From the NCBI GenBank assembly GCA_001534745.1, contig CP013997.1, forward strand, positions 1,054,001-1,118,000: a stretch of 64,000 bases of DNA, in the 5' to 3' direction. Below the pieces are notes generated by a model. That model worked only from the letters and a program-made list of their open reading frames with translations, made no database searches and was not told the origin of the DNA. Every line of letters begins with the position of its first letter. The stretch's first letter is position 1. The position numbers and the translations under genes are program-made. The stretch comes from Pseudomonas monteilii (lineage in GTDB: Bacteria; Pseudomonadota; Gammaproteobacteria; Pseudomonadales; Pseudomonadaceae). Shown here piece after piece: positions 1 to 64,000 of the stretch.

Positions 1-1380
1 ACGGACCTGGAGCTCTACAAGAACTTCGAGGACCGCCTCAAGCAGCACATGGCCAGCTACCAGGGCACCATCCGCACCCCGGACGACCAAGCCAGTTTCG
101 ACGTCTTCGTCAAGCTGGAGCAGGACTACATGACCCTGGTCAACCAAGTGCTGGCAGCCTATCGGCAGCGCAACTATGCCCAGGCCGAACGGCTGATCAC
201 CGACCAGTTGACGCCGGTCTGGATGGAAGGGCGCAAGCACCTCAATACCGTCATCGAGCGAAACCGTGAAGCCGCCGATCAGGCCAGCGATGCGATCGTG
301 GTCGCCGTGGCCACGGCCAAAGGCAGCATGATCGTGTCCCTGGCCCTGGCGATCGTCGCCGCTGGCGTCTGCGGCCTGCTCTTGCTGCGCGCCATCACCA
401 CACCCATGCGCGCCATGGTCGAAGCCCTCGATCGCCTGCGCTCCGGGGATTTGAGCATGCGCCTGAACCTCGACCGCAAGGACGAGTTCGATGCCGTGCA
501 GACCGGCTTCAACGAGATGGCCGAATCCCTGGCGGCCCTGGTGTCCCAGGCGCAGCGCTCGTCGGTGCAGGTGACCACCTCGGTCACCGAGATCGCCGCC
601 ACGTCGCGCCAGCAGCAGGCGACGGCCACCGAGACGGCCGCGACCACCACCGAGATCGGCGCGACCTCGCGGGAGATCGCCGCGACCTCCCGTGACCTGG
701 TGCGCACCATGACCGAGGTGACCTCGGCAGCGGACCAGGCTTCGGTGCTGGCCGGTTCGGGCCAGCAGGGGCTGGCGCGCATGGAAGAGACCATGCACCA
801 GGTGATGGGCGCCGCCGATCTGGTCAATGCCAAGCTGGCGATCCTCAACGAGAAGGCCGGCAACATCAACCAGGTCGTGGTGACCATCGTCAAGGTCGCC
901 GACCAGACCAACCTGCTGTCGCTCAACGCCGCCATCGAGGCCGAGAAAGCCGGCGAGTATGGCCGCGGCTTCGCCGTGGTCGCCACCGAGGTGCGTCGCC
1001 TGGCCGACCAGACCGCCGTGGCCACCTACGACATCGAGCAGATGGTGCGCGAGATCCAGTCTGCGGTGTCGGCGGGGGTGATGGGCATGGACAAGTTCTC
1101 CGAAGAAGTGCGCCGAGGCATGTTCGAGGTGCAGCAGGTGGGCGAGCAGCTGACCCAGATCATTCATCAGGTGCAGGCGCTGGCCCCCCGGGTGCTGATG
1201 GTCAACGATGGCATGCAGGCCCAGGCCACGGGCGCCGAGCAGATCAACCAGGCGCTGGCCCAGCTCAGCGATGCCAGCACCCAGACCGTCGAATCCCTGC
1301 GCCAGGCCAGCTCGGCCATCGACGAGCTGAGCCAGGTCGCGGTGGGGCTGCGCGGCGGCGTGTCGCGCTTCAAGGTGTGA
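1..1380 (+). CDS. wspA: WspA, membrane methyl-accepting chemoreceptor (5' truncated by window edge)
   Basis: Receptor that opens the Wsp surface-sensing pathway. It senses contact or envelope stress and controls the WspE kinase. The reading frame is open from base 1, so 459 C-terminal residues are visible and roughly 80 N-terminal ones (first membrane segment, part of the periplasmic domain) lie outside. A membrane helix is seen at about visible residues 108-129, then a HAMP domain, then the long coiled-coil signalling domain. The hairpin tip reads [20 protein letters not shown], close to the MCP consensus. The stop overlaps the GTG start of wspB. Identity rests on the receptor type plus the full wspB-F,R set downstream. 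Confidence 0.95.
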
Positions 1381-1907
1381 GCGCGGTGGACTTGCCGATG
1401 TCCGCACCTTCGTCATCGACGCATGCCAAGGGCACCCTGTATCTGCAGTTCACCCTGGGCGAGCAACGCTTTGCCGTGGACGTGCGCGAGGTGATCGAAG
1501 TGCTGCCCTGGCGTGCGCTCAAACCGATCGCCGAGGCGCCTGCCTGGGTCGTCGGCCTCCTGGCCCACCGAGGCCAGCTGATTCCGGTGCTCGACCTGTC
1601 GTCACGCAGTGTCGGTCGGCCAGCGCAACGCCGGACCAGCACCCGCCTGGTGCTGGTGCACTATCAGCCCGAGACGACTGCGGCACGCCAGCCATTGGGG
1701 CTGGTGCTCGAGCGGGCCACCGACACCGTGCGGCATCCTGCCGAAGCCTTCAGACCCTACGGGCTGGACACGGGCCAGGCACGTTACCTGGGGCCGGTGC
1801 TCGAGGATGCGCAAGGCCTGTTGCAGCGCATCGAGGTCGGGCAGTTGTTGCCCGATGATGTCCGCGCCGTGCTGTTCCCCGTGCCGGTCGAGACGAGGTC
1901 ATCATGA
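1377..1907 (+). CDS. wspB: WspB, CheW-like coupling protein
   Basis: CheW-type adaptor that links the WspA receptor to the WspE kinase. The 176-residue protein carries one CheW fold: [20 protein letters not shown] near the N-terminus, then the [19 protein letters not shown] core typical of the family. It starts with GTG inside the last codons of wspA (GTGA overlap), which implies translational coupling. It is one of two CheW-like proteins here. In the characterised P. aeruginosa system WspB and WspD act as distinct adaptors, and the distinction here rests on gene order. Confidence 0.93.
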
Positions 1908-3154
1908 TCGAGCAGCGGTTCTTCGATTTTCTCCACCAGCGGATCGGGCTGGACGTCGCTTCGGTGGGCGAGACCATGGTGCAGCGCGCCCTGCGTCAGC
2001 GCTGCGACGCCCTTGGGCTGAACGGCCTGGATGACTATTGGCTGAGCCTGCAGCATTCGCCCCAGGAGCAGCAGGCCCTGATCGAAGCGGTCATCGTTCC
2101 GGAAACCTGGTTCTTCCGCTACCCCGAGTCGTTCGGCGCGTTGGCGACACTGGCCCGCACACGGCTGGCCGCGCTCCACGACAGCCGCCCCCTGCGCATC
2201 CTGAGTCTGCCCTGTTCCACGGGCGAGGAACCGTATTCCATCGCCATGGCCCTGCTCGATGCCGGCGTGCCGGGCAGCGCCTTCAGGGTCGACGCGATGG
2301 ACATCAGCCCGGACTCGATCGCCAAGGCCGAACGCGGTGTCTACGGGCGCAATGCCTTTCGCGGCACCGACCTGGGGTTTCGCGAGCGCTACTTCCACGT
2401 GGAGGCCGACGGCCACCGGCTCGACGAGCGGGTCCGCCGTCAGGTCGACCTGCGCGCTGGCAATCTGCTCGACCCGCGGCTCGAAGCCCGTGCCGGGCAT
2501 TACGATTTCGTGTTCTGCCGCAATCTGCTGATCTATTTCGACACCCCGACCCAGCAGCGCGCCTTCGAGGTGCTGACGTTGATGACGCATGCCGACGGCG
2601 TGCTGTTCATCGGGCCTGCCGAAGGGAGCCTGCTGGCGCGCCTGGGCATGCGTCCGTTGGGCGTCCCGCAGTCGTTCGCCTACGTCCGCCAGGCGCCGCC
2701 GCCGACGCCCCGTGCGCCCGCGAGCAGGCCTCGAGCGTTTTCCCCACCCCCGATGCCTCGGCCCTTGCCTGCACCGCCACGGCCACTGCGCCAGGTGGCC
2801 TCGGCACCCGCGCCGGTGGCCGCCCCGATTCGCCGCGACAGCGAAGCCGAACTGCTCGCCCAGATTCGCGCCCAGGCCAATGCCGGGGCCAGCGACGAGG
2901 CGCGGCGTACCTGCCAGCGCTACCTGCAGCAGTTTGAACCGCGCGCGCAGGTGTTCTACTGGCTGGGTCTGCTCAGCGATACCGCCGGCGATGCCCAGCA
3001 GGCCCAGCAGCTGTACCGCAAGGCGCTGTATCTGGAGCCTCAACATGCCGAGGCCCTGGCGCAACTGGCCGCGCTGCTGACGGCCAACGGCGATGCGCCC
3101 GGTGCACAGCGTCTGCTGGCCCGGGCGGCACGTGCACGCGGGGAGGTTGAATGA
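1904..3154 (+). CDS. wspC: WspC, CheR-type methyltransferase with C-terminal TPR region
   Basis: SAM-dependent glutamate O-methyltransferase that methylates WspA and raises signalling; WspF opposes it. The 416 residues divide into a CheR N-terminal helical domain (about 1-75), a methyltransferase domain with the SAM-binding stretch LPCSTGEEPYSIAMALLDA (about 102-120) and the FVFCRNLLIYFD motif (about 202-213), a proline-rich linker (about 264-308), and a TPR-like helical tail (about 316-416) containing AEALAQLAALL. The start ATG overlaps the wspB stop (ATGA), and the end overlaps wspD in the same way. The linker and TPR tail are what separate WspC-type CheR from the short chemotaxis CheR. Confidence 0.95.
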   Translation: MIEQRFFDFLHQRIGLDVASVGETMVQRALRQRCDALGLNGLDDYWLSLQHSPQEQQALIEAVIVPETWFFRYPESFGALATLARTRLAALHDSRPLRILSLPCSTGEEPYSIAMALLDAGVPGSAFRVDAMDISPDSIAKAERGVYGRNAFRGTDLGFRERYFHVEADGHRLDERVRRQVDLRAGNLLDPRLEARAGHYDFVFCRNLLIYFDTPTQQRAFEVLTLMTHADGVLFIGPAEGSLLARLGMRPLGVPQSFAYVRQAPPPTPRAPASRPRAFSPPPMPRPLPAPPRPLRQVASAPAPVAAPIRRDSEAELLAQIRAQANAGASDEARRTCQRYLQQFEPRAQVFYWLGLLSDTAGDAQQAQQLYRKALYLEPQHAEALAQLAALLTANGDAPGAQRLLARAARARGEVE

Positions 3155-3828
3155 TGGACGCGCCACGCATCCCCCTGATCGCCGAGGACGCTGACCGTAT
3201 CGACGACTGCTGGAATCGCATCGGTGTGCAAGGCGATCGCAGCTGCGCGCGGCTGGTCGAGCACGTGCACTGTCGCAACTGCGAGGTCCATGCCGAGGCG
3301 GCGACACGCCTGCTTGACCGGTATGCGCTGGTTCGTCAGGCGGCAGAGGCGGAGCAGGCGACGGTGCCGGTCTCGTCGGCATCTGCCGAAGGGCGTCCGC
3401 TGTTGCTGTTCCGTCTGGGGCAGGAATGGCTGGCCCTGCCTACGGCCTGCCTGGTCGAGATCGCTCCGATGCAGACCATTCATTCCTTGCCCCATCAACG
3501 CTCGCAGGCCTTGCAGGGCGTGGCCAACGTGCGCGGTGCCCTGGTGCCGTGCCTGTCGTTGGTCGCGCTGTTGCAGATCGACCCTGGGACATCGCCAGCA
3601 GCGACCCGGCGCTGCGTGCCGCGCATGCTGACGTTGACCACGCCCCAGGGGCCGGTGGTGTTGGCCGTGGATGAAGTCGAGGGCATTCATCGCCTGGCGA
3701 TCGATGTACAGGCGAACGAGGGGCAGGCCGCGCCCTTCACGGCGGCGCTGTTGCACTGGCGTGAGCGCACCGTGCGCGTGCTCGATCAACAGCAGGTGGT
3801 GGCCGCCGTGAACCGGAGCCTGTCATGA
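3151..3828 (+). CDS. wspD: WspD, CheW-like coupling protein
   Basis: Second CheW-type adaptor of the Wsp complex. The 225-residue protein has an N-terminal extension of about 75 residues containing a CxxC-like pair (HCRNCEVH), followed by one CheW domain (PLLLFRLGQEWLALPTACLV ... LQGVANVRGALVPCLSLVAL). It sits between the methyltransferase and the kinase, overlapping wspC by four bases (ATGA) and wspE likewise. The extension with paired Cys/His is seen here, but no function can be assigned from the sequence. Confidence 0.93.
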   Translation: MMDAPRIPLIAEDADRIDDCWNRIGVQGDRSCARLVEHVHCRNCEVHAEAATRLLDRYALVRQAAEAEQATVPVSSASAEGRPLLLFRLGQEWLALPTACLVEIAPMQTIHSLPHQRSQALQGVANVRGALVPCLSLVALLQIDPGTSPAATRRCVPRMLTLTTPQGPVVLAVDEVEGIHRLAIDVQANEGQAAPFTAALLHWRERTVRVLDQQQVVAAVNRSLS

Positions 3829-6095
3829 CCCCCGAACAGATGCGCGATGCCTCGCTGCTGGAACTGTTCGCCCTCGAAGCCGAGGCCCAGACGCAGGTGC
3901 TCAATGTCGGCCTGCTGTCGTTGGAGCGCGATCCCCGGCAGGCCGATCAGCTGGAGGCGTGCATGCGTGCGGCGCACTCGCTCAAGGGGGCGGCGCGTAT
4001 CGTCGGCCTCGATGCCGGCGTGCAGGTCGCCCATGTCATGGAGGATTGCCTGGTCGCCGCCCAGCAGGGGCAGTTGCGCCTGCGTGCCGAACACATCGAT
4101 GCGCTGCTGCAAGGTACCGACCTGCTGATGCGCATCGCCACGCCGAGCGATACCCAGGCCCGTGACGCCGTGCCGGGGTTCCTGGCGCGTATCGCTGGGC
4201 TGCTGGCTTCGCCTGCTGCGCCGGAGCGCACGTTCGAGCCGCCTGCGCCCGTGCCTGAAGCCTCGCCGTCACCCGCACCGTCGATCCCGTCGCCTGCCGT
4301 GGCAGAGCCGACTATCCCCGAGCCGGCCAGGCGTGCCGGGGAGGGCGCCGAGCGGGTGCTGCGGGTCACTGCCGACCGGCTCGACAGCCTGCTGGACCTG
4401 TCCAGCAAGGCACTGGTCGAGACGCAGCGGCTCAAGCCCTTGCTGACCACCTTGCAGCGCCTCAGGCGCCTGCACGACCAGGGCATGCGCGCGCTCGACG
4501 ACCTGCGCACCCAGATCGAAGGCAAGCCCCACGATGTCGAGGTCATCGATGCGCTGGCGCAGACCCAGCGCCTGCTGGTCCAGACCCGTGAAGTGCTGCA
4601 GCAGCAGGCCGCCGAGCTGGACGAGTTCGGCTGGCAGGCCGGCCAGCGTGCGCAATCGCTCTACGACACTGCGCTGGCCTGCCGCATGCGCCCGATCGCC
4701 GATGTGTTGACCGGGCAGGGCCGCATGGTGCGTGACCTGGGACGATCGCTGGGCAAGCAGGCCCGGCTGCACATCGAGGGCGACAAGACCCAGGTCGACC
4801 GCGACGTGCTGGAAAAGCTCGACGCGCCCTTGACCCACCTGCTGCGCAACGCGGTGGACCATGGGCTGGAACTTCCGGCGCAACGGGTACTGGCTGGCAA
4901 GCCCGAGCGCGGCACGATTCGCCTGCGTGCCTCGCATCAGGCCGGCCTGCTGGTGCTCGAGCTGAGCGACGACGGTGCCGGGGTCGATCTGCGGGCCTTG
5001 AGCCGCAGCATCGTCCAGCGCGGCCTGTCCCCGGCCGAGACCGTGGCCGAAATGAGTGAAGAGGAGCTGCTCAGCTTCCTGTTCCTGCCAGGCTTCAGCC
5101 TGCGCGACACGGTGACCGAGGTGTCCGGGCGGGGCGTAGGGTTGGATGCGGTGCAGCACATGGTGCGCGAGCTGCATGGGGCCATTCGCCTGACCCAGGT
5201 GGCTGGCCAGGGCTGTCGTTTCCACCTCGAAGTGCCGCTGACCCTGTCGGTGGTGCGCAGCCTGGTGGTCGAGGTCAGCGGCGAGGCTTATGCCTTCCCC
5301 TTGGCGCACATCGAGCGCACGGTGCGGGTGGCGAGCACGTCGGTGGTGCAGGCCGAAGGGCGCCAGCATTTCTGGTACGAGGGGCAACTGGTCGGCCTGG
5401 TCGCCGCCAGTCAGCTGCTCGACCGGCCTCGGGACACCGGGCAGGCGTCCGACATGGCCGTGGTGATCATCCGCGAGCAGACGCGCCTGTACGGCGTGGC
5501 GGTCGACCGTCTGCTCGGCGAGCGCGTGCTGGTGGTGATGCCGCTCGATCCACGGCTGGGCAAGGTGCAGGACATTTCGGCCGGTGCCTTGCTGGACGAC
5601 GGTCGCGTGGTCCTGATCGTGGATGTCGAGGACCTGCTGCGTTCGGTGGACAAGCTGCTCGGCACCGGACGCCTGGAGCGCATCGAGCCCGGCGCCGGTA
5701 CCGTGGCAGGGCTGCCACGCAAGCGCATCCTGGTGGTGGACGACTCGCTCACCGTGCGCGAGCTGCAGCGCAAGCTGCTGACCCACCGAGGCTACGACGT
5801 GGCCGTGGCGGTGGATGGCATGGATGGCTGGAATGCCCTGCGTGGCGAGGCCTTCGACCTGCTGATCACCGACATCGACATGCCGCGCATGGACGGTATC
5901 GAGCTGGTGACGTTGGTACGCCGTGACCAGCGGTTGCAGTCGTTGCCGGTCATGGTGGTGTCCTACAAGGATCGTGAAGAAGACCGACGGCGTGGTCTGG
6001 ACGCCGGGGCCGACTATTATCTGGCCAAGGCCAGCTTCCATGACGACGCGTTGTTGGATGCCGTGGTCGATTTGATCGGAGTGGCGCAAGGATGA
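3825..6095 (+). CDS. wspE: WspE, hybrid CheA-type histidine kinase with receiver domain
   Basis: Central kinase of the pathway; it phosphorylates WspR and WspF. The 756 residues run: Hpt domain with His51 in AAHSLKGAAR; an Ala/Pro-rich linker (about 140-175); a dimerisation and HATPase region with the N box HLLRNAVDHGLE near residue 338 and the G box GRGVGLDAVQHMV; a CheW-like regulatory domain; and a C-terminal receiver from about 632 with phospho-acceptor Asp683 in LLITDIDMP. This CheA-REC layout is diagnostic for WspE. It overlaps wspD and wspF by four bases each. Confidence 0.96.
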   Translation: MTPEQMRDASLLELFALEAEAQTQVLNVGLLSLERDPRQADQLEACMRAAHSLKGAARIVGLDAGVQVAHVMEDCLVAAQQGQLRLRAEHIDALLQGTDLLMRIATPSDTQARDAVPGFLARIAGLLASPAAPERTFEPPAPVPEASPSPAPSIPSPAVAEPTIPEPARRAGEGAERVLRVTADRLDSLLDLSSKALVETQRLKPLLTTLQRLRRLHDQGMRALDDLRTQIEGKPHDVEVIDALAQTQRLLVQTREVLQQQAAELDEFGWQAGQRAQSLYDTALACRMRPIADVLTGQGRMVRDLGRSLGKQARLHIEGDKTQVDRDVLEKLDAPLTHLLRNAVDHGLELPAQRVLAGKPERGTIRLRASHQAGLLVLELSDDGAGVDLRALSRSIVQRGLSPAETVAEMSEEELLSFLFLPGFSLRDTVTEVSGRGVGLDAVQHMVRELHGAIRLTQVAGQGCRFHLEVPLTLSVVRSLVVEVSGEAYAFPLAHIERTVRVASTSVVQAEGRQHFWYEGQLVGLVAASQLLDRPRDTGQASDMAVVIIREQTRLYGVAVDRLLGERVLVVMPLDPRLGKVQDISAGALLDDGRVVLIVDVEDLLRSVDKLLGTGRLERIEPGAGTVAGLPRKRILVVDDSLTVRELQRKLLTHRGYDVAVAVDGMDGWNALRGEAFDLLITDIDMPRMDGIELVTLVRRDQRLQSLPVMVVSYKDREEDRRRGLDAGADYYLAKASFHDDALLDAVVDLIGVAQG

Positions 6096-7105
6096 AGATT
6101 GCTCTTGTCAACGACATGCCCATGGCGCTGGAAGCCCTGCGCCGCGCCTTGGCGTTCGAGCCGGCCCATCAGGTGATCTGGGTGGCCAGCAACGGTGCCG
6201 AAGCCGTCCGGCGCTGCACCGAGCAGACGCCGGACCTGATCCTGATGGACCTGATCATGCCGGTGATGGACGGTGTGGAGGCCACGCGCCAGATCATGGC
6301 CACAACCCCTTGCGCCATCGTCATCGTCACCGTCGATCGCAAGCAGAACGTGCACCGGGTCTTCGAGGCCATGGGGCACGGCGCGCTGGACGTGGTGGAC
6401 ACCCCGGCACTGGGTGCAGGCGATCCGCGCGAGGCGGCGGCACCCTTGTTGCGCAAGATCTTCAACATCGGCTGGCTGATCGGCCAGCAGCGCAGCGAGA
6501 CAGTACGCAGCCTGCCGGCTGCCCCGCGGCCCACCGTGCAACGGCAGAAATTGGTGGCCATCGGCTCGTCCGCCGGTGGACCCGCCGCGCTGGAAGTCAT
6601 CCTGCGGGCACTGCCCAGAAATTTTCCTGCGGCCATCGTGCTGGTGCAGCATGTCGACCAGGTCTTCGCCGGTGGCATGGCCGACTGGCTGAACAGTGTG
6701 TCCACCTTGCCCGTGCGTCTGGCCCGCGAAGGCGAGACCCCGCAGCCGGGCCAGGTACTGCTGGCTGGCACCAATCACCATCTGCGCTTGCTCAGTAGTG
6801 GCATTTTGGCTTATACAGCCGACCCAGTGGACGAGATCTATCGACCTTCCATCGATGTGTTCTTTGACAGCGTTGCGCGGTTCTGGACCGGGGACGCGGT
6901 TGGGGTCTTGCTCACCGGCATGGGGCGCGATGGCGCTCAGGGGTTGAAGGCCATGCGCCAACACGACTTTCTGACCATTGCCCAGGACCAGCACAGCAGT
7001 GCAGTGTATGGCATGCCCAAGGCTGCCGCGGCCATCGACGCCGCGGTGGAAATTCGCCCATTGGACGGCATCGCTCAACGTTTGACGGACAGTTTCCCGA
7101 CATGA
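6092..7105 (+). CDS. wspF: WspF, CheB-type receptor methylesterase with receiver domain
   Basis: Negative feedback arm of Wsp: it removes methyl groups from WspA. Loss of function in P. aeruginosa locks WspR active and gives wrinkly colonies. The 337 residues hold an N-terminal receiver with Asp53 in LILMDLIMP and a C-terminal CheB methylesterase domain with the Ser motif IGSSAGGPAALEV, the His motif VLVQHVDQVF and the Asp motif GMGRDGAQG, so the catalytic triad is present. It overlaps wspE by four bases. All key residues look intact, so the locus shows no sign of the adaptive wspF mutations common in laboratory or clinical isolates. Confidence 0.95.
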   Translation: MKIALVNDMPMALEALRRALAFEPAHQVIWVASNGAEAVRRCTEQTPDLILMDLIMPVMDGVEATRQIMATTPCAIVIVTVDRKQNVHRVFEAMGHGALDVVDTPALGAGDPREAAAPLLRKIFNIGWLIGQQRSETVRSLPAAPRPTVQRQKLVAIGSSAGGPAALEVILRALPRNFPAAIVLVQHVDQVFAGGMADWLNSVSTLPVRLAREGETPQPGQVLLAGTNHHLRLLSSGILAYTADPVDEIYRPSIDVFFDSVARFWTGDAVGVLLTGMGRDGAQGLKAMRQHDFLTIAQDQHSSAVYGMPKAAAAIDAAVEIRPLDGIAQRLTDSFPT

Positions 7106-7157
7106 AAACCAGCAATGACATGCAGCGCCTACCCGCCGCCAGCCCAGTGGTCCCTCA

Positions 7158-8162
7158 ATGAGCGAACTCTCGCTGGAAGGCTTGATGCACACCGACGCGC
7201 AGTCGGCGATGGTGCTGCTGGTCGATGACCAGGCCATGATCGGTGAAGCGGTGCGGCGTAGCCTGGCCCATGAAGACAACATCGATTTCCATTTCTGTGC
7301 CGACCCACGCCAGGCGCTGGAGCAGGCCATCGAGCTCAAGCCGACGGTCATTCTCCAGGACCTGGTCATGCCCGGGCTCGACGGCCTGAGCCTGGTGCGC
7401 GAGTACCGTGCCCATCCGGCCACGCAGGACATCCCGATCATCGTGCTGTCGAGCAAGGAAGACGCCCTGATCAAGAGCGCGGCCTTCGCCGCCGGCGCCA
7501 ACGACTACCTGGTCAAGCTGCCCGACACCATCGAGCTGGTGGCGCGCATCCGCTACCACTCGCGCTCTTACCTGACCTTGCTGCAACGCGACGAGGCCTA
7601 CCGCGCCTTGCGCGTCAGCCAGCAGCAGTTGCTCGACACCAACCTGGTGCTGCAGCGGCTGATGAATTCCGACGGCCTGACCGGGCTGTCCAACCGTCGC
7701 CATTTCGACGAGTACCTGGAGCTGGAATGGCGACGCGCGATGCGCGAGCAGCAGCAACTGTCGCTGCTGATGATCGACGTGGACTATTTCAAGGCGTTCA
7801 ACGACACCTTCGGGCACCTGGCCGGCGATGAGGCCCTGGGCAAGGTCGCTGGCGCCATTCGCGGTTCGTGCGGCCGGCCCAGCGACCTGCCGGCGCGCTA
7901 TGGCGGTGAAGAGTTCGCCCTGGTACTGCCCAATACCTCCCCGGGCGGCGCCCGGTTGGTGGCCGAGAAACTGCGTCAGAGCGTGGTGGCGTTGAACATC
8001 CCGCACACCTCGCCCCATGCCAACGCGTGCCTGACCGTGAGCATCGGCCTGGCCACCCATGTGCCGAGCATCGGCAGTCAGTGTCGGCAGTTGATCCTGG
8101 CGGCCGACAAGGGGCTGTACCAGGCCAAGGCTTCGGGGCGCAATCAGGTGTGCGTCGTCTAG
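7158..8162 (+). CDS. wspR: WspR, response-regulator diguanylate cyclase
   Basis: Output of the pathway: makes cyclic-di-GMP from two GTP when phosphorylated. The 334 residues comprise a receiver (phospho-acceptor Asp68 in VILQDLVMP), a helical linker (about 135-170) and a GGDEF-family domain with active-site GGEEF at 249-253. An inhibitory I-site RxxD (RPSD, 240-243) lies five residues upstream, so product feedback is probably retained. It begins 52 bases after wspF, the only clear gap in the operon, and no strong ribosome-binding site is seen before the chosen ATG. The gene is followed by REP elements rather than a classical terminator. Confidence 0.96.
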
Positions 8163-8583
8163 GACCGAGGCAGGGAAGGGCCGCTGTGCGGCCCAATCGC
8201 GGGCAAGCCCGCTCCCACAGAAGGGCGCTCGTCACGCCGAAGCAGGGGTGCAATCGGGACTTGTGGGAGCTGGCTTGCCAGCGATAGCGTCCGGTCCGTC
8301 ACCGCCTGCATCGCGGGCAAGCCCGCTCCCACAGAGGGGGCGCTCGTCACACCGAAGCATGGTTGGAATCGGGACCTGTGGGAGCTGGCTTGCCAGCGAT
8401 CAGGACGTGCAGCCCTTGAGCACGTTCACGCGTGCCGCCTGCCCGCCAGCGACCGGCGTTCGCTTGTCGCTCGACACGCGCTTCAAGCCACCCGGCGTCT
8501 CATCGCTTCCCGGTTGCCGCGCCCCGCAGGGCTTGAGGTATACTCCTCGGCTTTTCACTGTTTACCGACGAGAGCCGCCCGCC
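8163..8583. other. wspR-prfB intergenic region
   Basis: This 421-base gap holds no supported gene. Its first half contains a direct duplication of a roughly 90-base REP doublet (listed separately). The second half should hold the prfB promoter: a short AT-rich run (ggtatactcctcgg) lies about 50 bases before the prfB start and contains a TATACT-like -10 hexamer. Open frames running through the region are not convincing: they read through REP palindromes and have no ribosome-binding site. Confidence 0.7.
8196..8400. repeat. Tandem pair of REP doublets (BIME-like)
   Basis: Two near-identical units lie at 8196-8285 and 8310-8400. Each opens with the palindromic REP core GCGGGCAAGCCCGCTCCCAC and closes with a second, related but inverted core (GTGGGAGCTGGCTTGCCAGC). 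The spacers also match (CGCTCGTCAC, then CCGAAGCA), differing by a few substitutions and one inserted base. Outward-facing REP pairs of this sort are typical of P. putida intergenic regions. The extended identity across spacers points to duplication of the whole doublet rather than two independent insertions. Confidence 0.9.
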
Positions 8584-9679
8584 ATGGAAATCCAACCGAT
8601 CCTGAACACCATCAAGGACCTCACCGAGCGCTCCCAGTCCATTCGGGGGTATCTTTGACTACGATCACAAACATGATCGTCTGACCGAAGTCAACCGCGA
8701 GCTGGAAGACCCCAACGTCTGGAACAAGCCCGAGTACGCTCAGGCCCTCGGTCGCGAGCGTGCCATGCTGGCCCAGGTGGTCGAGACCCTCGACAAGCTG
8801 GCCAACGGTCTGGCCGACTGCAAGGACCTGCTCGACATGGCCGTCGAGGAAGACGACGAAGGCACTGTCAGCGACGTCGAGACCGAACTGCAGGCCCTGG
8901 ACGAATCCCTGGCCCAGCTCGAGTTCCGTCGCATGTTCAGCGGCGAGATGGACATGAACAACGCCTACCTGGACATCCAGGCCGGCTCCGGCGGCACCGA
9001 GGCCCAGGACTGGGCCAACATCCTGCTGCGCATGTACCTGCGCTGGGCCGACAAGCGCGGCTTCGACGCCACCATCATTGAGCTGTCCGAAGGCGAAGTA
9101 GCCGGCATCAAGGGCGCCACCGTGCACATCAAGGGCGAGTACGCCTTCGGTTGGCTGCGCACCGAGATCGGCGTGCACCGTCTGGTGCGCAAGAGCCCGT
9201 TCGACTCCGGCGCCCGTCGTCACACGTCGTTCTCCGCGGTGTTCGTCTCGCCCGAGATCGACGACAAGGTCGAGATCGAGATCAACCCGTCCGACCTGCG
9301 CATCGACACCTACCGCTCCTCCGGGGCCGGTGGTCAGCACGTCAACACCACCGACTCGGCGGTGCGGATCACCCACGTGCCGACCAACACGGTCGTGGCC
9401 TGCCAGAACGAACGTTCCCAGCACGCCAACAAGGACACCGCCATGAAAATGCTGCGGGCCAAGTTGTACGAGCTGGAGATGCAGAAGCGCAATGCCGCGT
9501 CCCAGGCGCTGGAAGACAGCAAGTCGGACATCGGCTGGGGTCACCAGATCCGTTCCTACGTGCTCGACGACTCGCGCATCAAGGACCTGCGGACCGGTGT
9601 CGAGCGCAGCGACTGCAACAAGGTGCTGGACGGTGATATCGACCAGTACCTGGAAGCCAGCCTCAAGCAGGGGCTGTAA
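8584..9679 (+). CDS. prfB: Peptide chain release factor 2 (programmed +1 frameshift)
   Basis: Recognises UAA/UGA stop codons and triggers peptide release on the ribosome. The coding sequence is split: 8584-8655 (24 codons), then a shift past the first base of an in-frame UGA, then 8657-9679, giving 364 residues, the usual RF2 length. The SPF anticodon tripeptide is in [15 protein letters not shown] and the catalytic GGQ loop in [14 protein letters not shown]. The in-frame UGA is read by RF2 itself, so low RF2 promotes the shift (autoregulation, established for E. coli prfB). It is followed by lysS after 93 bases, a common pair. Confidence 0.97.
8641..8659 (+). promoter_or_regulatory. prfB: prfB +1 programmed frameshift site
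   Basis: The codons read ATT CGG GGG TAT CTT TGA C. CTT TGA C is the canonical slippery codon, stop and following C. The G-rich CGGGGG three bases before CTT acts as the internal Shine-Dalgarno-like element. E. coli has AGGGGG at this point, so one base differs while the G run is kept. A frame check from the ATG at 8584 and from the GGQ-containing downstream frame confirms a +1 shift at CTT. Confidence 0.96.
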
Positions 9680-9772
9680 CCCTCCCGTCCGTGGCAGGCC
9701 CGTGTCGGCGAGCCTGCCAGCGCGATCCCTCACCCGCGAGGGCAATGAATACCTGATGGAAACGATGACGAC

Positions 9773-11275
9773 ATGAGCGACCTGAAGACCGAATCGCAAG
9801 ACCTGCAACAGGAAGAGAACACCCTGATCGCCCTGCGCAAGGAAAAACTTGCCGCCGAGCGGGCCAAGGGCCAGGCCTTCCCCAATGACTTCCGCCGCGA
9901 CAGCTACTGCAACGACCTGCAGAAGCAGTACGTCGACAAGACCAAGGAAGAACTGGAAGCCGCAGCGATTCCGGTCAAGGTCGCAGGCCGCATCATGCTC
10001 AACCGTGGCGCGTTCATGGTCATCCAGGACATGACCGGTCGCATCCAGGTCTACGTCAACCGCAAGACCCTGCCGGCCGAAACCCTGGCAGCGGTCAAGA
10101 CCTGGGACCTGGGCGACATCATCAGCGCCGAAGGTACCCTGGCCCGTTCGGGCAAGGGCGACCTGTACGTCGAGATGACCGACGTGCGCCTGCTGACCAA
10201 GTCGCTGCGTCCGCTGCCGGACAAGCACCACGGCCTGACCGACACCGAGCAGCGCTACCGTCAGCGCTACGTCGACCTGATGGTCAACGAAGACACGCGC
10301 CATACCTTCCGCGTACGTTCGCAGGTCATCTCGCACATCCGCAAGTTTCTCATCGAGCGCGACTTCCTCGAAGTCGAGACGCCGATGCTGCAGACCATTC
10401 CCGGCGGTGCCGCGGCCAAGCCGTTCGAGACGCACCACAACGCCCTGGACATGGCCATGTTCCTGCGCATCGCCCCGGAACTCTACCTCAAGCGCCTGGT
10501 GGTCGGCGGCTTCGAGAAGGTCTTCGAGATCAACCGCAACTTCCGCAACGAAGGCGTCTCGACCCGGCACAACCCCGAGTTCACCATGCTCGAGTTCTAC
10601 CAGGCCTACGCCGACTACCGCGACAACATGGACCTGACCGAGGAACTGTTCCGCGAACTGGCGCAGCTGGTCCTGGGCAGCACCGACGTGCCGTACGGCG
10701 ACAAGGTCTTCCACTTCGGCGAGCCGTTCGTGCGCCTGTCGGTGTTCGATTCGATCCTCAAGTACAACCCTGAGCTGACCGCCGCCGACCTGCAGGACGT
10801 GGACCGTGCGCGCGACATTGCCAAGCGGGCTGGCGCCAAGGTGCTGGGCCACGAAGGCCTGGGCAAGCTGCAGGTGATGATTTTCGAAGAGCTGGTCGAG
10901 CACAAGCTGGAGCAGCCGCACTTCATCACCGAATACCCGTTCGAGGTTTCGCCGCTGGCCCGTCGCAACGACGAGAACCCGAGCGTCACCGACCGCTTCG
11001 AGCTGTTCATCGGTGGCCGCGAAATCGCCAACGCCTACTCCGAGCTCAACGATGCCGAGGACCAGGCCGAGCGTTTCCTGGCCCAGGTGGCCGAAAAGGA
11101 TGCGGGTGACGACGAGGCCATGCACTACGACGCCGACTTCGTGCGCGCACTGGAATACGGCATGCCGCCAACGGCCGGCGAGGGCATCGGCATCGACCGC
11201 CTGGTGATGCTGCTGACCAACTCGCCGTCGATCCGCGACGTGATCCTGTTCCCGCACATGCGTCCGCAGGCGTAA
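9773..11275 (+). CDS. lysS: Lysyl-tRNA synthetase (class II)
   Basis: Charges tRNA-Lys with lysine using ATP. The 500-residue protein has an N-terminal OB-fold anticodon-binding domain (about 55-170) and a class II catalytic core. Motif 2 is visible as [20 protein letters not shown] and motif 3 as [20 protein letters not shown]. The length matches bacterial LysS. The C-terminus ends in LFPHMRPQA as usual for the family. It follows prfB with a 93-base gap and is followed by a REP cluster rather than another gene on the same transcript. Confidence 0.97.
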
Positions 11276-11738
11276 CCGGCGGCTGGGGCCTACAGAGCGA
11301 CAGCCGTGCTCTGATACCCCAGGGCCGCGATCACAGCTGAGCAAACAGCTGGCTTGGATCGCGGCCGTTCCGGTGCCCCGGCAGGGGCCGCTCACACGGA
11401 CCGCCATACTCCGCCTCATCGCGGTGTGGCTACGGGTGTAGGAGCGGCCCCTGCCGGGGCGCCGGACCGGCCGCGATCGGGCCCACAGGGCCCGTAAAAT
11501 CCGCCACCCCTCCCTATCAGATCAGCACTGCAGACACGCGCTCACCTACACAGGCTCGACGCTTCTCGCGACACCCACCCTCATTCAGGTTGACGCCCCC
11601 CAACCGCTCAGCTAGAAGATCGAAACCTGCCAGGGCTGCACGCCTGCACCCGTGCCAGGCCAAGGCTCGCGGTCTCGGCCACTGACCTTTCCTGCTCAGA
11701 CGCCCCGACCGGCCACCGCACCTTCCAAGGAGTGCTTC
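11276..11738. other. lysS-lipoprotein intergenic region
   Basis: This 463-base gap has no supported gene. The first 200 bases carry a set of GC-rich inverted repeats (listed separately). The remainder is ordinary sequence leading to a good ribosome-binding site (AAGGAG) eight bases before the lipoprotein ATG. A long open frame on the - strand and an N-terminal extension of the lipoprotein frame both run through here, but neither looks like protein-coding sequence. Confidence 0.65.
11324..11478. repeat. REP-type inverted repeat cluster after lysS
   Basis: A 37-base arm at 11357-11393 (GATCGCGGCC ... GGGGCCGCTC) is matched in reverse complement at 11442-11478 (GAGCGGCCCC ... GGCCGCGATC), nearly perfectly, around a 48-base loop. 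A third partial arm, GCCGCGATC at 11324-11332, can pair with the first. The GAGCGGCCCC/GCCGCGAT core recurs near 14.7 kb and 33.5 kb, so this is a dispersed family distinct from the one after wspR. Placed between convergent read-through and a new unit, it could also damp transcription from lysS. Confidence 0.85.
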
Positions 11739-12278
11739 ATGAGTGTCTGGCGCAAGCTGTTGATCCTGTCCTTCCTGCTGCTGGGCGGCTGCCTGGCGAC
11801 GTTCGATGACCCCCTGCCGGGCACCCAGCCCGCACCCAAGGGCTTGCTGGGCCACTGGAGCAGCAAGGACGGCTGGGGCGAACCGGTCGATCTGGTGATC
11901 AGCGCCCTCCCGAACAACACCTACCGGGCGAAGGTCCGCCTGCACGGCAAGCCGGCCCGCAGCTACACCTTCACCGTGTCGCACCATGGCGGGCGCTGGT
12001 ACGCGTCGAGCGTGCAGCCCGACGCCCGTGGGGCCCTGATCGGTGGATTCGAATTGATCGAAAACCGGCAGTTGGTGATCTACACCCTGGACGTCGAACC
12101 GTTGCGCCAGGCGATCGCCCATCGCGAGCTGTCCGGGCGCATCACCACCGTCGGGCAGGACGACGTCCCCGGTGTCCACATCGACAGCCCGGCCGAACGC
12201 GTCGTGGCCTACCTCGACGACCCGGCCAATTCGGACGTGTTCGTCGAAACCGCACGGCTGCAGCGCGTCGCTCGCTGA
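11739..12278 (+). CDS. Putative lipoprotein, 179 aa
   Basis: Lipoprotein of unknown function. The signal peptide MSVWRKLLILSFLLLGGC ends in a clear lipobox (LGGC, Cys18) with Ala19 after it, favouring outer-membrane sorting. The mature part is predicted beta-rich with two-strand patterns such as NTYRAKVRLHGKPARSYTFT and repeated Trp/Tyr, but no named domain is recognised. The start is chosen at 11739 because it has AAGGAG upstream and gives a proper signal peptide; the open frame runs further 5' without support. It precedes the DUF1704 gene by 23 bases, so the two are probably cotranscribed. Confidence 0.85.
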   Translation: MSVWRKLLILSFLLLGGCLATFDDPLPGTQPAPKGLLGHWSSKDGWGEPVDLVISALPNNTYRAKVRLHGKPARSYTFTVSHHGGRWYASSVQPDARGALIGGFELIENRQLVIYTLDVEPLRQAIAHRELSGRITTVGQDDVPGVHIDSPAERVVAYLDDPANSDVFVETARLQRVAR

Positions 12279-12301
12279 CGCCCCAACCCAAGGAGTACAG
12301 G

Positions 12302-13579
12302 GTGGACGATTACCAACAGACCATACGCGCGCTGTCCGACCGCATCGTGGCCGCGCAGACGCCGATCCGCGTGCTCGATGCGGTGAAATGGGACGAGAAC
12401 ATCCGTCAAGGCTTCATCGAGGGCAAGGGCCGCGAACCGCCGGCGATCGACAAGGCGTACTACCAGTCGCGACCGCTGTCGTTCGACGCCAGCGCGGTCA
12501 AGGCCGAGTTCCAGAGCATCGAGCGTGACGTGACCCGTCGGCTCGGCCAGTTCAGCCCGGTCGGGCAGATCATGCGACGGATGTGTCGCGAGTACCGCAT
12601 GGTGGTGCGCATGCTCGAGGCACGGGGCACCGAGGACTTCGGGCTGATCTCCCAGGAGCTGTACGGTGCTGCCTCCGATGCGTTCCACGCTGGCGACCCG
12701 ACGCTCGCCGACCTGGGCCTGATGCTCTCGGACTACCTGAACAACATCGACGGCCGTGGTGACCTGAAGGACGAGCCGAAGAACCTGACCGCCACCCAGG
12801 CCGTGGAGATCCTGCAAACCCGCTTGAACAAGGTGTTCGGCGAGACCGAAGGCACCATCCGTGTGTTCGAGTCCGATGGCATCGTCGCCGACGCCGCGGC
12901 GGGCGCCGACTACATCAAGGTGCGTGCCGACGCCATGTTCAACACCCGCGACGTGCGCGCGCTCGAGGTGCACGAAGGCCTGGTCCACGTCGGCACCACC
13001 TTGAATGGCCTGAACCAGCCCATCTGCACGTTCCTGTCGAAAGGGCCGCCATCGTCGACCGTGACCCAGGAAGGGCTGGCCATCCTCATGGAGGTCATTG
13101 CTTTCGCCTCCTACCCCAGTCGCCTGCGCAAGCTGACCAACCGCACGCGCGCCATCCACATGGTGGAGGAGGGCGCCGACTTCATGCAGGTGTATGGCTT
13201 CTTCCGTGACCAGGGCTTCGAGATGGCGGACAGCTACGGCAATGCCAGCCGCGTGTTCCGGGGTTCGGTGCCCGATGGCTTGCCGTTCACCAAAGACCTG
13301 TCCTACCTCAAGGGCTTCATCATGGTCTACAACTACATCCAGCTCGCCGTGCGCAAGGGCAAGCTGGAGCAGATCCCCTTGCTGTTCTGTGGCAAGACTA
13401 CCCTGGAAGACATGCGCACCTTGCGCCAGCTGGTCGACGAGGGCCTGGTGGAGCCGCCGCGCTACCTGCCGGAGCAGTTCCGTGACCTGAACGCGCTGTC
13501 GGCCTGGATGTGCTTCTCCAACTTCCTCAACCACCTGAGCCTCGACCGCATTGAAGCCGACTACTCGAACATTCTCTAG
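12302..13579 (+). CDS. DUF1704 / QEGLA-motif protein, probable HExxxH metallopeptidase
   Basis: A 425-residue cytoplasmic protein, no signal peptide, annotated in many pseudomonads as a 'flavohemoglobin expression-modulating QEGLA motif protein'. The family (DUF1704) also contains the human tubulin tyrosine carboxypeptidase MATCAP/KIAA0895L, a zinc enzyme with an HExxxH motif and a downstream Glu ligand. Here HEGLVH lies at 224-229 (His224, Glu225, His229) and TQEGLA at 255-260 (Glu257), matching that layout. Peptidase activity is therefore inferred; no substrate is known. The start is GTG with AAGGAG upstream. Its 3' end overlaps the next gene by 29 bases. Confidence 0.9.
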   Translation: MDDYQQTIRALSDRIVAAQTPIRVLDAVKWDENIRQGFIEGKGREPPAIDKAYYQSRPLSFDASAVKAEFQSIERDVTRRLGQFSPVGQIMRRMCREYRMVVRMLEARGTEDFGLISQELYGAASDAFHAGDPTLADLGLMLSDYLNNIDGRGDLKDEPKNLTATQAVEILQTRLNKVFGETEGTIRVFESDGIVADAAAGADYIKVRADAMFNTRDVRALEVHEGLVHVGTTLNGLNQPICTFLSKGPPSSTVTQEGLAILMEVIAFASYPSRLRKLTNRTRAIHMVEEGADFMQVYGFFRDQGFEMADSYGNASRVFRGSVPDGLPFTKDLSYLKGFIMVYNYIQLAVRKGKLEQIPLLFCGKTTLEDMRTLRQLVDEGLVEPPRYLPEQFRDLNALSAWMCFSNFLNHLSLDRIEADYSNIL

Positions 13580-14489
13580 GCGCGCCCGCCATTGGCTGCT
13601 GGGGCTGACGCTGGTGGGCCTCGGCGGATGCAGCAGCCTGCTGTTCTATCCCGAGCCCGGTCAACCGTTCACCCCCGCCTACGCGAAACTGGCGTTTCGC
13701 GAGCTGACCTTGACGGCCGAGGATGGCACACGCCTGCACGGCTGGTGGCTGCCGGCCAAGCCCGGTGTACCGGTCAAGGGGACGGTGCTGCACTTGCATG
13801 GCAACGGCGGCAACATGGCCTGGCACCTGGGAGGGAGTTATTGGCTGCCCGAGCAGGGCTACCAGGTGTTGATGATCGACTACCGGGGGTATGGCCTGTC
13901 CCAGGGCACGCCACGCTTGCCCGAGGTGTACCAGGACCTGCAGGCGGCCATGGACTGGCTGGGGCAGGCGCCGGAGGTGAAAGGCAAACCGCTGGTATTG
14001 CTGGGCCAGAGCCTGGGTGGGGCGCTGGCGATCCATTACCTGGCCGCACACCCCGAGCAGGCCGGACGCTTCACCGCCCTGGTGTTCGACAGCGTGCCGG
14101 CCAGCTACCGGCAGGTGGGGCAGTATGCGTTGAGCACGTCCTGGCTGACCTGGCCGCTGCAGGTGCCGCTGTCCTGGGCGGTGCCCGACGGCGATAGCCC
14201 GATCCGCTCCATGGGGCGTCTGCAAGGGCCACCCAAGCTGTTCTTCCACAGTCTCGACGATACCCTGGTGCCGTTGGACAACGGATTGTCGCTGTACAAG
14301 CAAGCCCCGCCGCCGCGCGTCTTCCAACTGACCCGGGGACCTCACGTGCAGACGTTCGCCGATCCGACCTGGCGGGAGGTGATGCTGCGGTTTCTCGATG
14401 ATCCGAAACGGTTCGATGGACTGCGTCGGTTGGGCGAGGTGCCGAACTACCCTGAAAAGCCGCAGGGGGCGAAAGGGGCGGGGGATTGA
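13551..14489 (+). CDS. Lipid-anchored alpha/beta hydrolase
   Basis: Serine hydrolase of the BEM46/YfhR-like alpha/beta class, substrate unknown. The N-terminal segment RARHWLLGLTLVGLGGC gives a lipobox with Cys27, followed by SSLLFYPEP. The oxyanion region is LHLHGNGGNMAWHLG, the nucleophile is Ser154 in LLGQSLGGALA, the acid probably Asp in FHSLDDTLVP, and the base His in RGPHVQTF. The chosen start is TTG at 13551, inside the DUF1704 gene, since no ATG precedes the lipobox in this frame; the exact start is uncertain. Overlap and orientation suggest one transcript with the preceding two genes. Confidence 0.85.
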   Translation: MKPTTRTFSRRARHWLLGLTLVGLGGCSSLLFYPEPGQPFTPAYAKLAFRELTLTAEDGTRLHGWWLPAKPGVPVKGTVLHLHGNGGNMAWHLGGSYWLPEQGYQVLMIDYRGYGLSQGTPRLPEVYQDLQAAMDWLGQAPEVKGKPLVLLGQSLGGALAIHYLAAHPEQAGRFTALVFDSVPASYRQVGQYALSTSWLTWPLQVPLSWAVPDGDSPIRSMGRLQGPPKLFFHSLDDTLVPLDNGLSLYKQAPPPRVFQLTRGPHVQTFADPTWREVMLRFLDDPKRFDGLRRLGEVPNYPEKPQGAKGAGD

Positions 14490-14943
14490 CTCATGAGAAC
14501 GTCGAGCGTTGGGCGGGGGAAGGCTGATCGTGGGCAGCAACCTTACAGACAACGAGGTTCTGCAGGGGGAGTCTGCAAGCGCACATGGCTTTTCCAGTCC
14601 TGATCCATGCATGACCACTTCGGCGGATTTCATGAGCCCTGCGGGCTCAATCGCGGCACGGGGGCCGCTCCTACACCTGTAGCCCCACCGCGGGGTTGCA
14701 GGCTGTCGCGGTCACCTGTGGGAGCGGCCCCAGTGCCGCGATTGGGCCGCAAAGCGGCCCACACTGGAAGACACCATAGAACCTATCAGTGCGCCCAAAC
14801 GCACATCGCCGACCAGTCAGCTCTCATATCCACTCGCTATCACGACGGAAATGAAAGTCGGCTGGCCGGCGATGAAGCCTGCCTGGTGCCTGAGCCTGGC
14901 GCCGAGACGCCAACCGCTCAGGCTACCGGTCGAGCACGGTCGC
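14490..14943. other. Intergenic region between convergent genes, with REP pair
   Basis: This 454-base region lies between the hydrolase (+) and the OmpA-type lipoprotein gene (-), which converge. It holds a REP pair (listed separately). At 14888-14923 there is an inverted repeat (GCCTGAGC ... GCTCAGGC with an inner GGCG/CGCC) just beyond the stop of the - strand gene, which may act as its terminator although no U-run follows. No gene is supported. Confidence 0.65.
14650..14742. repeat. REP pair, GAGCGGCCCC family
   Basis: Two facing arms, 14650-14676 (ATCGCGGCACGGGGGCCGCT...) and 14718-14742 (GTGGGAGCGGCCCCAGTGCC...), are near-perfect reverse complements around a 41-base spacer. A further small palindrome follows (GGGCCGCAAAGCGGCCC). 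The same core is found after lysS and near 33.5 kb. Confidence 0.85.
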
Positions 14944-15720
14944 TCAGTGAGTGCGCGGCGCGACAGGCTGGTTGTCGTTGGAAATGGTCACTTCCACGCG
15001 ACGGTTCTGGGCACGGCCCGAGTTGCTGGAATTGTCGGCAACCGGGTATTCCTTGCCATAACCCTGCGACACGATGCGCGCTGGATCGACACCGGCGCGG
15101 ACCAGGGCCATGCGCACGCTGCCAGCACGACGCTCGGACAGGCTCTGGTTGTACGAAGCCGAGCCGACGCTGTCGGTGTAGCCTTCCACGATCACCTTGC
15201 GCTCTGGGTTTTCCTGAAGGAACTGAGCCAGCTTGGTGATGTTCGGGAAGGCGGTGCTCTTGAGCTCGGCCTTGTTGAAGTCGAACAGCACGTCACCGAA
15301 GGTCACCAGGGTGCCACGGTCGGTCTGCTTGGCGTTCAGGCTGTCCTGCAGCTTCTTGATCTCGGCGTCGCGGGCATCCAGGCGAGCCTGGGCGCGCTGG
15401 GCAGCGGCGTTCTTCAGGTTGCCTTCGGCAGTGCGCAGGGCGATGGTTTCCTTGGCGACTTCGACGCGCTGGTTGGCCAGGTAGGCCAGCTGATCGACTT
15501 TCTTGTCGTCGTCACGGTCGAGGTAGGCCTTGTCGGCCTTGTTCAGCCAGTCCTGCGCATCCTTGGTTTCCAGGGCAGCGATCTTGCTGGCCTGCGGATC
15601 GCTCTGCAGCGTCGAGAAGTTGCTGCGCGCCGCTTCCAGGTTAGGGTTGGGCTGGTGGGAGCAGGCAGCCAGACCGACGCTCAGGGCCAGCAGGGCGGGG
15701 ATCATGACATGTTTACGCAT
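14944..15720 (-). CDS. OmpA-family lipoprotein with N-terminal DUF4398-like helical region
   Basis: Outer-membrane lipoprotein that probably tethers the membrane to peptidoglycan. The 258 residues show a signal peptide with lipobox ending GLAAC (Cys20), a helical, charged segment at about 30-135 resembling DUF4398, and a C-terminal OmpA domain with FDFNKAELKSTA, VEGYTDSVGSASYNQSLSERRA and GYGKEYPVADNSSNSGRAQNRR. These last motifs contain the diaminopimelate-binding Asp and Arg of the family. It lies 48 bases downstream of the DUF4398 lipoprotein gene on the same strand and is probably cotranscribed with it. Confidence 0.92.
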   Translation of the reverse strand: MRKHVMIPALLALSVGLAACSHQPNPNLEAARSNFSTLQSDPQASKIAALETKDAQDWLNKADKAYLDRDDDKKVDQLAYLANQRVEVAKETIALRTAEGNLKNAAAQRAQARLDARDAEIKKLQDSLNAKQTDRGTLVTFGDVLFDFNKAELKSTAFPNITKLAQFLQENPERKVIVEGYTDSVGSASYNQSLSERRAGSVRMALVRAGVDPARIVSQGYGKEYPVADNSSNSGRAQNRRVEVTISNDNQPVAPRTH

Positions 15721-15768
15721 AATGGTTCATCCTTTGATCGATAACGAGTGCATGGGTCGGCGACAGGC

Positions 15769-16182
15769 TTATTTAGCGCTGCGCATACCTTCCTCACGCA
15801 GTTCCTCTACGCCCTGACGAGCATCCTGGACGGCTTTCTGGGCCTTGGCAGCCTGCGCCTTGCGCTCGGCGACACGGGCGTCCCACTCAGCCTGCTCGGC
15901 CAGGCGCTTGGCCTCTTCGTATTTCTTGTCGTGCATGGCGATTTCCGCCTTCTTGAACTTGTCCTGCGCCGATTTCATCTCGACAGCGGCAAATTCGGTG
16001 CCCCCGGCGCTCACAGCGGAATTGACCGCCGATTGAGCCACGGCATATTGCTCGGTAGGCGGGTTGCCAGCGCAACCGGCCAGGACCAGGCTGCTGCCCA
16101 GGGCCAGCGCGGCCAGCTTGAGCCCGCGCAGGTGAGTGGACGGGGTTTTTGCGATGCGGGTCTTCATGGTGGTCAACTCCAT
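15769..16182 (-). CDS. DUF4398 lipoprotein, 137 aa
   Basis: Small lipoprotein of unknown role. The N-terminal segment LKLAALALGSSLVLAGC gives a lipobox with Cys37, and the rest is almost entirely helical and Ala/Lys/Glu rich (KYEEAKRLAEQAEWDARVAE), typical of DUF4398. The start at 16182 has AGGAG seven bases upstream; a second ATG five codons in (16167) also has a GGAG. It precedes the OmpA-type gene, whose helical N-terminal region it resembles, so the pair may work on the same periplasmic structure. Confidence 0.88.
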   Translation of the reverse strand: MELTTMKTRIAKTPSTHLRGLKLAALALGSSLVLAGCAGNPPTEQYAVAQSAVNSAVSAGGTEFAAVEMKSAQDKFKKAEIAMHDKKYEEAKRLAEQAEWDARVAERKAQAAKAQKAVQDARQGVEELREEGMRSAK

Positions 16183-16352
16183 TGGAACACTCCTGATGAA
16201 CGACGATGTCCGTAGCAGTCCATCGGTGACGCCCTGACAGTACGAGCGCGGATCAAAACCGCGGACCGCCCGTGTTTACAGGGTTTTACCGTAATGGCTA
16301 CTGGCTGTGACCGGGTCGTTTTTTGAATAGTTCACAGAAATTTGCGCGACGG

Positions 16353-16380
16353 GTATTATTTTTCCTGACTGATCAGTCAG
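16353..16380 (-). promoter_or_regulatory. Possible promoter over a 16-bp palindrome upstream of the DUF4398 gene
   Basis: The sequence CTGACTGATCAGTCAG at 16365-16380 is a perfect 16-base palindrome in an unusually AT-rich stretch. Read on the - strand, CTGACT could serve as a -35 element and TAATAC (16353-16358) as a -10 element with a 16-base spacer, so the palindrome would cover the -35 and could be an operator. It is too symmetrical and lacks a U-run on the - strand to be the terminator of the upstream - strand gene. The promoter reading is inference. Confidence 0.4.
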
Positions 16381-16433
16381 CCTTTTTTCACCCGGAACTT
16401 TCACGTTTCAGCGTGGTTTTACCTACCTTGCGA

Positions 16434-16802
16434 CTAACGATTTCGCGTCTCTTCGTCCACGCTGGCATCGTCGGTCCGAGTGCCTTCGAGACGGTGCAGA
16501 TGCTGCCGTGACAACGCCAGGAAACGCGGCGTGGCGCCTACGTCTTCGTACAGCGGGTCACCCTCTTCATCGGTGGAAATGACCTGCTCGCCCTTGACGT
16601 AGGGAAAGCTCGCTTCCAATTCTTCGAGAGCGGCGCCGACCAACTCGCCCAGCAGCGCGTCGACCGTACGCCGGGGGTACATCTCGGCGAGGGCCGCCAG
16701 GCGAGCCTCGGCTTCGACATCCAGGTGCAGCACATGCCCGGTCGGGCTGAGCTGGCCGTTGGCATCCTGTTCCCAATGGTGGGCAAGTTCACGAATCTTC
16801 AT
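16434..16802 (-). CDS. Small conserved Pseudomonas protein, 122 aa
   Basis: Soluble acidic protein, no signal peptide. It begins MKIRELAHHWEQDANGQLSP and contains LAALAEMYPRRTVDALLGEL followed by AALEELEASFPYVKG, an amphipathic helical core. Relatives are found next to ppc across Pseudomonas and are sometimes labelled 'pilin assembly protein', a label for which I see no support in the sequence. The start at 16802 is chosen for its GGAGG; an upstream ATG at 16832 in the same frame is weaker. It is divergent from ppc. Confidence 0.8.
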   Translation of the reverse strand: MKIRELAHHWEQDANGQLSPTGHVLHLDVEAEARLAALAEMYPRRTVDALLGELVGAALEELEASFPYVKGEQVISTDEEGDPLYEDVGATPRFLALSRQHLHRLEGTRTDDASVDEETRNR

Positions 16803-16944
16803 GGCATCCTCCAGCGAATGTAGGTCGGTCACTGTGTGAGACGGTGGGACCTCGGGTTAGTTGCCCACGACCTGGGGCCTTGTAAGGCGTCTGCGCAGGC
16901 GGCACTCTGACGGCTGTGCTGTTTCCCTGGACTGGAGAGGCTCG

Positions 16945-19572
16945 ATGACCGATATCGATCAGCGTTTGCGAGAGGATGTGCACCTGTTGGGCGAGCTGCT
17001 GGGCGAGACCATTCGCCAGCAGCATGGCGATGCCTTCCTGCAGAAGATCGAAGCCATTCGCCACAGCGCCAAGGCCGACCGCGGGGGTGCAGAGGAGCAA
17101 TTGCGCGGCACCCTGGACGACTTGGCCGAAGACGACCTGTTGCCCGTGGCGCGAGCTTTCAACCAGTTCCTCAACCTGGCCAACATCGCCGAGCAGTACC
17201 AGTCGATTCGCCGTCTCGAGACCGATCAGCCCGCGCCTTTCGAGCAGCGCGTGCTGCCCGAACTGCTGGCCCGCCTGCGCGACGCCGGACATGCGCCAGC
17301 CGAGTTGGCGCGGCAATTGATCGGCCTGGACATCGAACTGGTGCTGACCGCGCACCCGACCGAAGTGACTCGACGCACCCTGATCCAGAAGTACGACGCC
17401 ATCGCGGCGCAGCTGGCCGTGCAGGATCACCGCGACCTGAGCCCTGCCGAGCATGGGCAGGTGCGCGAACGCCTGCACCGGCTGATTGCCGAGGCCTGGC
17501 ACACCGAAGAGATCCGTCGCGAGCGCCCGACCCCGGTAGACGAGGCCAAGTGGGGCTTTGCGGTGATCGAGCACTCCCTGTGGCATGCCATTCCCGAGCA
17601 CCTGCGCCAGGTCGACCAGGCGCTGTTCGACGCCACCGGGCAACGCCTGCCGCTGGACGCCGCGCCCATCCGCTTTGCTTCCTGGATGGGCGGCGACCGC
17701 GACGGCAACCCCAACGTCACTGCCGCCGTCACCCGCGAGGTGCTGCTGCTGGCGCGCTGGATGGCCGCCGACCTGTTCCTGCGCGACGTGGACCACCTGG
17801 CGGCCGAGCTGTCCATGCAGCAGGCCGATGCGGCGCTGCGGGCACAGGCCGGCGACAGTGCCGAGCCCTACCGCGAAGTGCTCAAGCGCCTGCGCGAGCG
17901 GCTGCGGGCCACGCGCGCCTGGGCCCATGCTTCGCTGCAGGGCCCCCAGCCGATGGATCCCGCGGTGCTGGTGGACAACCAGGACCTGATCGCACCCCTG
18001 CACGCCTGTCATGCCTCGCTGCAGGCCTGTGGCATGGGCGTGATCGCCGACGGTGCCTTGCTCGACAGCCTGCGCCGCGCCCACACCTTCGGCCTGTTCC
18101 TCGTGCGCCTGGACGTGCGGCAGGATGCAGCCCGGCATGCCGCTGCGCTGTCCGAGATCACCCGCTACCTGGAACTGGGCGACTACCAGGCCTGGGACGA
18201 GGAGCAGCGCGTTGCCTTCCTCCAGCAGGAACTCAAGAACCGTCGTCCCTTGCTGCCGTCCTGCTTCCAGCCTGAACCCGACACCGCCGAGGTCCTGGCG
18301 ACCTGCCGCGAAGTCGCTTCGGCACCGGCCGCCTCGCTGGGCTCCTACGTAATCTCGATGGCGGGCGCCGCCTCGGACGTCTTGGCCGTGCAGTTGCTGC
18401 TCAAGGAAGCCGGCCTGACCCGGCCGATCCGGGTGGTGCCGTTGTTCGAGACTCTCGACGACCTGGACCATGCCGGCCCGGTCATGCAACGCCTGCTCGA
18501 CCTGCCGGACTACCGGGCAAGCCTCGCCGGCCCTCAGGAAGTGATGATCGGCTATTCGGACTCGGCCAAGGACGCGGGCACCACGGCCGCGGCCTGGGCC
18601 CAGTACCGGGCCCAGGAAGCCTTAGTAGAGATCTGCCGCGAACGTGACGTGGCACTGCTGCTGTTCCATGGCCGGGGCGGCACCGTCGGACGCGGCGGTG
18701 GCCCGGCGCATGCGGCCATCCTGTCCCAGCCGCCGGGATCGGTGGCCGGGCGCTTCCGCACCACCGAGCAAGGCGAGATGATTCGCTTCAAGTTCGGCCT
18801 GCCCGGCATCGCCGAACAGAACCTCAACCTCTATCTGGCCGCCGTGCTCGAGGCAACCCTGCTGCCACCGCCGCCGCCCCAGGCCGACTGGCGTGCCTTG
18901 ATGGACCAACTGGCGAGCGACGGGGTCAAGGCCTATCGGCACGTGGTGCGCGAGCATCCCGACTTCGTCGAGTACTTCCGCCAGGCCACGCCCGAGCAGG
19001 AACTGGGTCGTCTGCCCCTGGGCAGCCGGCCCGCCAAGCGCCGCGCCGGGGGCATCGAGAGTCTGCGGGCGATCCCCTGGATCTTCGGCTGGACTCAGAC
19101 GCGGCTGATGCTGCCCGCCTGGCTGGGATGGGAGGCGGCGTTGAGCAACGCCCTGGCGAGCGGGCAGGGCGAATTGCTGGCGCAGATGCGTGAGCAGTGG
19201 CCGTTCTTCCGCACGCGCATCGACATGCTGGAAATGGTCCTGGCCAAATCCGATGCCGACATCGCCCAGGCCTACGACGAACGTCTGGTGCAACCCGAGC
19301 TGCTCGAATTGGGTGCGCATCTACGCGACCTATTGTCGCAGTCGTGCCAGGTGGTGCTGCAGCTGACCGGCCAGCCGGAGCTGCTGGCGCACAGTCCGCA
19401 GACCCTGGAATTCATCCGCCTGCGCAATACCTACCTCGACCCCTTGCACCACCTGCAGGCCGAACTGCTGGCCCGTGCCCGTGCGCAGGACAGCGTGCCA
19501 GACAGCCCGCTGCAACAGGCGTTGCTGGTGACCATCGCCGGTATCGCGGCCGGTCTGCGCAACACCGGCTGA
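16945..19572 (+). CDS. ppc: Phosphoenolpyruvate carboxylase
   Basis: Anaplerotic enzyme: PEP plus bicarbonate gives oxaloacetate, feeding the TCA cycle and aspartate-family amino acids. The 875-residue length is standard. The catalytic His137 is in [13 protein letters not shown], the PEP-binding loop in [19 protein letters not shown], the basic signature in [20 protein letters not shown], and the protein ends with the conserved GLRNTG. The start at 16945 is preceded by GGAGAGG and gives [11 protein letters not shown]; the frame is open further upstream but lacks a ribosome-binding site. The neighbours are a divergent small gene and adk. Confidence 0.97.
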
Positions 19573-19579
19573 TGCCAGC

Positions 19580-19618
19580 GCCTGCGCCGGAGCGGTCTGC
19601 GAACCCTCCGGCGCAGGC
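19580..19618 (+). terminator. Strong hairpin after ppc
   Basis: A perfect 13-base stem, GCCTGCGCCGGAG (19580-19592) with CTCCGGCGCAGGC (19606-19618), lies eight bases after the ppc stop. The 13-base loop is unpaired and no U-run follows, so it may stabilise the 3' end or act with Rho rather than as a classical terminator. Confidence 0.55.
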
Positions 19619-19782
19619 CCGGCATGGGGCGGTTGCACCCTGCGCAACCGGGGCGGCCGAGGGGCTTGGAGCGTCCCCTTTTGCGACATTGGGATGCTTG
19701 TCTGCCTGCCGGGCGCTGTGTATCTTGAGCAGCCTTTTGGCCGATTCATGGCCACGATCCGATTGTCCGGAATTGGCCCTGA

Positions 19783-20475
<693 letters not shown>

Positions 20476-20494
20476 TCGCGCCTGCCTGGTATCG

Positions 20495-20518
20495 ACGGCC
20501 CGCTTGCGGGCCGTTGTC
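20495..20518 (+). terminator. Hairpin between adk and tsaB
   Basis: ACGGCCCGC (20495-20503) pairs with GCGGGCCGT (20506-20514), closing on a very short loop that would open to about four bases, followed by TGTCGTTT. The stem is strong but the U-run is interrupted, so it is a partial terminator or attenuator at best. Confidence 0.5.
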
Positions 20519-20562
20519 GTTTATACTGCCGCCTTTGTCTTCTGCCTCTGGATACCTGTTCG

Positions 20563-21237
20563 ATGACCACCTTGCTGGCCCTGGATACCGCCACTGAAGC
20601 CTGTTCCGTCGCCCTGCTGCACGACGGTCGCGTGACTGGCCATCACGAGGTGATACCGCGCCTGCACGCGCAGAAACTGCTGCCCATGATCCAGCGCCTG
20701 CTGGCCGATGCTGGGGTCGCGCTGAGCGCCGTGGATGCGATCGCCTTCGGTCGTGGTCCGGGCGCCTTCACCGGCGTGCGCATCGCCATCGGCGTGGTTC
20801 AGGGCCTGGCCTTCGCCCTCGAGCGTCCCGTGCTGCCGGTGTCCAACCTGGCGGCCCTGGCCCAGGGTGCGCTGCGTCACCATGGCGTGCAGCAGGTCGC
20901 GGCGGCCATCGATGCGCGCATGGACGAAGTGTATTGGGGCTGCTACCAGGCCCAGGACGGCGAGATGCGCCTGCTCGGCCAGGAGCAGGTGCTGGCCCCG
21001 GAACGTGCCGTGCTGGTCCCAGGCAGCCAGGGCCAGTGGTACGGCGCCGGCACCGGCTGGAGCCTGCGCGAGCGCATCAGCGCCTCGGTCACGGCCTGCG
21101 ACCCCGCCCAGCTGCCCGACGCCCTGGATATCCTGCACCTGGCCACGGGCGCCTGGGCACGGGGCGAGGCAGTCGTCGCCGAACAGGCGCAACCGGTGTA
21201 CTTACGTGATAATGTCGCTACACCCAAGGCGCGTTGA
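20563..21237 (+). CDS. tsaB: TsaB, tRNA t6A synthesis scaffold protein
   Basis: Partner of TsaD in threonylcarbamoyl transfer to A37 of ANN-decoding tRNAs. The 224-residue ASKHA-fold protein starts with TTLLALDTATEACSVALLHDG and contains GRGPGAFTGVRIAIGVVQGLA, the signature of TsaB/YeaZ. It lacks the metal-binding His pair of TsaD, as expected for the non-catalytic paralogue. The ATG is at 20563. A second t6A-cycle enzyme, tcdA, is encoded at 36.5 kb in this window. Confidence 0.94.
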   Translation: MTTLLALDTATEACSVALLHDGRVTGHHEVIPRLHAQKLLPMIQRLLADAGVALSAVDAIAFGRGPGAFTGVRIAIGVVQGLAFALERPVLPVSNLAALAQGALRHHGVQQVAAAIDARMDEVYWGCYQAQDGEMRLLGQEQVLAPERAVLVPGSQGQWYGAGTGWSLRERISASVTACDPAQLPDALDILHLATGAWARGEAVVAEQAQPVYLRDNVATPKAR

Positions 21238-21348
21238 GCGTACCCCGATAAAACCTTCGGCGCGCCGGGTGGTCTAGTCATAGGCAGGCATCGGCGAGGG
21301 AACCCGATACTGCGGGATTGCCTTCATTGCTCCCCGAGTAGATGATCC

Positions 21349-21633
21349 ATGCGCATCGACGGTTTTTCACCCCAGTCCTACCCGGTCAAGCGTGCGCCGC
21401 GAAAGCCGGCGCCGCGCGACGACGTGGCCGAGGACGCCGAGCTGATCGAGGACACGCCGGTCCCGCCTCAGCGTGCCCTGCGCCGCAATGCCGGGCTGCC
21501 CGCGCGCCAGCAGGACATGATCTACCCACGTGCCCGCGATCGTCGCACGGCCGCTGCCCTGGCCAGCTACCTGAGCACGGCCACGCTGAACGACTGGGAC
21601 ATGGACGTCCTGGGCCTCGACCTGTACATCTGA
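21349..21633 (+). CDS. Small conserved hypothetical protein, 94 aa
   Basis: Function unknown. The protein begins MRIDGFSPQSYPVKR, is rich in Pro/Arg/Ala in its middle, and ends with an ordered-looking helix (RTAAALASYLSTATLNDWDM) and DVLGLDLYI. No signal peptide, membrane segment or cysteine is present. It starts 111 bases after tsaB and ends three bases before the DUF72 gene, so it is probably cotranscribed with that gene. The proline-rich part suggests a disordered linker feeding a short C-terminal interaction segment; that is inference. Confidence 0.75.
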   Translation: MRIDGFSPQSYPVKRAPRKPAPRDDVAEDAELIEDTPVPPQRALRRNAGLPARQQDMIYPRARDRRTAAALASYLSTATLNDWDMDVLGLDLYI

Positions 21634-21636
21634 CCC

Positions 21637-22503
21637 ATGACGGCGGCACTGCCTTACTACCTGGGTTGCCCTTCCTGGAGCGATCCGGTCTGGCGCGAGT
21701 ACCTGTACCCGGCCGACGCACGCTCCACCGACTTCCTGGCGCTGTACTGCCACGTGTTCAATGCCGTCGAAGGCAACACCACGTTCTATGCCCGTCCGGC
21801 GGCGGCCACCATCGCACGCTGGGCGCAGATCATGCCCGCGCACTTTCGCTTCACGGCCAAGTTTCCCGGTGACATCAGCCATCAGGGCGACTTGCGCGAG
21901 CAGATCGACGCGGCCAGGGACTTTCTCCAGTTGCTGTCGCCCTTGGGCCAGCGCGTATCGCCTGCCTGGCTGCAGTTGCCGGCCACCTTCGGCCCCTCGC
22001 GCCTGGGCGAACTGGCTGCTTTTCTCGACGGGCTCGACGCGCACGTGGCCGTGGAGGTGCGCAACGACGCGTTCTTCGCTCGCGGCGACGAGGAGCGTGT
22101 GCTCAACCGGCTGTTGCACGACCGCGGTATCGAGCGCATCTGCCTGGACCCGCGTGCCTTGTTCAGCGGTGACCCCCGCGAACCGAGCCTCCGGCATGCC
22201 CAGGCCAAGAAACCCCGCGTCCCACCGCGTCCGGCGGCGTTCACCGCCTGTCCGCAGGTGCGCTTCATCGGCCATCCGCACCTGGAGACCAACGATGTAT
22301 TTCTGCTGCCCTGGCTGGACAAGGTGGCCGGTTGGATCGAAGAGGGGCGCACGCCTTATGTGTTCCTGCACACCGCCGACAATCGCCTGGCTGCCGCATT
22401 GGCGCAGCGCTTTCACCAGCAGTTGAGCCTGCGCTTGCCTGGCCTGCCTCCGCTGGAGGAATGGCCGCGTGCCCCCGAGGTCGAACAGCTGGGACTGATC
22501 TGA
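21637..22503 (+). CDS. DUF72 family protein
   Basis: TIM-barrel-like protein of unknown enzymatic role (YecE family). The 288 residues show the family's opening YYLGCPSWSDPVWREYLYP, the conserved FNAVEGNTTFYARP, the FRFTAKFPGDISH strand-loop, the VAVEVRNDAFF strand and the late YVFLHTADN motif. No signal peptide. It follows the 94-aa gene by three bases and precedes the extensin-like gene by one base, so the three form one translationally linked unit. Confidence 0.9.
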   Translation: MTAALPYYLGCPSWSDPVWREYLYPADARSTDFLALYCHVFNAVEGNTTFYARPAAATIARWAQIMPAHFRFTAKFPGDISHQGDLREQIDAARDFLQLLSPLGQRVSPAWLQLPATFGPSRLGELAAFLDGLDAHVAVEVRNDAFFARGDEERVLNRLLHDRGIERICLDPRALFSGDPREPSLRHAQAKKPRVPPRPAAFTACPQVRFIGHPHLETNDVFLLPWLDKVAGWIEEGRTPYVFLHTADNRLAAALAQRFHQQLSLRLPGLPPLEEWPRAPEVEQLGLI

Positions 22504-22504
22504 C

Positions 22505-23194
22505 GTGCGCCTGCTGCTGTGGGTGGCATTGGTCCTGATAGCGTTCGGGGCCGTGACCTGGCAACCCGGCTGGCGACTGCCATCGCAATTCGACCCTTGG
22601 GCCACGCTCGATGTGCGCCAGCCGCCGAACCTGCTCACCTCCTACAAACTGGCCCGGTTGCGTGATGATCCTGAACTGTGTCGCCAGGCGCTCGCCACCT
22701 CGACCCTAAGGTACCGTGCTCAGGCCGACAGCCCCGACAGTGCGCGTTGCCCCTTGCGCAACGTCTGGCGTATCGAAGGCGGGCAGGCCCGACTGAGCAG
22801 CAGCTTTCTCGCCAGCTGCCCGTTGGCAGTGGCCTATGCGATGTTCGAGGTGCATGGGTTGCAGCCCATCGCCCAACGGGTATTGGGCCAGCCCGTGACC
22901 CAGGTCGATCACCTGGGCAGCTTCGCCTGCCGGAACATCTACCACCGACAACAGGCGCCATTGAGCCAGCACGCGACGGCCAATGCCCTGGACATCAGCG
23001 GCTTCCGGCTCAAGGACGGGCGACGCCTGGCCCTGCTGCGCGACTGGCAGGGCACGGGGCTCGAGGCCGAGTTCCTGAGGCAGGTGCGCCAGGCCGCCTG
23101 CGAGCACTTCAACACGGTACTGGGGCCGGATTACAACGCGGCGCATCGCAATCACTTCCACCTCGACATGGGTCGCTGGCAGGTCTGTCGCTGA
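22505..23194 (+). CDS. Extensin-like C-terminal domain protein (membrane-anchored)
   Basis: A 229-residue envelope protein with an N-terminal hydrophobic segment (RLLLWVALVLIAFGAVTW), probably an uncleaved anchor, and an extensin-like C-terminal domain, a fold related to D-Ala-D-Ala carboxypeptidase/LAS zinc enzymes. Possible metal ligands are visible in HATANALDISGF and RNHFHLDMG near the end. Six cysteines in the exported part suggest disulphides. The start is GTG at 22505, one base after the DUF72 stop. A role in peptidoglycan trimming is plausible but inferred. Confidence 0.88.
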   Translation: MRLLLWVALVLIAFGAVTWQPGWRLPSQFDPWATLDVRQPPNLLTSYKLARLRDDPELCRQALATSTLRYRAQADSPDSARCPLRNVWRIEGGQARLSSSFLASCPLAVAYAMFEVHGLQPIAQRVLGQPVTQVDHLGSFACRNIYHRQQAPLSQHATANALDISGFRLKDGRRLALLRDWQGTGLEAEFLRQVRQAACEHFNTVLGPDYNAAHRNHFHLDMGRWQVCR

Positions 23195-23196
23195 CC

Positions 23197-23817
23197 TCAG
23201 GCCGTCAGGCGCACGTTGTTCAGCACCACCGGGCGTGCCCAGTGCGCGTCGAACGCCAGGTCCGTCGTCTGCGCGGCGAGGGTCTGCTCATCGAAGGGAA
23301 CGGGCGCTTCATCCAGCAGGGACCAGTCGAACTCGGCGATCGGCAGGTGCAGAGGGCGTGGCGCGGGTCCATCGCCGGGCAGGGGCAGGGGATGGCCTTG
23401 ACGCATCACGGTTGGCCGTTGCCACTGGGTCTCGATCTCCAGATGACGCTGCTGGGCGATCAGCTCGGCCGCACTGAAGGGTTCGGCGGCAGGCTCGAGC
23501 AGGTCGGCTTCCAGTTCGGCCTTGGGCAGGAACAGCGGCTCGGGTGGACGCACGTCACGGTCGCCGATCTCGCAGTCGCGTTGCGTCCTGATCAGGGCCA
23601 GGGTATCGCTGCCGGCCACCGGCTCGCCCGTGCGCGGGTCCACGGTGGCGTGACGCTGCACGTCGTCGAGCGGCTGGCTGCCTTGCTGCTCGCTCAGCGC
23701 GCGGGCGAAGAAATCCGACCACAGGTGACTGACGCCGCCGAGCGCTTGGGTGTTGTGTCGACCGTAGTGGTCGACGGGCGACAGGTAGGTCAGGCCAATG
23801 GCAAGAGTGTCGGACAT
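23197..23817 (-). CDS. Conserved hypothetical protein, 206 aa
   Basis: No domain recognised. The protein starts MSDTLAIGLTYLSPVDHYGR and continues with LGGVSHLWSDFFARALSEQQ; the rest is acidic, Pro-rich and low in hydrophobic runs, with repeated PLxLP/PxPL segments (RQGHPLPLPGDGPAPRPLHL). No signal peptide or membrane segment is seen. The start at 23817 is chosen because the frame upstream is not convincing and this ATG gives the clean N-terminus. It converges with the extensin-like gene (two-base gap) and is divergent from rsmJ. Confidence 0.75.
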   Translation of the reverse strand: MSDTLAIGLTYLSPVDHYGRHNTQALGGVSHLWSDFFARALSEQQGSQPLDDVQRHATVDPRTGEPVAGSDTLALIRTQRDCEIGDRDVRPPEPLFLPKAELEADLLEPAAEPFSAAELIAQQRHLEIETQWQRPTVMRQGHPLPLPGDGPAPRPLHLPIAEFDWSLLDEAPVPFDEQTLAAQTTDLAFDAHWARPVVLNNVRLTA

Positions 23818-23910
23818 GGCAGCCGCGCGTGAAGTGGTCTGGCAGAATGGGCGATACTGTTGTATCGGCGAAGGCCGAGGTTTCATTAATCCATTCGAGT
23901 ACGGGCACAG

Positions 23911-24693
23911 ATGAGCGATTCACACGGCGACACGGGGATCAGGGTCGAGGCCCTGTCGACAGCATTCGAGACGCAGGCCGCCGCCTGGGCCGCGCGCCTC
24001 GACCTGCCCCGGCAGGACCCTGCTGCCGGGTTCGCCGTGCAGGTCGGCGCCGAGGGTCTGCAGATCCAGCAGTTGGGGCCCCAGGCGCCGGGACCTGTGC
24101 GAGTGGACTTCGTCGACGGCCAGGCCGCGCACCGACGCCAGTTCGGCGGTGGCAACGGGCAGATGATCGCCAAGGCCGTCGGCATCGCTCAAGGCGTGCG
24201 TCCATCGGTCCTCGACGCCACGGCAGGCCTGGGCAAGGATGCCTTCGTGCTGGCCAGCCTGGGGTGCACGATGACGCTGATCGAGCGGCAGCCGCTGATC
24301 GCCGCCCTGTTGGAAGATGGCATGGCCAGGGCGCGTGCGGACGAAGACGTCGGGCCGATCATCGTCCGCATGCGCCTGCTCACCGGCAATGCCATCGAGC
24401 GCATGCGAACCTGGGAAGGGGAGGCGCCACAGGTGATCTACCTTGATCCCATGTTCCCGCACCGCGACAAGAGCGCGCTGGTGAAAAAAGAGATGCGCGT
24501 ATTCAGGCCTCTGGTCGGCGATGACCTGGATGCGCCCGCCTTGCTCGAGGCCGCCTTGGCGCTGGCCACCCACCGGGTGGTGGTCAAGCGGCCGCGCAAG
24601 GCGCCGATCATCGAAGGGCCGAAGCCCAGTCATGGTCTGGAGGGCAAGTCGAGCCGGTATGACATTTATCCGAAGAAGGCGTTGAAGGCCTGA
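23911..24693 (+). CDS. rsmJ: 16S rRNA (guanine1516-N2)-methyltransferase
   Basis: Methylates G1516 of 16S rRNA. The 260-residue protein has the RsmJ/YhiQ signature: [17 protein letters not shown], the SAM-binding [18 protein letters not shown], the acidic ligand in MTLIERQP, and the catalytic [19 protein letters not shown] followed by [11 protein letters not shown]. The C-terminus ([13 protein letters not shown]) is also conserved. It converges with the Rhs-type gene, whose stop lies 30 bases beyond. Confidence 0.94.
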
Positions 24694-24722
24694 TGCTGCA
24701 CGTGAGGGGCAAACCAGCCACA

Positions 24723-25649
24723 TCAAGAGGCTCGAAGTGCGTTGACGTCCTCGTCAATATAATTGCCTGTGAAGGCTAAATAGTTTCTTGAAAATGCATT
24801 CCTTCTTGGAAGTGTCATGAAGGGGCCGGCAGGCGCAATTAAAAAGTCAGGAGCTTTTTCATCGGCGGCGCCATGTGCTTTCTTCAATGCTTCGAATCGT
24901 TCAGCCAGCGTTTCCCATGGTATCAAACTGTCCGGGTCAACGTACCTTGTCTTTTGGCCTTTAGGCTTGTGAGGTGTGAGAGACTTCAACCTGTGATCTA
25001 GAGAAGAAGTTATTTTGACGCGTTCCATGCCTTTGGATTGATAATGGGTTTGGTAGTTTCCTAGCTCCCTATCAGCCTTGGTGTTTTGAGCGGTGATGTA
25101 TTTTTCTGCTATTCTATATTCACGTTGCGTAAGGCGAGGCTCTTCTTTCATCATATTTTTAATAATGGTCTTGGGCCTATAACCTCCCCTCAATAATTTA
25201 AATATCGAATACCGACCACTGGGATCCGATCGATTGACCGGGTCATTGTTGCAGTAGGCATATGCATTGAGACCTCCTGCCTCGAAGGGCGATAGGCTGT
25301 CAGCGCTGTAGAACCGCATCATCGCTGGGCTGAACAGCCGATGGCCGTTGCCCAGCATGTAACCGACCGCCGAGGGTAACCAGGGTTGGCCGGTGAATCG
25401 GGAAATCACCCGTGCATCGGAATGCCGATCGTCGTGGCCGTAAGGTCCGTACGCAAACGCCGTTCGATTTTCCGAAGCGACCGTGACGGTCGACTGCTGC
25501 ACGTCTGTGGCCAACAAGCGCGCCTCCAAGCGCGTCGTCTCGCTCAGATTGTGCGCGTTGGCACTGACTATGACGTGGTGGTCATTGTCCGTCTGCACGG
25601 TAGAGAGGGTGTTGTTCTTGTAAAAGAAGTTTAGTGTGGGCGCTGCCAT
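24723..25649 (-). CDS. Orphan Rhs-core protein with variable C-terminal tip (toxin-like)
   Basis: A 308-residue protein made of a short Rhs-type N-terminal part and the Rhs-associated core (GNGHRLFSPAMMRFYSADSL ... GLNAYAYCNNDPVNRSDPSG, ending near residue 146), then a 162-residue C-terminal tip unrelated to the core. In large Rhs/YD proteins the tip after DPSG is a swappable toxin, and pseudomonads carry many short orphan copies like this. The tip is Lys-rich and low in GC compared with its neighbours, and its activity cannot be named. No immunity-type gene follows: rsmJ abuts the stop. The start MAAPTLNFFYK at 25649 is preferred to the longer open frame. Confidence 0.85.
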   Translation of the reverse strand: MAAPTLNFFYKNNTLSTVQTDNDHHVIVSANAHNLSETTRLEARLLATDVQQSTVTVASENRTAFAYGPYGHDDRHSDARVISRFTGQPWLPSAVGYMLGNGHRLFSPAMMRFYSADSLSPFEAGGLNAYAYCNNDPVNRSDPSGRYSIFKLLRGGYRPKTIIKNMMKEEPRLTQREYRIAEKYITAQNTKADRELGNYQTHYQSKGMERVKITSSLDHRLKSLTPHKPKGQKTRYVDPDSLIPWETLAERFEALKKAHGAADEKAPDFLIAPAGPFMTLPRRNAFSRNYLAFTGNYIDEDVNALRAS

Positions 25650-25824
25650 GAGCTGTTTACTCCCGTTCGAGGATCGAGCATGAGCTTGAGAGAAAGCAGC
25701 AGGAGAAACCACTGGCAAAAATGACAGGAAAACAGAGCGCTCTGGCAGGCTTCGACTGACGAACGCGCCGGCCGTGTAGCCACATCCTTGCTATACGATG
25801 GGCTGCAGAGCAGCCCGAGGTGCT

Positions 25825-26514
25825 TCAAAGCACGCCAAAAACCTTCTTTGCCAAGCGTGTCGCTGCCTCGGCAGGATTCTGGCGGATGCTCTGCTCCTGC
25901 TGGGCGATCCGCTTGAACAGGCCATCGAGCGCCTGTTCGGTCACATACTGTTCGACGTTGGCATTCTTGGTGTCGACTATTCCCAGGGCTGCCGCCTGAC
26001 CCGCGAAGCTGTTGTATTTCTGCACCACGCCGACCTTATCGGTCGCCGCCTTGACGATGGGCAGGAACTTGGCGCGGATCGCCTCGCGACTGCTCTTGTC
26101 CAGGTACTGTGTCGCCGAATCCTGGCCGCCAGCCAGGATGCCCTTGGCATCGGCGACGCTCATCTTCTTCACGGCGTCCACCAGGATCACCTGCGCCTGG
26201 GGCACCGCTGCCTCGGCTGCCTGGTTGAGACTGCTCTCCAAGGCCTCGACCTGAGCGCCCTGCCCAAGCATCTTCATCGCTTTGGCAGCCTTGCCCAGTT
26301 TGCCAGGCAGCTCGATGCGCACCTCGGGATCGTTGCTGAAGCCGCCAGGCGTACCCAGTTGTTTGACGGCGACCTGTGCGCCTTGGATCAGCGCATCCTT
26401 CAGGCCACCTGAGGCATCGGTCTGGGTCAGGTCGCCCAGCGACAGCGCCATGGCGTGGGCACCGAACAGCAAGCTGGTGCAGAAAAGGGCGAGACGGAAG
26501 GGCGTGCGAAGCAT
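25825..26514 (-). CDS. DUF4197 periplasmic protein
   Basis: A 229-residue exported protein of unknown function. A cleavable signal peptide (LALFCTSLLFGAHAMA, cleavage probably after AMA) is followed by a fully helical domain with the DUF4197 landmarks GGLKDALIQGAQVAVKQLG, AKGILAGGQDSATQYLDKSS and VEQYVTEQALDGLFKRIAQQ. It ends PAEAATRLAKKVFGVL. The 175-base gap to the Rhs gene contains no other open frame of note. The family is often found beside envelope genes; no partner is obvious here. Confidence 0.88.
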   Translation of the reverse strand: MLRTPFRLALFCTSLLFGAHAMALSLGDLTQTDASGGLKDALIQGAQVAVKQLGTPGGFSNDPEVRIELPGKLGKAAKAMKMLGQGAQVEALESSLNQAAEAAVPQAQVILVDAVKKMSVADAKGILAGGQDSATQYLDKSSREAIRAKFLPIVKAATDKVGVVQKYNSFAGQAAALGIVDTKNANVEQYVTEQALDGLFKRIAQQEQSIRQNPAEAATRLAKKVFGVL

Positions 26515-26672
26515 GGGATGTTCCTTGCGAGGTCAATGAGCGGGCCCAGCGTACCGGATCGGTACGCGTCCGCACAGCAAGGAGAAGGCAGTGAGCAGGG
26601 TACGAGTGGCCTGCCTGGCCGACGATCGGGGCGGGCCAGCCGCACGGTCGTCAGCTGACAGGCCACAGCGCT

Positions 26673-27143
26673 TCACTGCCTGTGTTCTTCCATCCGGTTG
26701 CCGCCGTGGATGCCTTCAACAAGGTTACCGCCATGGATGCCATCGATCAGATTGCCGCCGTGAATGCCATCGATCAGGTTACCCCCGTGGATGCCATCGC
26801 GGGGCCTTGTATCGACCATGACCAATGGGACCGTGACAGGAGCGATGTCGGGCCAGGCAACGGGCACCTGTTCATCGTTGATCAGCAACAGGTTGCCTTC
26901 GCACGCGATGCTGACCTGAATGCTCAAGCTGCCCTTGGGATCCACTGCGCGCGGATCGTAGTGCAGAACGAGCGAAGCGGGCGGCGTGCCCACGCACCGT
27001 ATCGTCTGACGCGCGAGCGTGACGGCCGCGGCGTCAGCGCGTGCATGATCTTCGAGGGCATAGGTCATGAGCGCGCCTTGGGGCAGATGCAGCGATGCTG
27101 GATAGACCAGGTTGAGGGTGAGCTGGCTGAGTGTGTATTCCAT
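26673..27143 (-). CDS. YscW/YbaY-like protein with four C-terminal DGIHGGN repeats
   Basis: A 156-residue protein. Residues about 1-110 resemble the YscW/YbaY beta-sandwich family (LVYPASLHLPQGALMTYALE ... LVLHYDPRAVDPKGSLSIQV ... GNLLLINDEQVPV), but without a signal peptide or lipobox. Residues 116-151 are four tandem 9-residue units, DGIHGGNLI twice, then DGIHGGNLV and EGIHGGNRM, encoded by 27-base DNA repeats. AGGAG precedes the ATG. It follows the two-domain gene upstream by 89 bases on the same strand. Function unknown; the family match is by pattern. Confidence 0.8.
   Translation of the reverse strand: MEYTLSQLTLNLVYPASLHLPQGALMTYALEDHARADAAAVTLARQTIRCVGTPPASLVLHYDPRAVDPKGSLSIQVSIACEGNLLLINDEQVPVAWPDIAPVTVPLVMVDTRPRDGIHGGNLIDGIHGGNLIDGIHGGNLVEGIHGGNRMEEHRQ
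26691..26798 (-). repeat. Four 27-bp tandem repeats inside the YscW-like gene
   Basis: Four in-frame 27-base units encode the repeated Asp-Gly-Ile-His-Gly-Gly-Asn-Leu-Ile. The units differ mainly at third positions and in the last unit, so the protein pattern is better conserved than the DNA, suggesting selection on the peptide. Copy number could vary by slippage between strains. Confidence 0.9.
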
Positions 27144-27232
27144 GGTGAAACTCCTGATATGAATGTGGCTCCACGCGCCTGGGCCTGAGCAGACAGAGGC
27201 AGGCTGTGGTTACGGGTGTGTCTGGCTCGGCG

Positions 27233-27940
27233 TCATGGTTTGCGGCGTGGTTTGCGCAGCGTCAGCGCGGACAGGTCGGGCACGGCGTTCAGGTCGATGT
27301 CCCTCAGCACGGTGCCGGCGTATAGCTGGGTCCGGTCAAGGCTGTACAGGCCAATGTGCAGTTTGCAGCGGCTGTCGGATGGCAATGCGGCAAGGTCCAC
27401 CGTTAGCGCGAACGTCGCCTGGTCACCTTCCAGGTAGGCGGAGTGCTCGGCGATGTTGCTCGAGTAGCGATTGCTGTAGCCATCCTCCTGAATCAGCAAC
27501 AAGGTGCAGTCCAGATAAGCTTGTGCCTGACGCAATTCGGCGGGAATCGACACGCCGCCCTCGAGCACGACGAACGAGCCAGGTTGCGGAGCAGCAGCCT
27601 CGGGCGCAGTGTCCGTAGGGTTCAGCACCAGATCGAAAGACTGGGCCTGGCCCAGTTGTTCGAGCGCATACGTGTCCAGGAACTGGGCGATGATCGCCTC
27701 TTCACCCAGGCCGACCGTGCAGCGGGCTTCCAGTGTGAAGGTCGTGAAACGCTGTGCTGCCGTCGGATCTAGGGTCAGCGTGAAAGGCGCGGGGGCGCCG
27801 GTGCATTGGCCGCCGCAGGTGCCCAACAGTTGATGATCATCGCCCTGGTGGCCGATCAACGAGACGAACAGGCGTGGCGCGCCGTCGTCGAGCGAGGGTA
27901 GGGCGGGAGGGCTGAGCGTGCCGGTAAGAGACAGGGTCAT
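27233..27940 (-). CDS. Protein with two YscW/YbaY-like beta domains, 235 aa
   Basis: No signal peptide. Two similar halves are seen: about 1-108 (LSLTGTLSPPALPSLDDGAP ... PFTLTLDP ... FTTFTLEARCTVG) and about 115-225 (VVLEGGVSIPAELRQAQAYL ... ATFALTVDLAALP ... CKLHIGLYSLDR). Both follow the 'strand, small-molecule-like loop, PFxLxxDPxxI, YxLRAxI' pattern of the YscW/YbaY family. A GGAG precedes the ATG. It lies just upstream of the repeat-bearing YscW-like gene, so the two are probably made together. The assignment is by pattern and moderately confident; the function is unknown. Confidence 0.75.
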   Translation of the reverse strand: MTLSLTGTLSPPALPSLDDGAPRLFVSLIGHQGDDHQLLGTCGGQCTGAPAPFTLTLDPTAAQRFTTFTLEARCTVGLGEEAIIAQFLDTYALEQLGQAQSFDLVLNPTDTAPEAAAPQPGSFVVLEGGVSIPAELRQAQAYLDCTLLLIQEDGYSNRYSSNIAEHSAYLEGDQATFALTVDLAALPSDSRCKLHIGLYSLDRTQLYAGTVLRDIDLNAVPDLSALTLRKPRRKP

Positions 27941-28022
27941 GGGGGACTCCAGACAGTGGGTGAGAATCGATGCAGCGCACCGATCCTGCGCGTCCCGCCC
28001 CCTCTGGATGAAGCCTGAAACG

Positions 28023-30509
28023 CTACCCTGCGTCGACGCCGCTCACCGTGTCGGTGTTCGACGTGACCTGACGGATCGACAGGCGCAGTTCGGCCGACAG
28101 CACGCGCTTGGCCACGCCCTCGGCCAACTCGCCCAGGCGGGCGGGATAGCTTAGCCGGCCCTGTTCGTCGGCGCGCACCACGCCTTCGCGCAGCAGGGTC
28201 TGGATGAAGTGCCGGAACAGGCTCTTGTCGAAGAACTCCGGTGCGTTCAGCCCGTGCAGGATCGACAGGCGCTGGGCCATCGTCACGCACAGGCCTTCCA
28301 GGGTTTCGGCGGTCAGGCGGCGTTGGCCATTGTCCAGCAACAGCGACGTGGCCATGTAGAAGCGCTGCAGGGTCTGCGTGATCGCCCGCGCCAGCAGGGT
28401 CAGCAGGACGAACTGGCGCGAGCTGGGCGCCGGGCGCAGGTACACGCCGTTCTCCTGGCGCAGCAGCCCCTGCGCGACCAGGGCATCGAGCCACTGATCG
28501 ATGACCGCCTCGAGCTGGTCGGGCGACCAGCGCAGGAACAGCTCCGCCTGCAGGTAGGGGTACAGGGCCCCGGCGTAGGTGCCGATCTGCTGGCGATTCA
28601 TGCGCGAGCTGCTCATGAAGAAGCTCGCCAGCAAGCCTGGCAGGGCGAAGATGTGCAGGACGTTGTTGCGGTACCAGGTCATCAGCACCGCGTTGGCCTC
28701 TTCCAGGTAGAGGATGCGGCCCAGCGCGTCGCTCTGCTCCGACAGCAGGCCCATGCCCTTGACGTGTTCGATCAGGGCCAGACCATCGCCCTCGGGCAGG
28801 GTCGAATGGGGGGAGTAGGGCACCTGCCGCAGCAACGCCAGGTAGGTGTCGAGCACCCGCCGCAGGGCGCGCTCGTCGAGGGCCAGGCGGCTGGTGGACA
28901 GCAGCGCCAGCGCCACCAGGTTGACCGGGTTGATCGCTGCGGCCTCGTTCAGGTGCTGGGCCACGGTATCGCCCAGGCGGGTGGTCACCGCGTTAAGCCA
29001 CTCCGGCCGGGCCTCGGGCGCGTCGGTCCAGGTCCGCCAATCCGGACGCTGCTGGTCGAGGAACTCGGCCAGCCGAATGGGTTCGCCGAAGTTGACCGCC
29101 ACCTGGCCGTAGCGCTGGCGCAGCGCGCCGATGACCTTGAAGATGTCGAAGATCGATTCCTTCTTCTTGCTGGCGCCGCGCAGCTCGCCCAGGTAGGTCC
29201 GCCCTTCGAGCACGCGTTCGTAGCCGATGTACACCGGCACGAAGACGATCGGGGTGCGCGACGAGCGCAGGAAGCTGCGCAGGGTGATGGCCAGCATGCC
29301 GGGACGCGGTTGCAGCATGCGACCGGTCCGCGAGCGCCCGCCCTCGACGAAATACTCGACCGGAAAGCCCTTGGTGAACAGCGTGTGCAGGTATTCGTTG
29401 AACACGGCGGCGTACAGCGGGTTGCCCTTGAAGGTACGCCGCATGAAGAACGCACCGCCGCGACGCAGCAGGTTGCCGACCACCGGCATGTTCAGGTTGA
29501 TGCCGGCCGCGATGTGCGGAGGCGTCAGGCCATTGCGGAACAGCAGGTAGGACAGCAGCAGGTAGTCGATGTGGCTGCGGTGGCAGGGGACATAGATGAT
29601 CTCGTGCCCCGGCGCGAGGTCCTGCACCTGCTCGATGTGATTGACCTTGATGCCGTCGTAGATCTTGTTCCAGAACCAGCTGAGCACCACCTCCAGGAAG
29701 CGGATGACGGTGTAGGTGTAGTCCGATGCGATCTCGTTGGCATAGCGCAAGGCCTGGGCCTCGGCCTTGGCCAGCGGGATGGCGTCGCGCGCCGCCTGCT
29801 CGGCGATCGCCTGACGCACCAGCTCGGCGTGCAGCAAGCCTTTGACCAGGTGGCGGCGGTGCGAGATGTCCGGTCCGATCACGGCCGTCTTGAGGTTGCG
29901 CAGGTGGACCCGCAGCAGGCGCTGCGCCAGGCGCACGGTGCGCTCGGGCCCCTTGCCCTGGGCCACCAGGGCGCGCACCCGCAAGGGTTCGGAGAACTGC
30001 ACCCGGGTCTTGCGGCCCAGCACCAGGATGGTCAGCAACCGGCGCAGGCGTCCGGTCACCGCCCAGCTGTCGGCGAACAGCAGCTTCCAGGGGCTCGACT
30101 CGCTGTCCGGCGACTGGCCCCAGAACACGCTGACCGGAATGATCTGCACATCCGTTTCGGCCTGCTCGCTCAGCGTCTCGACGATGCGCCGCAGGGCCGG
30201 TGGCGCGCCACGCTTGTCGCGGCGCCCGAGCCAGTCGGCTTCCGGTGTCAGGTAGAAGAATGCCGCAGGCTCCTGGTGATGCCCCACCGTCACGGACACC
30301 ACCGGGCGTGGCAGACCGGCCTTGACGCACTCACGGTCGAGCACTGCCAGGTCGCTCGCCGAGGGCGAAGGCAGCGCATAGACCACCGGGCAGGTGGGAT
30401 CGGGCTTGAGCCCTGGCGACGACGGGTTGATGGTCTCGGAGCGCACCCACAGGTACAGCACGCGGCGCAGGGCGCCGAACATCAGGCGACGCAGGGGAGA
30501 ACGGGTCAT
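28023..30509 (-). CDS. plsB: Glycerol-3-phosphate 1-O-acyltransferase
   Basis: First step of phospholipid synthesis: acylates glycerol-3-phosphate at position 1 using acyl-ACP or acyl-CoA, at the inner membrane. The 828-residue length is typical. The acyltransferase HX4D motif is at 310-315 in [17 protein letters not shown], with block II in [13 protein letters not shown], block III in [12 protein letters not shown] and block IV in [11 protein letters not shown]. It is divergent from the cold-shock gene, with 217 bases between the starts. cdsA, encoding a later step of the same pathway, is at 52.3 kb. Confidence 0.97.
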
Positions 30510-30726
30510 CGGGGGCAGGGCTCTGGCTGGACGGGGTGAAGGGGTGTACGAGCCCTCAGTCTGCCGGATCCGTCAGTGTTCGGCAAAAGTCCGTGACAGG
30601 GTTTTTTGGATACATGATGCGAAATCCGGTCCGTAGCTTGCAGGAAACTTCTTTGAGTCGTGTAGGCCTTGCAGGAGCCGCAGGGCTGCGATGCTCGTCA
30701 AAAACAAAAGATCAGGAGTGGTACCG

Positions 30727-30936
30727 ATGTCGTCTCGTGAAACTGGAAGCGTGAAGTGGTTCAACGATGCCAAGGGCTATGGCTTCATTCAGCGGGAAGG
30801 GGGCGCGGACGTCTTCGTCCATTTCCGGGCCATTCGGGGTGAAGGGCACCGTACCCTGCTCGAAGGTCAGCGGGTGGAATACGCCCTGGTCGAAGGCCAG
30901 AAGGGCCTCCAGGCCGAGGACGTCCTGGGCCTGTGA
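30727..30936 (+). CDS. Cold-shock-domain protein, 69 aa
   Basis: Single-stranded nucleic-acid-binding protein of the Csp family. The RNP1 motif KGYGFIQ and RNP2 motif VFVHF are intact after the opening [15 protein letters not shown]. The domain is slightly atypical beyond RNP2 ([20 protein letters not shown]). The ATG at 30727 has AGGAG eight bases upstream. A GC-rich stem (30945-30955 with 30962-30972, one G-U pair) follows the stop and could end transcription. The long 5' region shared with plsB may contain a structured leader, but none is clearly seen. Confidence 0.92.
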
Positions 30937-31028
30937 AGCACCGTCGGGCCGCGCCCCACAAGGCGTGGCCCGATGCGCAGGACGCCGGACGGCAGGACGT
31001 GGTCAGGCAGGCTGCCACGCCAGGACGG

Positions 31029-31403
31029 TCAGGTCCGCCAGGTGATTTCCTGCTCGCCATCGGCGCTGATGCGCACCCAGCGGTCGGCATCTTCTTCGCC
31101 TTCTTCTTCCACCCAGCTGCCCGGTGCGCAACGCACTTCCACCTGCAGCGCGGCGTACACGGCGTGGGCGCAGGCGATGTCGTCCTCCCATGGGGTCTGG
31201 TCACTTTCCAACAGCAGGCTGTTCCATTTCCCTACAGCATTGGGTACCCAGGTGACCGGAATGTTACCGGCACGGCACTTCCAGGTCTGGCCCTGCTGTT
31301 GCCAGGCCGAGCATTGACCCAGCGCCTGCTCAAGCCAGGTGGTCACCTGATGGCGGGAAACGTCGCTGTCCTTGAGGTAGATCTCGATATCGGGTTGGCG
31401 CAT
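31029..31403 (-). CDS. Conserved hypothetical protein, 124 aa
   Basis: Cytoplasmic acidic protein of unknown function, found in pseudomonads next to rlmA. It starts MRQPDIEIYLKDSDVSRHQV and contains WLEQALGQCSAWQQQGQTWK, NAVGKWNSLLLESDQTPWED and an acidic WVEEEGEEDADRWVRI segment; tryptophan is frequent. No signal peptide or membrane helix. The ATG at 31403 is chosen over the TTG one codon earlier because of the GGAG about ten bases before it. It lies 20 bases downstream of rlmA on the same strand, so it is probably the last gene of dapE-rlmA. Confidence 0.78.
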   Translation of the reverse strand: MRQPDIEIYLKDSDVSRHQVTTWLEQALGQCSAWQQQGQTWKCRAGNIPVTWVPNAVGKWNSLLLESDQTPWEDDIACAHAVYAALQVEVRCAPGSWVEEEGEEDADRWVRISADGEQEITWRT

Positions 31404-31423
31404 CAAAGGGGCTCCAGGTGTGC

Positions 31424-32236
31424 TCAGTCTTGGCGCACGAAATAGTCATAGCGCATGGAAACGGTGACGTCGAACGGTTCGGGCTGGTCGATCACCTGCG
31501 CGCGCCGTTCGGCGCTGGCGCGCCAGCCATGGGGCGTCATTGCCAGCAGGTCAGCGCGCGCCTGGGGTTCGGCCAGTGACAGGCGGAAGGTCAGGGTTTC
31601 GCTGTGGGCATGCTGCATCGACGCCGGGACCAACGCCAGGTGCTTGTCGTCGGCATACGGGCGAACCTCGTCGTAGAGCACCTGGCGCAGCTCCATCAGG
31701 TGATCGCGGGTCGGGCCGACCCGCATCAGGCCGCCCCCGGGGCTCAGCAGGCGCAGAGCCTCCTGCCAGTCGAGCGGGCTGAAGACGCTGGCGATGAACT
31801 GGCAGCTGGCATCGGCCAGTGGCACCCGCGCCATGCTGGCGACCAGCCAGGTGACCTCGGTGGCGCGTCGGCAGGCACGCTTGACCGCTTCGCGGGAGAT
31901 GTCCAGGGCATAGCCGTCGGCCTCAGGCAGGGCCTGGGCAATCTGCGCGGTGTAGTAGCCTTCGCCGCAGCCGATGTCCAGCCAGGTGGCCGGGTGGCGC
32001 TCGGCCGCCAGCTCGGCCAGGCGCTGGGCCACTGGCGCATAGTGGCCGGCCTCGAGAAAGCCGCGACGGGCTTCGACCATCGCCTGGTTGTCGCCCGGGT
32101 CGCGGCTGTTCTTGTGCTGCACCGGCAGCAGGTTCAGGTAGCCCTGGCGCGCACGGTCGAAGCGGTGACCGGCCGCGCAGGCCACACCGTTGTCGAGGCG
32201 CGACAGGGGCGCATGGCACAGCGGACAGGCGAGCAT
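31424..32236 (-). CDS. rlmA: 23S rRNA (guanine745-N1)-methyltransferase
   Basis: Methylates G745 (helix 35) of 23S rRNA. The 270-residue protein has the N-terminal zinc finger Cys4-Cys7-Cys20-His24 ([18 protein letters not shown], then CAAGH), the invariant GYLNLLPVQHKNSRDPGDN, and a Rossmann methyltransferase domain with WLDIGCGEGYYTAQIA. The start codon overlaps the stop of dapE by one base (TGATG), so it is translationally coupled to dapE. Confidence 0.94.
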   Translation of the reverse strand: MLACPLCHAPLSRLDNGVACAAGHRFDRARQGYLNLLPVQHKNSRDPGDNQAMVEARRGFLEAGHYAPVAQRLAELAAERHPATWLDIGCGEGYYTAQIAQALPEADGYALDISREAVKRACRRATEVTWLVASMARVPLADASCQFIASVFSPLDWQEALRLLSPGGGLMRVGPTRDHLMELRQVLYDEVRPYADDKHLALVPASMQHAHSETLTFRLSLAEPQARADLLAMTPHGWRASAERRAQVIDQPEPFDVTVSMRYDYFVRQD

Positions 32237-33387
32237 CAGGCGAGCAACCTCACCAAGGTCTGGTAGTAGATTTCGGTGAGCAGGTCGAGGTCGCTGGCCA
32301 GGATACGCTCGTCGACCTGATGGATCGTGGCGTTGACCGGGCCCAGTTCGACCACCTGGGTGCCGAGCGTGGCGATGAAGCGCCCGTCCGAGGTGCCACC
32401 GCTGGTGGAGGGCTGGGTCTGGCGGCCGGTCACGGCGTGGATGCTGGCCGCCACGGCATCGAGCAGGTCACCTGGTTCGGTCAGGAACGGCAGGCCGGAC
32501 AGCGACCAGTCGATCGACCAGTCCAGCTGGTGCGCATCGAGGATCGCCGCGACGCGCTGTTGCAGGCCTTCGACCGTCGACTCGGTGGAGAAGCGGAAGT
32601 TGAACAGCGCCGTCAGCTCGCCCGGCACCACGTTGGTGGCGCCGGTACCGGCACTGAGGTTGGAGATCTGGAAGCTGGTCGGCGGGAAGAACGCATTGCC
32701 GGCATCCCAATGCTCGGCGGCCAGTTCGGCCAGCGCAGGCGCGGCCAAGTGGATCGGGTTGCGCGCCAGGTGCGGGTAGGCCACGTGGCCCTGCTTGCCG
32801 CGCACCGTCAAGGTGGCACCGAGCGAGCCACGGCGGCCGTTCTTGACCACATCACCGAGCAGCGAGGTGCTGGACGGCTCGCCGACGATGCACCAGTCCA
32901 GGCGCTGCTGGCGGACGCGCAGGCGTTCGACCACGGCCTTGGTGCCATGGTCGGCCGGACCTTCCTCGTCGCTGGTGATCAGGAAGGCGACCTGCCCACG
33001 GTGGTCGGGGTAGTCGCGCACGAAACGTTCGCTGGCCACCACCATCGACGCCAGGCTGCCCTTCATGTCGGCGGCGCCCCGTCCGCACAGCATGCCCTGC
33101 TCGTCGATCAGCGCCTCGAAAGGCTGATGCGTCCAGGCCTGGAGCGGGCCGGTGGGGACCACGTCGGTGTGACCGGCGAAGCACAGCACCGGGCCGTCCT
33201 GGGTGCCATGGGTGGCCCAGAAGTTGTCGACGTCTTCGATGCGCATCGGCTCGAGCGCGAAGCCGACCTGTTCCAGGCGGCGCATCATCTGCGCCTGGCA
33301 ATCGGCATCGACCGGGGTCACGGACGGACGGCGGATCAGGTCGCAGGCCAGTTGAAGGGTAGGCGAGAGGTCGGCTGAGGCCGTCAT
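32236..33387 (-). CDS. dapE: Succinyl-diaminopimelate desuccinylase
   Basis: Hydrolyses N-succinyl-LL-diaminopimelate to LL-DAP in the lysine and peptidoglycan precursor pathway. The 383-residue M20-type di-zinc enzyme shows the first metal ligand in [13 protein letters not shown], the bridging Asp in [10 protein letters not shown], the catalytic Glu-Glu pair in [17 protein letters not shown], and the late His in [11 protein letters not shown] plus [14 protein letters not shown]. The other two succinylase-branch genes, dapD (39.0 kb) and dapC (43.3 kb), are nearby but not in the same operon. Confidence 0.96.
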
Positions 33388-33486
33388 GGGTCACTCCAGG
33401 GGCAGGGCGAGGGGGCGAGGTGGTCGGCGTCATCATGCGGCCTCTGTGCGACAGGACCGCTCCCCTCCGAGCCATGAGGCCGACCG

Positions 33487-33510
33487 GTAGGAGCGGCCCC
33501 AGTGCCGCGA
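33487..33510. repeat. Single REP element, GAGCGGCCCC family
   Basis: TAGGAGCGGCCCCAGTGCCG followed by CGAT matches one arm of the pair at 14.7 kb almost exactly. It sits in the 280-base gap upstream of dapE and downstream of the glucan synthase gene, with a short GGACCGC...GCGGTCC palindrome just after it. The rest of this gap holds no gene. Confidence 0.8.
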
Positions 33511-33667
33511 TGGACCGCGCAGCGGTCCCAGAATCGACCAGACCCTGACGAACCGAAGCCACGCATAAAGCCCGTTATCTTATATCAAAGCCACGCCGAG
33601 GGCACGTCCGACACGACCGCGCGGTGGCCCCTGACTGCGCCGGATTTCGCACGCCACGACCCTCGAC

Positions 33668-36268
33668 TCACGCGCCCTGCTCATGGGAAGCCCGCTCGGC
33701 CAGCGTTTCCCGCCGTGGCAGCGACGACAGAAACGCCATCACCAGCGCCGCCAGGTACGGCAGCGATTGCACCAGCAGCATCACCACCCAGAAGCGCATG
33801 TCCATGTTGGGCAGGCCCTGGACCAGGCAGATGCCTGCCGCCGCGCCCCACAACAGCAACAAGATGAACAGCTCCTCCCGGGCCTCGGCGATGGCCACCA
33901 GCACGCCATGGCTGTCGGCATGCTTGGGCGTGCGGATGAACGGCATGCTGCGGGTGAAGAACCCGTACAGCACCGCCTTGGCGATCGTGTGCGACAGCGC
34001 CAGGCCCGCCAGGGCCGCCGCGAAGGCGTCCTTCAGGTCAACGCCCACCGCCCGGCGGTAGAGGAAGATGATCTTGCCGACCTTGAAGCCGAACAGGGCC
34101 AGGGGTGGGATGGCGAACATCAGCAGGGGCGGATCGACCCGCTGCGGCACGATGATCATCGCCGCCGACCAGAGCAGCGCGCCGACGGTGAAGAAGATGT
34201 TCATGCCATCGGCCACCCAGGGCAGCCAGCCGGCCAGGAAGTGGTAGCGCTGTCCGCGGGTCAGCTCGCTGCCACGACCACGCAGCAGGGCGCCGGCGTG
34301 GTGCTTGATGATCTGGATGGCGCCGTAGGCCCAGCGGAAGCGCTGCTTCTTGAAGTCGATGAAGGTGTCCGGCATCAGCCCCTTGCCGTAGCTGTCGTGG
34401 GCGTAGGCGGCCGAATAGCCACGCTCGAACACCCGCAGGCCCAGCTCGGCGTCCTCGCAGATGCACCAGTCGGCCCAGCCCAGTTCGTCGAGCACCGAGC
34501 GGCGCGTCATGGTCATGGTGCCGTGCTGGATGATCGCGTTGCGCTCGTTGCGGGTGACCATGCCGATGTGGAAGAAACCTTTGTACTCACTGTAGCAGAG
34601 CGTCTTGAACAGGCTTTCGTGCTGGTCACGGTAGTCCTGGGGCGACTGCACCACGGCGATCTTCGGGTCGGCGAAGTGCGGCACCATGTGCTTGAGCCAG
34701 TTGCGATCGACGCAGTAGTCCGAGTCGATCACCGCGATCACCTCGGCATCCGGCGCGGTGAGCGGCAGCAGGTAGTTCAGCGCGCCGCCCTTGAACCCGG
34801 CGAGCGGCGACACGTGGAAGAACCGGAAACGCTCGCCGAGTCGCTCGCAATGCGCCTTGAGCGGTTCCCACACGGCCGGATCCTTGGTGTTGTTGTCGAT
34901 CACCAGCACTTCGAAGTCCGGGTAATCCAGCGCGGCCAGGGCATCGAGGGTCTGCTTGACCATCTCTGGCGGCTCGTTGTAGCAGGGCACGTGCACCGAC
35001 ACCTTGGGCCGATACGCGCTGTCGGTGTGCACCGGCAGGAATTCCCGACGGCGCTTGTGGATCCAGACCGCCTCGGCCAGCTCGTGCGCTTCGGTCAGCA
35101 GCACGATGAACACGCCCAGCGCCCCCAGCCCCAGCAGAACGCCCACGGTCAGGCTGAACCAGGTGCTGTACTGCTGGCTATAGTCGTAGGCGATCCACAC
35201 CAGCACCGAGCCGCACAGGAAGGCGATGAAGGTGAGGAAGGTACGCCCGCGCTGGCGCAGGGTCGAACCGTCGATCAGCAGCAGCGCCAGGGCCAGCAGG
35301 GCCAGCACCACCGAGGCCACGGCCAGGGCGCGCCACTGCGGGATCGCCACCACCGGGCCTTCGAAGTTGAATTTCTGTTGGCGCGCCGCATTGAACACGC
35401 CCCAGTACGCGCCCACCGACCCTTCGTCGCTGGCTTTCCAGGGCTGGTCGTAGGCTTCGATCACGAAGTAGTTGTAACCGCGCCGGTTGAGGGTGTTGAC
35501 CAGGGTGCGCAGGTAGATGGCCTGGTCGGCCTGGGTCGCGTCGGCCCCGCCGCGCATGCGCCCGTTGCTCGGCCAGCCGACCTCGGACAGCAGCAGCGGC
35601 TTGCGCGGGAACTGCTGCTTGAGTTCGCGGGCGCGGTCGAGCACGAACTGCACCGAGTCCTGCATCGGCACGAATTCCCAGTACGGCAGGATGTGTGCGG
35701 CGATCAGGTCCACATGCCCGGCCAGCTCCGGGTGCGCCTTCCAGATGTGCCATTGCTCGCTGGTGGTGACCGGAACCTTGACGGCAGCGCGCACCCGGTC
35801 CAGGTAGGCGATCAACCCTTCCGGCGTGACCTCCTCGCGGAACAGCGCTTCGTTGCCGACCACCACGCGGATCACGCTGCGCGAGGTGTTGGCCAGTTCG
35901 ATGGCGCGGGCGATCTCGCGCTCGTTGCGCTCCAGGTCCGGGCTGATCCAGATGCCCAGGGTCACCCGCAGGCCCATCTCCTCGGCCAGTCGGGGGATCT
36001 GCGCCTGACTGCCCTCGACGGTGTACAGACGGATGCTGTCGGTCAGCGTGCTCAGTTGCGCCAGGTCCTCGCGCAGCTCCTGCTCGCTGGGGTACTGGCC
36101 GCGCTGTGGACTTTCGTTCAGGCGAAACGGCGAGTACGAAAAACCCGAGATCTGCTCGGGCCAGGCGGGGGCGGACACGGGGCGATTGATCAAGGCCCAG
36201 AACCCGGTGAACAGGGCGGCGATGAGCAGCACCACGACCAGGTTGAGGCCGAATTTGCGTGATGACAT
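33668..36268 (-). CDS. ndvB: NdvB-like beta-glucan synthase: GH17 domain fused to GT2 glycosyltransferase
   Basis: Membrane enzyme of 866 residues that probably makes periplasmic beta-(1,3)-glucans; the P. aeruginosa NdvB homologue is linked to biofilm tolerance. It has a membrane anchor (about 8-27) and a periplasmic GH17-like domain (about 40-305) with likely acid/base Glu140 in VVVGNEALF and nucleophile Glu229 in LLSEVGWPSNG. Three further membrane helices (about 313-392) follow, then a cytosolic GT2 domain with DSD at 515-517, ED at 605-606 and QRFRW at 642-646, and several C-terminal helices. ATG at 36268; upstream TTG rejected. The symbol is by homology of architecture. Confidence 0.88.
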   Translation of the reverse strand: MSSRKFGLNLVVVLLIAALFTGFWALINRPVSAPAWPEQISGFSYSPFRLNESPQRGQYPSEQELREDLAQLSTLTDSIRLYTVEGSQAQIPRLAEEMGLRVTLGIWISPDLERNEREIARAIELANTSRSVIRVVVGNEALFREEVTPEGLIAYLDRVRAAVKVPVTTSEQWHIWKAHPELAGHVDLIAAHILPYWEFVPMQDSVQFVLDRARELKQQFPRKPLLLSEVGWPSNGRMRGGADATQADQAIYLRTLVNTLNRRGYNYFVIEAYDQPWKASDEGSVGAYWGVFNAARQQKFNFEGPVVAIPQWRALAVASVVLALLALALLLIDGSTLRQRGRTFLTFIAFLCGSVLVWIAYDYSQQYSTWFSLTVGVLLGLGALGVFIVLLTEAHELAEAVWIHKRRREFLPVHTDSAYRPKVSVHVPCYNEPPEMVKQTLDALAALDYPDFEVLVIDNNTKDPAVWEPLKAHCERLGERFRFFHVSPLAGFKGGALNYLLPLTAPDAEVIAVIDSDYCVDRNWLKHMVPHFADPKIAVVQSPQDYRDQHESLFKTLCYSEYKGFFHIGMVTRNERNAIIQHGTMTMTRRSVLDELGWADWCICEDAELGLRVFERGYSAAYAHDSYGKGLMPDTFIDFKKQRFRWAYGAIQIIKHHAGALLRGRGSELTRGQRYHFLAGWLPWVADGMNIFFTVGALLWSAAMIIVPQRVDPPLLMFAIPPLALFGFKVGKIIFLYRRAVGVDLKDAFAAALAGLALSHTIAKAVLYGFFTRSMPFIRTPKHADSHGVLVAIAEAREELFILLLLWGAAAGICLVQGLPNMDMRFWVVMLLVQSLPYLAALVMAFLSSLPRRETLAERASHEQGA

Positions 36269-36514
36269 AAGCGTGTGAGGTTCCAACGCCCGCGCCGACG
36301 AGGGCGTGGGCGGCTGTCCGAAGGTGAGGGTTCCGTCCTGCCGGGAGCACGGGCTTTTCCAGGTGAATAGTGGTTATTAAAGCAGGCTTGCGCGGATTAA
36401 TCCCCTTGAAGGGACCGTCCAGGGCTTGCAGCGCTGTGCACCCGGTCTGCCGAGGGTTCGTCATCCGGCCAACTGCTTTATACTGCGCGCCGGTTTTTTC
36501 CAGGGTTTGGCGAC

Positions 36515-37339
36515 ATGAGCACAGAAGATCCACGCTTCGCCGGCATTGCCCGGCTGTATGGCGACGACGGCCTCGAGCGCCTGCGTCGCGCCCATGTCGG
36601 CGTGGTCGGCATCGGCGGGGTCGGCTCCTGGGTGGCCGAAGCCCTGGCGCGCAGCGGGGTGGGCGAGATCACCCTGTTCGACCTCGACGATGTCTGCGTC
36701 AGCAACACCAACCGCCAGGCCCACGCGCTCGAAGGGCAGGTGGGGCGGGCCAAGGTCGAGGTCATGGCCGAGCGGCTGCGCGCCATCAACCCGGCCTGCG
36801 TGGTCCATGCGGTGGCCGATTTCGTGACCCGCGACACCATGGTCGAGTACATCCACGAAGGCTTCGACGGCGTGGTCGACTGCATCGACAGCGTCAACGC
36901 CAAGGCGGCGCTGATCGCCTGGTGCCGGCGGCGCAAGATCGCCGTCGTCACCACCGGCGGTGCCGGCGGGCAGATCGATCCGACCCAGGTGCAGGTCGGT
37001 GACCTCAACAAGACCTTCAACGACCCGCTGGCGTCGCGGGTGCGCTCCACCCTGCGCCGCGACTACCAGTTCTCGCGCAACGTCAGCCGCAACTACGGGG
37101 TGCCGTGCGTGTTCTCCAGCGAGCAGCTGCGCTACCCCAAGGGCGATGGCAGCGTCTGCCTGCAGAAGAGCTTCGTCGGGGAAGGCGTGCGCCTGGACTG
37201 CTCCGGCGGTTTCGGCGCGGTGATGATGGTCACCGCGACCTTCGGCATGGTCGCCGCCAGCAAACTGGTGGAGAAACTGGTAGGCGGGGCGCGCCGACCT
37301 TCGGAACGTGCCGTGGCTCAGGCGCCTGCGGCCAGTTGA
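36515..37339 (+). CDS. tcdA: tRNA threonylcarbamoyladenosine dehydratase
   Basis: ATP-dependent E1-like enzyme that converts t6A37 to its cyclic form ct6A. The 274 residues show the nucleotide-binding GVVGIGGVGSWVAEALARSG, FDLDDVCVSNTNRQ, and VDCIDSVNAKAALI, with later NYGVPCVFSSEQ. A membrane-prone C-terminal stretch (GAVMMVTATFGMVAASKLVE) is also typical. In E. coli the protein (CsdL) works with CsdA and CsdE, and both are encoded directly downstream here on the opposite strand. The 3' end overlaps the csdE gene by 22 bases, tail to tail. Confidence 0.93.
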   Translation: MSTEDPRFAGIARLYGDDGLERLRRAHVGVVGIGGVGSWVAEALARSGVGEITLFDLDDVCVSNTNRQAHALEGQVGRAKVEVMAERLRAINPACVVHAVADFVTRDTMVEYIHEGFDGVVDCIDSVNAKAALIAWCRRRKIAVVTTGGAGGQIDPTQVQVGDLNKTFNDPLASRVRSTLRRDYQFSRNVSRNYGVPCVFSSEQLRYPKGDGSVCLQKSFVGEGVRLDCSGGFGAVMMVTATFGMVAASKLVEKLVGGARRPSERAVAQAPAAS

Positions 37340-37728
37340 GCCATGCGCTGCAGCACGGCGTGCAGGCCGTTGCTGCGTGACGGCGTGAGCTGGCGCTCCA
37401 GGCCCAGCTGCGCGAACCAGCCGGGCAGGTCGACGCGGGCCAGTGCGTCCCGGTCGAGCCCCTGCACGCGCACCAGCAACACCGCCAGCAAGCCCTTGAG
37501 CAGCCGCGCCTCGCTGTCGGCCTGAAACTGCCAGTGCCCGTCGACAGCCTGCGCGGTCAGCCAGACCACGCTCTCGCAACCGTGGACGCGGTTGGCCTCC
37601 ACCTTGTCGGCTTCATCCAGTGGCGGCAAGCGTTGGCCCCATTGCATCAGCAGGCGCGCGCGCTGCTCCCAGCCGTGGGCCTGCTCGAAAGCCTGCAAGG
37701 CCTCGCGGGCCGCGTTCGACAGGCTCAT
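37318..37728 (-). CDS. csdE: SufE/CsdE-family sulfur acceptor
   Basis: Accepts the persulfide sulfur from CsdA and enhances its desulfurase activity. The 136-residue protein has the acceptor Cys in NRVHGCESVVWL and the family pattern LLKGLLAVLLVRVQG later. The start at 37728 overlaps the csdA stop by four bases (ATGA), so it is coupled to csdA. The opposing tcdA gene shares its last 22 bases. CsdE rather than SufE is preferred from the CsdA and TcdA neighbours. Confidence 0.92.
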   Translation of the reverse strand: MSLSNAAREALQAFEQAHGWEQRARLLMQWGQRLPPLDEADKVEANRVHGCESVVWLTAQAVDGHWQFQADSEARLLKGLLAVLLVRVQGLDRDALARVDLPGWFAQLGLERQLTPSRSNGLHAVLQRMAQLAAGA

Positions 37729-38930
37729 CGCAACAGCGCCAGGGCATGGTCGAAGGCGTCGAAGAACCGCGCCAGGTCGTCGCCATCGTTGTACAGGCCC
37801 AGCGACACGCGGATCGCGCCGCCCAGGCCAAGCTGCTCGAGCAGCGGCATGGCGCAATGATGCCCCGCGCGCACGGCGATGCCCTGTTCGGTCAGCAGGT
37901 GGGCGATGTCGGCCGTGTGCACGCCGTCGACCACGAAACTGGCCAGTGCCACCTGCGGATCGCCCAGCAGACGCACGCCTTCGCGGGCAACCAGACCCTC
38001 GCACAGGGCTCGGTGCAGCGCAGCCTCGTGGGCCGCCACCGCCGACAGGTCCAGGCCATTCAAATACGCCAGGGTCGCGCCCAGGCCGATCACCCCCGCC
38101 ACCGGCGGCGTGCCTGCCTCGAATCCCAGGGGCGCGGGACGGAAACTCGCCTCGTGGTAGCCGGCCAGGTGGACCATCTCGCCACCGTACTGCCAATGCT
38201 TCAGATGGGCCAGCGCCGGCGTGCGGCCGTAGAGCACGCCCACGCCGTCCGGCCCATACAGCTTGTGGCTGGAGAACACGTAGAAATCGCAGCCCAACTG
38301 GTGCAGGTCGGGGCGGCCATGGACCACGCCCTGGGCCCCATCGACCACACTCAGCGCGCCTTGGGCGCGGGCATGCGCCAACAGGGGCGCCAGCGGCTGC
38401 CAGGTGCCCAGCACGTTGGACAGCTGGCTGACCGCCAGCAGCCGGGTCCGTGGGCCGATCAACTGCAGCGCCTGCTCCAGATCGATGCGGCCTTGGGCAT
38501 CGATCGGCAGGATCACCAGGCGTAGGCCTCGGCGCCGTGCCAGCTGTTGCCACGGCAGCAGGTTGGCGTGGTGCTCCAGGGCGCTGACGGCGATCTCGTC
38601 ACCGGCCTCGAAGCCATGTTCCAGGCCATAGGCGAGCAGGTTCAGCGCCGACGTGGCCCCGTGGGTGAAGATGAACTGCTGGGCCTCGCCAGCCCCCGTC
38701 CAGGCGGCCAGTGCACTGCGCGTCGCCTCGAACGCCTGGGTCGCCAGGGCGCCTGGCACGTGCTGGGCCCGATGCACATTGGCGGCGCCACCCCCGTAAT
38801 AACGGGCGAGGGCGTCCAGCATGGCCTGGGGCTTCTGGGCGGTGGCCGCACTGTCCAGATAGGTCTGGTGCTGGCGGTGCAGGGCGGCGACGGCGGGGAA
38901 GTCGGCGCGCCAGGGGGAGGGCTGGAGCAT
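37725..38930 (-). CDS. csdA: Cysteine desulfurase CsdA
   Basis: PLP enzyme that releases sulfur from cysteine (class II desulfurase, SufS/CsdA type). The 401-residue length matches E. coli CsdA. The PLP lysine is in VFSSHKLYGPDGVGVLYG and the active-site Cys in IAVRAGHHCAMPLLEQLG. The N-terminal YLDSAATAQKP and the HANLLPWQ motif are conserved. The start MLQPSPWRADFP at 38930 is preferred; GGTCCACC just before it is a weak ribosome-binding site. It lies downstream of dapD but is separated from it by a terminator. Confidence 0.94.
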   Translation of the reverse strand: MLQPSPWRADFPAVAALHRQHQTYLDSAATAQKPQAMLDALARYYGGGAANVHRAQHVPGALATQAFEATRSALAAWTGAGEAQQFIFTHGATSALNLLAYGLEHGFEAGDEIAVSALEHHANLLPWQQLARRRGLRLVILPIDAQGRIDLEQALQLIGPRTRLLAVSQLSNVLGTWQPLAPLLAHARAQGALSVVDGAQGVVHGRPDLHQLGCDFYVFSSHKLYGPDGVGVLYGRTPALAHLKHWQYGGEMVHLAGYHEASFRPAPLGFEAGTPPVAGVIGLGATLAYLNGLDLSAVAAHEAALHRALCEGLVAREGVRLLGDPQVALASFVVDGVHTADIAHLLTEQGIAVRAGHHCAMPLLEQLGLGGAIRVSLGLYNDGDDLARFFDAFDHALALLR

Positions 38931-38943
38931 GATGGTGGACCTG

Positions 38944-38977
38944 GAAAAGAAACGGGCCTGGCAGAAAGCCAGGCCCG
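38944..38977 (-). terminator. Rho-independent terminator after dapD
   Basis: On the - strand CGGGCCTGGC pairs with GCCAGGCCCG around the loop TTTCT, and TTTCTTTTC follows. The perfect 10-base stem and U-rich tail lie 28 bases beyond the dapD stop and just before the csdA start, so the two genes are separate units. Confidence 0.9.
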
Positions 38978-39005
38978 ATCTTATCACTTCAGGTCAGTGC
39001 AGGCC

Positions 39006-40040
39006 TCAGTTGTGGGCGTGCAGGGCCTCGTTCAGCTCGATGGCCGACTTGTGGGTCTTGCACTCGACCGCGCCGCTGACCGAGTTGCGACGGAACAGCA
39101 GGTCGGTCTGGCCCGCCAGATCGCGCGCCTTGACCACCTTGACCAGCTGGTTCTGCTCGTCCAGCAACTGCACCTTGGTGCCGGCGGTGATGTACAGGCC
39201 TGCCTCGACGGTGTTGCGATCGCCCAGCGGGATGCCGATACCGGCGTTGGCACCGATCAGGCAGCCTTCGCCGACGGTGATGACGATGTTGCCGCCACCG
39301 GACAGGGTGCCCATGGTCGAGCAGCCGCCGCCCAGGTCCGAACCCTTGCCGACGAACACGCCGGCCGAGACACGGCCTTCGATCATGCCCGGGCCTTCGG
39401 TGCCGGCGTTAAAGTTGACGAAGCCCTCGTGCATGATGGTGGTGCCTTCGCCGATGTAGGCGCCCAGGCGAACCCGCGCACTGTCGGCGATGCGCACACC
39501 GGCCGGGACCACGTAGTCGGTCATCTTCGGGAACTTGTCCACCGAGAACACTTCCAGCAGGTCGCCGCGCAGGCGTGCTTCGAGCTGCTGCTCGGCCAGT
39601 TCGGCCAGGTCGATGGCGCCCTGGCTGGTCCAGGCGATGTTCGGCAGCAGCGGGAAGATGCCGGCCAGGCTCACGCCATGGGGCTTGACCAGACGGTGCG
39701 AGAGCAGGTGCAGCTTCAGGTAGGCTTCCGGGGTCGAGGTCAGCGCGCCGTCCTCGGCCAGCAGGGTCGCCACCAGCGGCTTCTGGCTTTCCGCCAGGCG
39801 GGTCAGCAGGGCGGCCTGGGCAGCGTCGACCGAGCGCACGGCTTCGGCCAGTTGCGCCGCCTGGGTGGTGCTGATGGTGATGGCCTGGTTGCCGCCTTCG
39901 TAGCCGAGTACCGGGGCGATCGCCTCGACCAGGGCGCTGGAAGGGGCCACCAGAGGCAGCGCGTAGAAGACTTCCAGCCAGGTGCCCTGGCGGTTCTGGG
40001 TGCCGACGCCGAAGGCCAGGCTGAACAGGGTAGTGGACAT
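39006..40040 (-). CDS. dapD: 2,3,4,5-tetrahydropyridine-2,6-dicarboxylate N-succinyltransferase
   Basis: Succinylates tetrahydrodipicolinate in lysine and DAP synthesis. The 344-residue long form is the pseudomonad type. An N-terminal alpha/beta domain (LFSLAFGVGTQNRQGTWLEV) is followed by a left-handed beta-helix with hexapeptide repeats (RVRLGAYIGEGTTIMHEGFV, VSAGVFVGKGSDLGGGCS, GNIVITVGEGCLIGANAGIG). The ATG at 40040 has an AGAGG about nine bases upstream. It is followed by a clear terminator. The upstream YffB-family gene is 35 bases away on the same strand and may be cotranscribed. Confidence 0.95.
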   Translation of the reverse strand: MSTTLFSLAFGVGTQNRQGTWLEVFYALPLVAPSSALVEAIAPVLGYEGGNQAITISTTQAAQLAEAVRSVDAAQAALLTRLAESQKPLVATLLAEDGALTSTPEAYLKLHLLSHRLVKPHGVSLAGIFPLLPNIAWTSQGAIDLAELAEQQLEARLRGDLLEVFSVDKFPKMTDYVVPAGVRIADSARVRLGAYIGEGTTIMHEGFVNFNAGTEGPGMIEGRVSAGVFVGKGSDLGGGCSTMGTLSGGGNIVITVGEGCLIGANAGIGIPLGDRNTVEAGLYITAGTKVQLLDEQNQLVKVVKARDLAGQTDLLFRRNSVSGAVECKTHKSAIELNEALHAHN

Positions 40041-40075
40041 GCAGTTACCTCTTGCGAATAAGGGAAAGCGGAAAA

Positions 40076-40423
40076 TCAGGTCAGCGCAGCGGCATACCGG
40101 TCGGGCGCGAAGCCCACCAGCGTGCGTTCGCCCAAGTCCAGCACCGGGCGCTTGATCATCGAGGGCTGGGCCAGCATCAGGTCGATGGCCTTGGCCTGGT
40201 CGAGATCGGCCTTGCTGGCCTCGTCGAGCTTGCGGAAGGTGGTGCCGGCACGGTTCAGGACGATCTGCCAGCCATGCTCGTCGCACCAGCGCGCCAGGCT
40301 GTCACGGTCGATGCCTTGGGTCTTGTAGTCGTGGAAGGTGTAGGCGATGGCCTGCGCGTCGAGCCAGGTACGGGCCTTCTTCATGGTGTCGCAGGCTTTG
40401 ATGCCGTAGAGAGTCGGGGTCAT
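40076..40423 (-). CDS. ArsC/Spx-family protein (YffB type)
   Basis: A 115-residue thioredoxin-fold protein of the ArsC-like YffB subgroup. The single conserved Cys11 is in LYGIKACDTMKKARTWLDA, followed by FHDYKTQGIDRDSLARWCDE, NRAGTTFRKL and SMIKRPVLDL. The second cysteine needed for true arsenate reduction chemistry is not in the usual place, so arsenate reductase activity is doubtful; YffB proteins are linked to glutathione-dependent thiol chemistry. It precedes dapD by 35 bases on the same strand, a pairing common in gammaproteobacteria. Confidence 0.88.
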   Translation of the reverse strand: MTPTLYGIKACDTMKKARTWLDAQAIAYTFHDYKTQGIDRDSLARWCDEHGWQIVLNRAGTTFRKLDEASKADLDQAKAIDLMLAQPSMIKRPVLDLGERTLVGFAPDRYAAALT

Positions 40424-40806
40424 CGCGTGTCGGAGGCCATTACGCGGTTCGAACGGGCAGGAAGCGGTGCGGGGAGGCTGACCGACCGGAAGGGAACCGC
40501 AACGGGCTCTACCGTCTCCGAACGGTACAGGGCAACTCGACCGACCCCTGTCCGAGCCTGGGCGTGCCGCCTCGGTGCTCCTTGAACAGTGGACGGCCGA
40601 TTATGCGTCATCGACGGCGCGGATGCCATGAGCGCGGCACCTGAGGCCCACGCCGTGGTCCATTGCAGGTCGTCGCGGTCGTCGACGCAGGCGGTGCAGG
40701 GGTACGACGTTGGTCGCACGGCCCTGCCTGGCCTTTCGCCCTACCATGGCGCCGCTCGCGCACACCGGCCGCCCTTGGCCCTCGCTCACACAGGACACAT
40801 GCTCCA
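40424..40806. other. Gene-free gap between the YffB-type gene and the antiporter
   Basis: This 383-base stretch between divergent genes contains no supported gene. Open frames on both strands exist but are Arg/Pro-rich, start without ribosome-binding sites and overlap each other. It must hold the antiporter promoter. No tRNA, att-like direct repeat or integrase remnant was seen by eye. Confidence 0.6.
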
Positions 40807-42453
40807 ATGCAGTCAGCCTACACCGTGCTTATCCTGCTGACGCTGGTAAGTCTTTCCAAATTGCTGGTTCGCGTCGTTCCGCTGCCGCTGCCGTTGATCC
40901 AGATCGCCGCCGGGGCCTTGCTGGCCTGGCCAACCCTGGGCCTGCACGTGGCGCTGGACCCTGAACTGTTTCTCTTCCTGTTCCTGCCACCGCTGCTGTT
41001 CGTCGATGGCTGGCGCATTCCCAAGCGCGCCCTCTGGCGACTGCGCGGCCCCGTGGTCGGGTTGGCGGTCGGGCTGGTGCTGTTCACCGTCGTCGGCGCC
41101 GGGTACTTCATCCATTGGCTGCTGCCGAGCATTCCGCTGGCCGCCGCCTTCGCCCTGGCGGCGATTCTCTCGCCCACCGATGCGGTGGCCGTGTCGGCGA
41201 TCACCCAGGACCGCTTGCCCAAGCCCTTGATGCACATGCTCCAGGGCGAGGCCCTGATGAACGATGCGTCGGGCCTGGTGACCTTCAAGTTCGCCCTGGC
41301 GGCCGCCATCACCGGGGCCTTCTCGCTGGCCGAGGCCAGCGTGACCTTCGTGCTGGTGGCCCTGGGCGGGCTGGCGGTGGGCGTGGCCCTGAGCTGGCTG
41401 ATCGGGCGGCTGCGCATGTGGATGATCGGCCGGGGTTGGGACGATCCGGCCACCCACGTGGTGTTCATGCTGCTGCTGCCGTTCGCCGCCTATGTCCTGG
41501 CCGAGCGCCTGGGCGCCTCGGGCATCCTCTCGGCGGTGGCGGCCGGCATGATGCAGAGCTGGCTCGACTTGCTGCCGCGCCAGACCAGCACCCGGCTGCT
41601 CAACCGCAGTGTCTGGTCGCTGCTGGAGTTCGCCTTCAACGGGCTGATCTTCCTGCTGCTGGGCCTGCAGTTGCCCGATATCGTCAAGGCCGTGGCCAGC
41701 CACGAGACCTCGCTCTGGCCGACCCTGGCCTGGCGCTGCCTGGACGTGCTGGCGATCTTCGCCACCCTGGTGCTGCTGCGCTTCGTCTGGGTACAGAGCG
41801 TCTGGCGCATCATCGGACGGGTCCGTCACTGGCGCGGCAAGTCGGCCCTGGTGATGCTGCCGACCGCGCGCTCCTGCTGGCTGCTGACCCTGGGCGGTGT
41901 GCGCGGGGCGGTGACCTTGGCCGGTGTCATGTCGGTGCCGCTGCTGATCGGCGCCGACCAGGCCTTCCCTCAGCGCGACCTGCTGATCTTCATCGCCGCC
42001 GGGGTGATCCTGCTGTCGCTGGTCAGTGCCTGCATCGCCCTGCCGCTGCTGCTGCGCGGGGTCGACAAGAGCGCTGACGAGCGCATGGACCAGGAAGTGC
42101 AGGAGGCCTGGCGGCGGACGGCCGAAGCGGCCATCCATGCCCTGGAGGCCGAGGATCTGAGCGAAGCCGACGCGCCGCAGAACGCCGACCTGGCCACCCT
42201 CGCGGTCGAGCTCAAGGGGCGGCTGATGGCCGAATACCGTGATCAGCTCGAGCGCTACAACCACAGTGACGAAAGTCGTGCCCTGGCCGAGCGCATGGAC
42301 CAGCTCGAGCGGCACCTGCGGCTCAAGGCCCTGCGTGCCCAGCGCCTGGAGCTTTACGCGCTGCACCGTCGGCACCAGGTCGGCAACGAGGTGGTCCGGC
42401 AGATCCTTGGCGAACTCGACCTGAGCGAGGCCAACCTGGCGCGCAACAAATGA
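40807..42453 (+). CDS. CPA1-family Na+/H+ antiporter
   Basis: Inner-membrane monovalent cation/proton antiporter, 548 residues. About twelve membrane helices occupy residues 1-420. The ion-binding region is visible in AAILSPTDAVAVSAI and GEALMNDASGLVTFKFALAA, with the Asn-Asp pair typical of CPA1 exchangers. A hydrophilic, helical C-terminal domain (about 420-548; RMDQEVQEAWRRTAEAAIHA, RALAERMDQLERHLRLKALR) probably regulates it from the cytoplasm. The start MQSAYTVLILLTL at 40807 begins directly with a membrane helix; longer in-frame starts are not supported. Confidence 0.9.
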   Translation: MQSAYTVLILLTLVSLSKLLVRVVPLPLPLIQIAAGALLAWPTLGLHVALDPELFLFLFLPPLLFVDGWRIPKRALWRLRGPVVGLAVGLVLFTVVGAGYFIHWLLPSIPLAAAFALAAILSPTDAVAVSAITQDRLPKPLMHMLQGEALMNDASGLVTFKFALAAAITGAFSLAEASVTFVLVALGGLAVGVALSWLIGRLRMWMIGRGWDDPATHVVFMLLLPFAAYVLAERLGASGILSAVAAGMMQSWLDLLPRQTSTRLLNRSVWSLLEFAFNGLIFLLLGLQLPDIVKAVASHETSLWPTLAWRCLDVLAIFATLVLLRFVWVQSVWRIIGRVRHWRGKSALVMLPTARSCWLLTLGGVRGAVTLAGVMSVPLLIGADQAFPQRDLLIFIAAGVILLSLVSACIALPLLLRGVDKSADERMDQEVQEAWRRTAEAAIHALEAEDLSEADAPQNADLATLAVELKGRLMAEYRDQLERYNHSDESRALAERMDQLERHLRLKALRAQRLELYALHRRHQVGNEVVRQILGELDLSEANLARNK

Positions 42454-42462
42454 TCCGTCGCT

Positions 42463-43188
42463 TCAGCGCGGGTAGGCCAGGCGCATGAGCTGCTTGTCCT
42501 TCTCGCTGATGCGTGTGTTGATGCCGACCTCCCAGTCGCCCAGGGTCAGTTCCTGGGGCACTGGGTAATGCATGATCGAGTGACGGTCGTAGGGCACCTT
42601 GCGCACCCGCGGATTATCGATCTTGGCCAGCACCGACTCGTCGACCACGGCTTTGGAATGGCCCTTGGCGGCGTACCAGGCATAGACCTTCGGAATGTCC
42701 CAGGGGATGTCGGCGTCTGGATGCTGGTGCTCATGCTCGGCGCCCAGCGCATGGCCGAACTCATGGATGACGGTGCGCTCGAAGTTGTCCATGTCCGGGG
42801 TGACCCCGAGCACCATGGAGGCATCGGCGCTGGTCAGCGCATCGGTGCCGAACATTGAGTAGTTGAAGGTTGGCGACCCGCCGGTGAAGACCTTGATCTC
42901 GCTGTCGCTGTCATCCTCGACCAGCTCGAAACGCAGGTTCACGTAGGGCAGCCACTGGCAGGCCGCTTCGAAGATCGCCTGCTTGAGCGCAGCGTCCGGG
43001 TCATTGGTGAAGCTGATGCGCAAGGTACGGCCCGGCGCCCACAGCTTGTCGACATAGGCGATCGAGCGCTTCTTGCGCTGCCCGCCCGAAGCCGGGCCGG
43101 CGTTGGCCGGGTTTTCGGCGACGGCGACCTGGTAGGCAAGCAGCGGATCGAGGGGTTTGCGGCAGTGGCACAGCATCAGTTCCAGCAT
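42463..43188 (-). CDS. Astacin-like zinc metalloprotease without signal peptide
   Basis: A 241-residue metzincin. The zinc site HEFGHALGAEH lies at 142-152 (His142, Glu143, His146, His152) and the Met-turn is in RHSIMHYPVPQ near residue 208, with the SIMHY sequence and Tyr switch typical of astacins (M12A). The N-terminus (MLELMLCHCRKPLDPLLAYQ) has no signal peptide, but contains a CHC pair and a basic QRKKRS segment that could be a processing site. It converges with the antiporter (nine-base gap) and lies 84 bases beyond dapC. The substrate and route out of the cell, if any, are unknown. Confidence 0.85.
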   Translation of the reverse strand: MLELMLCHCRKPLDPLLAYQVAVAENPANAGPASGGQRKKRSIAYVDKLWAPGRTLRISFTNDPDAALKQAIFEAACQWLPYVNLRFELVEDDSDSEIKVFTGGSPTFNYSMFGTDALTSADASMVLGVTPDMDNFERTVIHEFGHALGAEHEHQHPDADIPWDIPKVYAWYAAKGHSKAVVDESVLAKIDNPRVRKVPYDRHSIMHYPVPQELTLGDWEVGINTRISEKDKQLMRLAYPR

Positions 43189-43272
43189 GGCGAGACTCCA
43201 GTGAGATAGAGCCCCGGAGTCTCGTGCCGTCTGGTGCGCGCTGCGCGTTAGATAATGCTGGGGCCGGTGGGC

Positions 43273-44466
43273 TCAGCGCGACAGAAAGTCGCGAATGCGC
43301 TCGGCCGCCTCGATGCATTCGGCCAGCGGGGCGACCAGGGCCATGCGCACGCGCCCGGCGCCTGGGTTGACGCCGTCCACCTCACGCGACAGGTACGAGC
43401 CGGGCACCACCGTCACATGCTCGGTCTCGAACAGGTCACGGGCGAAGGCGGCGTCGTCCCCGGGGACCTTGGCCCACAGGTAGAAGCTGCCGTCTGGACG
43501 CTGGACGTCGAGCACCGGCTGCAGGATGTCCAGGACCGCGTCGAACTTGGCGCGGTACTGGTCACGGTTGGCACGCACGTGCGCTTCGTCGCCCCAGGCC
43601 GCGATGCTGGCGCGCTGGGTCGGCACGGGCATGGCGCAGCCGTGGTAGGTGCGGTACAGCAGGAACGGCTTGAGGATGCGTGCATCACCGGCCACGAAAC
43701 CCGAGCGCAGGCCCGGCAGGTTCGAGCGCTTGGACAGGCTGTGGAACACCACGCAGCGGTGGAAATCCTGGCGGCCCAGTTCGGCGCAGGCCGTCAGCAG
43801 GCCGGCCGGCGGGCTGTCTTCGTCGAAGTACAGTTCGCTGTAGCATTCGTCGGCGGCGATCACGAAATCGTGCTGGTCGGCCAGGGCGATCAGTTTCTTC
43901 AGGGTCTCCAGGGGGACCAGGGCGCCCGTCGGGTTGCCTGGCGAGCACAGGAAGAGGATCTGGCAGCGTTCCCAGATCTGCGCCGGCACGGCGTCGAAGT
44001 CGGGGTTGAAGCCATTGGCTTCCAGGCACGGCAGGTAATGGGGGGTGGCGCCGGCCAGCAGCGCTGCGCCTTCGTAGATCTGGTAGAACGGGTTGGGGCT
44101 CACCACCAGGCCATCGTCGGCCCGGTTGACCACGGCCTGGGTGAACGCGAACAGGGCCTCGCGCGTGCCGTTGACCGGCAGCACGTGACGCTCGGCGTCG
44201 AGCCAGCCGGCCGGCACGTCGAAGCGCCGTTCGCACCACTGCGCGATCGACTGGCGCAGCGCCGGCAGGCCGAGGGTGCTGGGGTACACCGCCAGATCAC
44301 CGAGGTGGTCCGCCAGGGTCTGGGTGACGAAGGCCGGCGATTCGTGCTTCGGCTCGCCGATCGACAGGGCGATGGGCCGTTTGTCCGCCGCCGGTTTCAC
44401 GCTGCCGAGCAGGGCGCGAAGTTTCTCGAACGGGTAGGGCTGAAGCTGGGTCAAGGCATGGTTCAT
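43273..44466 (-). CDS. dapC: N-succinyldiaminopimelate aminotransferase
   Basis: PLP aminotransferase that makes N-succinyl-LL-DAP between the DapD and DapE steps. The 397-residue class I fold has the N-terminal PYPFEKLRALL, the substrate motif LSIGEPKHESPAFV, the VSPNPFYQIYEGAALLAG segment, the Asp in IAADECYSELYF and the PLP lysine in SLSKRSNLPGLRSGF. The DapC assignment rests on the LSIGEPKH opening and on the glnD-dapC neighbourhood known from pseudomonads. It starts 22 bases after glnD on the same strand, within the map-glnD-dapC unit. Confidence 0.93.
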   Translation of the reverse strand: MNHALTQLQPYPFEKLRALLGSVKPAADKRPIALSIGEPKHESPAFVTQTLADHLGDLAVYPSTLGLPALRQSIAQWCERRFDVPAGWLDAERHVLPVNGTREALFAFTQAVVNRADDGLVVSPNPFYQIYEGAALLAGATPHYLPCLEANGFNPDFDAVPAQIWERCQILFLCSPGNPTGALVPLETLKKLIALADQHDFVIAADECYSELYFDEDSPPAGLLTACAELGRQDFHRCVVFHSLSKRSNLPGLRSGFVAGDARILKPFLLYRTYHGCAMPVPTQRASIAAWGDEAHVRANRDQYRAKFDAVLDILQPVLDVQRPDGSFYLWAKVPGDDAAFARDLFETEHVTVVPGSYLSREVDGVNPGAGRVRMALVAPLAECIEAAERIRDFLSR

Positions 44467-44488
44467 CGGCGCAAGGTCTCGTCAATCG

Positions 44489-47188
44489 TCAAAAGGTGAC
44501 ACGGGTAGGGGTGCCATCGCTCTGCTGGCCTGCCTGCAACTGGCGCACGATCGCCTCCTGCAGGCGGCTGCACAGCTGCGGGTCGGACAGCGGCTGGTTG
44601 TCGGCATCAGTAATGAAGAACACGTCCTCGACCCGCTCGCCCAAGGTGGCGATCTTGGCGTTCTGCAGGGACAGATCGAACTCCAGGAAGATCCGGCCGA
44701 TACGTGCCAGCAGCCCGGGACGGTCGGGAGCGGTCAGTTCGAGGACGGTCACCGGCCGTTGCGCGTCGTTGTGGATGGTCACCTGCGGGGCGAAGGTGAA
44801 GTGCTTGAGCTGGCGCGGCACCCGCCGCTGGATGATCGTCGGGTAGTCTTCGGGCGTGCGCAGCGCTTCGGTCAGCCCCTCGCGAATCTGGCGCACCCGC
44901 TGGGGGTCGTCGCCGATGGAGCCGCCATCGGTGTCCAGCACGATGTAGGTGTCGAGGGTGAACTGGCTGCTGGAGGTGATGATCCGGGCATCGTGGATGT
45001 TCAGGTTGAGCTGGGACATGGCCGCCACGGTCACGGCGAAGAAGTCGTGCTGGTCCGGCGCATAGATGAAGATCTGCGTGCCGCCCTCGAACTCGCGCTG
45101 GGTGGTTTCCTTGATCAGCACCAGGGGGCCGCCATCGGCCGGTTGCTGGAGAATGGCGTCGGTGTGCCAGGCGACGTCGGCGGAGGTGTGGCGCAGGAAG
45201 TAGTCGTCGCCCAGTTGCGACCAGAGCTGTTCGACATCGTCCGGGTCGGTGCCTTCGCGCACCAGGATGTCCAGCGCCGCGCTCTGGGTCTGGCGGATCA
45301 GCTCCTCACGGTCCAGCGGGTTTTCCAGGCCGCGGCGCAGGGCCCGCTTGGTCTCGGTGTAGAGCTGGCGCAGCAGGCTGGCACGCCAGGAATTCCACAG
45401 GCTCGGGTTGGTGGCGTTGATGTCGGCCACGGTGAGCACGTAGAGGTAGTCCAGGCGCGTCTCGTCGCCGACCAGCAGGGCGAAGTCGTTGATCACCTGG
45501 GGGTCGGACAGGTCCTTGCGCTGGGCCGTGGTGGACATGCTCAGGTGATGGCGCACCAGCCAGACGATCAGGCGGCTGTCCCAGGCCGGCAGGTGGTGAC
45601 GCCGGCAGAACGCCTCGGCCTCTTCGGCCCCGATTTCCGAATGGTCGCCCTGACGGCCCTTGCCGATGTCGTGGTACAGGCCGGCCAGGTAGATCAGCTC
45701 CGGCTTGGGCAGGCGTCCCATCAGCTTGCTGGCCAGCGGGAATTTCTCCGACACCGGCGTGTACTGCAGCTTGCGCAGGTGCTTGATCAGGTTGAGCGTG
45801 TGCGCATCGACCGTGTAGATGTGGAACAGGTCGTGCTGCATCTGTCCGACGATGAAGCCGAATTCGGGTAGGTAGCGCCCGAGGATGCCGTAGCGGTTCA
45901 TGCGGCGCAGGTTGCGATGGATGCCCACCTCGCACTTGAACAGCTCGATGAACAGGCTGGTGTTGCGGATGTCGTGGCGGAAGGTGTCGTCGATCAGGTG
46001 CCGGTGCTCGCGCAGCAGGCGCACGGTATCGGCACGCACCCCCTTGATCGCCGGGTGCTGGGCCATCAGCACGAAGATCTCCAGCATGGCGAACGGCGTG
46101 CGCTTGAACACCTGGGCGTTGACCGCCTCCAGGTAGCCGTCATGCAGGCGGAAGCGCGGGTTGAGCGGCTGGGTCGTGCCGTTGTCGTCGGCCAGGATCA
46201 CCTCTTCAAAGTGCTGGATGATCAGGTCGCACAACTGGCTGATGCTCATCACCACCCGGTAGTACTGTTGCATGAACTGCTCGATGGCGCGCTTGGGGTT
46301 CTCGTCGCTGTAGCCGAGCAAGGTGGCGACGCTGCGCTGGTGATCGAACAGCAGGCGATCTTCGGCGCGTCCGGCGAGCATGTGCAGGGCATAGCGCACC
46401 TTCCACAGAAACGACTGGGACGAGGCCAGCAGCTCGTTCTCGCTCTCCAGCAGGAAACCTTCGCCGGCCAGGGCGTGCAGGTTCAGCGTGCCGTAATGGC
46501 GCCGGGCGACCCAGAGCACGGTCTGGATGTCGCGCAGGCCGCCGGGCGAGCCCTTGACGTTGGGCTCGAGGTTGTACTCGGTGTCGTTGTACTTGTGGTG
46601 GCGGGCCTGCAGCTCGGCGCGCTTGGCCAGGAAGAACGCCTTGCTCGGCCACATGTGCGCGGTGCCGGTGGCCTCGAGCATGCGCTTGCGCAGGGTTTCG
46701 GGGCCGGCGATGGTGCGGCTTTCCATGAGGTTGGTGATGACCGTGATGTCGGCACGCGCCTGCTCGGCGCATTCGGCGACGCTGCGCACGCTCTGGCCGA
46801 CCTCCAGGCCAATGTCCCACAACAGGGTCAGCAGCCCCTCGATGGCGCCCCGGTAGCGCTCATGGTCGTCTTCGCCCAGCAGGATCAGCAGGTCGATGTC
46901 CGAGTAGGGGTGCAGTTCGCCGCGACCGTAGCCGCCCACGGCCACCAGGGCGATGCCGCCCGGTTCGCCCCAGTCGAACTGGTTCCAGGCCTGCTGCAGC
47001 AGGTTGTCGACGAGCCAGGCGCGGTCTTCGATCAGCCGGCGCACGTCGCGGCCGTCGCGAAAGCGCCGGTCGAGTACCTCGCCGGCCTGGCGCATGGCTT
47101 TCTTGAAGGCCGCGATGGGGCTGGCCTTGAGCGCCAGCTCGGCCTGGAACTGGCCGCGGTCGAACAGTTCGGGATCCACCTGGGGCAT
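44489..47188 (-). CDS. glnD: Bifunctional uridylyltransferase/uridylyl-removing enzyme
   Basis: Nitrogen sensor that uridylylates PII at low glutamine and removes UMP at high glutamine. The 899 residues hold an N-terminal nucleotidyltransferase with [20 protein letters not shown], a central HD domain with [19 protein letters not shown], and two C-terminal ACT domains (about 705-790 and 815-890; [20 protein letters not shown]). All key residues are present. It lies 34 bases downstream of map and 22 bases before dapC, one transcript. Confidence 0.97.
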
Positions 47189-47222
47189 CGATCGGGTTCC
47201 TGTCTGGACAGCCGGCCTGGGG

Positions 47223-48005
47223 TCAGGCCGAGGTGCGCGGGAGGGTGTCGTCCTTGCGCAGGGTGAAGATCTCGTAGCCGGTGGCCGTCACCAGCAGCGT
47301 GTGCTCCCACTGCGCCGACAGCTTGCGATCCTTGGTGATCGCGGTCCAGCCATCGCCCAGCACCTTGGTGTCGGCCTTGCCCTGGTTGATCATCGGCTCG
47401 ATGGTGAAGGTCATGCCTTCCTGGAGGATCATGCCGGTGCCGGCCTTGCCGTAGTGCAGGACCTGGGGCTCCTCGTGGAACACCTTGCCGATGCCGTGGC
47501 CGCAGAACTCGCGCACCACGGAGAAGCCGTTCTTCTCGGCGTGCTTCTGGATCACTTCGCCGATGTCGCCGAGGCGGCAGCCTGGACGCACCAGCTCGAT
47601 GGCCTTGTACAGGCATTCCTGGGTGACCTGGGACAGGCGCTCGGCCCAAGGCGCGACGGTGCCGACGTGGAACATGCGGCTGGTATCGCCGTGGTAGCCG
47701 TCCTTGATCACGGTGACATCGATGTTGAGCGTGTCGCCGTCCTTGAGCGGCTTATCGCCCGGGATGCCGTGGCAGACCACGTGGTTGATCGAGGTGCAGA
47801 TCGACTTGGGGAAGCCCTTGTAGTTCAGGGGCGCGGGGATGGCCTTCTGCACGTCGACGATATAGTCGTGGCACAGGCGATCGAGTTCCTCGGTGGTCAC
47901 GCCAGGCTTGACGTGTGGCTCGATCATTTCGAGCACGTCGGCGGCCAGGCGGCCGGCGATCCGCATCTTTTCGATGTCTTCGGCGGTCTTGATGGTTACG
48001 GTCAT
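47223..48005 (-). CDS. map: Methionine aminopeptidase, type I
   Basis: Removes the initiator Met from nascent proteins; essential. The 260-residue form has the metal ligands in [20 protein letters not shown] (two Asp), [13 protein letters not shown] (His), and the two Glu in [10 protein letters not shown] and QWEHTLLVT. The ATG at 48005 gives [15 protein letters not shown]; longer in-frame starts run into the rpsB leader and are rejected. It is divergent from rpsB, with 293 bases between the starts, a conserved arrangement. Confidence 0.97.
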
Positions 48006-48129
48006 TGCAGGCTCTCTACGGCGCCGCCAGGGCGCGAACGAACGGAAAACCGCGATTCTAGCAGACCTGGCCAGGTTTCTGGGCCTTCCGCCCGCGTGCC
48101 ATGCCGTGTCCGCAGGCGCAAGGTTCTGG

Positions 48130-48158
48130 TTCCGTTCCCCCGTCGGCTGTGGTATAAC
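48130..48158 (+). promoter_or_regulatory. Probable promoter of rpsB-tsf
   Basis: TTCCGT (48130-48135) and TATAAC (48153-48158) are spaced by 17 bases, a reasonable sigma-70 pair. Transcription from here would give a leader of about 130 bases before rpsB. A leader of this kind is used for S2 autoregulation in E. coli; the sequence here has GC-rich segments that could fold but no structure was computed. Confidence 0.55.
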
Positions 48159-48298
48159 ATGCGCCGCTTTCGGGGACGACCCCGTCAGCCTGAACCCACA
48201 CACGTGTCGGCACGATGGCCTGGGTGCCGCGAATCACTGGATTCGCGGTTGGTCATTGGGATGCGTGGAGGCCCAACCCGACTTATCAAGGAACAATC

Positions 48299-49036
48299 AT
48301 GTCCCAAGTCAACATGCGCGATATGCTGAAGGCCGGTGTGCACTTCGGCCACCAGACCCGTTACTGGAACCCGAAGATGGGCAAGTACATCTTCGGCGCG
48401 CGCAACAAGATCCACATCATCAACCTGGAAAAAACCCTGCCGCTGTTCAACGACGCACTGTCGTTCGTAGAGCGTCTGGCCCAGGGCAAGAACAAGATCA
48501 TGTTCGTCGGCACCAAGCGTTCCGCGGGCAAGATCGTCGCCGAGCAGGCAGCACGTTGCGGTTCGCCGTACGTCGACCACCGCTGGTTGGGCGGCATGCT
48601 GACCAACTACAAGACCATCCGCGCTTCGATCAAGCGTCTGCGTGACCTGGAAACCCAGGCCGAAGACGGCACGTTCACCAAGCTGACCAAGAAAGAAGCG
48701 CTGATGCGTTCGCGCGACCTGGAAAAGCTGGACCGTAGCCTGGGCGGCATCAAGGACATGGGCGGCCTGCCGGACGCACTGTTCGTGATCGACGTCGACC
48801 ACGAGCGCATCGCCATCACCGAAGCCAACAAGCTGGGCATCCCGGTCATCGGCGTTGTCGATACCAACAGCAGCCCGGAAGGCGTTGACTACGTCATCCC
48901 AGGCAACGACGACGCCATCCGCGCCATCGAGCTGTACATGACTTCGATGGCCGACGCCATCATCCGCGGCCGCAACAACGTTGCTGGCGGCACCGAAGTC
49001 TACGCTGAAGAAGCGGCTGCACCGGCTGCCGAGTAA
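48299..49036 (+). CDS. rpsB: 30S ribosomal protein S2
   Basis: Small-subunit protein required for S1 binding. The 245-residue length is standard. Family motifs include [67 protein letters not shown] and [15 protein letters not shown]. The ATG at 48299 has AAGGA eight bases upstream; the longer open frame is rejected. It ends in an Ala/Glu-rich tail. tsf follows after a hairpin, the usual order. Confidence 0.98.
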
Positions 49037-49063
49037 GAGACGCTAGCGTCGACTGGGCACGCG

Positions 49064-49088
49064 AAAAGGGGGCTATGCCCCCTTTTTG
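49064..49088 (+). terminator. Terminator-like attenuator between rpsB and tsf
   Basis: AAAAGGGGGC pairs with GCCCCCTTTT around the loop TAT, followed by T. The 10-base stem and U-run form a good Rho-independent terminator 27 bases after the rpsB stop. Such a site would set the S2 to EF-Ts ratio by partial read-through. Confidence 0.85.
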
Positions 49089-49216
49089 CCACCTTGAGAT
49101 CCTGCTGTCGGCAACCGTGCCTTCCAGGCATGCAGGCGCTGACAGCGGATTGGCAGAATTGAACGCCCGTCATCGACGGGTGGAATGGTTGAAAAACTTT
49201 CCAAGAGGATTTTGAA

Positions 49217-50080
49217 ATGGCAGCAATTACTGCAGCGCTGGTCAAAGAACTGCGCGAGCGTACCGGCGAAGGCATGATGGATTGCAAGAAAGCCCTGGAA
49301 AAGGCTGACGGCGACATCGAAAAAGCCATTGACGACATGCGTGCCTCGGGCGCCATCAAGGCCGCCAAGAAGGCTGGCAACGTCGCTGCCGAAGGCGCGA
49401 TCGCCGTCAAGACCGACGGCAAGTCCGCCGTTCTGCTGGAAGTGAACTCGCAGACCGACTTCCTGGCCCTGCAAGACGACTTCAAGAACTTCGTGGCCGA
49501 AAGCCTCGAAGAAGCCTTCGCCCAGAAGCTGACCGACGCTGCGCCGCTGATCGCCTCGCGCGAAGCCGCTCGTGAAGCCCTGGTCGCCAAGTGCGGCGAA
49601 AACGTCAACATCCGCCGCCTGGTGCGCGTGGAAGGCGACGTCGTCGGTGCCTACCTGCACGGCAACAAGATCGGTGCTGTCGTCGTTCTGAAAGGCGGTG
49701 ACGTCGAGCTGGCCAAGAACATCGCCATGCACGTCGCGGCGTCGAACCCGGAGTTCCTGGATTCGTCGGAAATCTCCGCCGAAGCCATCGAGCGCGAGAA
49801 GGGTGTCTTCCTGCAGCTCAACGCCGACAAGATCGCTGGCAAGCCAGAGAACATCGTCGAGAACATGATCAACGGCCGTATCACCAAGTTCAAGGCCGAA
49901 GCGTCGCTCAAAGAGCAGGCCTTCGTCATGAACCCGGAAGTCAAGGTCGGCGAACTGGCCAAGAAAGCCGGTGCTGAAATCGTTTCCTTCACCTACTTCA
50001 AGGTTGGCGAAGGCATCGAGAAGCCAGTCGACGACTTCGCTGCTGAAGTTGCCGCACAGGTCGCTGCCGCCAAGCAGTAA
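49217..50080 (+). CDS. tsf: Elongation factor Ts
   Basis: GDP/GTP exchange factor for EF-Tu. The 287-residue protein starts MAAITAALVKELRERTGEGM followed by MDCKKAL, the hallmark N-terminal domain, and contains the EF-Tu-contacting SQTDFLALQDDF (the common form is TDFVARN, so three positions differ) and HVAASNPEFLDSSE. AAGAGG precedes the ATG. It is followed by a strong terminator, separating it from pyrH. Confidence 0.98.
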   Translation: MAAITAALVKELRERTGEGMMDCKKALEKADGDIEKAIDDMRASGAIKAAKKAGNVAAEGAIAVKTDGKSAVLLEVNSQTDFLALQDDFKNFVAESLEEAFAQKLTDAAPLIASREAAREALVAKCGENVNIRRLVRVEGDVVGAYLHGNKIGAVVVLKGGDVELAKNIAMHVAASNPEFLDSSEISAEAIEREKGVFLQLNADKIAGKPENIVENMINGRITKFKAEASLKEQAFVMNPEVKVGELAKKAGAEIVSFTYFKVGEGIEKPVDDFAAEVAAQVAAAKQ

Positions 50081-50103
50081 GACAGACCCGTCTGTCGCCC
50101 CGA

Positions 50104-50137
50104 AGAGGCTGCCCGCTCACGCGCGCAGCCTCTTTTT
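50104..50137 (+). terminator. Rho-independent terminator after tsf
   Basis: AGAGGCTGC (50104-50112) pairs with GCAGCCTCT (50125-50133) and is followed by TTTTC. The stem is a perfect nine bases with a 12-base loop, 24 bases after the tsf stop. Confidence 0.88.
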
Positions 50138-50263
50138 CAAAGCGCCTGCCGGTTTACCCTGCCGGCAGGCGTTGGCGCTGAAGCAGCGCCGCGCTACAGT
50201 CTTTGGCAGGCTGCATCCAGCCCGCTCTGAATTTTCTATACAACGCCGCAGGAGAGACTCGCA

Positions 50264-51007
50264 ATGGCTCAGCAGGTGAGTGGTCGCCAACCTCGCTATA
50301 AACGCATTTTGCTCAAACTTAGCGGCGAGGCCCTGATGGGTTCGGAAGAGTTTGGCATCGACCCGAAGGTCCTGGACCGCATGGCCCTGGAAGTCGGGCA
50401 GCTGGTCGGCATCGGCGTCGAGGTCGGCCTGGTGATCGGCGGTGGCAACCTGTTCCGGGGTGCCGCGCTGAGTGCCGCCGGCATGGACCGCGTCACCGGT
50501 GACCACATGGGCATGCTGGCCACGGTCATGAACGCCCTGGCCATGCGCGACGCCCTGGAGCGTTCGAACATCTCGGCCATCGTCATGTCGGCGATTTCCA
50601 TGGTGGGCGTGACCGATCATTACGATCGCCGCAAAGCCAATCGTCAACTGAAGTCCGGCGATGTGGTAATTTTCTCCGCCGGCACGGGCAACCCGTTCTT
50701 CACCACCGACTCCGCCGCCTGCCTGCGCGCCATCGAGATCGATGCCGACGTGGTGCTCAAGGCGACCAAGGTCGATGGCGTGTACACCGCCGACCCGTTC
50801 AAGGATCCGCACGCGGAGAAGTTCGATCGCCTGACCTACGACGAGGTGCTCGATCGCAAGCTCGGCGTCATGGACCTGACCGCGATCTGCCTGTGCCGTG
50901 ACCACAAGATGCCATTGCGTGTCTTCAACATGAACAAGCCTGGCGCCCTGCTGAACATCGTGGTGGGTGGCGCCGAAGGAACCCTGATCGAGGAAGGCCA
51001 AGCATGA
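50264..51007 (+). CDS. pyrH: UMP kinase
   Basis: Phosphorylates UMP to UDP; hexameric amino-acid-kinase fold. The 247 residues include the ATP-binding [26 protein letters not shown], and [20 protein letters not shown] with [17 protein letters not shown]. The AGGAG before the ATG is strong. It overlaps frr by four bases (ATGA). Confidence 0.97.
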
Positions 51008-51561
51008 TCAACGACATCAAGAAAGACGCCCAGGACCGCATGGGCAAGTCCCTCGAAGCCCTGGCACGCAACCTGGCGGCCATCCGTACCGGCCGTGCCC
51101 ACCCCAGCATCCTGGACAGCGTCAAGGTTCCGGCCTGGGGCAGCGAGATGCCACTGAACCAGGTCGCCGCCGTCAGCGTCGAGGATGCGCGGACCCTGAA
51201 GATCGTCGCCCATGACAAGAACCTGAGCGCCGCGATCGAGAAGGCCATCCTGACCTCCGACCTGGGCCTGAACCCGTCCAGCGCCGGCACCACCATCCGT
51301 GTCCCGATGCCGGCCCTGACCGAAGAGACCCGCAAGGGCTACACCAAGCAGGCCAGCGGCGTCGCCGAGGATGCCAAGGTCGCCGTGCGCAACGTGCGTC
51401 GCGATGCCCTGGCCGACTTGAAGAAGCTGACCAAGGACAAGGAAATCAGCGAAGACGAAGAACGTCGCGCTGCTGACGAGATCCAGAAGCTGACCGACAA
51501 GTACGTCGCCGAAGTCGATGCCGCCTTCAAAGCCAAGGAAAAGGACCTGATGGCCGTTTAA
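51004..51561 (+). CDS. frr: Ribosome recycling factor
   Basis: Splits post-termination ribosomes with EF-G. The 185-residue protein has the three-helix bundle of the family, with [15 protein letters not shown], the hinge into the beta domain ([17 protein letters not shown]), and AIRNVRRD-type [17 protein letters not shown]. The start overlaps the pyrH stop. uppS starts 15 bases beyond its stop. Confidence 0.97.
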
Positions 51562-51576
51562 GGCCAGGGTTTTTCA

Positions 51577-52332
51577 ATGGAAAAGACCAAGCCAGCGGCC
51601 CCGTCCTCGGTGCCGCGTCATGTCGCGATCATCATGGACGGCAACAACCGCTGGGCGAAGCGTCGCCTGCTGCCTGGCGTCGCCGGGCACAAGGCAGGTG
51701 TCGACGCCGTCCGCGCGGTCATCGAGGTGTGTGCCGAGGCCGGGGTCGAGGTACTGACCCTGTTCGCCTTCTCCAGCGAGAACTGGCAGCGTCCCGCCGA
51801 CGAGGTGGGTGCGTTGATGGAGCTGTTCTTCTCGGCCCTGCGCCGGGAAGCCCGGCGCCTCAACGAAAACGGCATCTGCCTGCGCATCATCGGCGATCGC
51901 TCGCGCTTTCACCCCGAACTGCAGCAGGCGATCCGCGAGGCCGAGTCGCTGACGGCGGGCAATACCCGATTCACCTTGCAGGTCGCTGCCAACTATGGCG
52001 GCCAGTGGGACATCGCCCAGGCCGCGCAGCGCCTGGCGCGCGAGGTCCAGGCCGGGCACCTGCGTCCGGAGGACATCACCCCGGGGTTGCTGCAGACCTG
52101 TCTGGTCACCGGTGACCTGCCGCTGCCGGACCTGTGCATCCGGACCGGCGGCGAGCACCGCATCAGCAACTTCCTGCTCTGGCAGCTGGCCTATGCCGAG
52201 CTGTACTTTTCCGACCTGTACTGGCCGGATTTCAAACACGACGCCATGCGCACCGCGCTGGCCGATTTCGCTTCGCGCCAGCGTCGTTTCGGTAAGACGA
52301 GCGAGCAGGTCGAATCTGGAGCTCGTGCCTAA
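51577..52332 (+). CDS. uppS: Undecaprenyl diphosphate synthase
   Basis: Makes the C55 lipid carrier precursor for peptidoglycan and O-antigen. The 251 residues include the catalytic Asp in AIIMDGNNRWAKRR, the FSSENWQRPADEV motif, and the basic substrate site DLCIRTGGEHRISNFLLWQ. E. coli has RTSGE at that last motif; TGGE here is a conservative change. Its last base is the first base of the cdsA ATG (TAATG). Confidence 0.97.
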   Translation: MEKTKPAAPSSVPRHVAIIMDGNNRWAKRRLLPGVAGHKAGVDAVRAVIEVCAEAGVEVLTLFAFSSENWQRPADEVGALMELFFSALRREARRLNENGICLRIIGDRSRFHPELQQAIREAESLTAGNTRFTLQVAANYGGQWDIAQAAQRLAREVQAGHLRPEDITPGLLQTCLVTGDLPLPDLCIRTGGEHRISNFLLWQLAYAELYFSDLYWPDFKHDAMRTALADFASRQRRFGKTSEQVESGARA

Positions 52333-53147
52333 TGCTTAAACAACGCATCATCACCGCGCTGATCCTGCTGCCGATCGCCCTGGGCGGTTTCTTCCTGCTG
52401 CAAGGCGGGGACTTCGCCTTGTTCATCGGCCTGGTGGTGAGCCTGGGGGCCTGGGAGTGGGCGCGCCTGGCCGGGCTCGAGGCGCAGCCGCTACGGCTGG
52501 CCTATGCGGCGGTCATCGCCGGCGCGCTGATGGTGCTGCACCTGATGCCGGACCTGGCGCCCTGGGTGCTGGGTGCCTCGGTGATCTGGTGGGGGCTGGC
52601 CACCTGGCTGGTGCTGACCTACCCGCGCAGCAGCGAGCTGTGGGCGAGTGCGGCCTGTCGCCTGCTGATCGGCGTGCTGGTGCTGCTGCCTGCCTGGCAG
52701 GGCCTGATCCTGCTCAAGCACTGGTCGATGGGCAACTGGCTGATCCTCTCGGTGATGGTGCTGGTCTGGGCGGCAGACATCGGTGCCTACTTCTCCGGGC
52801 GCGCCTTCGGCAAGCGCAAGCTGGCGCCCCAGGTCAGCCCTGGCAAGAGCTGGGAAGGCGTCTACGGCGGCCTGGCGGTGAGCCTGGCGATCGTGGTCGC
52901 GGTCGGCCTGTACCGGGACTGGAGCCTGGGCCAGGTGCTGATCGGCGTGCTGGGTGGGGCGCTGGTGGTGATGGCCTCGGTGATCGGTGACCTGACCGAA
53001 AGCATGTTCAAGCGTCGCTCCGGCATCAAGGACAGCAGCAACCTGCTGCCCGGCCACGGAGGCGTGCTCGATCGCATCGACAGCCTGACGGCGGCCATCC
53101 CGGTGTTCGCCGTGCTGTTGTGGGCTGCCGAATGGGGTGTGATGTGA
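52332..53147 (+). CDS. cdsA: Phosphatidate cytidylyltransferase
   Basis: Makes CDP-diacylglycerol for phospholipid synthesis. The 271-residue membrane protein has about eight helices and the C-terminal family signature [18 protein letters not shown] followed by VLDRIDSL. The D-x-D-type metal site is preserved. It starts on the last base of uppS and ends inside the dxr start (GTGA), so three consecutive genes are translationally linked. Confidence 0.97.
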
Positions 53148-54334
53148 GCCACGCGCAACAGGTCACCGTACTGGGAGCGACCGGCTCCATCGGGCTGAGC
53201 ACGCTGGATGTGATCGCCCGCCATCCCGAGCAGTACCAGATCTTCGCCTTGAGCGGGTTTTCCCGCATCGACGAGTTGCTGGGGCTGTGCGTGCAACATC
53301 GCCCGGTCTGCGCCGTGGTGCCGGACGAGGCGGCAGCCGCGCGGCTGCGCCAGGGTCTGGCGACGGCGCAGGTTGCTGTCGAGGTGCTGGTGGGCGAGGC
53401 CGGCCTGTGCCAGGTGGCGTCGGCGCCGGAGGTCGACACGGTGATGGCGGCCATCGTCGGTGCCGCTGGCCTGCGGCCGACCCTGGCGGCGGTCGAGGCA
53501 GGCAAGAAGGTGCTGCTGGCCAACAAGGAAGCGCTGGTGATGTCCGGCGCGCTGTTCATGCAGGCCGTCCAGCGCAGTGGCGCCGTGCTGCTGCCGATCG
53601 ACAGCGAGCACAATGCGATCTTCCAGTGCCTGCCGGCCGACTACGGCCGTGGGCTGGAGGCGGTGGGCGTGCGGCGCATTCTGCTCACCGCCTCGGGCGG
53701 TCCGTTCCGCGAACTGTCGGCCGAGGCCCTGCACGACGTCACCCCCGAACAGGCCTGCGCACACCCCAACTGGTCCATGGGGCGCAAGATCTCCGTGGAC
53801 TCGGCGAGCATGATGAACAAGGGGCTCGAGCTGATCGAGGCCTGCTGGCTGTTCGACGCGCCACCGTCCAAGGTCGAAGTGGTGGTGCATCCCCAGAGCG
53901 TCATCCATTCGCTGGTCGACTATGTGGACGGGTCGGTGCTGGCCCAGCTCGGCAACCCGGACATGCGCACGCCCATCGCCCATGCCCTGGCGTGGCCCAG
54001 GCGCATTGCCTCGGGCGTGGCGCCGCTGGACCTGTTCGCCATCGCGCGGCTGGATTTCCAGACGCCGGACGACCAGCGCTTCCCCTGCCTGCGCCTGGCG
54101 CGAGAAGCCGCGCAGGCGGGCGGCAGCGCCCCGGCCACGCTCAACGCGGCCAACGAGATCGCCGTGGAGGCATTCCTCCAGGGGCGTATCCGCTTCCCCG
54201 AGATCGCGCGTATCATTGCCCAGGTCCTCGAGCAGCAGCCCGTCGAGCCCGTGGCCTCGCTGGAGGCCGTGTTCGAGGCCGACCGGCGTGCCCGCGAGCT
54301 GTCGAGACACTGGCTGGAGCGGCATGGCCGATAA
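53144..54334 (+). CDS. dxr: 1-deoxy-D-xylulose 5-phosphate reductoisomerase
   Basis: First committed step of the MEP isoprenoid pathway, NADPH-dependent. The GTG at 53144, overlapping the cdsA stop, gives 396 residues with the usual N-terminus ([20 protein letters not shown]). The NADPH loop GATGSIG, the metal ligands in [13 protein letters not shown], and the [14 protein letters not shown] segment are all present. An ATG 24 bases further upstream in this frame lies within cdsA and is not favoured. Confidence 0.97.
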
Positions 54335-54381
54335 GGCTGCCACCGCGCGCTGACCCTGGCTGAACGCCTTCGGAGATTCCC

Positions 54382-55734
54382 ATGACTGCGCTCTACATGA
54401 TTGTCGGCACCCTGATCGCCCTGGGCGTGCTGGTCACCTTCCACGAGTTCGGCCACTTCTGGGTGGCCCGTCGCTGCGGGGTCAAGGTGCTGCGTTTCTC
54501 GGTCGGCTTCGGCACGCCCCTGGTGCGCTGGCATGACCGCCAGGGCACCGAGTTCGTGATCGCGGCCATCCCCCTGGGTGGCTATGTGAAGATGCTCGAC
54601 GAGCGCGAGGCGCCGGTGCCGGAGGCACAGCTCGATCAGGCGTTCAACCGCAAGACGGTGGGGCAGCGCATCGCCATCGTCGCGGCCGGGCCCATCGCCA
54701 ACTTCCTGCTGGCCATCGTGTTCTTCTGGCTGCTGGCCATGCTCGGCAGCCAGCAGATCCGTCCGGTCATCGGCGCGGTCGAACCTGGCAGTCTGGCGGC
54801 CCAGGCCGGCCTGCGCGAGGGGCAGGAGATCGTGTCGGTCGACGGCGAGCCGACGACCGGCTGGTCGGCCGTGAACCTGCAGCTGGTCCGGCGCCTCGGC
54901 GAGACCGGCACCGTGCGGGTCGGTGTGCTCGAGCCGGGCAGCAGTACCGAATCGGCCCATGAGATCACCCTGAAGGACTGGCTCAAGGGGGAGGGCGAGC
55001 CCGACCCGATCCAGTCCCTGGGCCTTCGCCCCTGGCGGCCGGCCATCGTGCCGGTCCTGGCCCAGCTCGACCCCGACGGTCCTGCCGCAGCGGCAGGGCT
55101 CAAGACCGGTGATCGGTTGCTGGCGCTCGACGGCAAGGCACTCGACGACTGGCAGCAGGTGGTGGACACGGTGCGCGGTCGTGCCGACGGCACGGTGCAG
55201 GTGCGCCTGGAGCGCGATGGCCAGGTCATCGAACGCAGCGTCACGCTGACGCACCGCGGAGAAGGCAGTGCGGCGGCCGGCTACCTGGGTGCGGGCGTGA
55301 AGGGCGGCGAATGGCCTGCCAAGATGCTGCGCGAAGTCCGCTACGGGCCGCTGGAAGCCGTCGGTCAGGGGTTGTCCAGGACCTGGTCGATGAGCGTGCT
55401 GACCCTTGAGTCGCTGAAGAAAATGCTGTTCGGCGAGCTCTCGGTAAAAAACTTGAGTGGACCGATAACCATTGCTAAAGTGGCGGGCGCTTCAGCCCAG
55501 TCCGGCGTCGGTGATTTCCTGAATTTCCTCGCCTACCTGAGCATAAGCCTGGGAGTTCTGAACCTGCTGCCCATTCCCGTGCTGGATGGGGGGCATTTGC
55601 TGTTCTACCTGATCGAGTGGACGCGCGGTCGTCCGCTCTCGGATCGGGTGCAAGGTTGGGGGGTCCAGATCGGTGTCAGTTTGGTCCTGGGGGTGATGCT
55701 ACTCGCCCTGATCAACGATCTGGGTCGACTTTAA
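54382..55734 (+). CDS. rseP: Site-2 zinc protease RseP
   Basis: Intramembrane protease that cleaves the anti-sigma factor (MucA/RseA) and remnant signal peptides. The 450-residue protein has the zinc site HEFGH in VTFHEFGHFWVARRCGVKVL, two PDZ domains (about 115-210 and 210-305, with VEPGSLAAQAGLREGQEI and DPDGPAAAAGLKTGDRLL), and the third ligand in LLPIPVLDGGHLLFYLIEW. It follows dxr by 47 bases and is separated from bamA by a hairpin. Confidence 0.97.
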   Translation: MTALYMIVGTLIALGVLVTFHEFGHFWVARRCGVKVLRFSVGFGTPLVRWHDRQGTEFVIAAIPLGGYVKMLDEREAPVPEAQLDQAFNRKTVGQRIAIVAAGPIANFLLAIVFFWLLAMLGSQQIRPVIGAVEPGSLAAQAGLREGQEIVSVDGEPTTGWSAVNLQLVRRLGETGTVRVGVLEPGSSTESAHEITLKDWLKGEGEPDPIQSLGLRPWRPAIVPVLAQLDPDGPAAAAGLKTGDRLLALDGKALDDWQQVVDTVRGRADGTVQVRLERDGQVIERSVTLTHRGEGSAAAGYLGAGVKGGEWPAKMLREVRYGPLEAVGQGLSRTWSMSVLTLESLKKMLFGELSVKNLSGPITIAKVAGASAQSGVGDFLNFLAYLSISLGVLNLLPIPVLDGGHLLFYLIEWTRGRPLSDRVQGWGVQIGVSLVLGVMLLALINDLGRL

Positions 55735-55750
55735 CGCTACGCGCATTGCG

Positions 55751-55780
55751 AACCTGCCGCCCCCGTGCGGCAGGTTGTTT
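55751..55780 (+). terminator. Terminator-like hairpin between rseP and bamA
   Basis: AACCTGCCGC (55751-55760) pairs perfectly with GCGGCAGGTT (55767-55776) around CCCCGT, followed by GTTTA. The stem is strong but the U-run short, suggesting attenuation with partial read-through into bamA. Confidence 0.75.
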
Positions 55781-55806
55781 ATTGCCAGTTGGAATAAAAG
55801 GACTTC

Positions 55807-58170
55807 ATGAAACGTCTGCTGCTAACTGCGGTGCTTTCCGCATTGATGATCGCTGAAGTTCACGCCGAGTCCTTCACCATCTCCGATATTCGTGTCAATG
55901 GTCTGCAGCGGGTGTCCGCCGGCAGCGTGTTCGGCGCCTTGCCCCTGAACGTGGGCGACCAGGCCGACGATCGGCGCCTGGTGGACTCGACCCGTTCGCT
56001 GTTCCGGACCGGCTTCTTCCAGGACATCGAACTGAGCCGTGATGGCAACGTCCTGATCATCAACGTGGTCGAGCGCCCGTCGGTGGCGAGCATCGAGATC
56101 GAAGGCAACAAGGCCATCAGCACCGACGACCTGATGAAAGGGCTCAAGCAGTCCGGTCTGGCCGAAGGCGAGATCTTCCAGCGCGCCACGCTCGAAGGCG
56201 TGCGCAACGAGCTGCAGCGCCAGTACGTGGCCCAGGGCCGCTACTCGGCCGAGGTCAATGCCGAGGTCGTGCCCGAGCCTCGCAACCGCGTCGGTCTGAA
56301 GATCAAGATCAACGAAGGCGAAGTCGCGGCCATCCAGCACATCAACGTGGTCGGCAACACCGTGTTCGACGACGACGAGCTGAGCAGCCTGTTCGAGCTG
56401 AAGACCACCAACTGGCTGTCGTTCATCCGCAACGACGACAAGTACGCCCGCGAAAAGCTCTCCGGTGACCTGGAGCGCCTGCGTTCCTACTACCTGGACC
56501 GCGGCTACATCAACATGGACATCGCCTCCACCCAGGTGTCCATTACGCCGGACAAGAAGCACGTCTACATCACCGTCAACATCAACGAAGGCGAGAAGTA
56601 CAGCGTTCGTGACGTGAAGCTTTCGGGCGACCTCAAACTGCCCGAGGACCAGGTCAAGTCGCTGCTGCTGGTGCAGCCGGGCCAGGTGTTCTCGCGCAAG
56701 GTGATGACCAGCACGTCCGAGCTGATCACCCGCCGCCTGGGCAACGAAGGCTACACCTTCGCCAACGTCAACGGCGTGCCGCAACCGAACGACCAGGACC
56801 ACACCGTCGACATCACCTTCGTGGTGGATCCGGGCAAGCGGGCCTACGTCAATCGCATCAACTTCCGCGGCAACACCAAGACCGACGACGTGGTCCTGCG
56901 CCGCGAGATGCGTCAGATGGAAGGCGGCTGGGCCTCGACCTACCTGATCGACCAGTCCAAGACCCGTCTGGAGCGCCTGGGCTACTTCAAGGAAGCCAAC
57001 GTCGAGACGCCGCCGGTGCCGGGCACCGACGACCAGGTCGACGTGAACTACAGCGTCGAGGAGCAGGCCTCCGGTTCGATCACCGCCAGCGTCGGCTTCG
57101 CCCAGAGCGCCGGCCTGATCCTAGGGGGTTCGATCAGCCAGAGCAACTTCCTCGGCACCGGCAACAAGGTGTCCATCGGCTTGAACCGCAGCGAATACCA
57201 GACCCGGTACAACTTCGGCTTCGTCGACCCCTACTGGACCGCCGACGGCGTGAGCCTGGGCTACAACGCCTTCTACCGCAGCACCGACTACGACGACCTC
57301 GACGTCGACGTGGCGAGCTATGCGGTGGACAGCCTGGGCATGGGCGTCAACATCGGCTACCCGATCAGCGAGACCTCGCGCCTGACCTACGGGTTGAGCG
57401 TGCAGCAGGACGAGATCAAGACCGGCAAGTACACCGTCGATGAGATCTTCGACTTCCTCGACAAGGAAGGTAAGGACTTCACCAACTTCAAGGCGTCGGT
57501 CGGCTGGTCGGAATCGACCCTGAACAAGGGTGTGCTGGCAACGCGGGGTCACTCCCAGAGCCTGACCCTGGAAACCACCATTCCCGGCAGCGACCTGTCG
57601 TTCTACAAGCTCGACTACCGTGGCCAGGTGTTCAAGCCGATCACCAACAACTATACCCTGCGTCTGCACACCGAGCTGGGGTATGGTGATGGTTATGGAT
57701 CGACCTCGGGGCTGCCGTTCTATGAAAACTACTATGCCGGTGGTTTCAACTCGGTGCGTGGTTTCAAGGACAACACGCTTGGGCCGCGTAGTACGCCAAG
57801 TAGAGGCGAGGGTAATCCTGGTGGTAAGCCTGGAACCATTGCTGACCCTGATCAGGACCGCCTGGCCTTCGGCGGCAACGTCCTCATCCAAGGCGGCGCC
57901 GAACTGCTCTTCCCGCTGCCCTTCGTCAAGGACCAGCGCTCGCTGCGCACGTCGGTCTTCTGGGACGTGGGTAACGTGTTCGACACCAACTGCAGCTCCT
58001 CGCGCAACTGCCCGAGCGTCGGGTTCGGCGACATGGCCAGTTCGGTCGGCCTGGGCGTGACCTGGATCACCGCCCTCGGCCCGCTGAGCTTCAGCCTGGC
58101 GATGCCGATCAAGAAGCCGGACGATGCCGAAACCCAAGTGTTCCAATTCTCCCTGGGCCAGACCTTCTAA
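55807..58170 (+). CDS. bamA: Outer-membrane protein assembly factor BamA
   Basis: Essential core of the BAM complex inserting beta-barrel proteins. The 787 residues comprise a signal peptide (cleavage after VHA), five POTRA domains (about 23-425) and a 16-strand barrel with the conserved loop-6 VRGF motif in NSVRGFKDNTLGP. The C-terminal signature ends VFQFSLGQTF. The bases around 57650-57850, encoding the loop-6 region, use T/A-ending codons unlike the rest of the gene. skp and the lpx genes follow, as is usual. Confidence 0.97.
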   Translation: MKRLLLTAVLSALMIAEVHAESFTISDIRVNGLQRVSAGSVFGALPLNVGDQADDRRLVDSTRSLFRTGFFQDIELSRDGNVLIINVVERPSVASIEIEGNKAISTDDLMKGLKQSGLAEGEIFQRATLEGVRNELQRQYVAQGRYSAEVNAEVVPEPRNRVGLKIKINEGEVAAIQHINVVGNTVFDDDELSSLFELKTTNWLSFIRNDDKYAREKLSGDLERLRSYYLDRGYINMDIASTQVSITPDKKHVYITVNINEGEKYSVRDVKLSGDLKLPEDQVKSLLLVQPGQVFSRKVMTSTSELITRRLGNEGYTFANVNGVPQPNDQDHTVDITFVVDPGKRAYVNRINFRGNTKTDDVVLRREMRQMEGGWASTYLIDQSKTRLERLGYFKEANVETPPVPGTDDQVDVNYSVEEQASGSITASVGFAQSAGLILGGSISQSNFLGTGNKVSIGLNRSEYQTRYNFGFVDPYWTADGVSLGYNAFYRSTDYDDLDVDVASYAVDSLGMGVNIGYPISETSRLTYGLSVQQDEIKTGKYTVDEIFDFLDKEGKDFTNFKASVGWSESTLNKGVLATRGHSQSLTLETTIPGSDLSFYKLDYRGQVFKPITNNYTLRLHTELGYGDGYGSTSGLPFYENYYAGGFNSVRGFKDNTLGPRSTPSRGEGNPGGKPGTIADPDQDRLAFGGNVLIQGGAELLFPLPFVKDQRSLRTSVFWDVGNVFDTNCSSSRNCPSVGFGDMASSVGLGVTWITALGPLSFSLAMPIKKPDDAETQVFQFSLGQTF

Positions 58171-58215
58171 GGTCTGACCCGAGCTCAACGACAACGGATC
58201 TTGCAGGAGTACACC

Positions 58216-58719
58216 GTGCGCAACCTGTTCAAACTGGCCATCGTGGCCGCGGCGCTGGTCGCCACCCCGGCCTTCGCCGAAATGAAAGTCGCCGTGCTGA
58301 ACTATCAGATGGCCCTGCTCGAATCCGATGCCGCCAAGAAGTACGCGGTCGATGCCGAGAAGAAGTTCGGCCCGCAACTGACCAAGCTCAAGAGCCTGGA
58401 AAGCAGCGCCAAGGGCATCCAGGACCGCATCATCAAGGGCGGCGACAAGATGCCGCAGCCTGAGCGTGAGCGCCTGGAACTCGAATTCAAGCAGAAGGCC
58501 CGCGACTTCCAGTTCCAGTCCAAGGAGCTGAACGAAGCCAAGGCCGTCGCCGACCGTGACATGCTCAAGCAGCTCAAGCCCAAGCTCGACGGCGCGGTCG
58601 AGGAAGTGATCAAGAAGGGCGGTTTCGACCTGGTGCTCGAGCGCGGCGCGGTCATCGATGTCAAACCTCAGTACGACATCACCCGCCAAGTCATCGAGCG
58701 CATGAACCAAGCCCGTTGA
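58216..58719 (+). CDS. skp: Periplasmic chaperone Skp (OmpH)
   Basis: Trimeric chaperone that carries unfolded outer-membrane proteins to BAM. The GTG at 58216 has AGGAG six bases upstream and gives 167 residues with a clean signal peptide ([17 protein letters not shown]). The mature part is a long basic coiled coil ([20 protein letters not shown]). A TTG five codons earlier is rejected because it precedes the ribosome-binding site. It lies 45 bases after bamA and two bases before lpxD. Confidence 0.95.
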
Positions 58720-58721
58720 AC

Positions 58722-59777
58722 ATGAGCGCGACCATCACACTCGGCCAGCTGGCCGAGACCCTCGGCGCCACCTTGCAGGGCGCCGAGTCCGTATCGATCA
58801 CCGGACTGGCCACCTTGCAGGAGGCCGGCCCCGGTGAATTGAGCTTTCTCGCCAACCCGCAGTACCGCAAGTACCTGGAAGGGTGCACGGCGGCTGCGGT
58901 GTTGCTCAAGGCGGCCGATGCCGAAGGGTTCCAGGGCAATGCGTTGATCGTCGCCGATCCGTACCTGGCCTATGCGCGCATTTCGCACCTGTTCGACCCC
59001 AAGCCCAAGGCGGCAGTGGGGATCCACCCGAGCGCCGTGGTGGCCGATGACGCCCAGGTGGACGCCACGGCCAGCATCGGTCCGTTCGTGGTGATCGAGT
59101 CGGGGGCCCGGATCGGCCCGGCGGTGACCATCGGTGCGCACTGCGTGATCGGCGCCCGTTGCGTGATCGGCGAAGGCGGCTGGCTGGCACCGCGGGTCAC
59201 GCTGTACCACGATGTGACCATCGGCAAGCGGGTGGTGATCCAGTCCGGCGCCGTGCTCGGCGGTGAAGGCTTCGGCTTCGCCAACGAGAAGGGTGTGTGG
59301 CGCAAGATCGCCCAGATCGGCGGCGTCCGGCTCGGTGACGACGTGGAAGTGGGCGTCAATACCGCCGTCGACCGCGGCGCGCTGTCCGACACCGTGATCG
59401 GTGACGGGGTCAAGCTCGACAACCAGATCCAGATCGCCCACAACGTCCAGGTCGGCGACCACACGGCCATGGCCGCCTGCGTCGGCATCTCGGGCAGCAC
59501 CCGGATCGGCAAGCACTGCACCATCGCCGGCGGCGTGGGCATGGTCGGTCATATCGACGTCTGCGACAACGTGTTCGTCTCCGGCATGACCATGGTGACC
59601 CGTTCGATCACCGAGCCTGGGGCCTATTCGTCGGGTACCGCCATGCAGCCTCTGGCCGATTGGCGCAAGAGCGCCGCGCGCATTCGTCAGCTCGACGACA
59701 TGTCCAAGCGTCTCGCGCAGCTGGAAAAACGCGTCGTCGCCGTGACCTCGGACGGACAGCCACCATCAGAAGGCTGA
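58722..59777 (+). CDS. lpxD: UDP-3-O-(3-hydroxyacyl)glucosamine N-acyltransferase
   Basis: Third step of lipid A synthesis. The 351-residue protein has an N-terminal uridine-binding domain ([27 protein letters not shown]), a left-handed beta-helix of hexapeptide repeats, the catalytic His in [20 protein letters not shown], and a C-terminal helix. The ATG at 58722 is used; a TTG two codons earlier is less likely. Two bases separate it from skp. Confidence 0.97.
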
Positions 59778-59891
59778 TAACATTTTCCGAGCAAGCGTGA
59801 ACCGTGGCTCGCTGGCTCCTCTCTGGCATTGCATGAGGAGCGTGTGGTCAGCACCTGCGCTCCTTATTATTACTACAGGCTTCCCCCCGAA

Positions 59892-60332
59892 ATGATGGAC
59901 ATCAACGAGATTCGCGAATACTTGCCTCACCGCTACCCGTTCCTGCTGGTGGACCGTGTGACGGAGCTGGATTTCGAGGCCCAGAGCATTCGTGCCTACA
60001 AGAATGTCAGCATCAACGAGCCCTTCTTCAACGGCCACTTCCCGGCGCACCCGATCATGCCGGGCGTGCTGATCATCGAGGCGATGGCCCAGGCGGCCGG
60101 CATCCTCGGGTTCAAGATGCTCGACGCCAAGCCGGCCGACGGCACGCTCTATTATTTCGTGGGCTCCGACAACCTGCGCTTCCGCCAGCCCGTGCTGCCG
60201 GGCGATCAACTGATCCTCGAGGCGAAGTTCCTCAGCCGCAAGCGTCAGATCTGGAAGTTCGAGTGCCAGGCCACGGTCGATGGCAAGCCGGTGTGCTCGG
60301 CCCAGATCATCTGCGCGGAACGCGCACTGTGA
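59892..60332 (+). CDS. fabZ: 3-hydroxyacyl-[acyl-carrier-protein] dehydratase FabZ
   Basis: Dehydrates 3-hydroxyacyl-ACP in fatty acid elongation, competing with LpxA/LpxD for the same acyl-ACP pool. The hot-dog protein of 146 residues begins [20 protein letters not shown] and has the catalytic His in [20 protein letters not shown] with Glu on the following helix. The start is placed at 59892 to match the family length; the frame is open 21 codons further upstream with an atypical Tyr run. It overlaps lpxA by four bases. Confidence 0.96.
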
Positions 60333-61105
60333 GTTTGATCGATCCACGGGCAATCGTCGATCCTTCGGCCGTGTTGGCCGACGGTGTCGAGGTCGGACCC
60401 TGGTCGATCGTCGGGCCGGGTGTCGAGATCGGCGAGGGCAGCGTCATCGGTCCCCACGTGGTGCTCAAGGGCCCCACGGTGATCGGCAAGCACAACCGCA
60501 TCTACCAGTTCTCGTCCATCGGCGAGGATACCCCCGACCTGAAGTACAACGGTGAACCGACGCGTCTGGTGATCGGCGATCACAACGTGATCCGCGAAGG
60601 CGTCACCCTGCACCGCGGTACCGTGCAGGACCGGGGCGAAACCACCATTGGCGATCACAACCTGATCATGGCCTATGCCCACATCGGCCACGACAGCGTG
60701 ATCGGCAACCATTGCATCCTGGTCAACAACACCGCGCTGGCCGGGCATGTCCACGTCGGCGACTGGGCGATCCTCTCCGGTTACACCCTGGTGCACCAGC
60801 ATTGCCGCATCGGCGCTCACAGCTTCTCCGGCATGGGCACCGCCATCGGCAAGGACGTCCCTGCGTTCGTCACGGTGTTCGGCAGCCCGGCCGAGGCCCG
60901 CAGCATGAACTTCGAGGGCATGCGCCGGCGCGGGTTCGGCGAGGACGTGATCCACGCCCTGCGCCGTGCCTACAAGATCGTCTACCGTCAGGGCCTGGGG
61001 GTCGAAGAGGCGCTCAACGAGCTGGACCCGCTGGCGACCCAGTTCGCCGAAGTCGAACTGTTCCGCCAGTCCATCCTGACCTCCGCCCGCGGCATCACGC
61101 GCTGA
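60329..61105 (+). CDS. lpxA: UDP-N-acetylglucosamine O-acyltransferase
   Basis: First step of lipid A synthesis. The GTG start at 60329, overlapping the fabZ stop (GTGA), gives 258 residues with N-terminus [20 protein letters not shown]. Hexapeptide repeats form the beta-helix; the catalytic His is in [18 protein letters not shown], and the Gly that sets acyl length lies in the [18 protein letters not shown] region. It ends with the helical domain ([16 protein letters not shown]). One base separates it from lpxB. Confidence 0.97.
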
Positions 61106-61106
61106 C

Positions 61107-62234
61107 ATGGCCCAGCTCTGTGTTGCGTTGGTCGCGGGCGAAGCGAGCGGCGACATTCTCGGTTCCGGTCTGATGCGCGCGTTGAAGGCGCGCCACCCGG
61201 ACGTGCGCTTCATCGGCGTGGGTGGCCCGCTGATGGAGGCCGAAGGCCTGGTCTCGAGCTTTCCCATGGAGCGCCTGGCGGTCATGGGCCTGGTGGAAGT
61301 GCTCGGCCGTCTGCGCGAGCTGCTCAAGCGGCGCAAGGCGCTGGTCGCCGACCTCATTGCCCAGCGGCCGGACGTGTTCATCGGCATCGACGCGCCGGAC
61401 TTCAACCTCGACATCGAGCTCAAGCTGCGCCGCGCCGGGATCAAGACCGTACATTACGTCAGCCCGTCGGTCTGGGCCTGGCGGCAGAAGCGGGTGCTGA
61501 AGATCCGCGAAGGCTGCGACCTCATGCTCACGCTGCTGCCGTTCGAGGCACGCTTCTACGAAGAGCAGGGTGTACCGGTGCGCTTCGTCGGCCACCCGCT
61601 GGCCGACACCATCGCCCTGAGCGCCGACCGCGAAGCCGCACGCGCCGAACTCGGCCTGGGCGACGGCCCGGTGGTGGCCTTGATGCCAGGCAGCCGCGGC
61701 GGCGAAGTCGGTCGCCTCGGCGCGCTGTTCCTGGACACGGCACGCCTGCTGGTCGAGCGCGTGCCGAACCTGCGGTTCGCGGTGCCCTGCGCCAATGCCG
61801 CCCGCCGTGCCCAGCTCGAGCAGATGCTCGCCGGGCGTGAGCTGCCGGTGACGCTGCTCGATGGCCGTTCGCACCAGGCGCTGGCCGCCTGCGACGCGGT
61901 GCTGATCGCTTCGGGCACGGCCACGCTCGAGGCCCTGCTGTACAAGCGTCCCATGGTGGTGGCCTACCGGTTGTCGCCGGTGACGTTCTGGATCCTCAAG
62001 CGGATGGTCAAGAGCCCCTACGTGTCGCTGCCCAACCTGCTGGCCCAGCGCATGCTGGTGCCGGAACTGTTGCAGGACGCCGCCACCGAGCAGGCGCTGG
62101 CCCAGGCGTTGCTGCCCTTGCTGGCCGATGGCCGTGGGCAGACCGAACACTTCGAACAGATCCACCACAGCCTGCGCCGCGACGCCTCCAATCAGGCGGC
62201 CGACGCGGTCCTGGCCCTGGTCGAGGAGCGCTAG
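61107..62234 (+). CDS. lpxB: Lipid-A-disaccharide synthase
   Basis: GT19 enzyme that joins UDP-diacylglucosamine and lipid X. The 375-residue protein shows the N-terminal [51 protein letters not shown] and the nucleotide-site [20 protein letters not shown]. It lies one base after lpxA and directly abuts rnhB (its TAG is followed at once by the rnhB ATG). Confidence 0.97.
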
Positions 62235-62858
62235 ATGCAATTGGGACTGGATTTCACCCTGGTCGAGGAACTGGTCGCCGGGGTCGATGAAGTCGGCCGC
62301 GGCCCCCTGTGCGGCGCCGTGGTCACCGCGGCGGTGATTCTCGACCCGTCGCGTCCGATCGCCGGGCTGAACGACTCGAAGAAGCTCACCGAGGCCAAGC
62401 GCGAGCGGCTGTTCGACGAGATCTGCGAAAAAGCCCTGAGCTTCTGCATCGCCCGGGCCGAGGTCGAGGAGATCGACCGCCTGAACATCCTGCAGGCCAC
62501 GATGCTGGCCATGCAGCGCGCGGTGGAGGGGCTGCACCTGACCCCACGCCTGGCACTGATCGACGGCAACCGCTGCCCGGTCCTGGCGGTGCCGTCGGCA
62601 CCGGTGATCCAGGGTGATGCCAAGGTCCCGGCGATCGCTGCCGCGTCCATCCTGGCCAAGGTCAGCCGTGACCGCGAGATGAGCGCCTTCGAACTGATCT
62701 ATCCGGGCTATGGCATCGGTGGCCACAAGGGCTACCCGACGCCGGTGCACTTGGAAGCCCTGGCCCGCCTGGGGCCGACCCCGATCCATCGGCGTTCGTT
62801 CGCGCCGGTGCGCGCCGCCTGGGACGCGCACGGCGCGCTGGCCGGTTCATTGCTCTGA
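62235..62858 (+). CDS. rnhB: Ribonuclease HII
   Basis: Removes RNA from RNA-DNA hybrids and single ribonucleotides from DNA. The 207-residue protein has the Asp-Glu pair in [20 protein letters not shown], the third acidic residue in [10 protein letters not shown], and the [19 protein letters not shown] motif. The ATG follows the lpxB stop without a gap. Confidence 0.96.
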
Positions 62859-62976
62859 ACCCTGCGTGCACGCGGTCGTCGGGCTGCGTCGATCGATCCC
62901 TCCGTGCGCCGGGCCAAGGACGTGGCCTTACGGTACAATCGCGCCTCTGTCGTTGCGCCCAGCCATAGGAACATCC

Positions 62977-64000
62977 ATGTCGGTCTCCTTCGTTCATCTT
63001 CGTGTGCATTCCGAATACTCGCTGGTCGATGGCCTGGTGCGGATCAAACCGCTGGCCAAGGTCCTCGCCGGGATGAACATGCCGGCGGTGGCCATCACCG
63101 ACCAGAGCAACATGTGCTCGCTGGTGAAGTTCTACAAGAGCGCCATGGGCGCAGGGATCAAGCCGATCTGCGGGGCAGACCTGTGGCTGGCCGGTGCCGA
63201 GGCCGATGCGCCGGTATCGCGCATCTGCTTCCTGGCGATGGACGCCCAGGGCTACCGCAACCTTACCGAGCTGATCTCCCGCGGCTGGATGGAAGGCCAG
63301 CGCAACGGCCTGGTGATCATCCAGCGCGAGTGGATCGCCGAGGCCTGCGAAGGCCTGATCGGGTTGTCTGCCGCGCGGGAAGGGGACATCGGCATGGCCT
63401 TGCTCAATGGCCATGCCGAGGAGGCCGAGCGCCTGCTGCGCGACTGGATGCAGAAGCTGCCAGGCCGGTTCTACGTCGAGGTGCAGCGCACCGGCCGTCC
63501 GGGTGACGAAGAGCACCTGCATGCCGCCGTGGCCCTGGCCGACCGGGTCGGCGCCCCGCTGGTGGCGACCAATGACGTGCGCTTCATCAAGCAGACCGAT
63601 TTCGATGCCCATGAAACCCGCGTCTGCATCGGCGAAGGCTGGACCCTGGACGATCCGCGTCGGCCGCGCCTATACAGCGACCAGCAGTACCTCAAGAGCC
63701 CGGAAGAAATGGCCGAGCTGTTCAGCGACCTGCCCGAGGCGCTGGCCAACACGGTGGAGATCGCCAAGCGCTGCAACATCCAGGTGCAGTTGGGCAAGCA
63801 CTTCCTGCCCGACTTCCCCACGCCCAACGGCATGGGCATCGACGATTACCTGCGGCACGTCTCGCACGAGGGGCTGGAAGAACGTCTGGCGGTGATCCTG
63901 CCCAAGGACAGCACCCCGGACTACGAAGAGCGCCGTCAGGTCTACCTGGACCGCCTGAAGTTCGAGCTGGATATCATCATCCAGATGGGCTTCCCCGGCT
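62977..64000 (+). CDS. dnaE: DNA polymerase III alpha subunit (3' truncated by window edge)
   Basis: Catalytic subunit of the replicative polymerase. Only the first 341 codons are visible: the PHP domain starting SVSFVHLRVHSEYSLVDGLV with VAITDQSNMCSLVKFYKSAM and LVATNDVRFIKQTDFDAHE. The frame is open to the last base. The PHP metal-binding His pattern is partly degraded (e.g. NMCSLV), as in other proteobacterial DnaE. The ATG at 62977 follows rnhB by 118 bases that contain a possible -10 (TACAAT). Confidence 0.96.
   Translation, partial: MSVSFVHLRVHSEYSLVDGLVRIKPLAKVLAGMNMPAVAITDQSNMCSLVKFYKSAMGAGIKPICGADLWLAGAEADAPVSRICFLAMDAQGYRNLTELISRGWMEGQRNGLVIIQREWIAEACEGLIGLSAAREGDIGMALLNGHAEEAERLLRDWMQKLPGRFYVEVQRTGRPGDEEHLHAAVALADRVGAPLVATNDVRFIKQTDFDAHETRVCIGEGWTLDDPRRPRLYSDQQYLKSPEEMAELFSDLPEALANTVEIAKRCNIQVQLGKHFLPDFPTPNGMGIDDYLRHVSHEGLEERLAVILPKDSTPDYEERRQVYLDRLKFELDIIIQMGFPG

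What the first reader, a model, noticed from the sequence alone, without database searches (positions are those of the whole stretch)
12302..13579. Bacterial DUF1704 protein keeps the metallopeptidase residues of the MATCAP tubulin carboxypeptidase family
HEGLVH (224-229) and TQEGLA (255-260) match the HExxxH plus downstream Glu zinc site described for human MATCAP, a DUF1704 member. The usual bacterial label, flavohemoglobin expression modulator, does not suggest a peptidase. There is no tubulin here, so the substrate would be a different protein C-terminus. Motif is seen; family link is established knowledge; activity is inference.
Basis: partly seen in the sequence, partly recalled or inferred. 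Interest (0 to 1): 0.75.

Follow-up and report, generated by a model that had tools for sequence, protein, structure and literature searches.

The report
Bacterial MATCAP-family peptidase tracking RimK
A Pseudomonas gene labelled as a flavohemoglobin modulator looks like a metal-dependent enzyme of the family that trims tubulin tails in humans, and its close subfamily was found almost only in bacteria that also carry RimK, the enzyme that adds glutamate tails to a ribosomal protein, which suggests an untested role as a tail trimmer.

Summary

New here is a substrate lead. The short subfamily, to which this protein belongs, occurs with RimK in 97 of 98 distinct genomes (36 of 37 and 61 of 61 in two samples whose overall RimK rates are 166/369 and 226/322); the long subfamily does not track RimK (12 of 36) but lies beside a glutathione-synthetase-like ATP-grasp gene in 11 of 12 loci. 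rimK is within about 3 kb in 4 of 53 short loci. Human TMCPs remove polyglutamate. Best reading: a carboxypeptidase trimming RimK-made glutamate tails on ribosomal protein S6 or free polyglutamate. Metalloenzyme: likely. Substrate: inference (about 0.45).

The parts
12302..13579 (+). 425-aa MATCAP-family (PF08014 / TIGR02421, DUF1704) predicted metallocarboxypeptidase, short subfamily; GTG start
12290..12295 (+). AAGGAG, likely ribosome-binding site 6 nt before the GTG start
   Evidence: sequence; function inferred
12971..12988 (+). codons of HEGLVH, residues 224-229: predicted metal ligands H224 and H229, catalytic base E225
   Evidence: E225 aligns with E281 of TMCP1/MATCAP
13064..13081 (+). 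codons of TQEGLA, residues 255-260: predicted third metal ligand E257 (13070-13072)
   Evidence: E257 aligns with E316 of TMCP1/MATCAP
13250..13261 (+). codons of residues 317-320: invariant R317 and R320, aligned to Arg in human MATCAP; possible carboxylate-binding residues
   Evidence: role inferred
13292..13306 (+). codons of residues 331-335: invariant K331, D332 and Y335, also aligned in human MATCAP; possible substrate-binding residues
   Evidence: role inferred
11739..12278 (+). 179-aa predicted lipoprotein gene ending 23 bp upstream, no Pfam family; conserved neighbour in Pseudomonas but fast-evolving
   Evidence: not shown to share a function
13551..14489 (+). alpha/beta-hydrolase frame with lipoprotein-like signal; its listed (mechanical) TTG start lies inside the 3' end of the MATCAP-family gene; conserved downstream neighbour in Pseudomonas
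   Evidence: not shown to share a function

Best explanation
The gene encodes a cytosolic metallocarboxypeptidase of the MATCAP/TMCP family (metal bound by H224, H229 and E257, with E225 as general base). Its most likely job is to remove C-terminal, alpha-linked glutamates that the ATP-grasp ligase RimK adds to ribosomal protein S6 (RpsF) or polymerises into free poly-alpha-glutamate. It would complement RimB, an endoprotease that needs about five or six contiguous glutamates and so would leave short tails. Shown here: family, conserved active-site residues, predicted fold, genome-wide co-occurrence with RimK, occasional linkage to rimK. Inferred: catalysis, carboxypeptidase mode, cytosolic location and the RimK product as substrate.
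Against: No activity data. 130 of 166 RimK genomes in the class sample lack the short subfamily, including family mates of carriers (f5 G122, f133 G611, f204 G650, f242 G682), so RimK does not need it; E. coli has RimK without PF08014. RimB is already the known eraser. In this genome rimK lies about 860 kb away, and 49 of 53 short loci have no rim gene in the stretch examined. The co-occurrence is not corrected for phylogeny beyond collapsing families, and that family-level test used a genus-level background rate. Human TMCP1 is the weaker deglutamylase (no effect on chains made by TTLL13; its knockdown did not raise polyglutamylation), and neither TMCP1 nor TMCP2 modified alpha-tubulin ending -EEEY. 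Short-subfamily profiles match human MATCAP less well (E 9e-4, 2e-6) than the long one (3.5e-11). The cited phenotype in P. aeruginosa is on fhp expression, with no known link to S6.
Confidence: 0.45

Rival explanations
1. A MATCAP-family carboxypeptidase that trims the C-terminus of some other cytosolic protein, for example a regulator acting on fhp, with the RimK association reflecting shared lineages or lifestyle.
For: Fold and residues as above. A passage says fhp is co-regulated by PA3697 in P. aeruginosa. No rim gene was found beside it in 49 of 53 short loci, and the family is in 59 of 59 same-genus genomes.
Against: Co-occurrence with RimK holds in 23 of 24 families and in four paired contrasts, which shared lifestyle alone must explain; the long subfamily in the same samples does not show it.
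Confidence: 0.27
2. A peptidase or amidohydrolase for small glutamyl peptides or osmolytes rather than for protein tails.
For: The long subfamily is encoded next to a glutathione-synthetase-like ATP-grasp in 11 of 12 loci, and 9 of 12 loci hold an N-formylglutamate-amidohydrolase gene or fused domain. In Photobacterium damselae the QEGLA gene and the 'GshB' gene with the preceding locus tag are up 27.5- and 38.4-fold at 1% vs 3% NaCl.
Against: That context belongs to the long subfamily; it was found in none of the 53 short loci, and the own genome has no FGase hit. RimK's free poly-alpha-glutamate would be a small-peptide substrate too, so this rival overlaps the main reading.
Confidence: 0.15
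3. A non-catalytic regulator of flavohemoglobin expression that merely keeps a metallopeptidase fold.
For: The NCBIfam name and the fhp effect cited for PA3697 (passage only; the original paper was not seen).
Against: All four metal/catalytic residues are kept in 354 of 354 fetched homologs; pseudoenzymes usually lose them (general knowledge).
Confidence: 0.06

Closest known systems
MATCAP/TMCP1 (KIAA0895L) and TMCP2 (KIAA0895), human; PDB 7z5g, 7z6s
   Different: About 20% identity over the structural alignment; no tubulin partner known; found in the PDB by profiles only, not by the single sequence
TIGR02421 'flavohemoglobin expression-modulating QEGLA motif protein' (P. aeruginosa PA3697 by recall)
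   Same: Same family, over the curated cut-off; same gene neighbourhood across Pseudomonas loci
   Different: The label describes a regulatory effect, not a chemistry
RimB, retropepsin-like eraser of RimK tails
   Same: Proposed to act on the same product; rimB neighbours the gene in 3 loci
   Different: Aspartic endoprotease needing five to six Glu, unrelated sequence
M32 metallocarboxypeptidases (e.g. 3hq2, 3dwc, 1k9x)
   Different: HExxH in M32 (recalled) versus HExxxH here; 9-12% identity
CCP tubulin deglutamylases
   Same: Analogous to the proposed reaction: removal of chain glutamates (passages)
   Different: A different metallopeptidase class (M14, recalled)

Membership tests
MATCAP / PF08014 | Profile match over curated cut-off | tested here: met
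   447 bits vs cut-off 27, E 4.8e-134
MATCAP / PF08014 | HExxxH motif with catalytic Glu | tested here: met
   HEGLVH 224-229; E225 aligned to E281
MATCAP / PF08014 | Downstream Glu (EEG/QEG) as third metal ligand | tested here: met
   E257 aligned to E316
MATCAP / PF08014 | MATCAP fold | tested here: met
   [not shown]
MATCAP / PF08014 | Bound metal and metallocarboxypeptidase activity | not testable with these tools
   needs protein
MATCAP / PF08014 | Acts on tubulin or binds microtubules (human members) | not tested
   FtsZ, the bacterial tubulin relative, was not examined
RimK polyglutamylation system (accessory eraser) | Present with RimK across genomes | tested here: met
   36 of 37 and 61 of 61 short-subfamily genomes; long subfamily 5 of 16 and 5 of 14
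RimK polyglutamylation system (accessory eraser) | Encoded with rimK in this genome | tested here: not met
   rimK at G000:C1:207530-208432, gene at 1066302; linked in 4 of 53 other short loci
RimK polyglutamylation system (accessory eraser) | Removes glutamates from RpsF or polyglutamate | not testable with these tools
   needs assay
M32 carboxypeptidase | HExxH motif | tested here: not met
   HExxxH here; the M32 motif is recalled
M49 (HExxxH) peptidase | M49 fold | tested here: inconclusive
   the TMCP paper likens the motif to M49; I recognised no M49 structure in the 50 rows shown, which does not exclude it

The most novel reading that the evidence does not exclude
Bacteria have their own writer/eraser cycle for C-terminal polyglutamate in which a MATCAP-family carboxypeptidase erases what an ATP-grasp ligase writes: RimK for the short subfamily, a glutathione-synthetase-like ATP-grasp encoded next door for the long one. 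The eukaryotic TTLL/TMCP tubulin cycle would then reuse an older bacterial pairing.
Probability: 0.35. Interest if true: 0.85.

Novelty: new variant of a known kind. Interest (0 to 1): 0.62.

Why it matters
If true, a gene with an uninformative name, present in 59 of 59 same-genus genomes searched, becomes a missing enzyme of ribosome tuning by RimK. It would also tie the enzymes that trim tubulin tails in humans to bacterial relatives that work opposite ATP-grasp ligases. It turns 'no known substrate' into a direct assay with published substrates (RpsF-Glu tails).

Tried and rejected
A single-sequence PDB search found nothing; profiles were needed. A local operon partner was sought: the lipoprotein upstream and the hydrolase downstream were detected in 76 and 83 of 84 Pseudomonas-type loci, but the hydrolase and lysS gave no hit in the 31 short loci from the class sample, so they are not taken as partners. 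The FGase / ATP-grasp cluster was considered for this gene and rejected: it was found only with the long subfamily. Phage origin was rejected: the only hit in 50,697 phage records is an UNVERIFIED record that carries lysS and LptF too, so it looks like host DNA. FtsZ as a tubulin-like substrate was considered and not tested. Linkage to rimK was not examined in the order-sample genomes except G308 and the earlier ones. Active-site distances could not be measured without model coordinates.

Literature: in the titles, abstract starts and passages that I saw from ten searches nothing linked DUF1704/QEGLA proteins to RimK or gave a bacterial one a peptidase activity. Several listings were cut (31 of 33 papers; 30 of 57; 15 of 35; 10 of 11; 15 of 49). 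Papers that are not held are not covered: Iyer et al. 2009 on ATP-grasp amidoligases and Landskron et al. 2022 on MATCAP (DOI recalled) were looked up and not found; either may already note the bacterial context.

Subfamily assignment (short / long / intermediate) was mine, by PF08014 score and open-frame length, partly checked by similarity. In the class sample G612 (two ambiguous copies, no RimK) was put with the long ones and the decayed G360 (RimK present) set apart; with G612 as short it is 36 of 38, Fisher 8e-12. In the order sample five intermediate genomes (G800, G937, G952, G311, G867; RimK in 5 of 5) were set apart. G634, the one short genome without RimK, is 78% complete, and family mates G417 and G535 have RimK. 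The three genome samples overlap; the distinct totals are 98 short and 36 long.

Full report
1. The observation. The frame window:12302-13579 (+) encodes 425 residues from a GTG start preceded by AAGGAG. HEGLVH lies at 224-229 and TQEGLA at 255-260. The protein matches Pfam PF08014 (named MATCAP in this release) at E 4.8e-134 and NCBIfam TIGR02421 (QEGLA motif protein) at E 8.2e-138. The genome has one copy. The closest named relatives among the 80 loci kept are two strains named Pseudomonas entomophila, 99% identical.

2. Conservation. In 23 aligned sequences (query included; others 20-85% identical to it) H224, E225, H229, Q256, E257, G258 and A260, and also T232, N235, Q239, E264, R274, R281, R317, R320, G321, K331, D332 and Y335, are invariant. 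The metal/catalytic four are also invariant in 75 of 75 rows of a second alignment. In 354 of 354 proteins from three searches (the best 120 rows of each) HExxxH is followed after 26 residues by QEGLA or QEGMA.

3. Link to human MATCAP. A single-sequence search of the PDB finds nothing, but a profile of 23 family members finds human MATCAP 7z5g at E 5.8e-14 and 7z6s at 2.7e-12. The alignment puts the bacterial HExxVH on human HEIGTH (HQIGTH in 7z6s) and QEGLA on EEGLA; numbering along the 7z6s chain gives positions 280, 281, 285 and 316. In TMCP1 (the same protein) E281A and E316A strongly reduce activity, and recombinant E281A is inactive (passages of PMC10499314). Profile strength differs: short-subfamily alignments give E 8.8e-4 (75 sequences) and 1.9e-6 (12 sequences), the long subfamily 3.5e-11 (8 sequences), so the human enzymes look nearer to the long subfamily; no tree was made.

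5. Surroundings. In 84 Pseudomonas-type loci (80 plus L110, L128, L129, L135) the alpha/beta-hydrolase was detected in 83 and the small lipoprotein in 76; the full nine-gene order prfB to ppc is seen in 57, others often being cut by contig ends. Median identity over the 80 loci is 91.5% for this gene, 96.8 for lysS (78 loci), 77.6 for the hydrolase (80) and 54.3 for the lipoprotein (73); the loci were chosen by this gene, so its value is biased upward. The family is in 59 of 59 same-genus genomes and 9 of 36 others of the order, in 23 of 249 phylum-wide, and in none of 14 named control genomes.

6. Two subfamilies. In 12 such loci (two from G093, three from G113) 11 have an adjacent ATP-grasp gene; three of these were scanned and all are of the glutathione-synthetase-like NF009110 type, the others being their homologs by tblastn. 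The twelfth (L121) has an AstE/AspA deacylase instead. Nine of 12 hold an N-formylglutamate amidohydrolase, as a separate gene in five (not always adjacent) and apparently fused in four, one of these weak (L145). One further long-like locus without the N-terminal region (L146) has no ATP-grasp. This cluster was found in none of 53 short loci.

7. RimK co-occurrence. RimK was called at E <= 1e-50 with the genome's own RimK (30S ribosomal protein S6--L-glutamate ligase, NF007764). Phylum sample: short 16 of 16, long 2 of 6, one decayed short copy (G240) without RimK. Class sample of 369: short 36 of 37, long 5 of 16, overall 166; Fisher 7e-13. Order sample of 322: short 61 of 61, long 5 of 14, intermediate 5 of 5, overall 226; Fisher 2e-11, and 8e-9 without the own family. 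Distinct genomes: 97 of 98 short (82 outside the own family), 12 of 36 long. The exception G634 is 78% complete. By family, 23 of 24 agree (binomial 8e-7 against the genus-level rate 132 of 272). Within families, f11, f105 and f124 each have one genome with both genes and one with neither, and f25 one with both and one with a decayed copy and no RimK. The reverse does not hold: 130 of 166 RimK genomes in the class sample lack a short copy, some of them family mates of carriers.

8. Linkage. Of 53 loci with a short copy (one decayed), 4 have rimK within about 3 kb: L154 and L155 (same family, convergent with rimK and rimB), L156 (rimK, rimB and a CorA gene between) and L148 (rimK only, about 2.8 kb away); that is 3 families. 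All class-sample short loci were among the 53. With six neighbours in 2,500 genes as a rough chance model, 4 of 53 has P about 9e-6. In the window's genome rimB-rimK lies about 860 kb away.

9. Mechanism. Human TMCP1 and TMCP2 and a Tetrahymena homolog remove polyglutamate chains, TMCP1 less efficiently and not those made by TTLL13 (PMC10499314 abstract and passages); both fail on alpha-tubulin ending -EEEY, while TMCP2 prefers Glu over Asp in the beta-tubulin tail. RimK adds glutamates to the C-terminus of RpsF and makes poly-alpha-glutamate; RimB cuts such tails (passages of PMC12239564 and PMC11957791) but needs six contiguous Glu, or five if the first is the encoded one (section 7 of PMC11957791), and that paper's main text has no occurrence of 'carboxypeptidase'. 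The genome's own S6 ends ...SDNADE, matching the DNADE end of the studied RpsF. A carboxypeptidase that takes short glutamate tails down to the encoded end would fit. Five invariant basic residues (R274, R281, R317, R320, K331) would suit an acidic substrate; this is inference.

10. Expression lead. In Photobacterium damselae at 1% versus 3% NaCl (888 genes up), RimK is up 52-fold (chromosome I), a 'GshB' gene 38-fold and the QEGLA-family gene with the next locus tag 27.5-fold (both chromosome II) (table passages of PMC10308900). The QEGLA gene there is probably of the long subfamily, which was not checked, so this supports a link between the family and RimK only loosely.

11. The old label. 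PMC8070244 cites Koskenkorva et al. 2008 for regulation of fhp by PA3697 (passages). That PA3697 is this gene's P. aeruginosa ortholog is recalled; the gene order next to lptF, which is PA3692 (passage of PMC3855792), is consistent with it. The original paper was not seen.

12. Verdict. The family reading is right and already implicit in Pfam; this copy has every sequence feature tested of an active enzyme (my estimates: about 0.9 that it is a metalloenzyme, about 0.75 a carboxypeptidase). The RimK link is the new part, at about 0.45, and can be tested with existing substrates.

Noticed in passing
L135 (OQ572403.1, 'Pseudomonas phage Y1', UNVERIFIED): The record carries lysS, the lipoprotein, this gene (84%), the hydrolase and LptF in chromosomal order, so it probably contains host DNA.
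   Followed up: partly
L032, L033 (Pantoea sp. Cy-639 and Ap-967): Records named Pantoea encode a 92% identical protein, as Pseudomonas records do; they are probably misnamed.
   Followed up: no
L134 (NZ_AP026896.1): A 4.9-Mb 'plasmid' of Aeromonas caviae carries a family member; by size it looks like the chromosome.
   Followed up: no
L119, L120, L122-L126, L132, L144, L145, L147: Gene cluster of glutathione-synthetase-like ATP-grasp and long MATCAP-family protein, mostly with an N-formylglutamate amidohydrolase gene or domain; substrate unknown.
   Followed up: partly
Photobacterium damselae RM-71 (PMC10308900): RimK, a 'GshB' gene and a QEGLA-family gene are all among the strongly induced genes at 1% NaCl (52-, 38- and 27.5-fold).
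   Followed up: partly
G263, G250, G296, G269, G293 (L149-L153): Five same-genus genomes carry a second copy of the family that is nearer to the L113 type (42-45% identity to it).
   Followed up: partly
L127 (G240), G360: Decayed copies of the family; G240 lacks RimK, G360 has it.
   Followed up: partly
[not shown]
   Followed up: no
window 14944-16182 (-): An LptF-type OmpA-like lipoprotein gene and a related small gene follow on the other strand.
   Followed up: no
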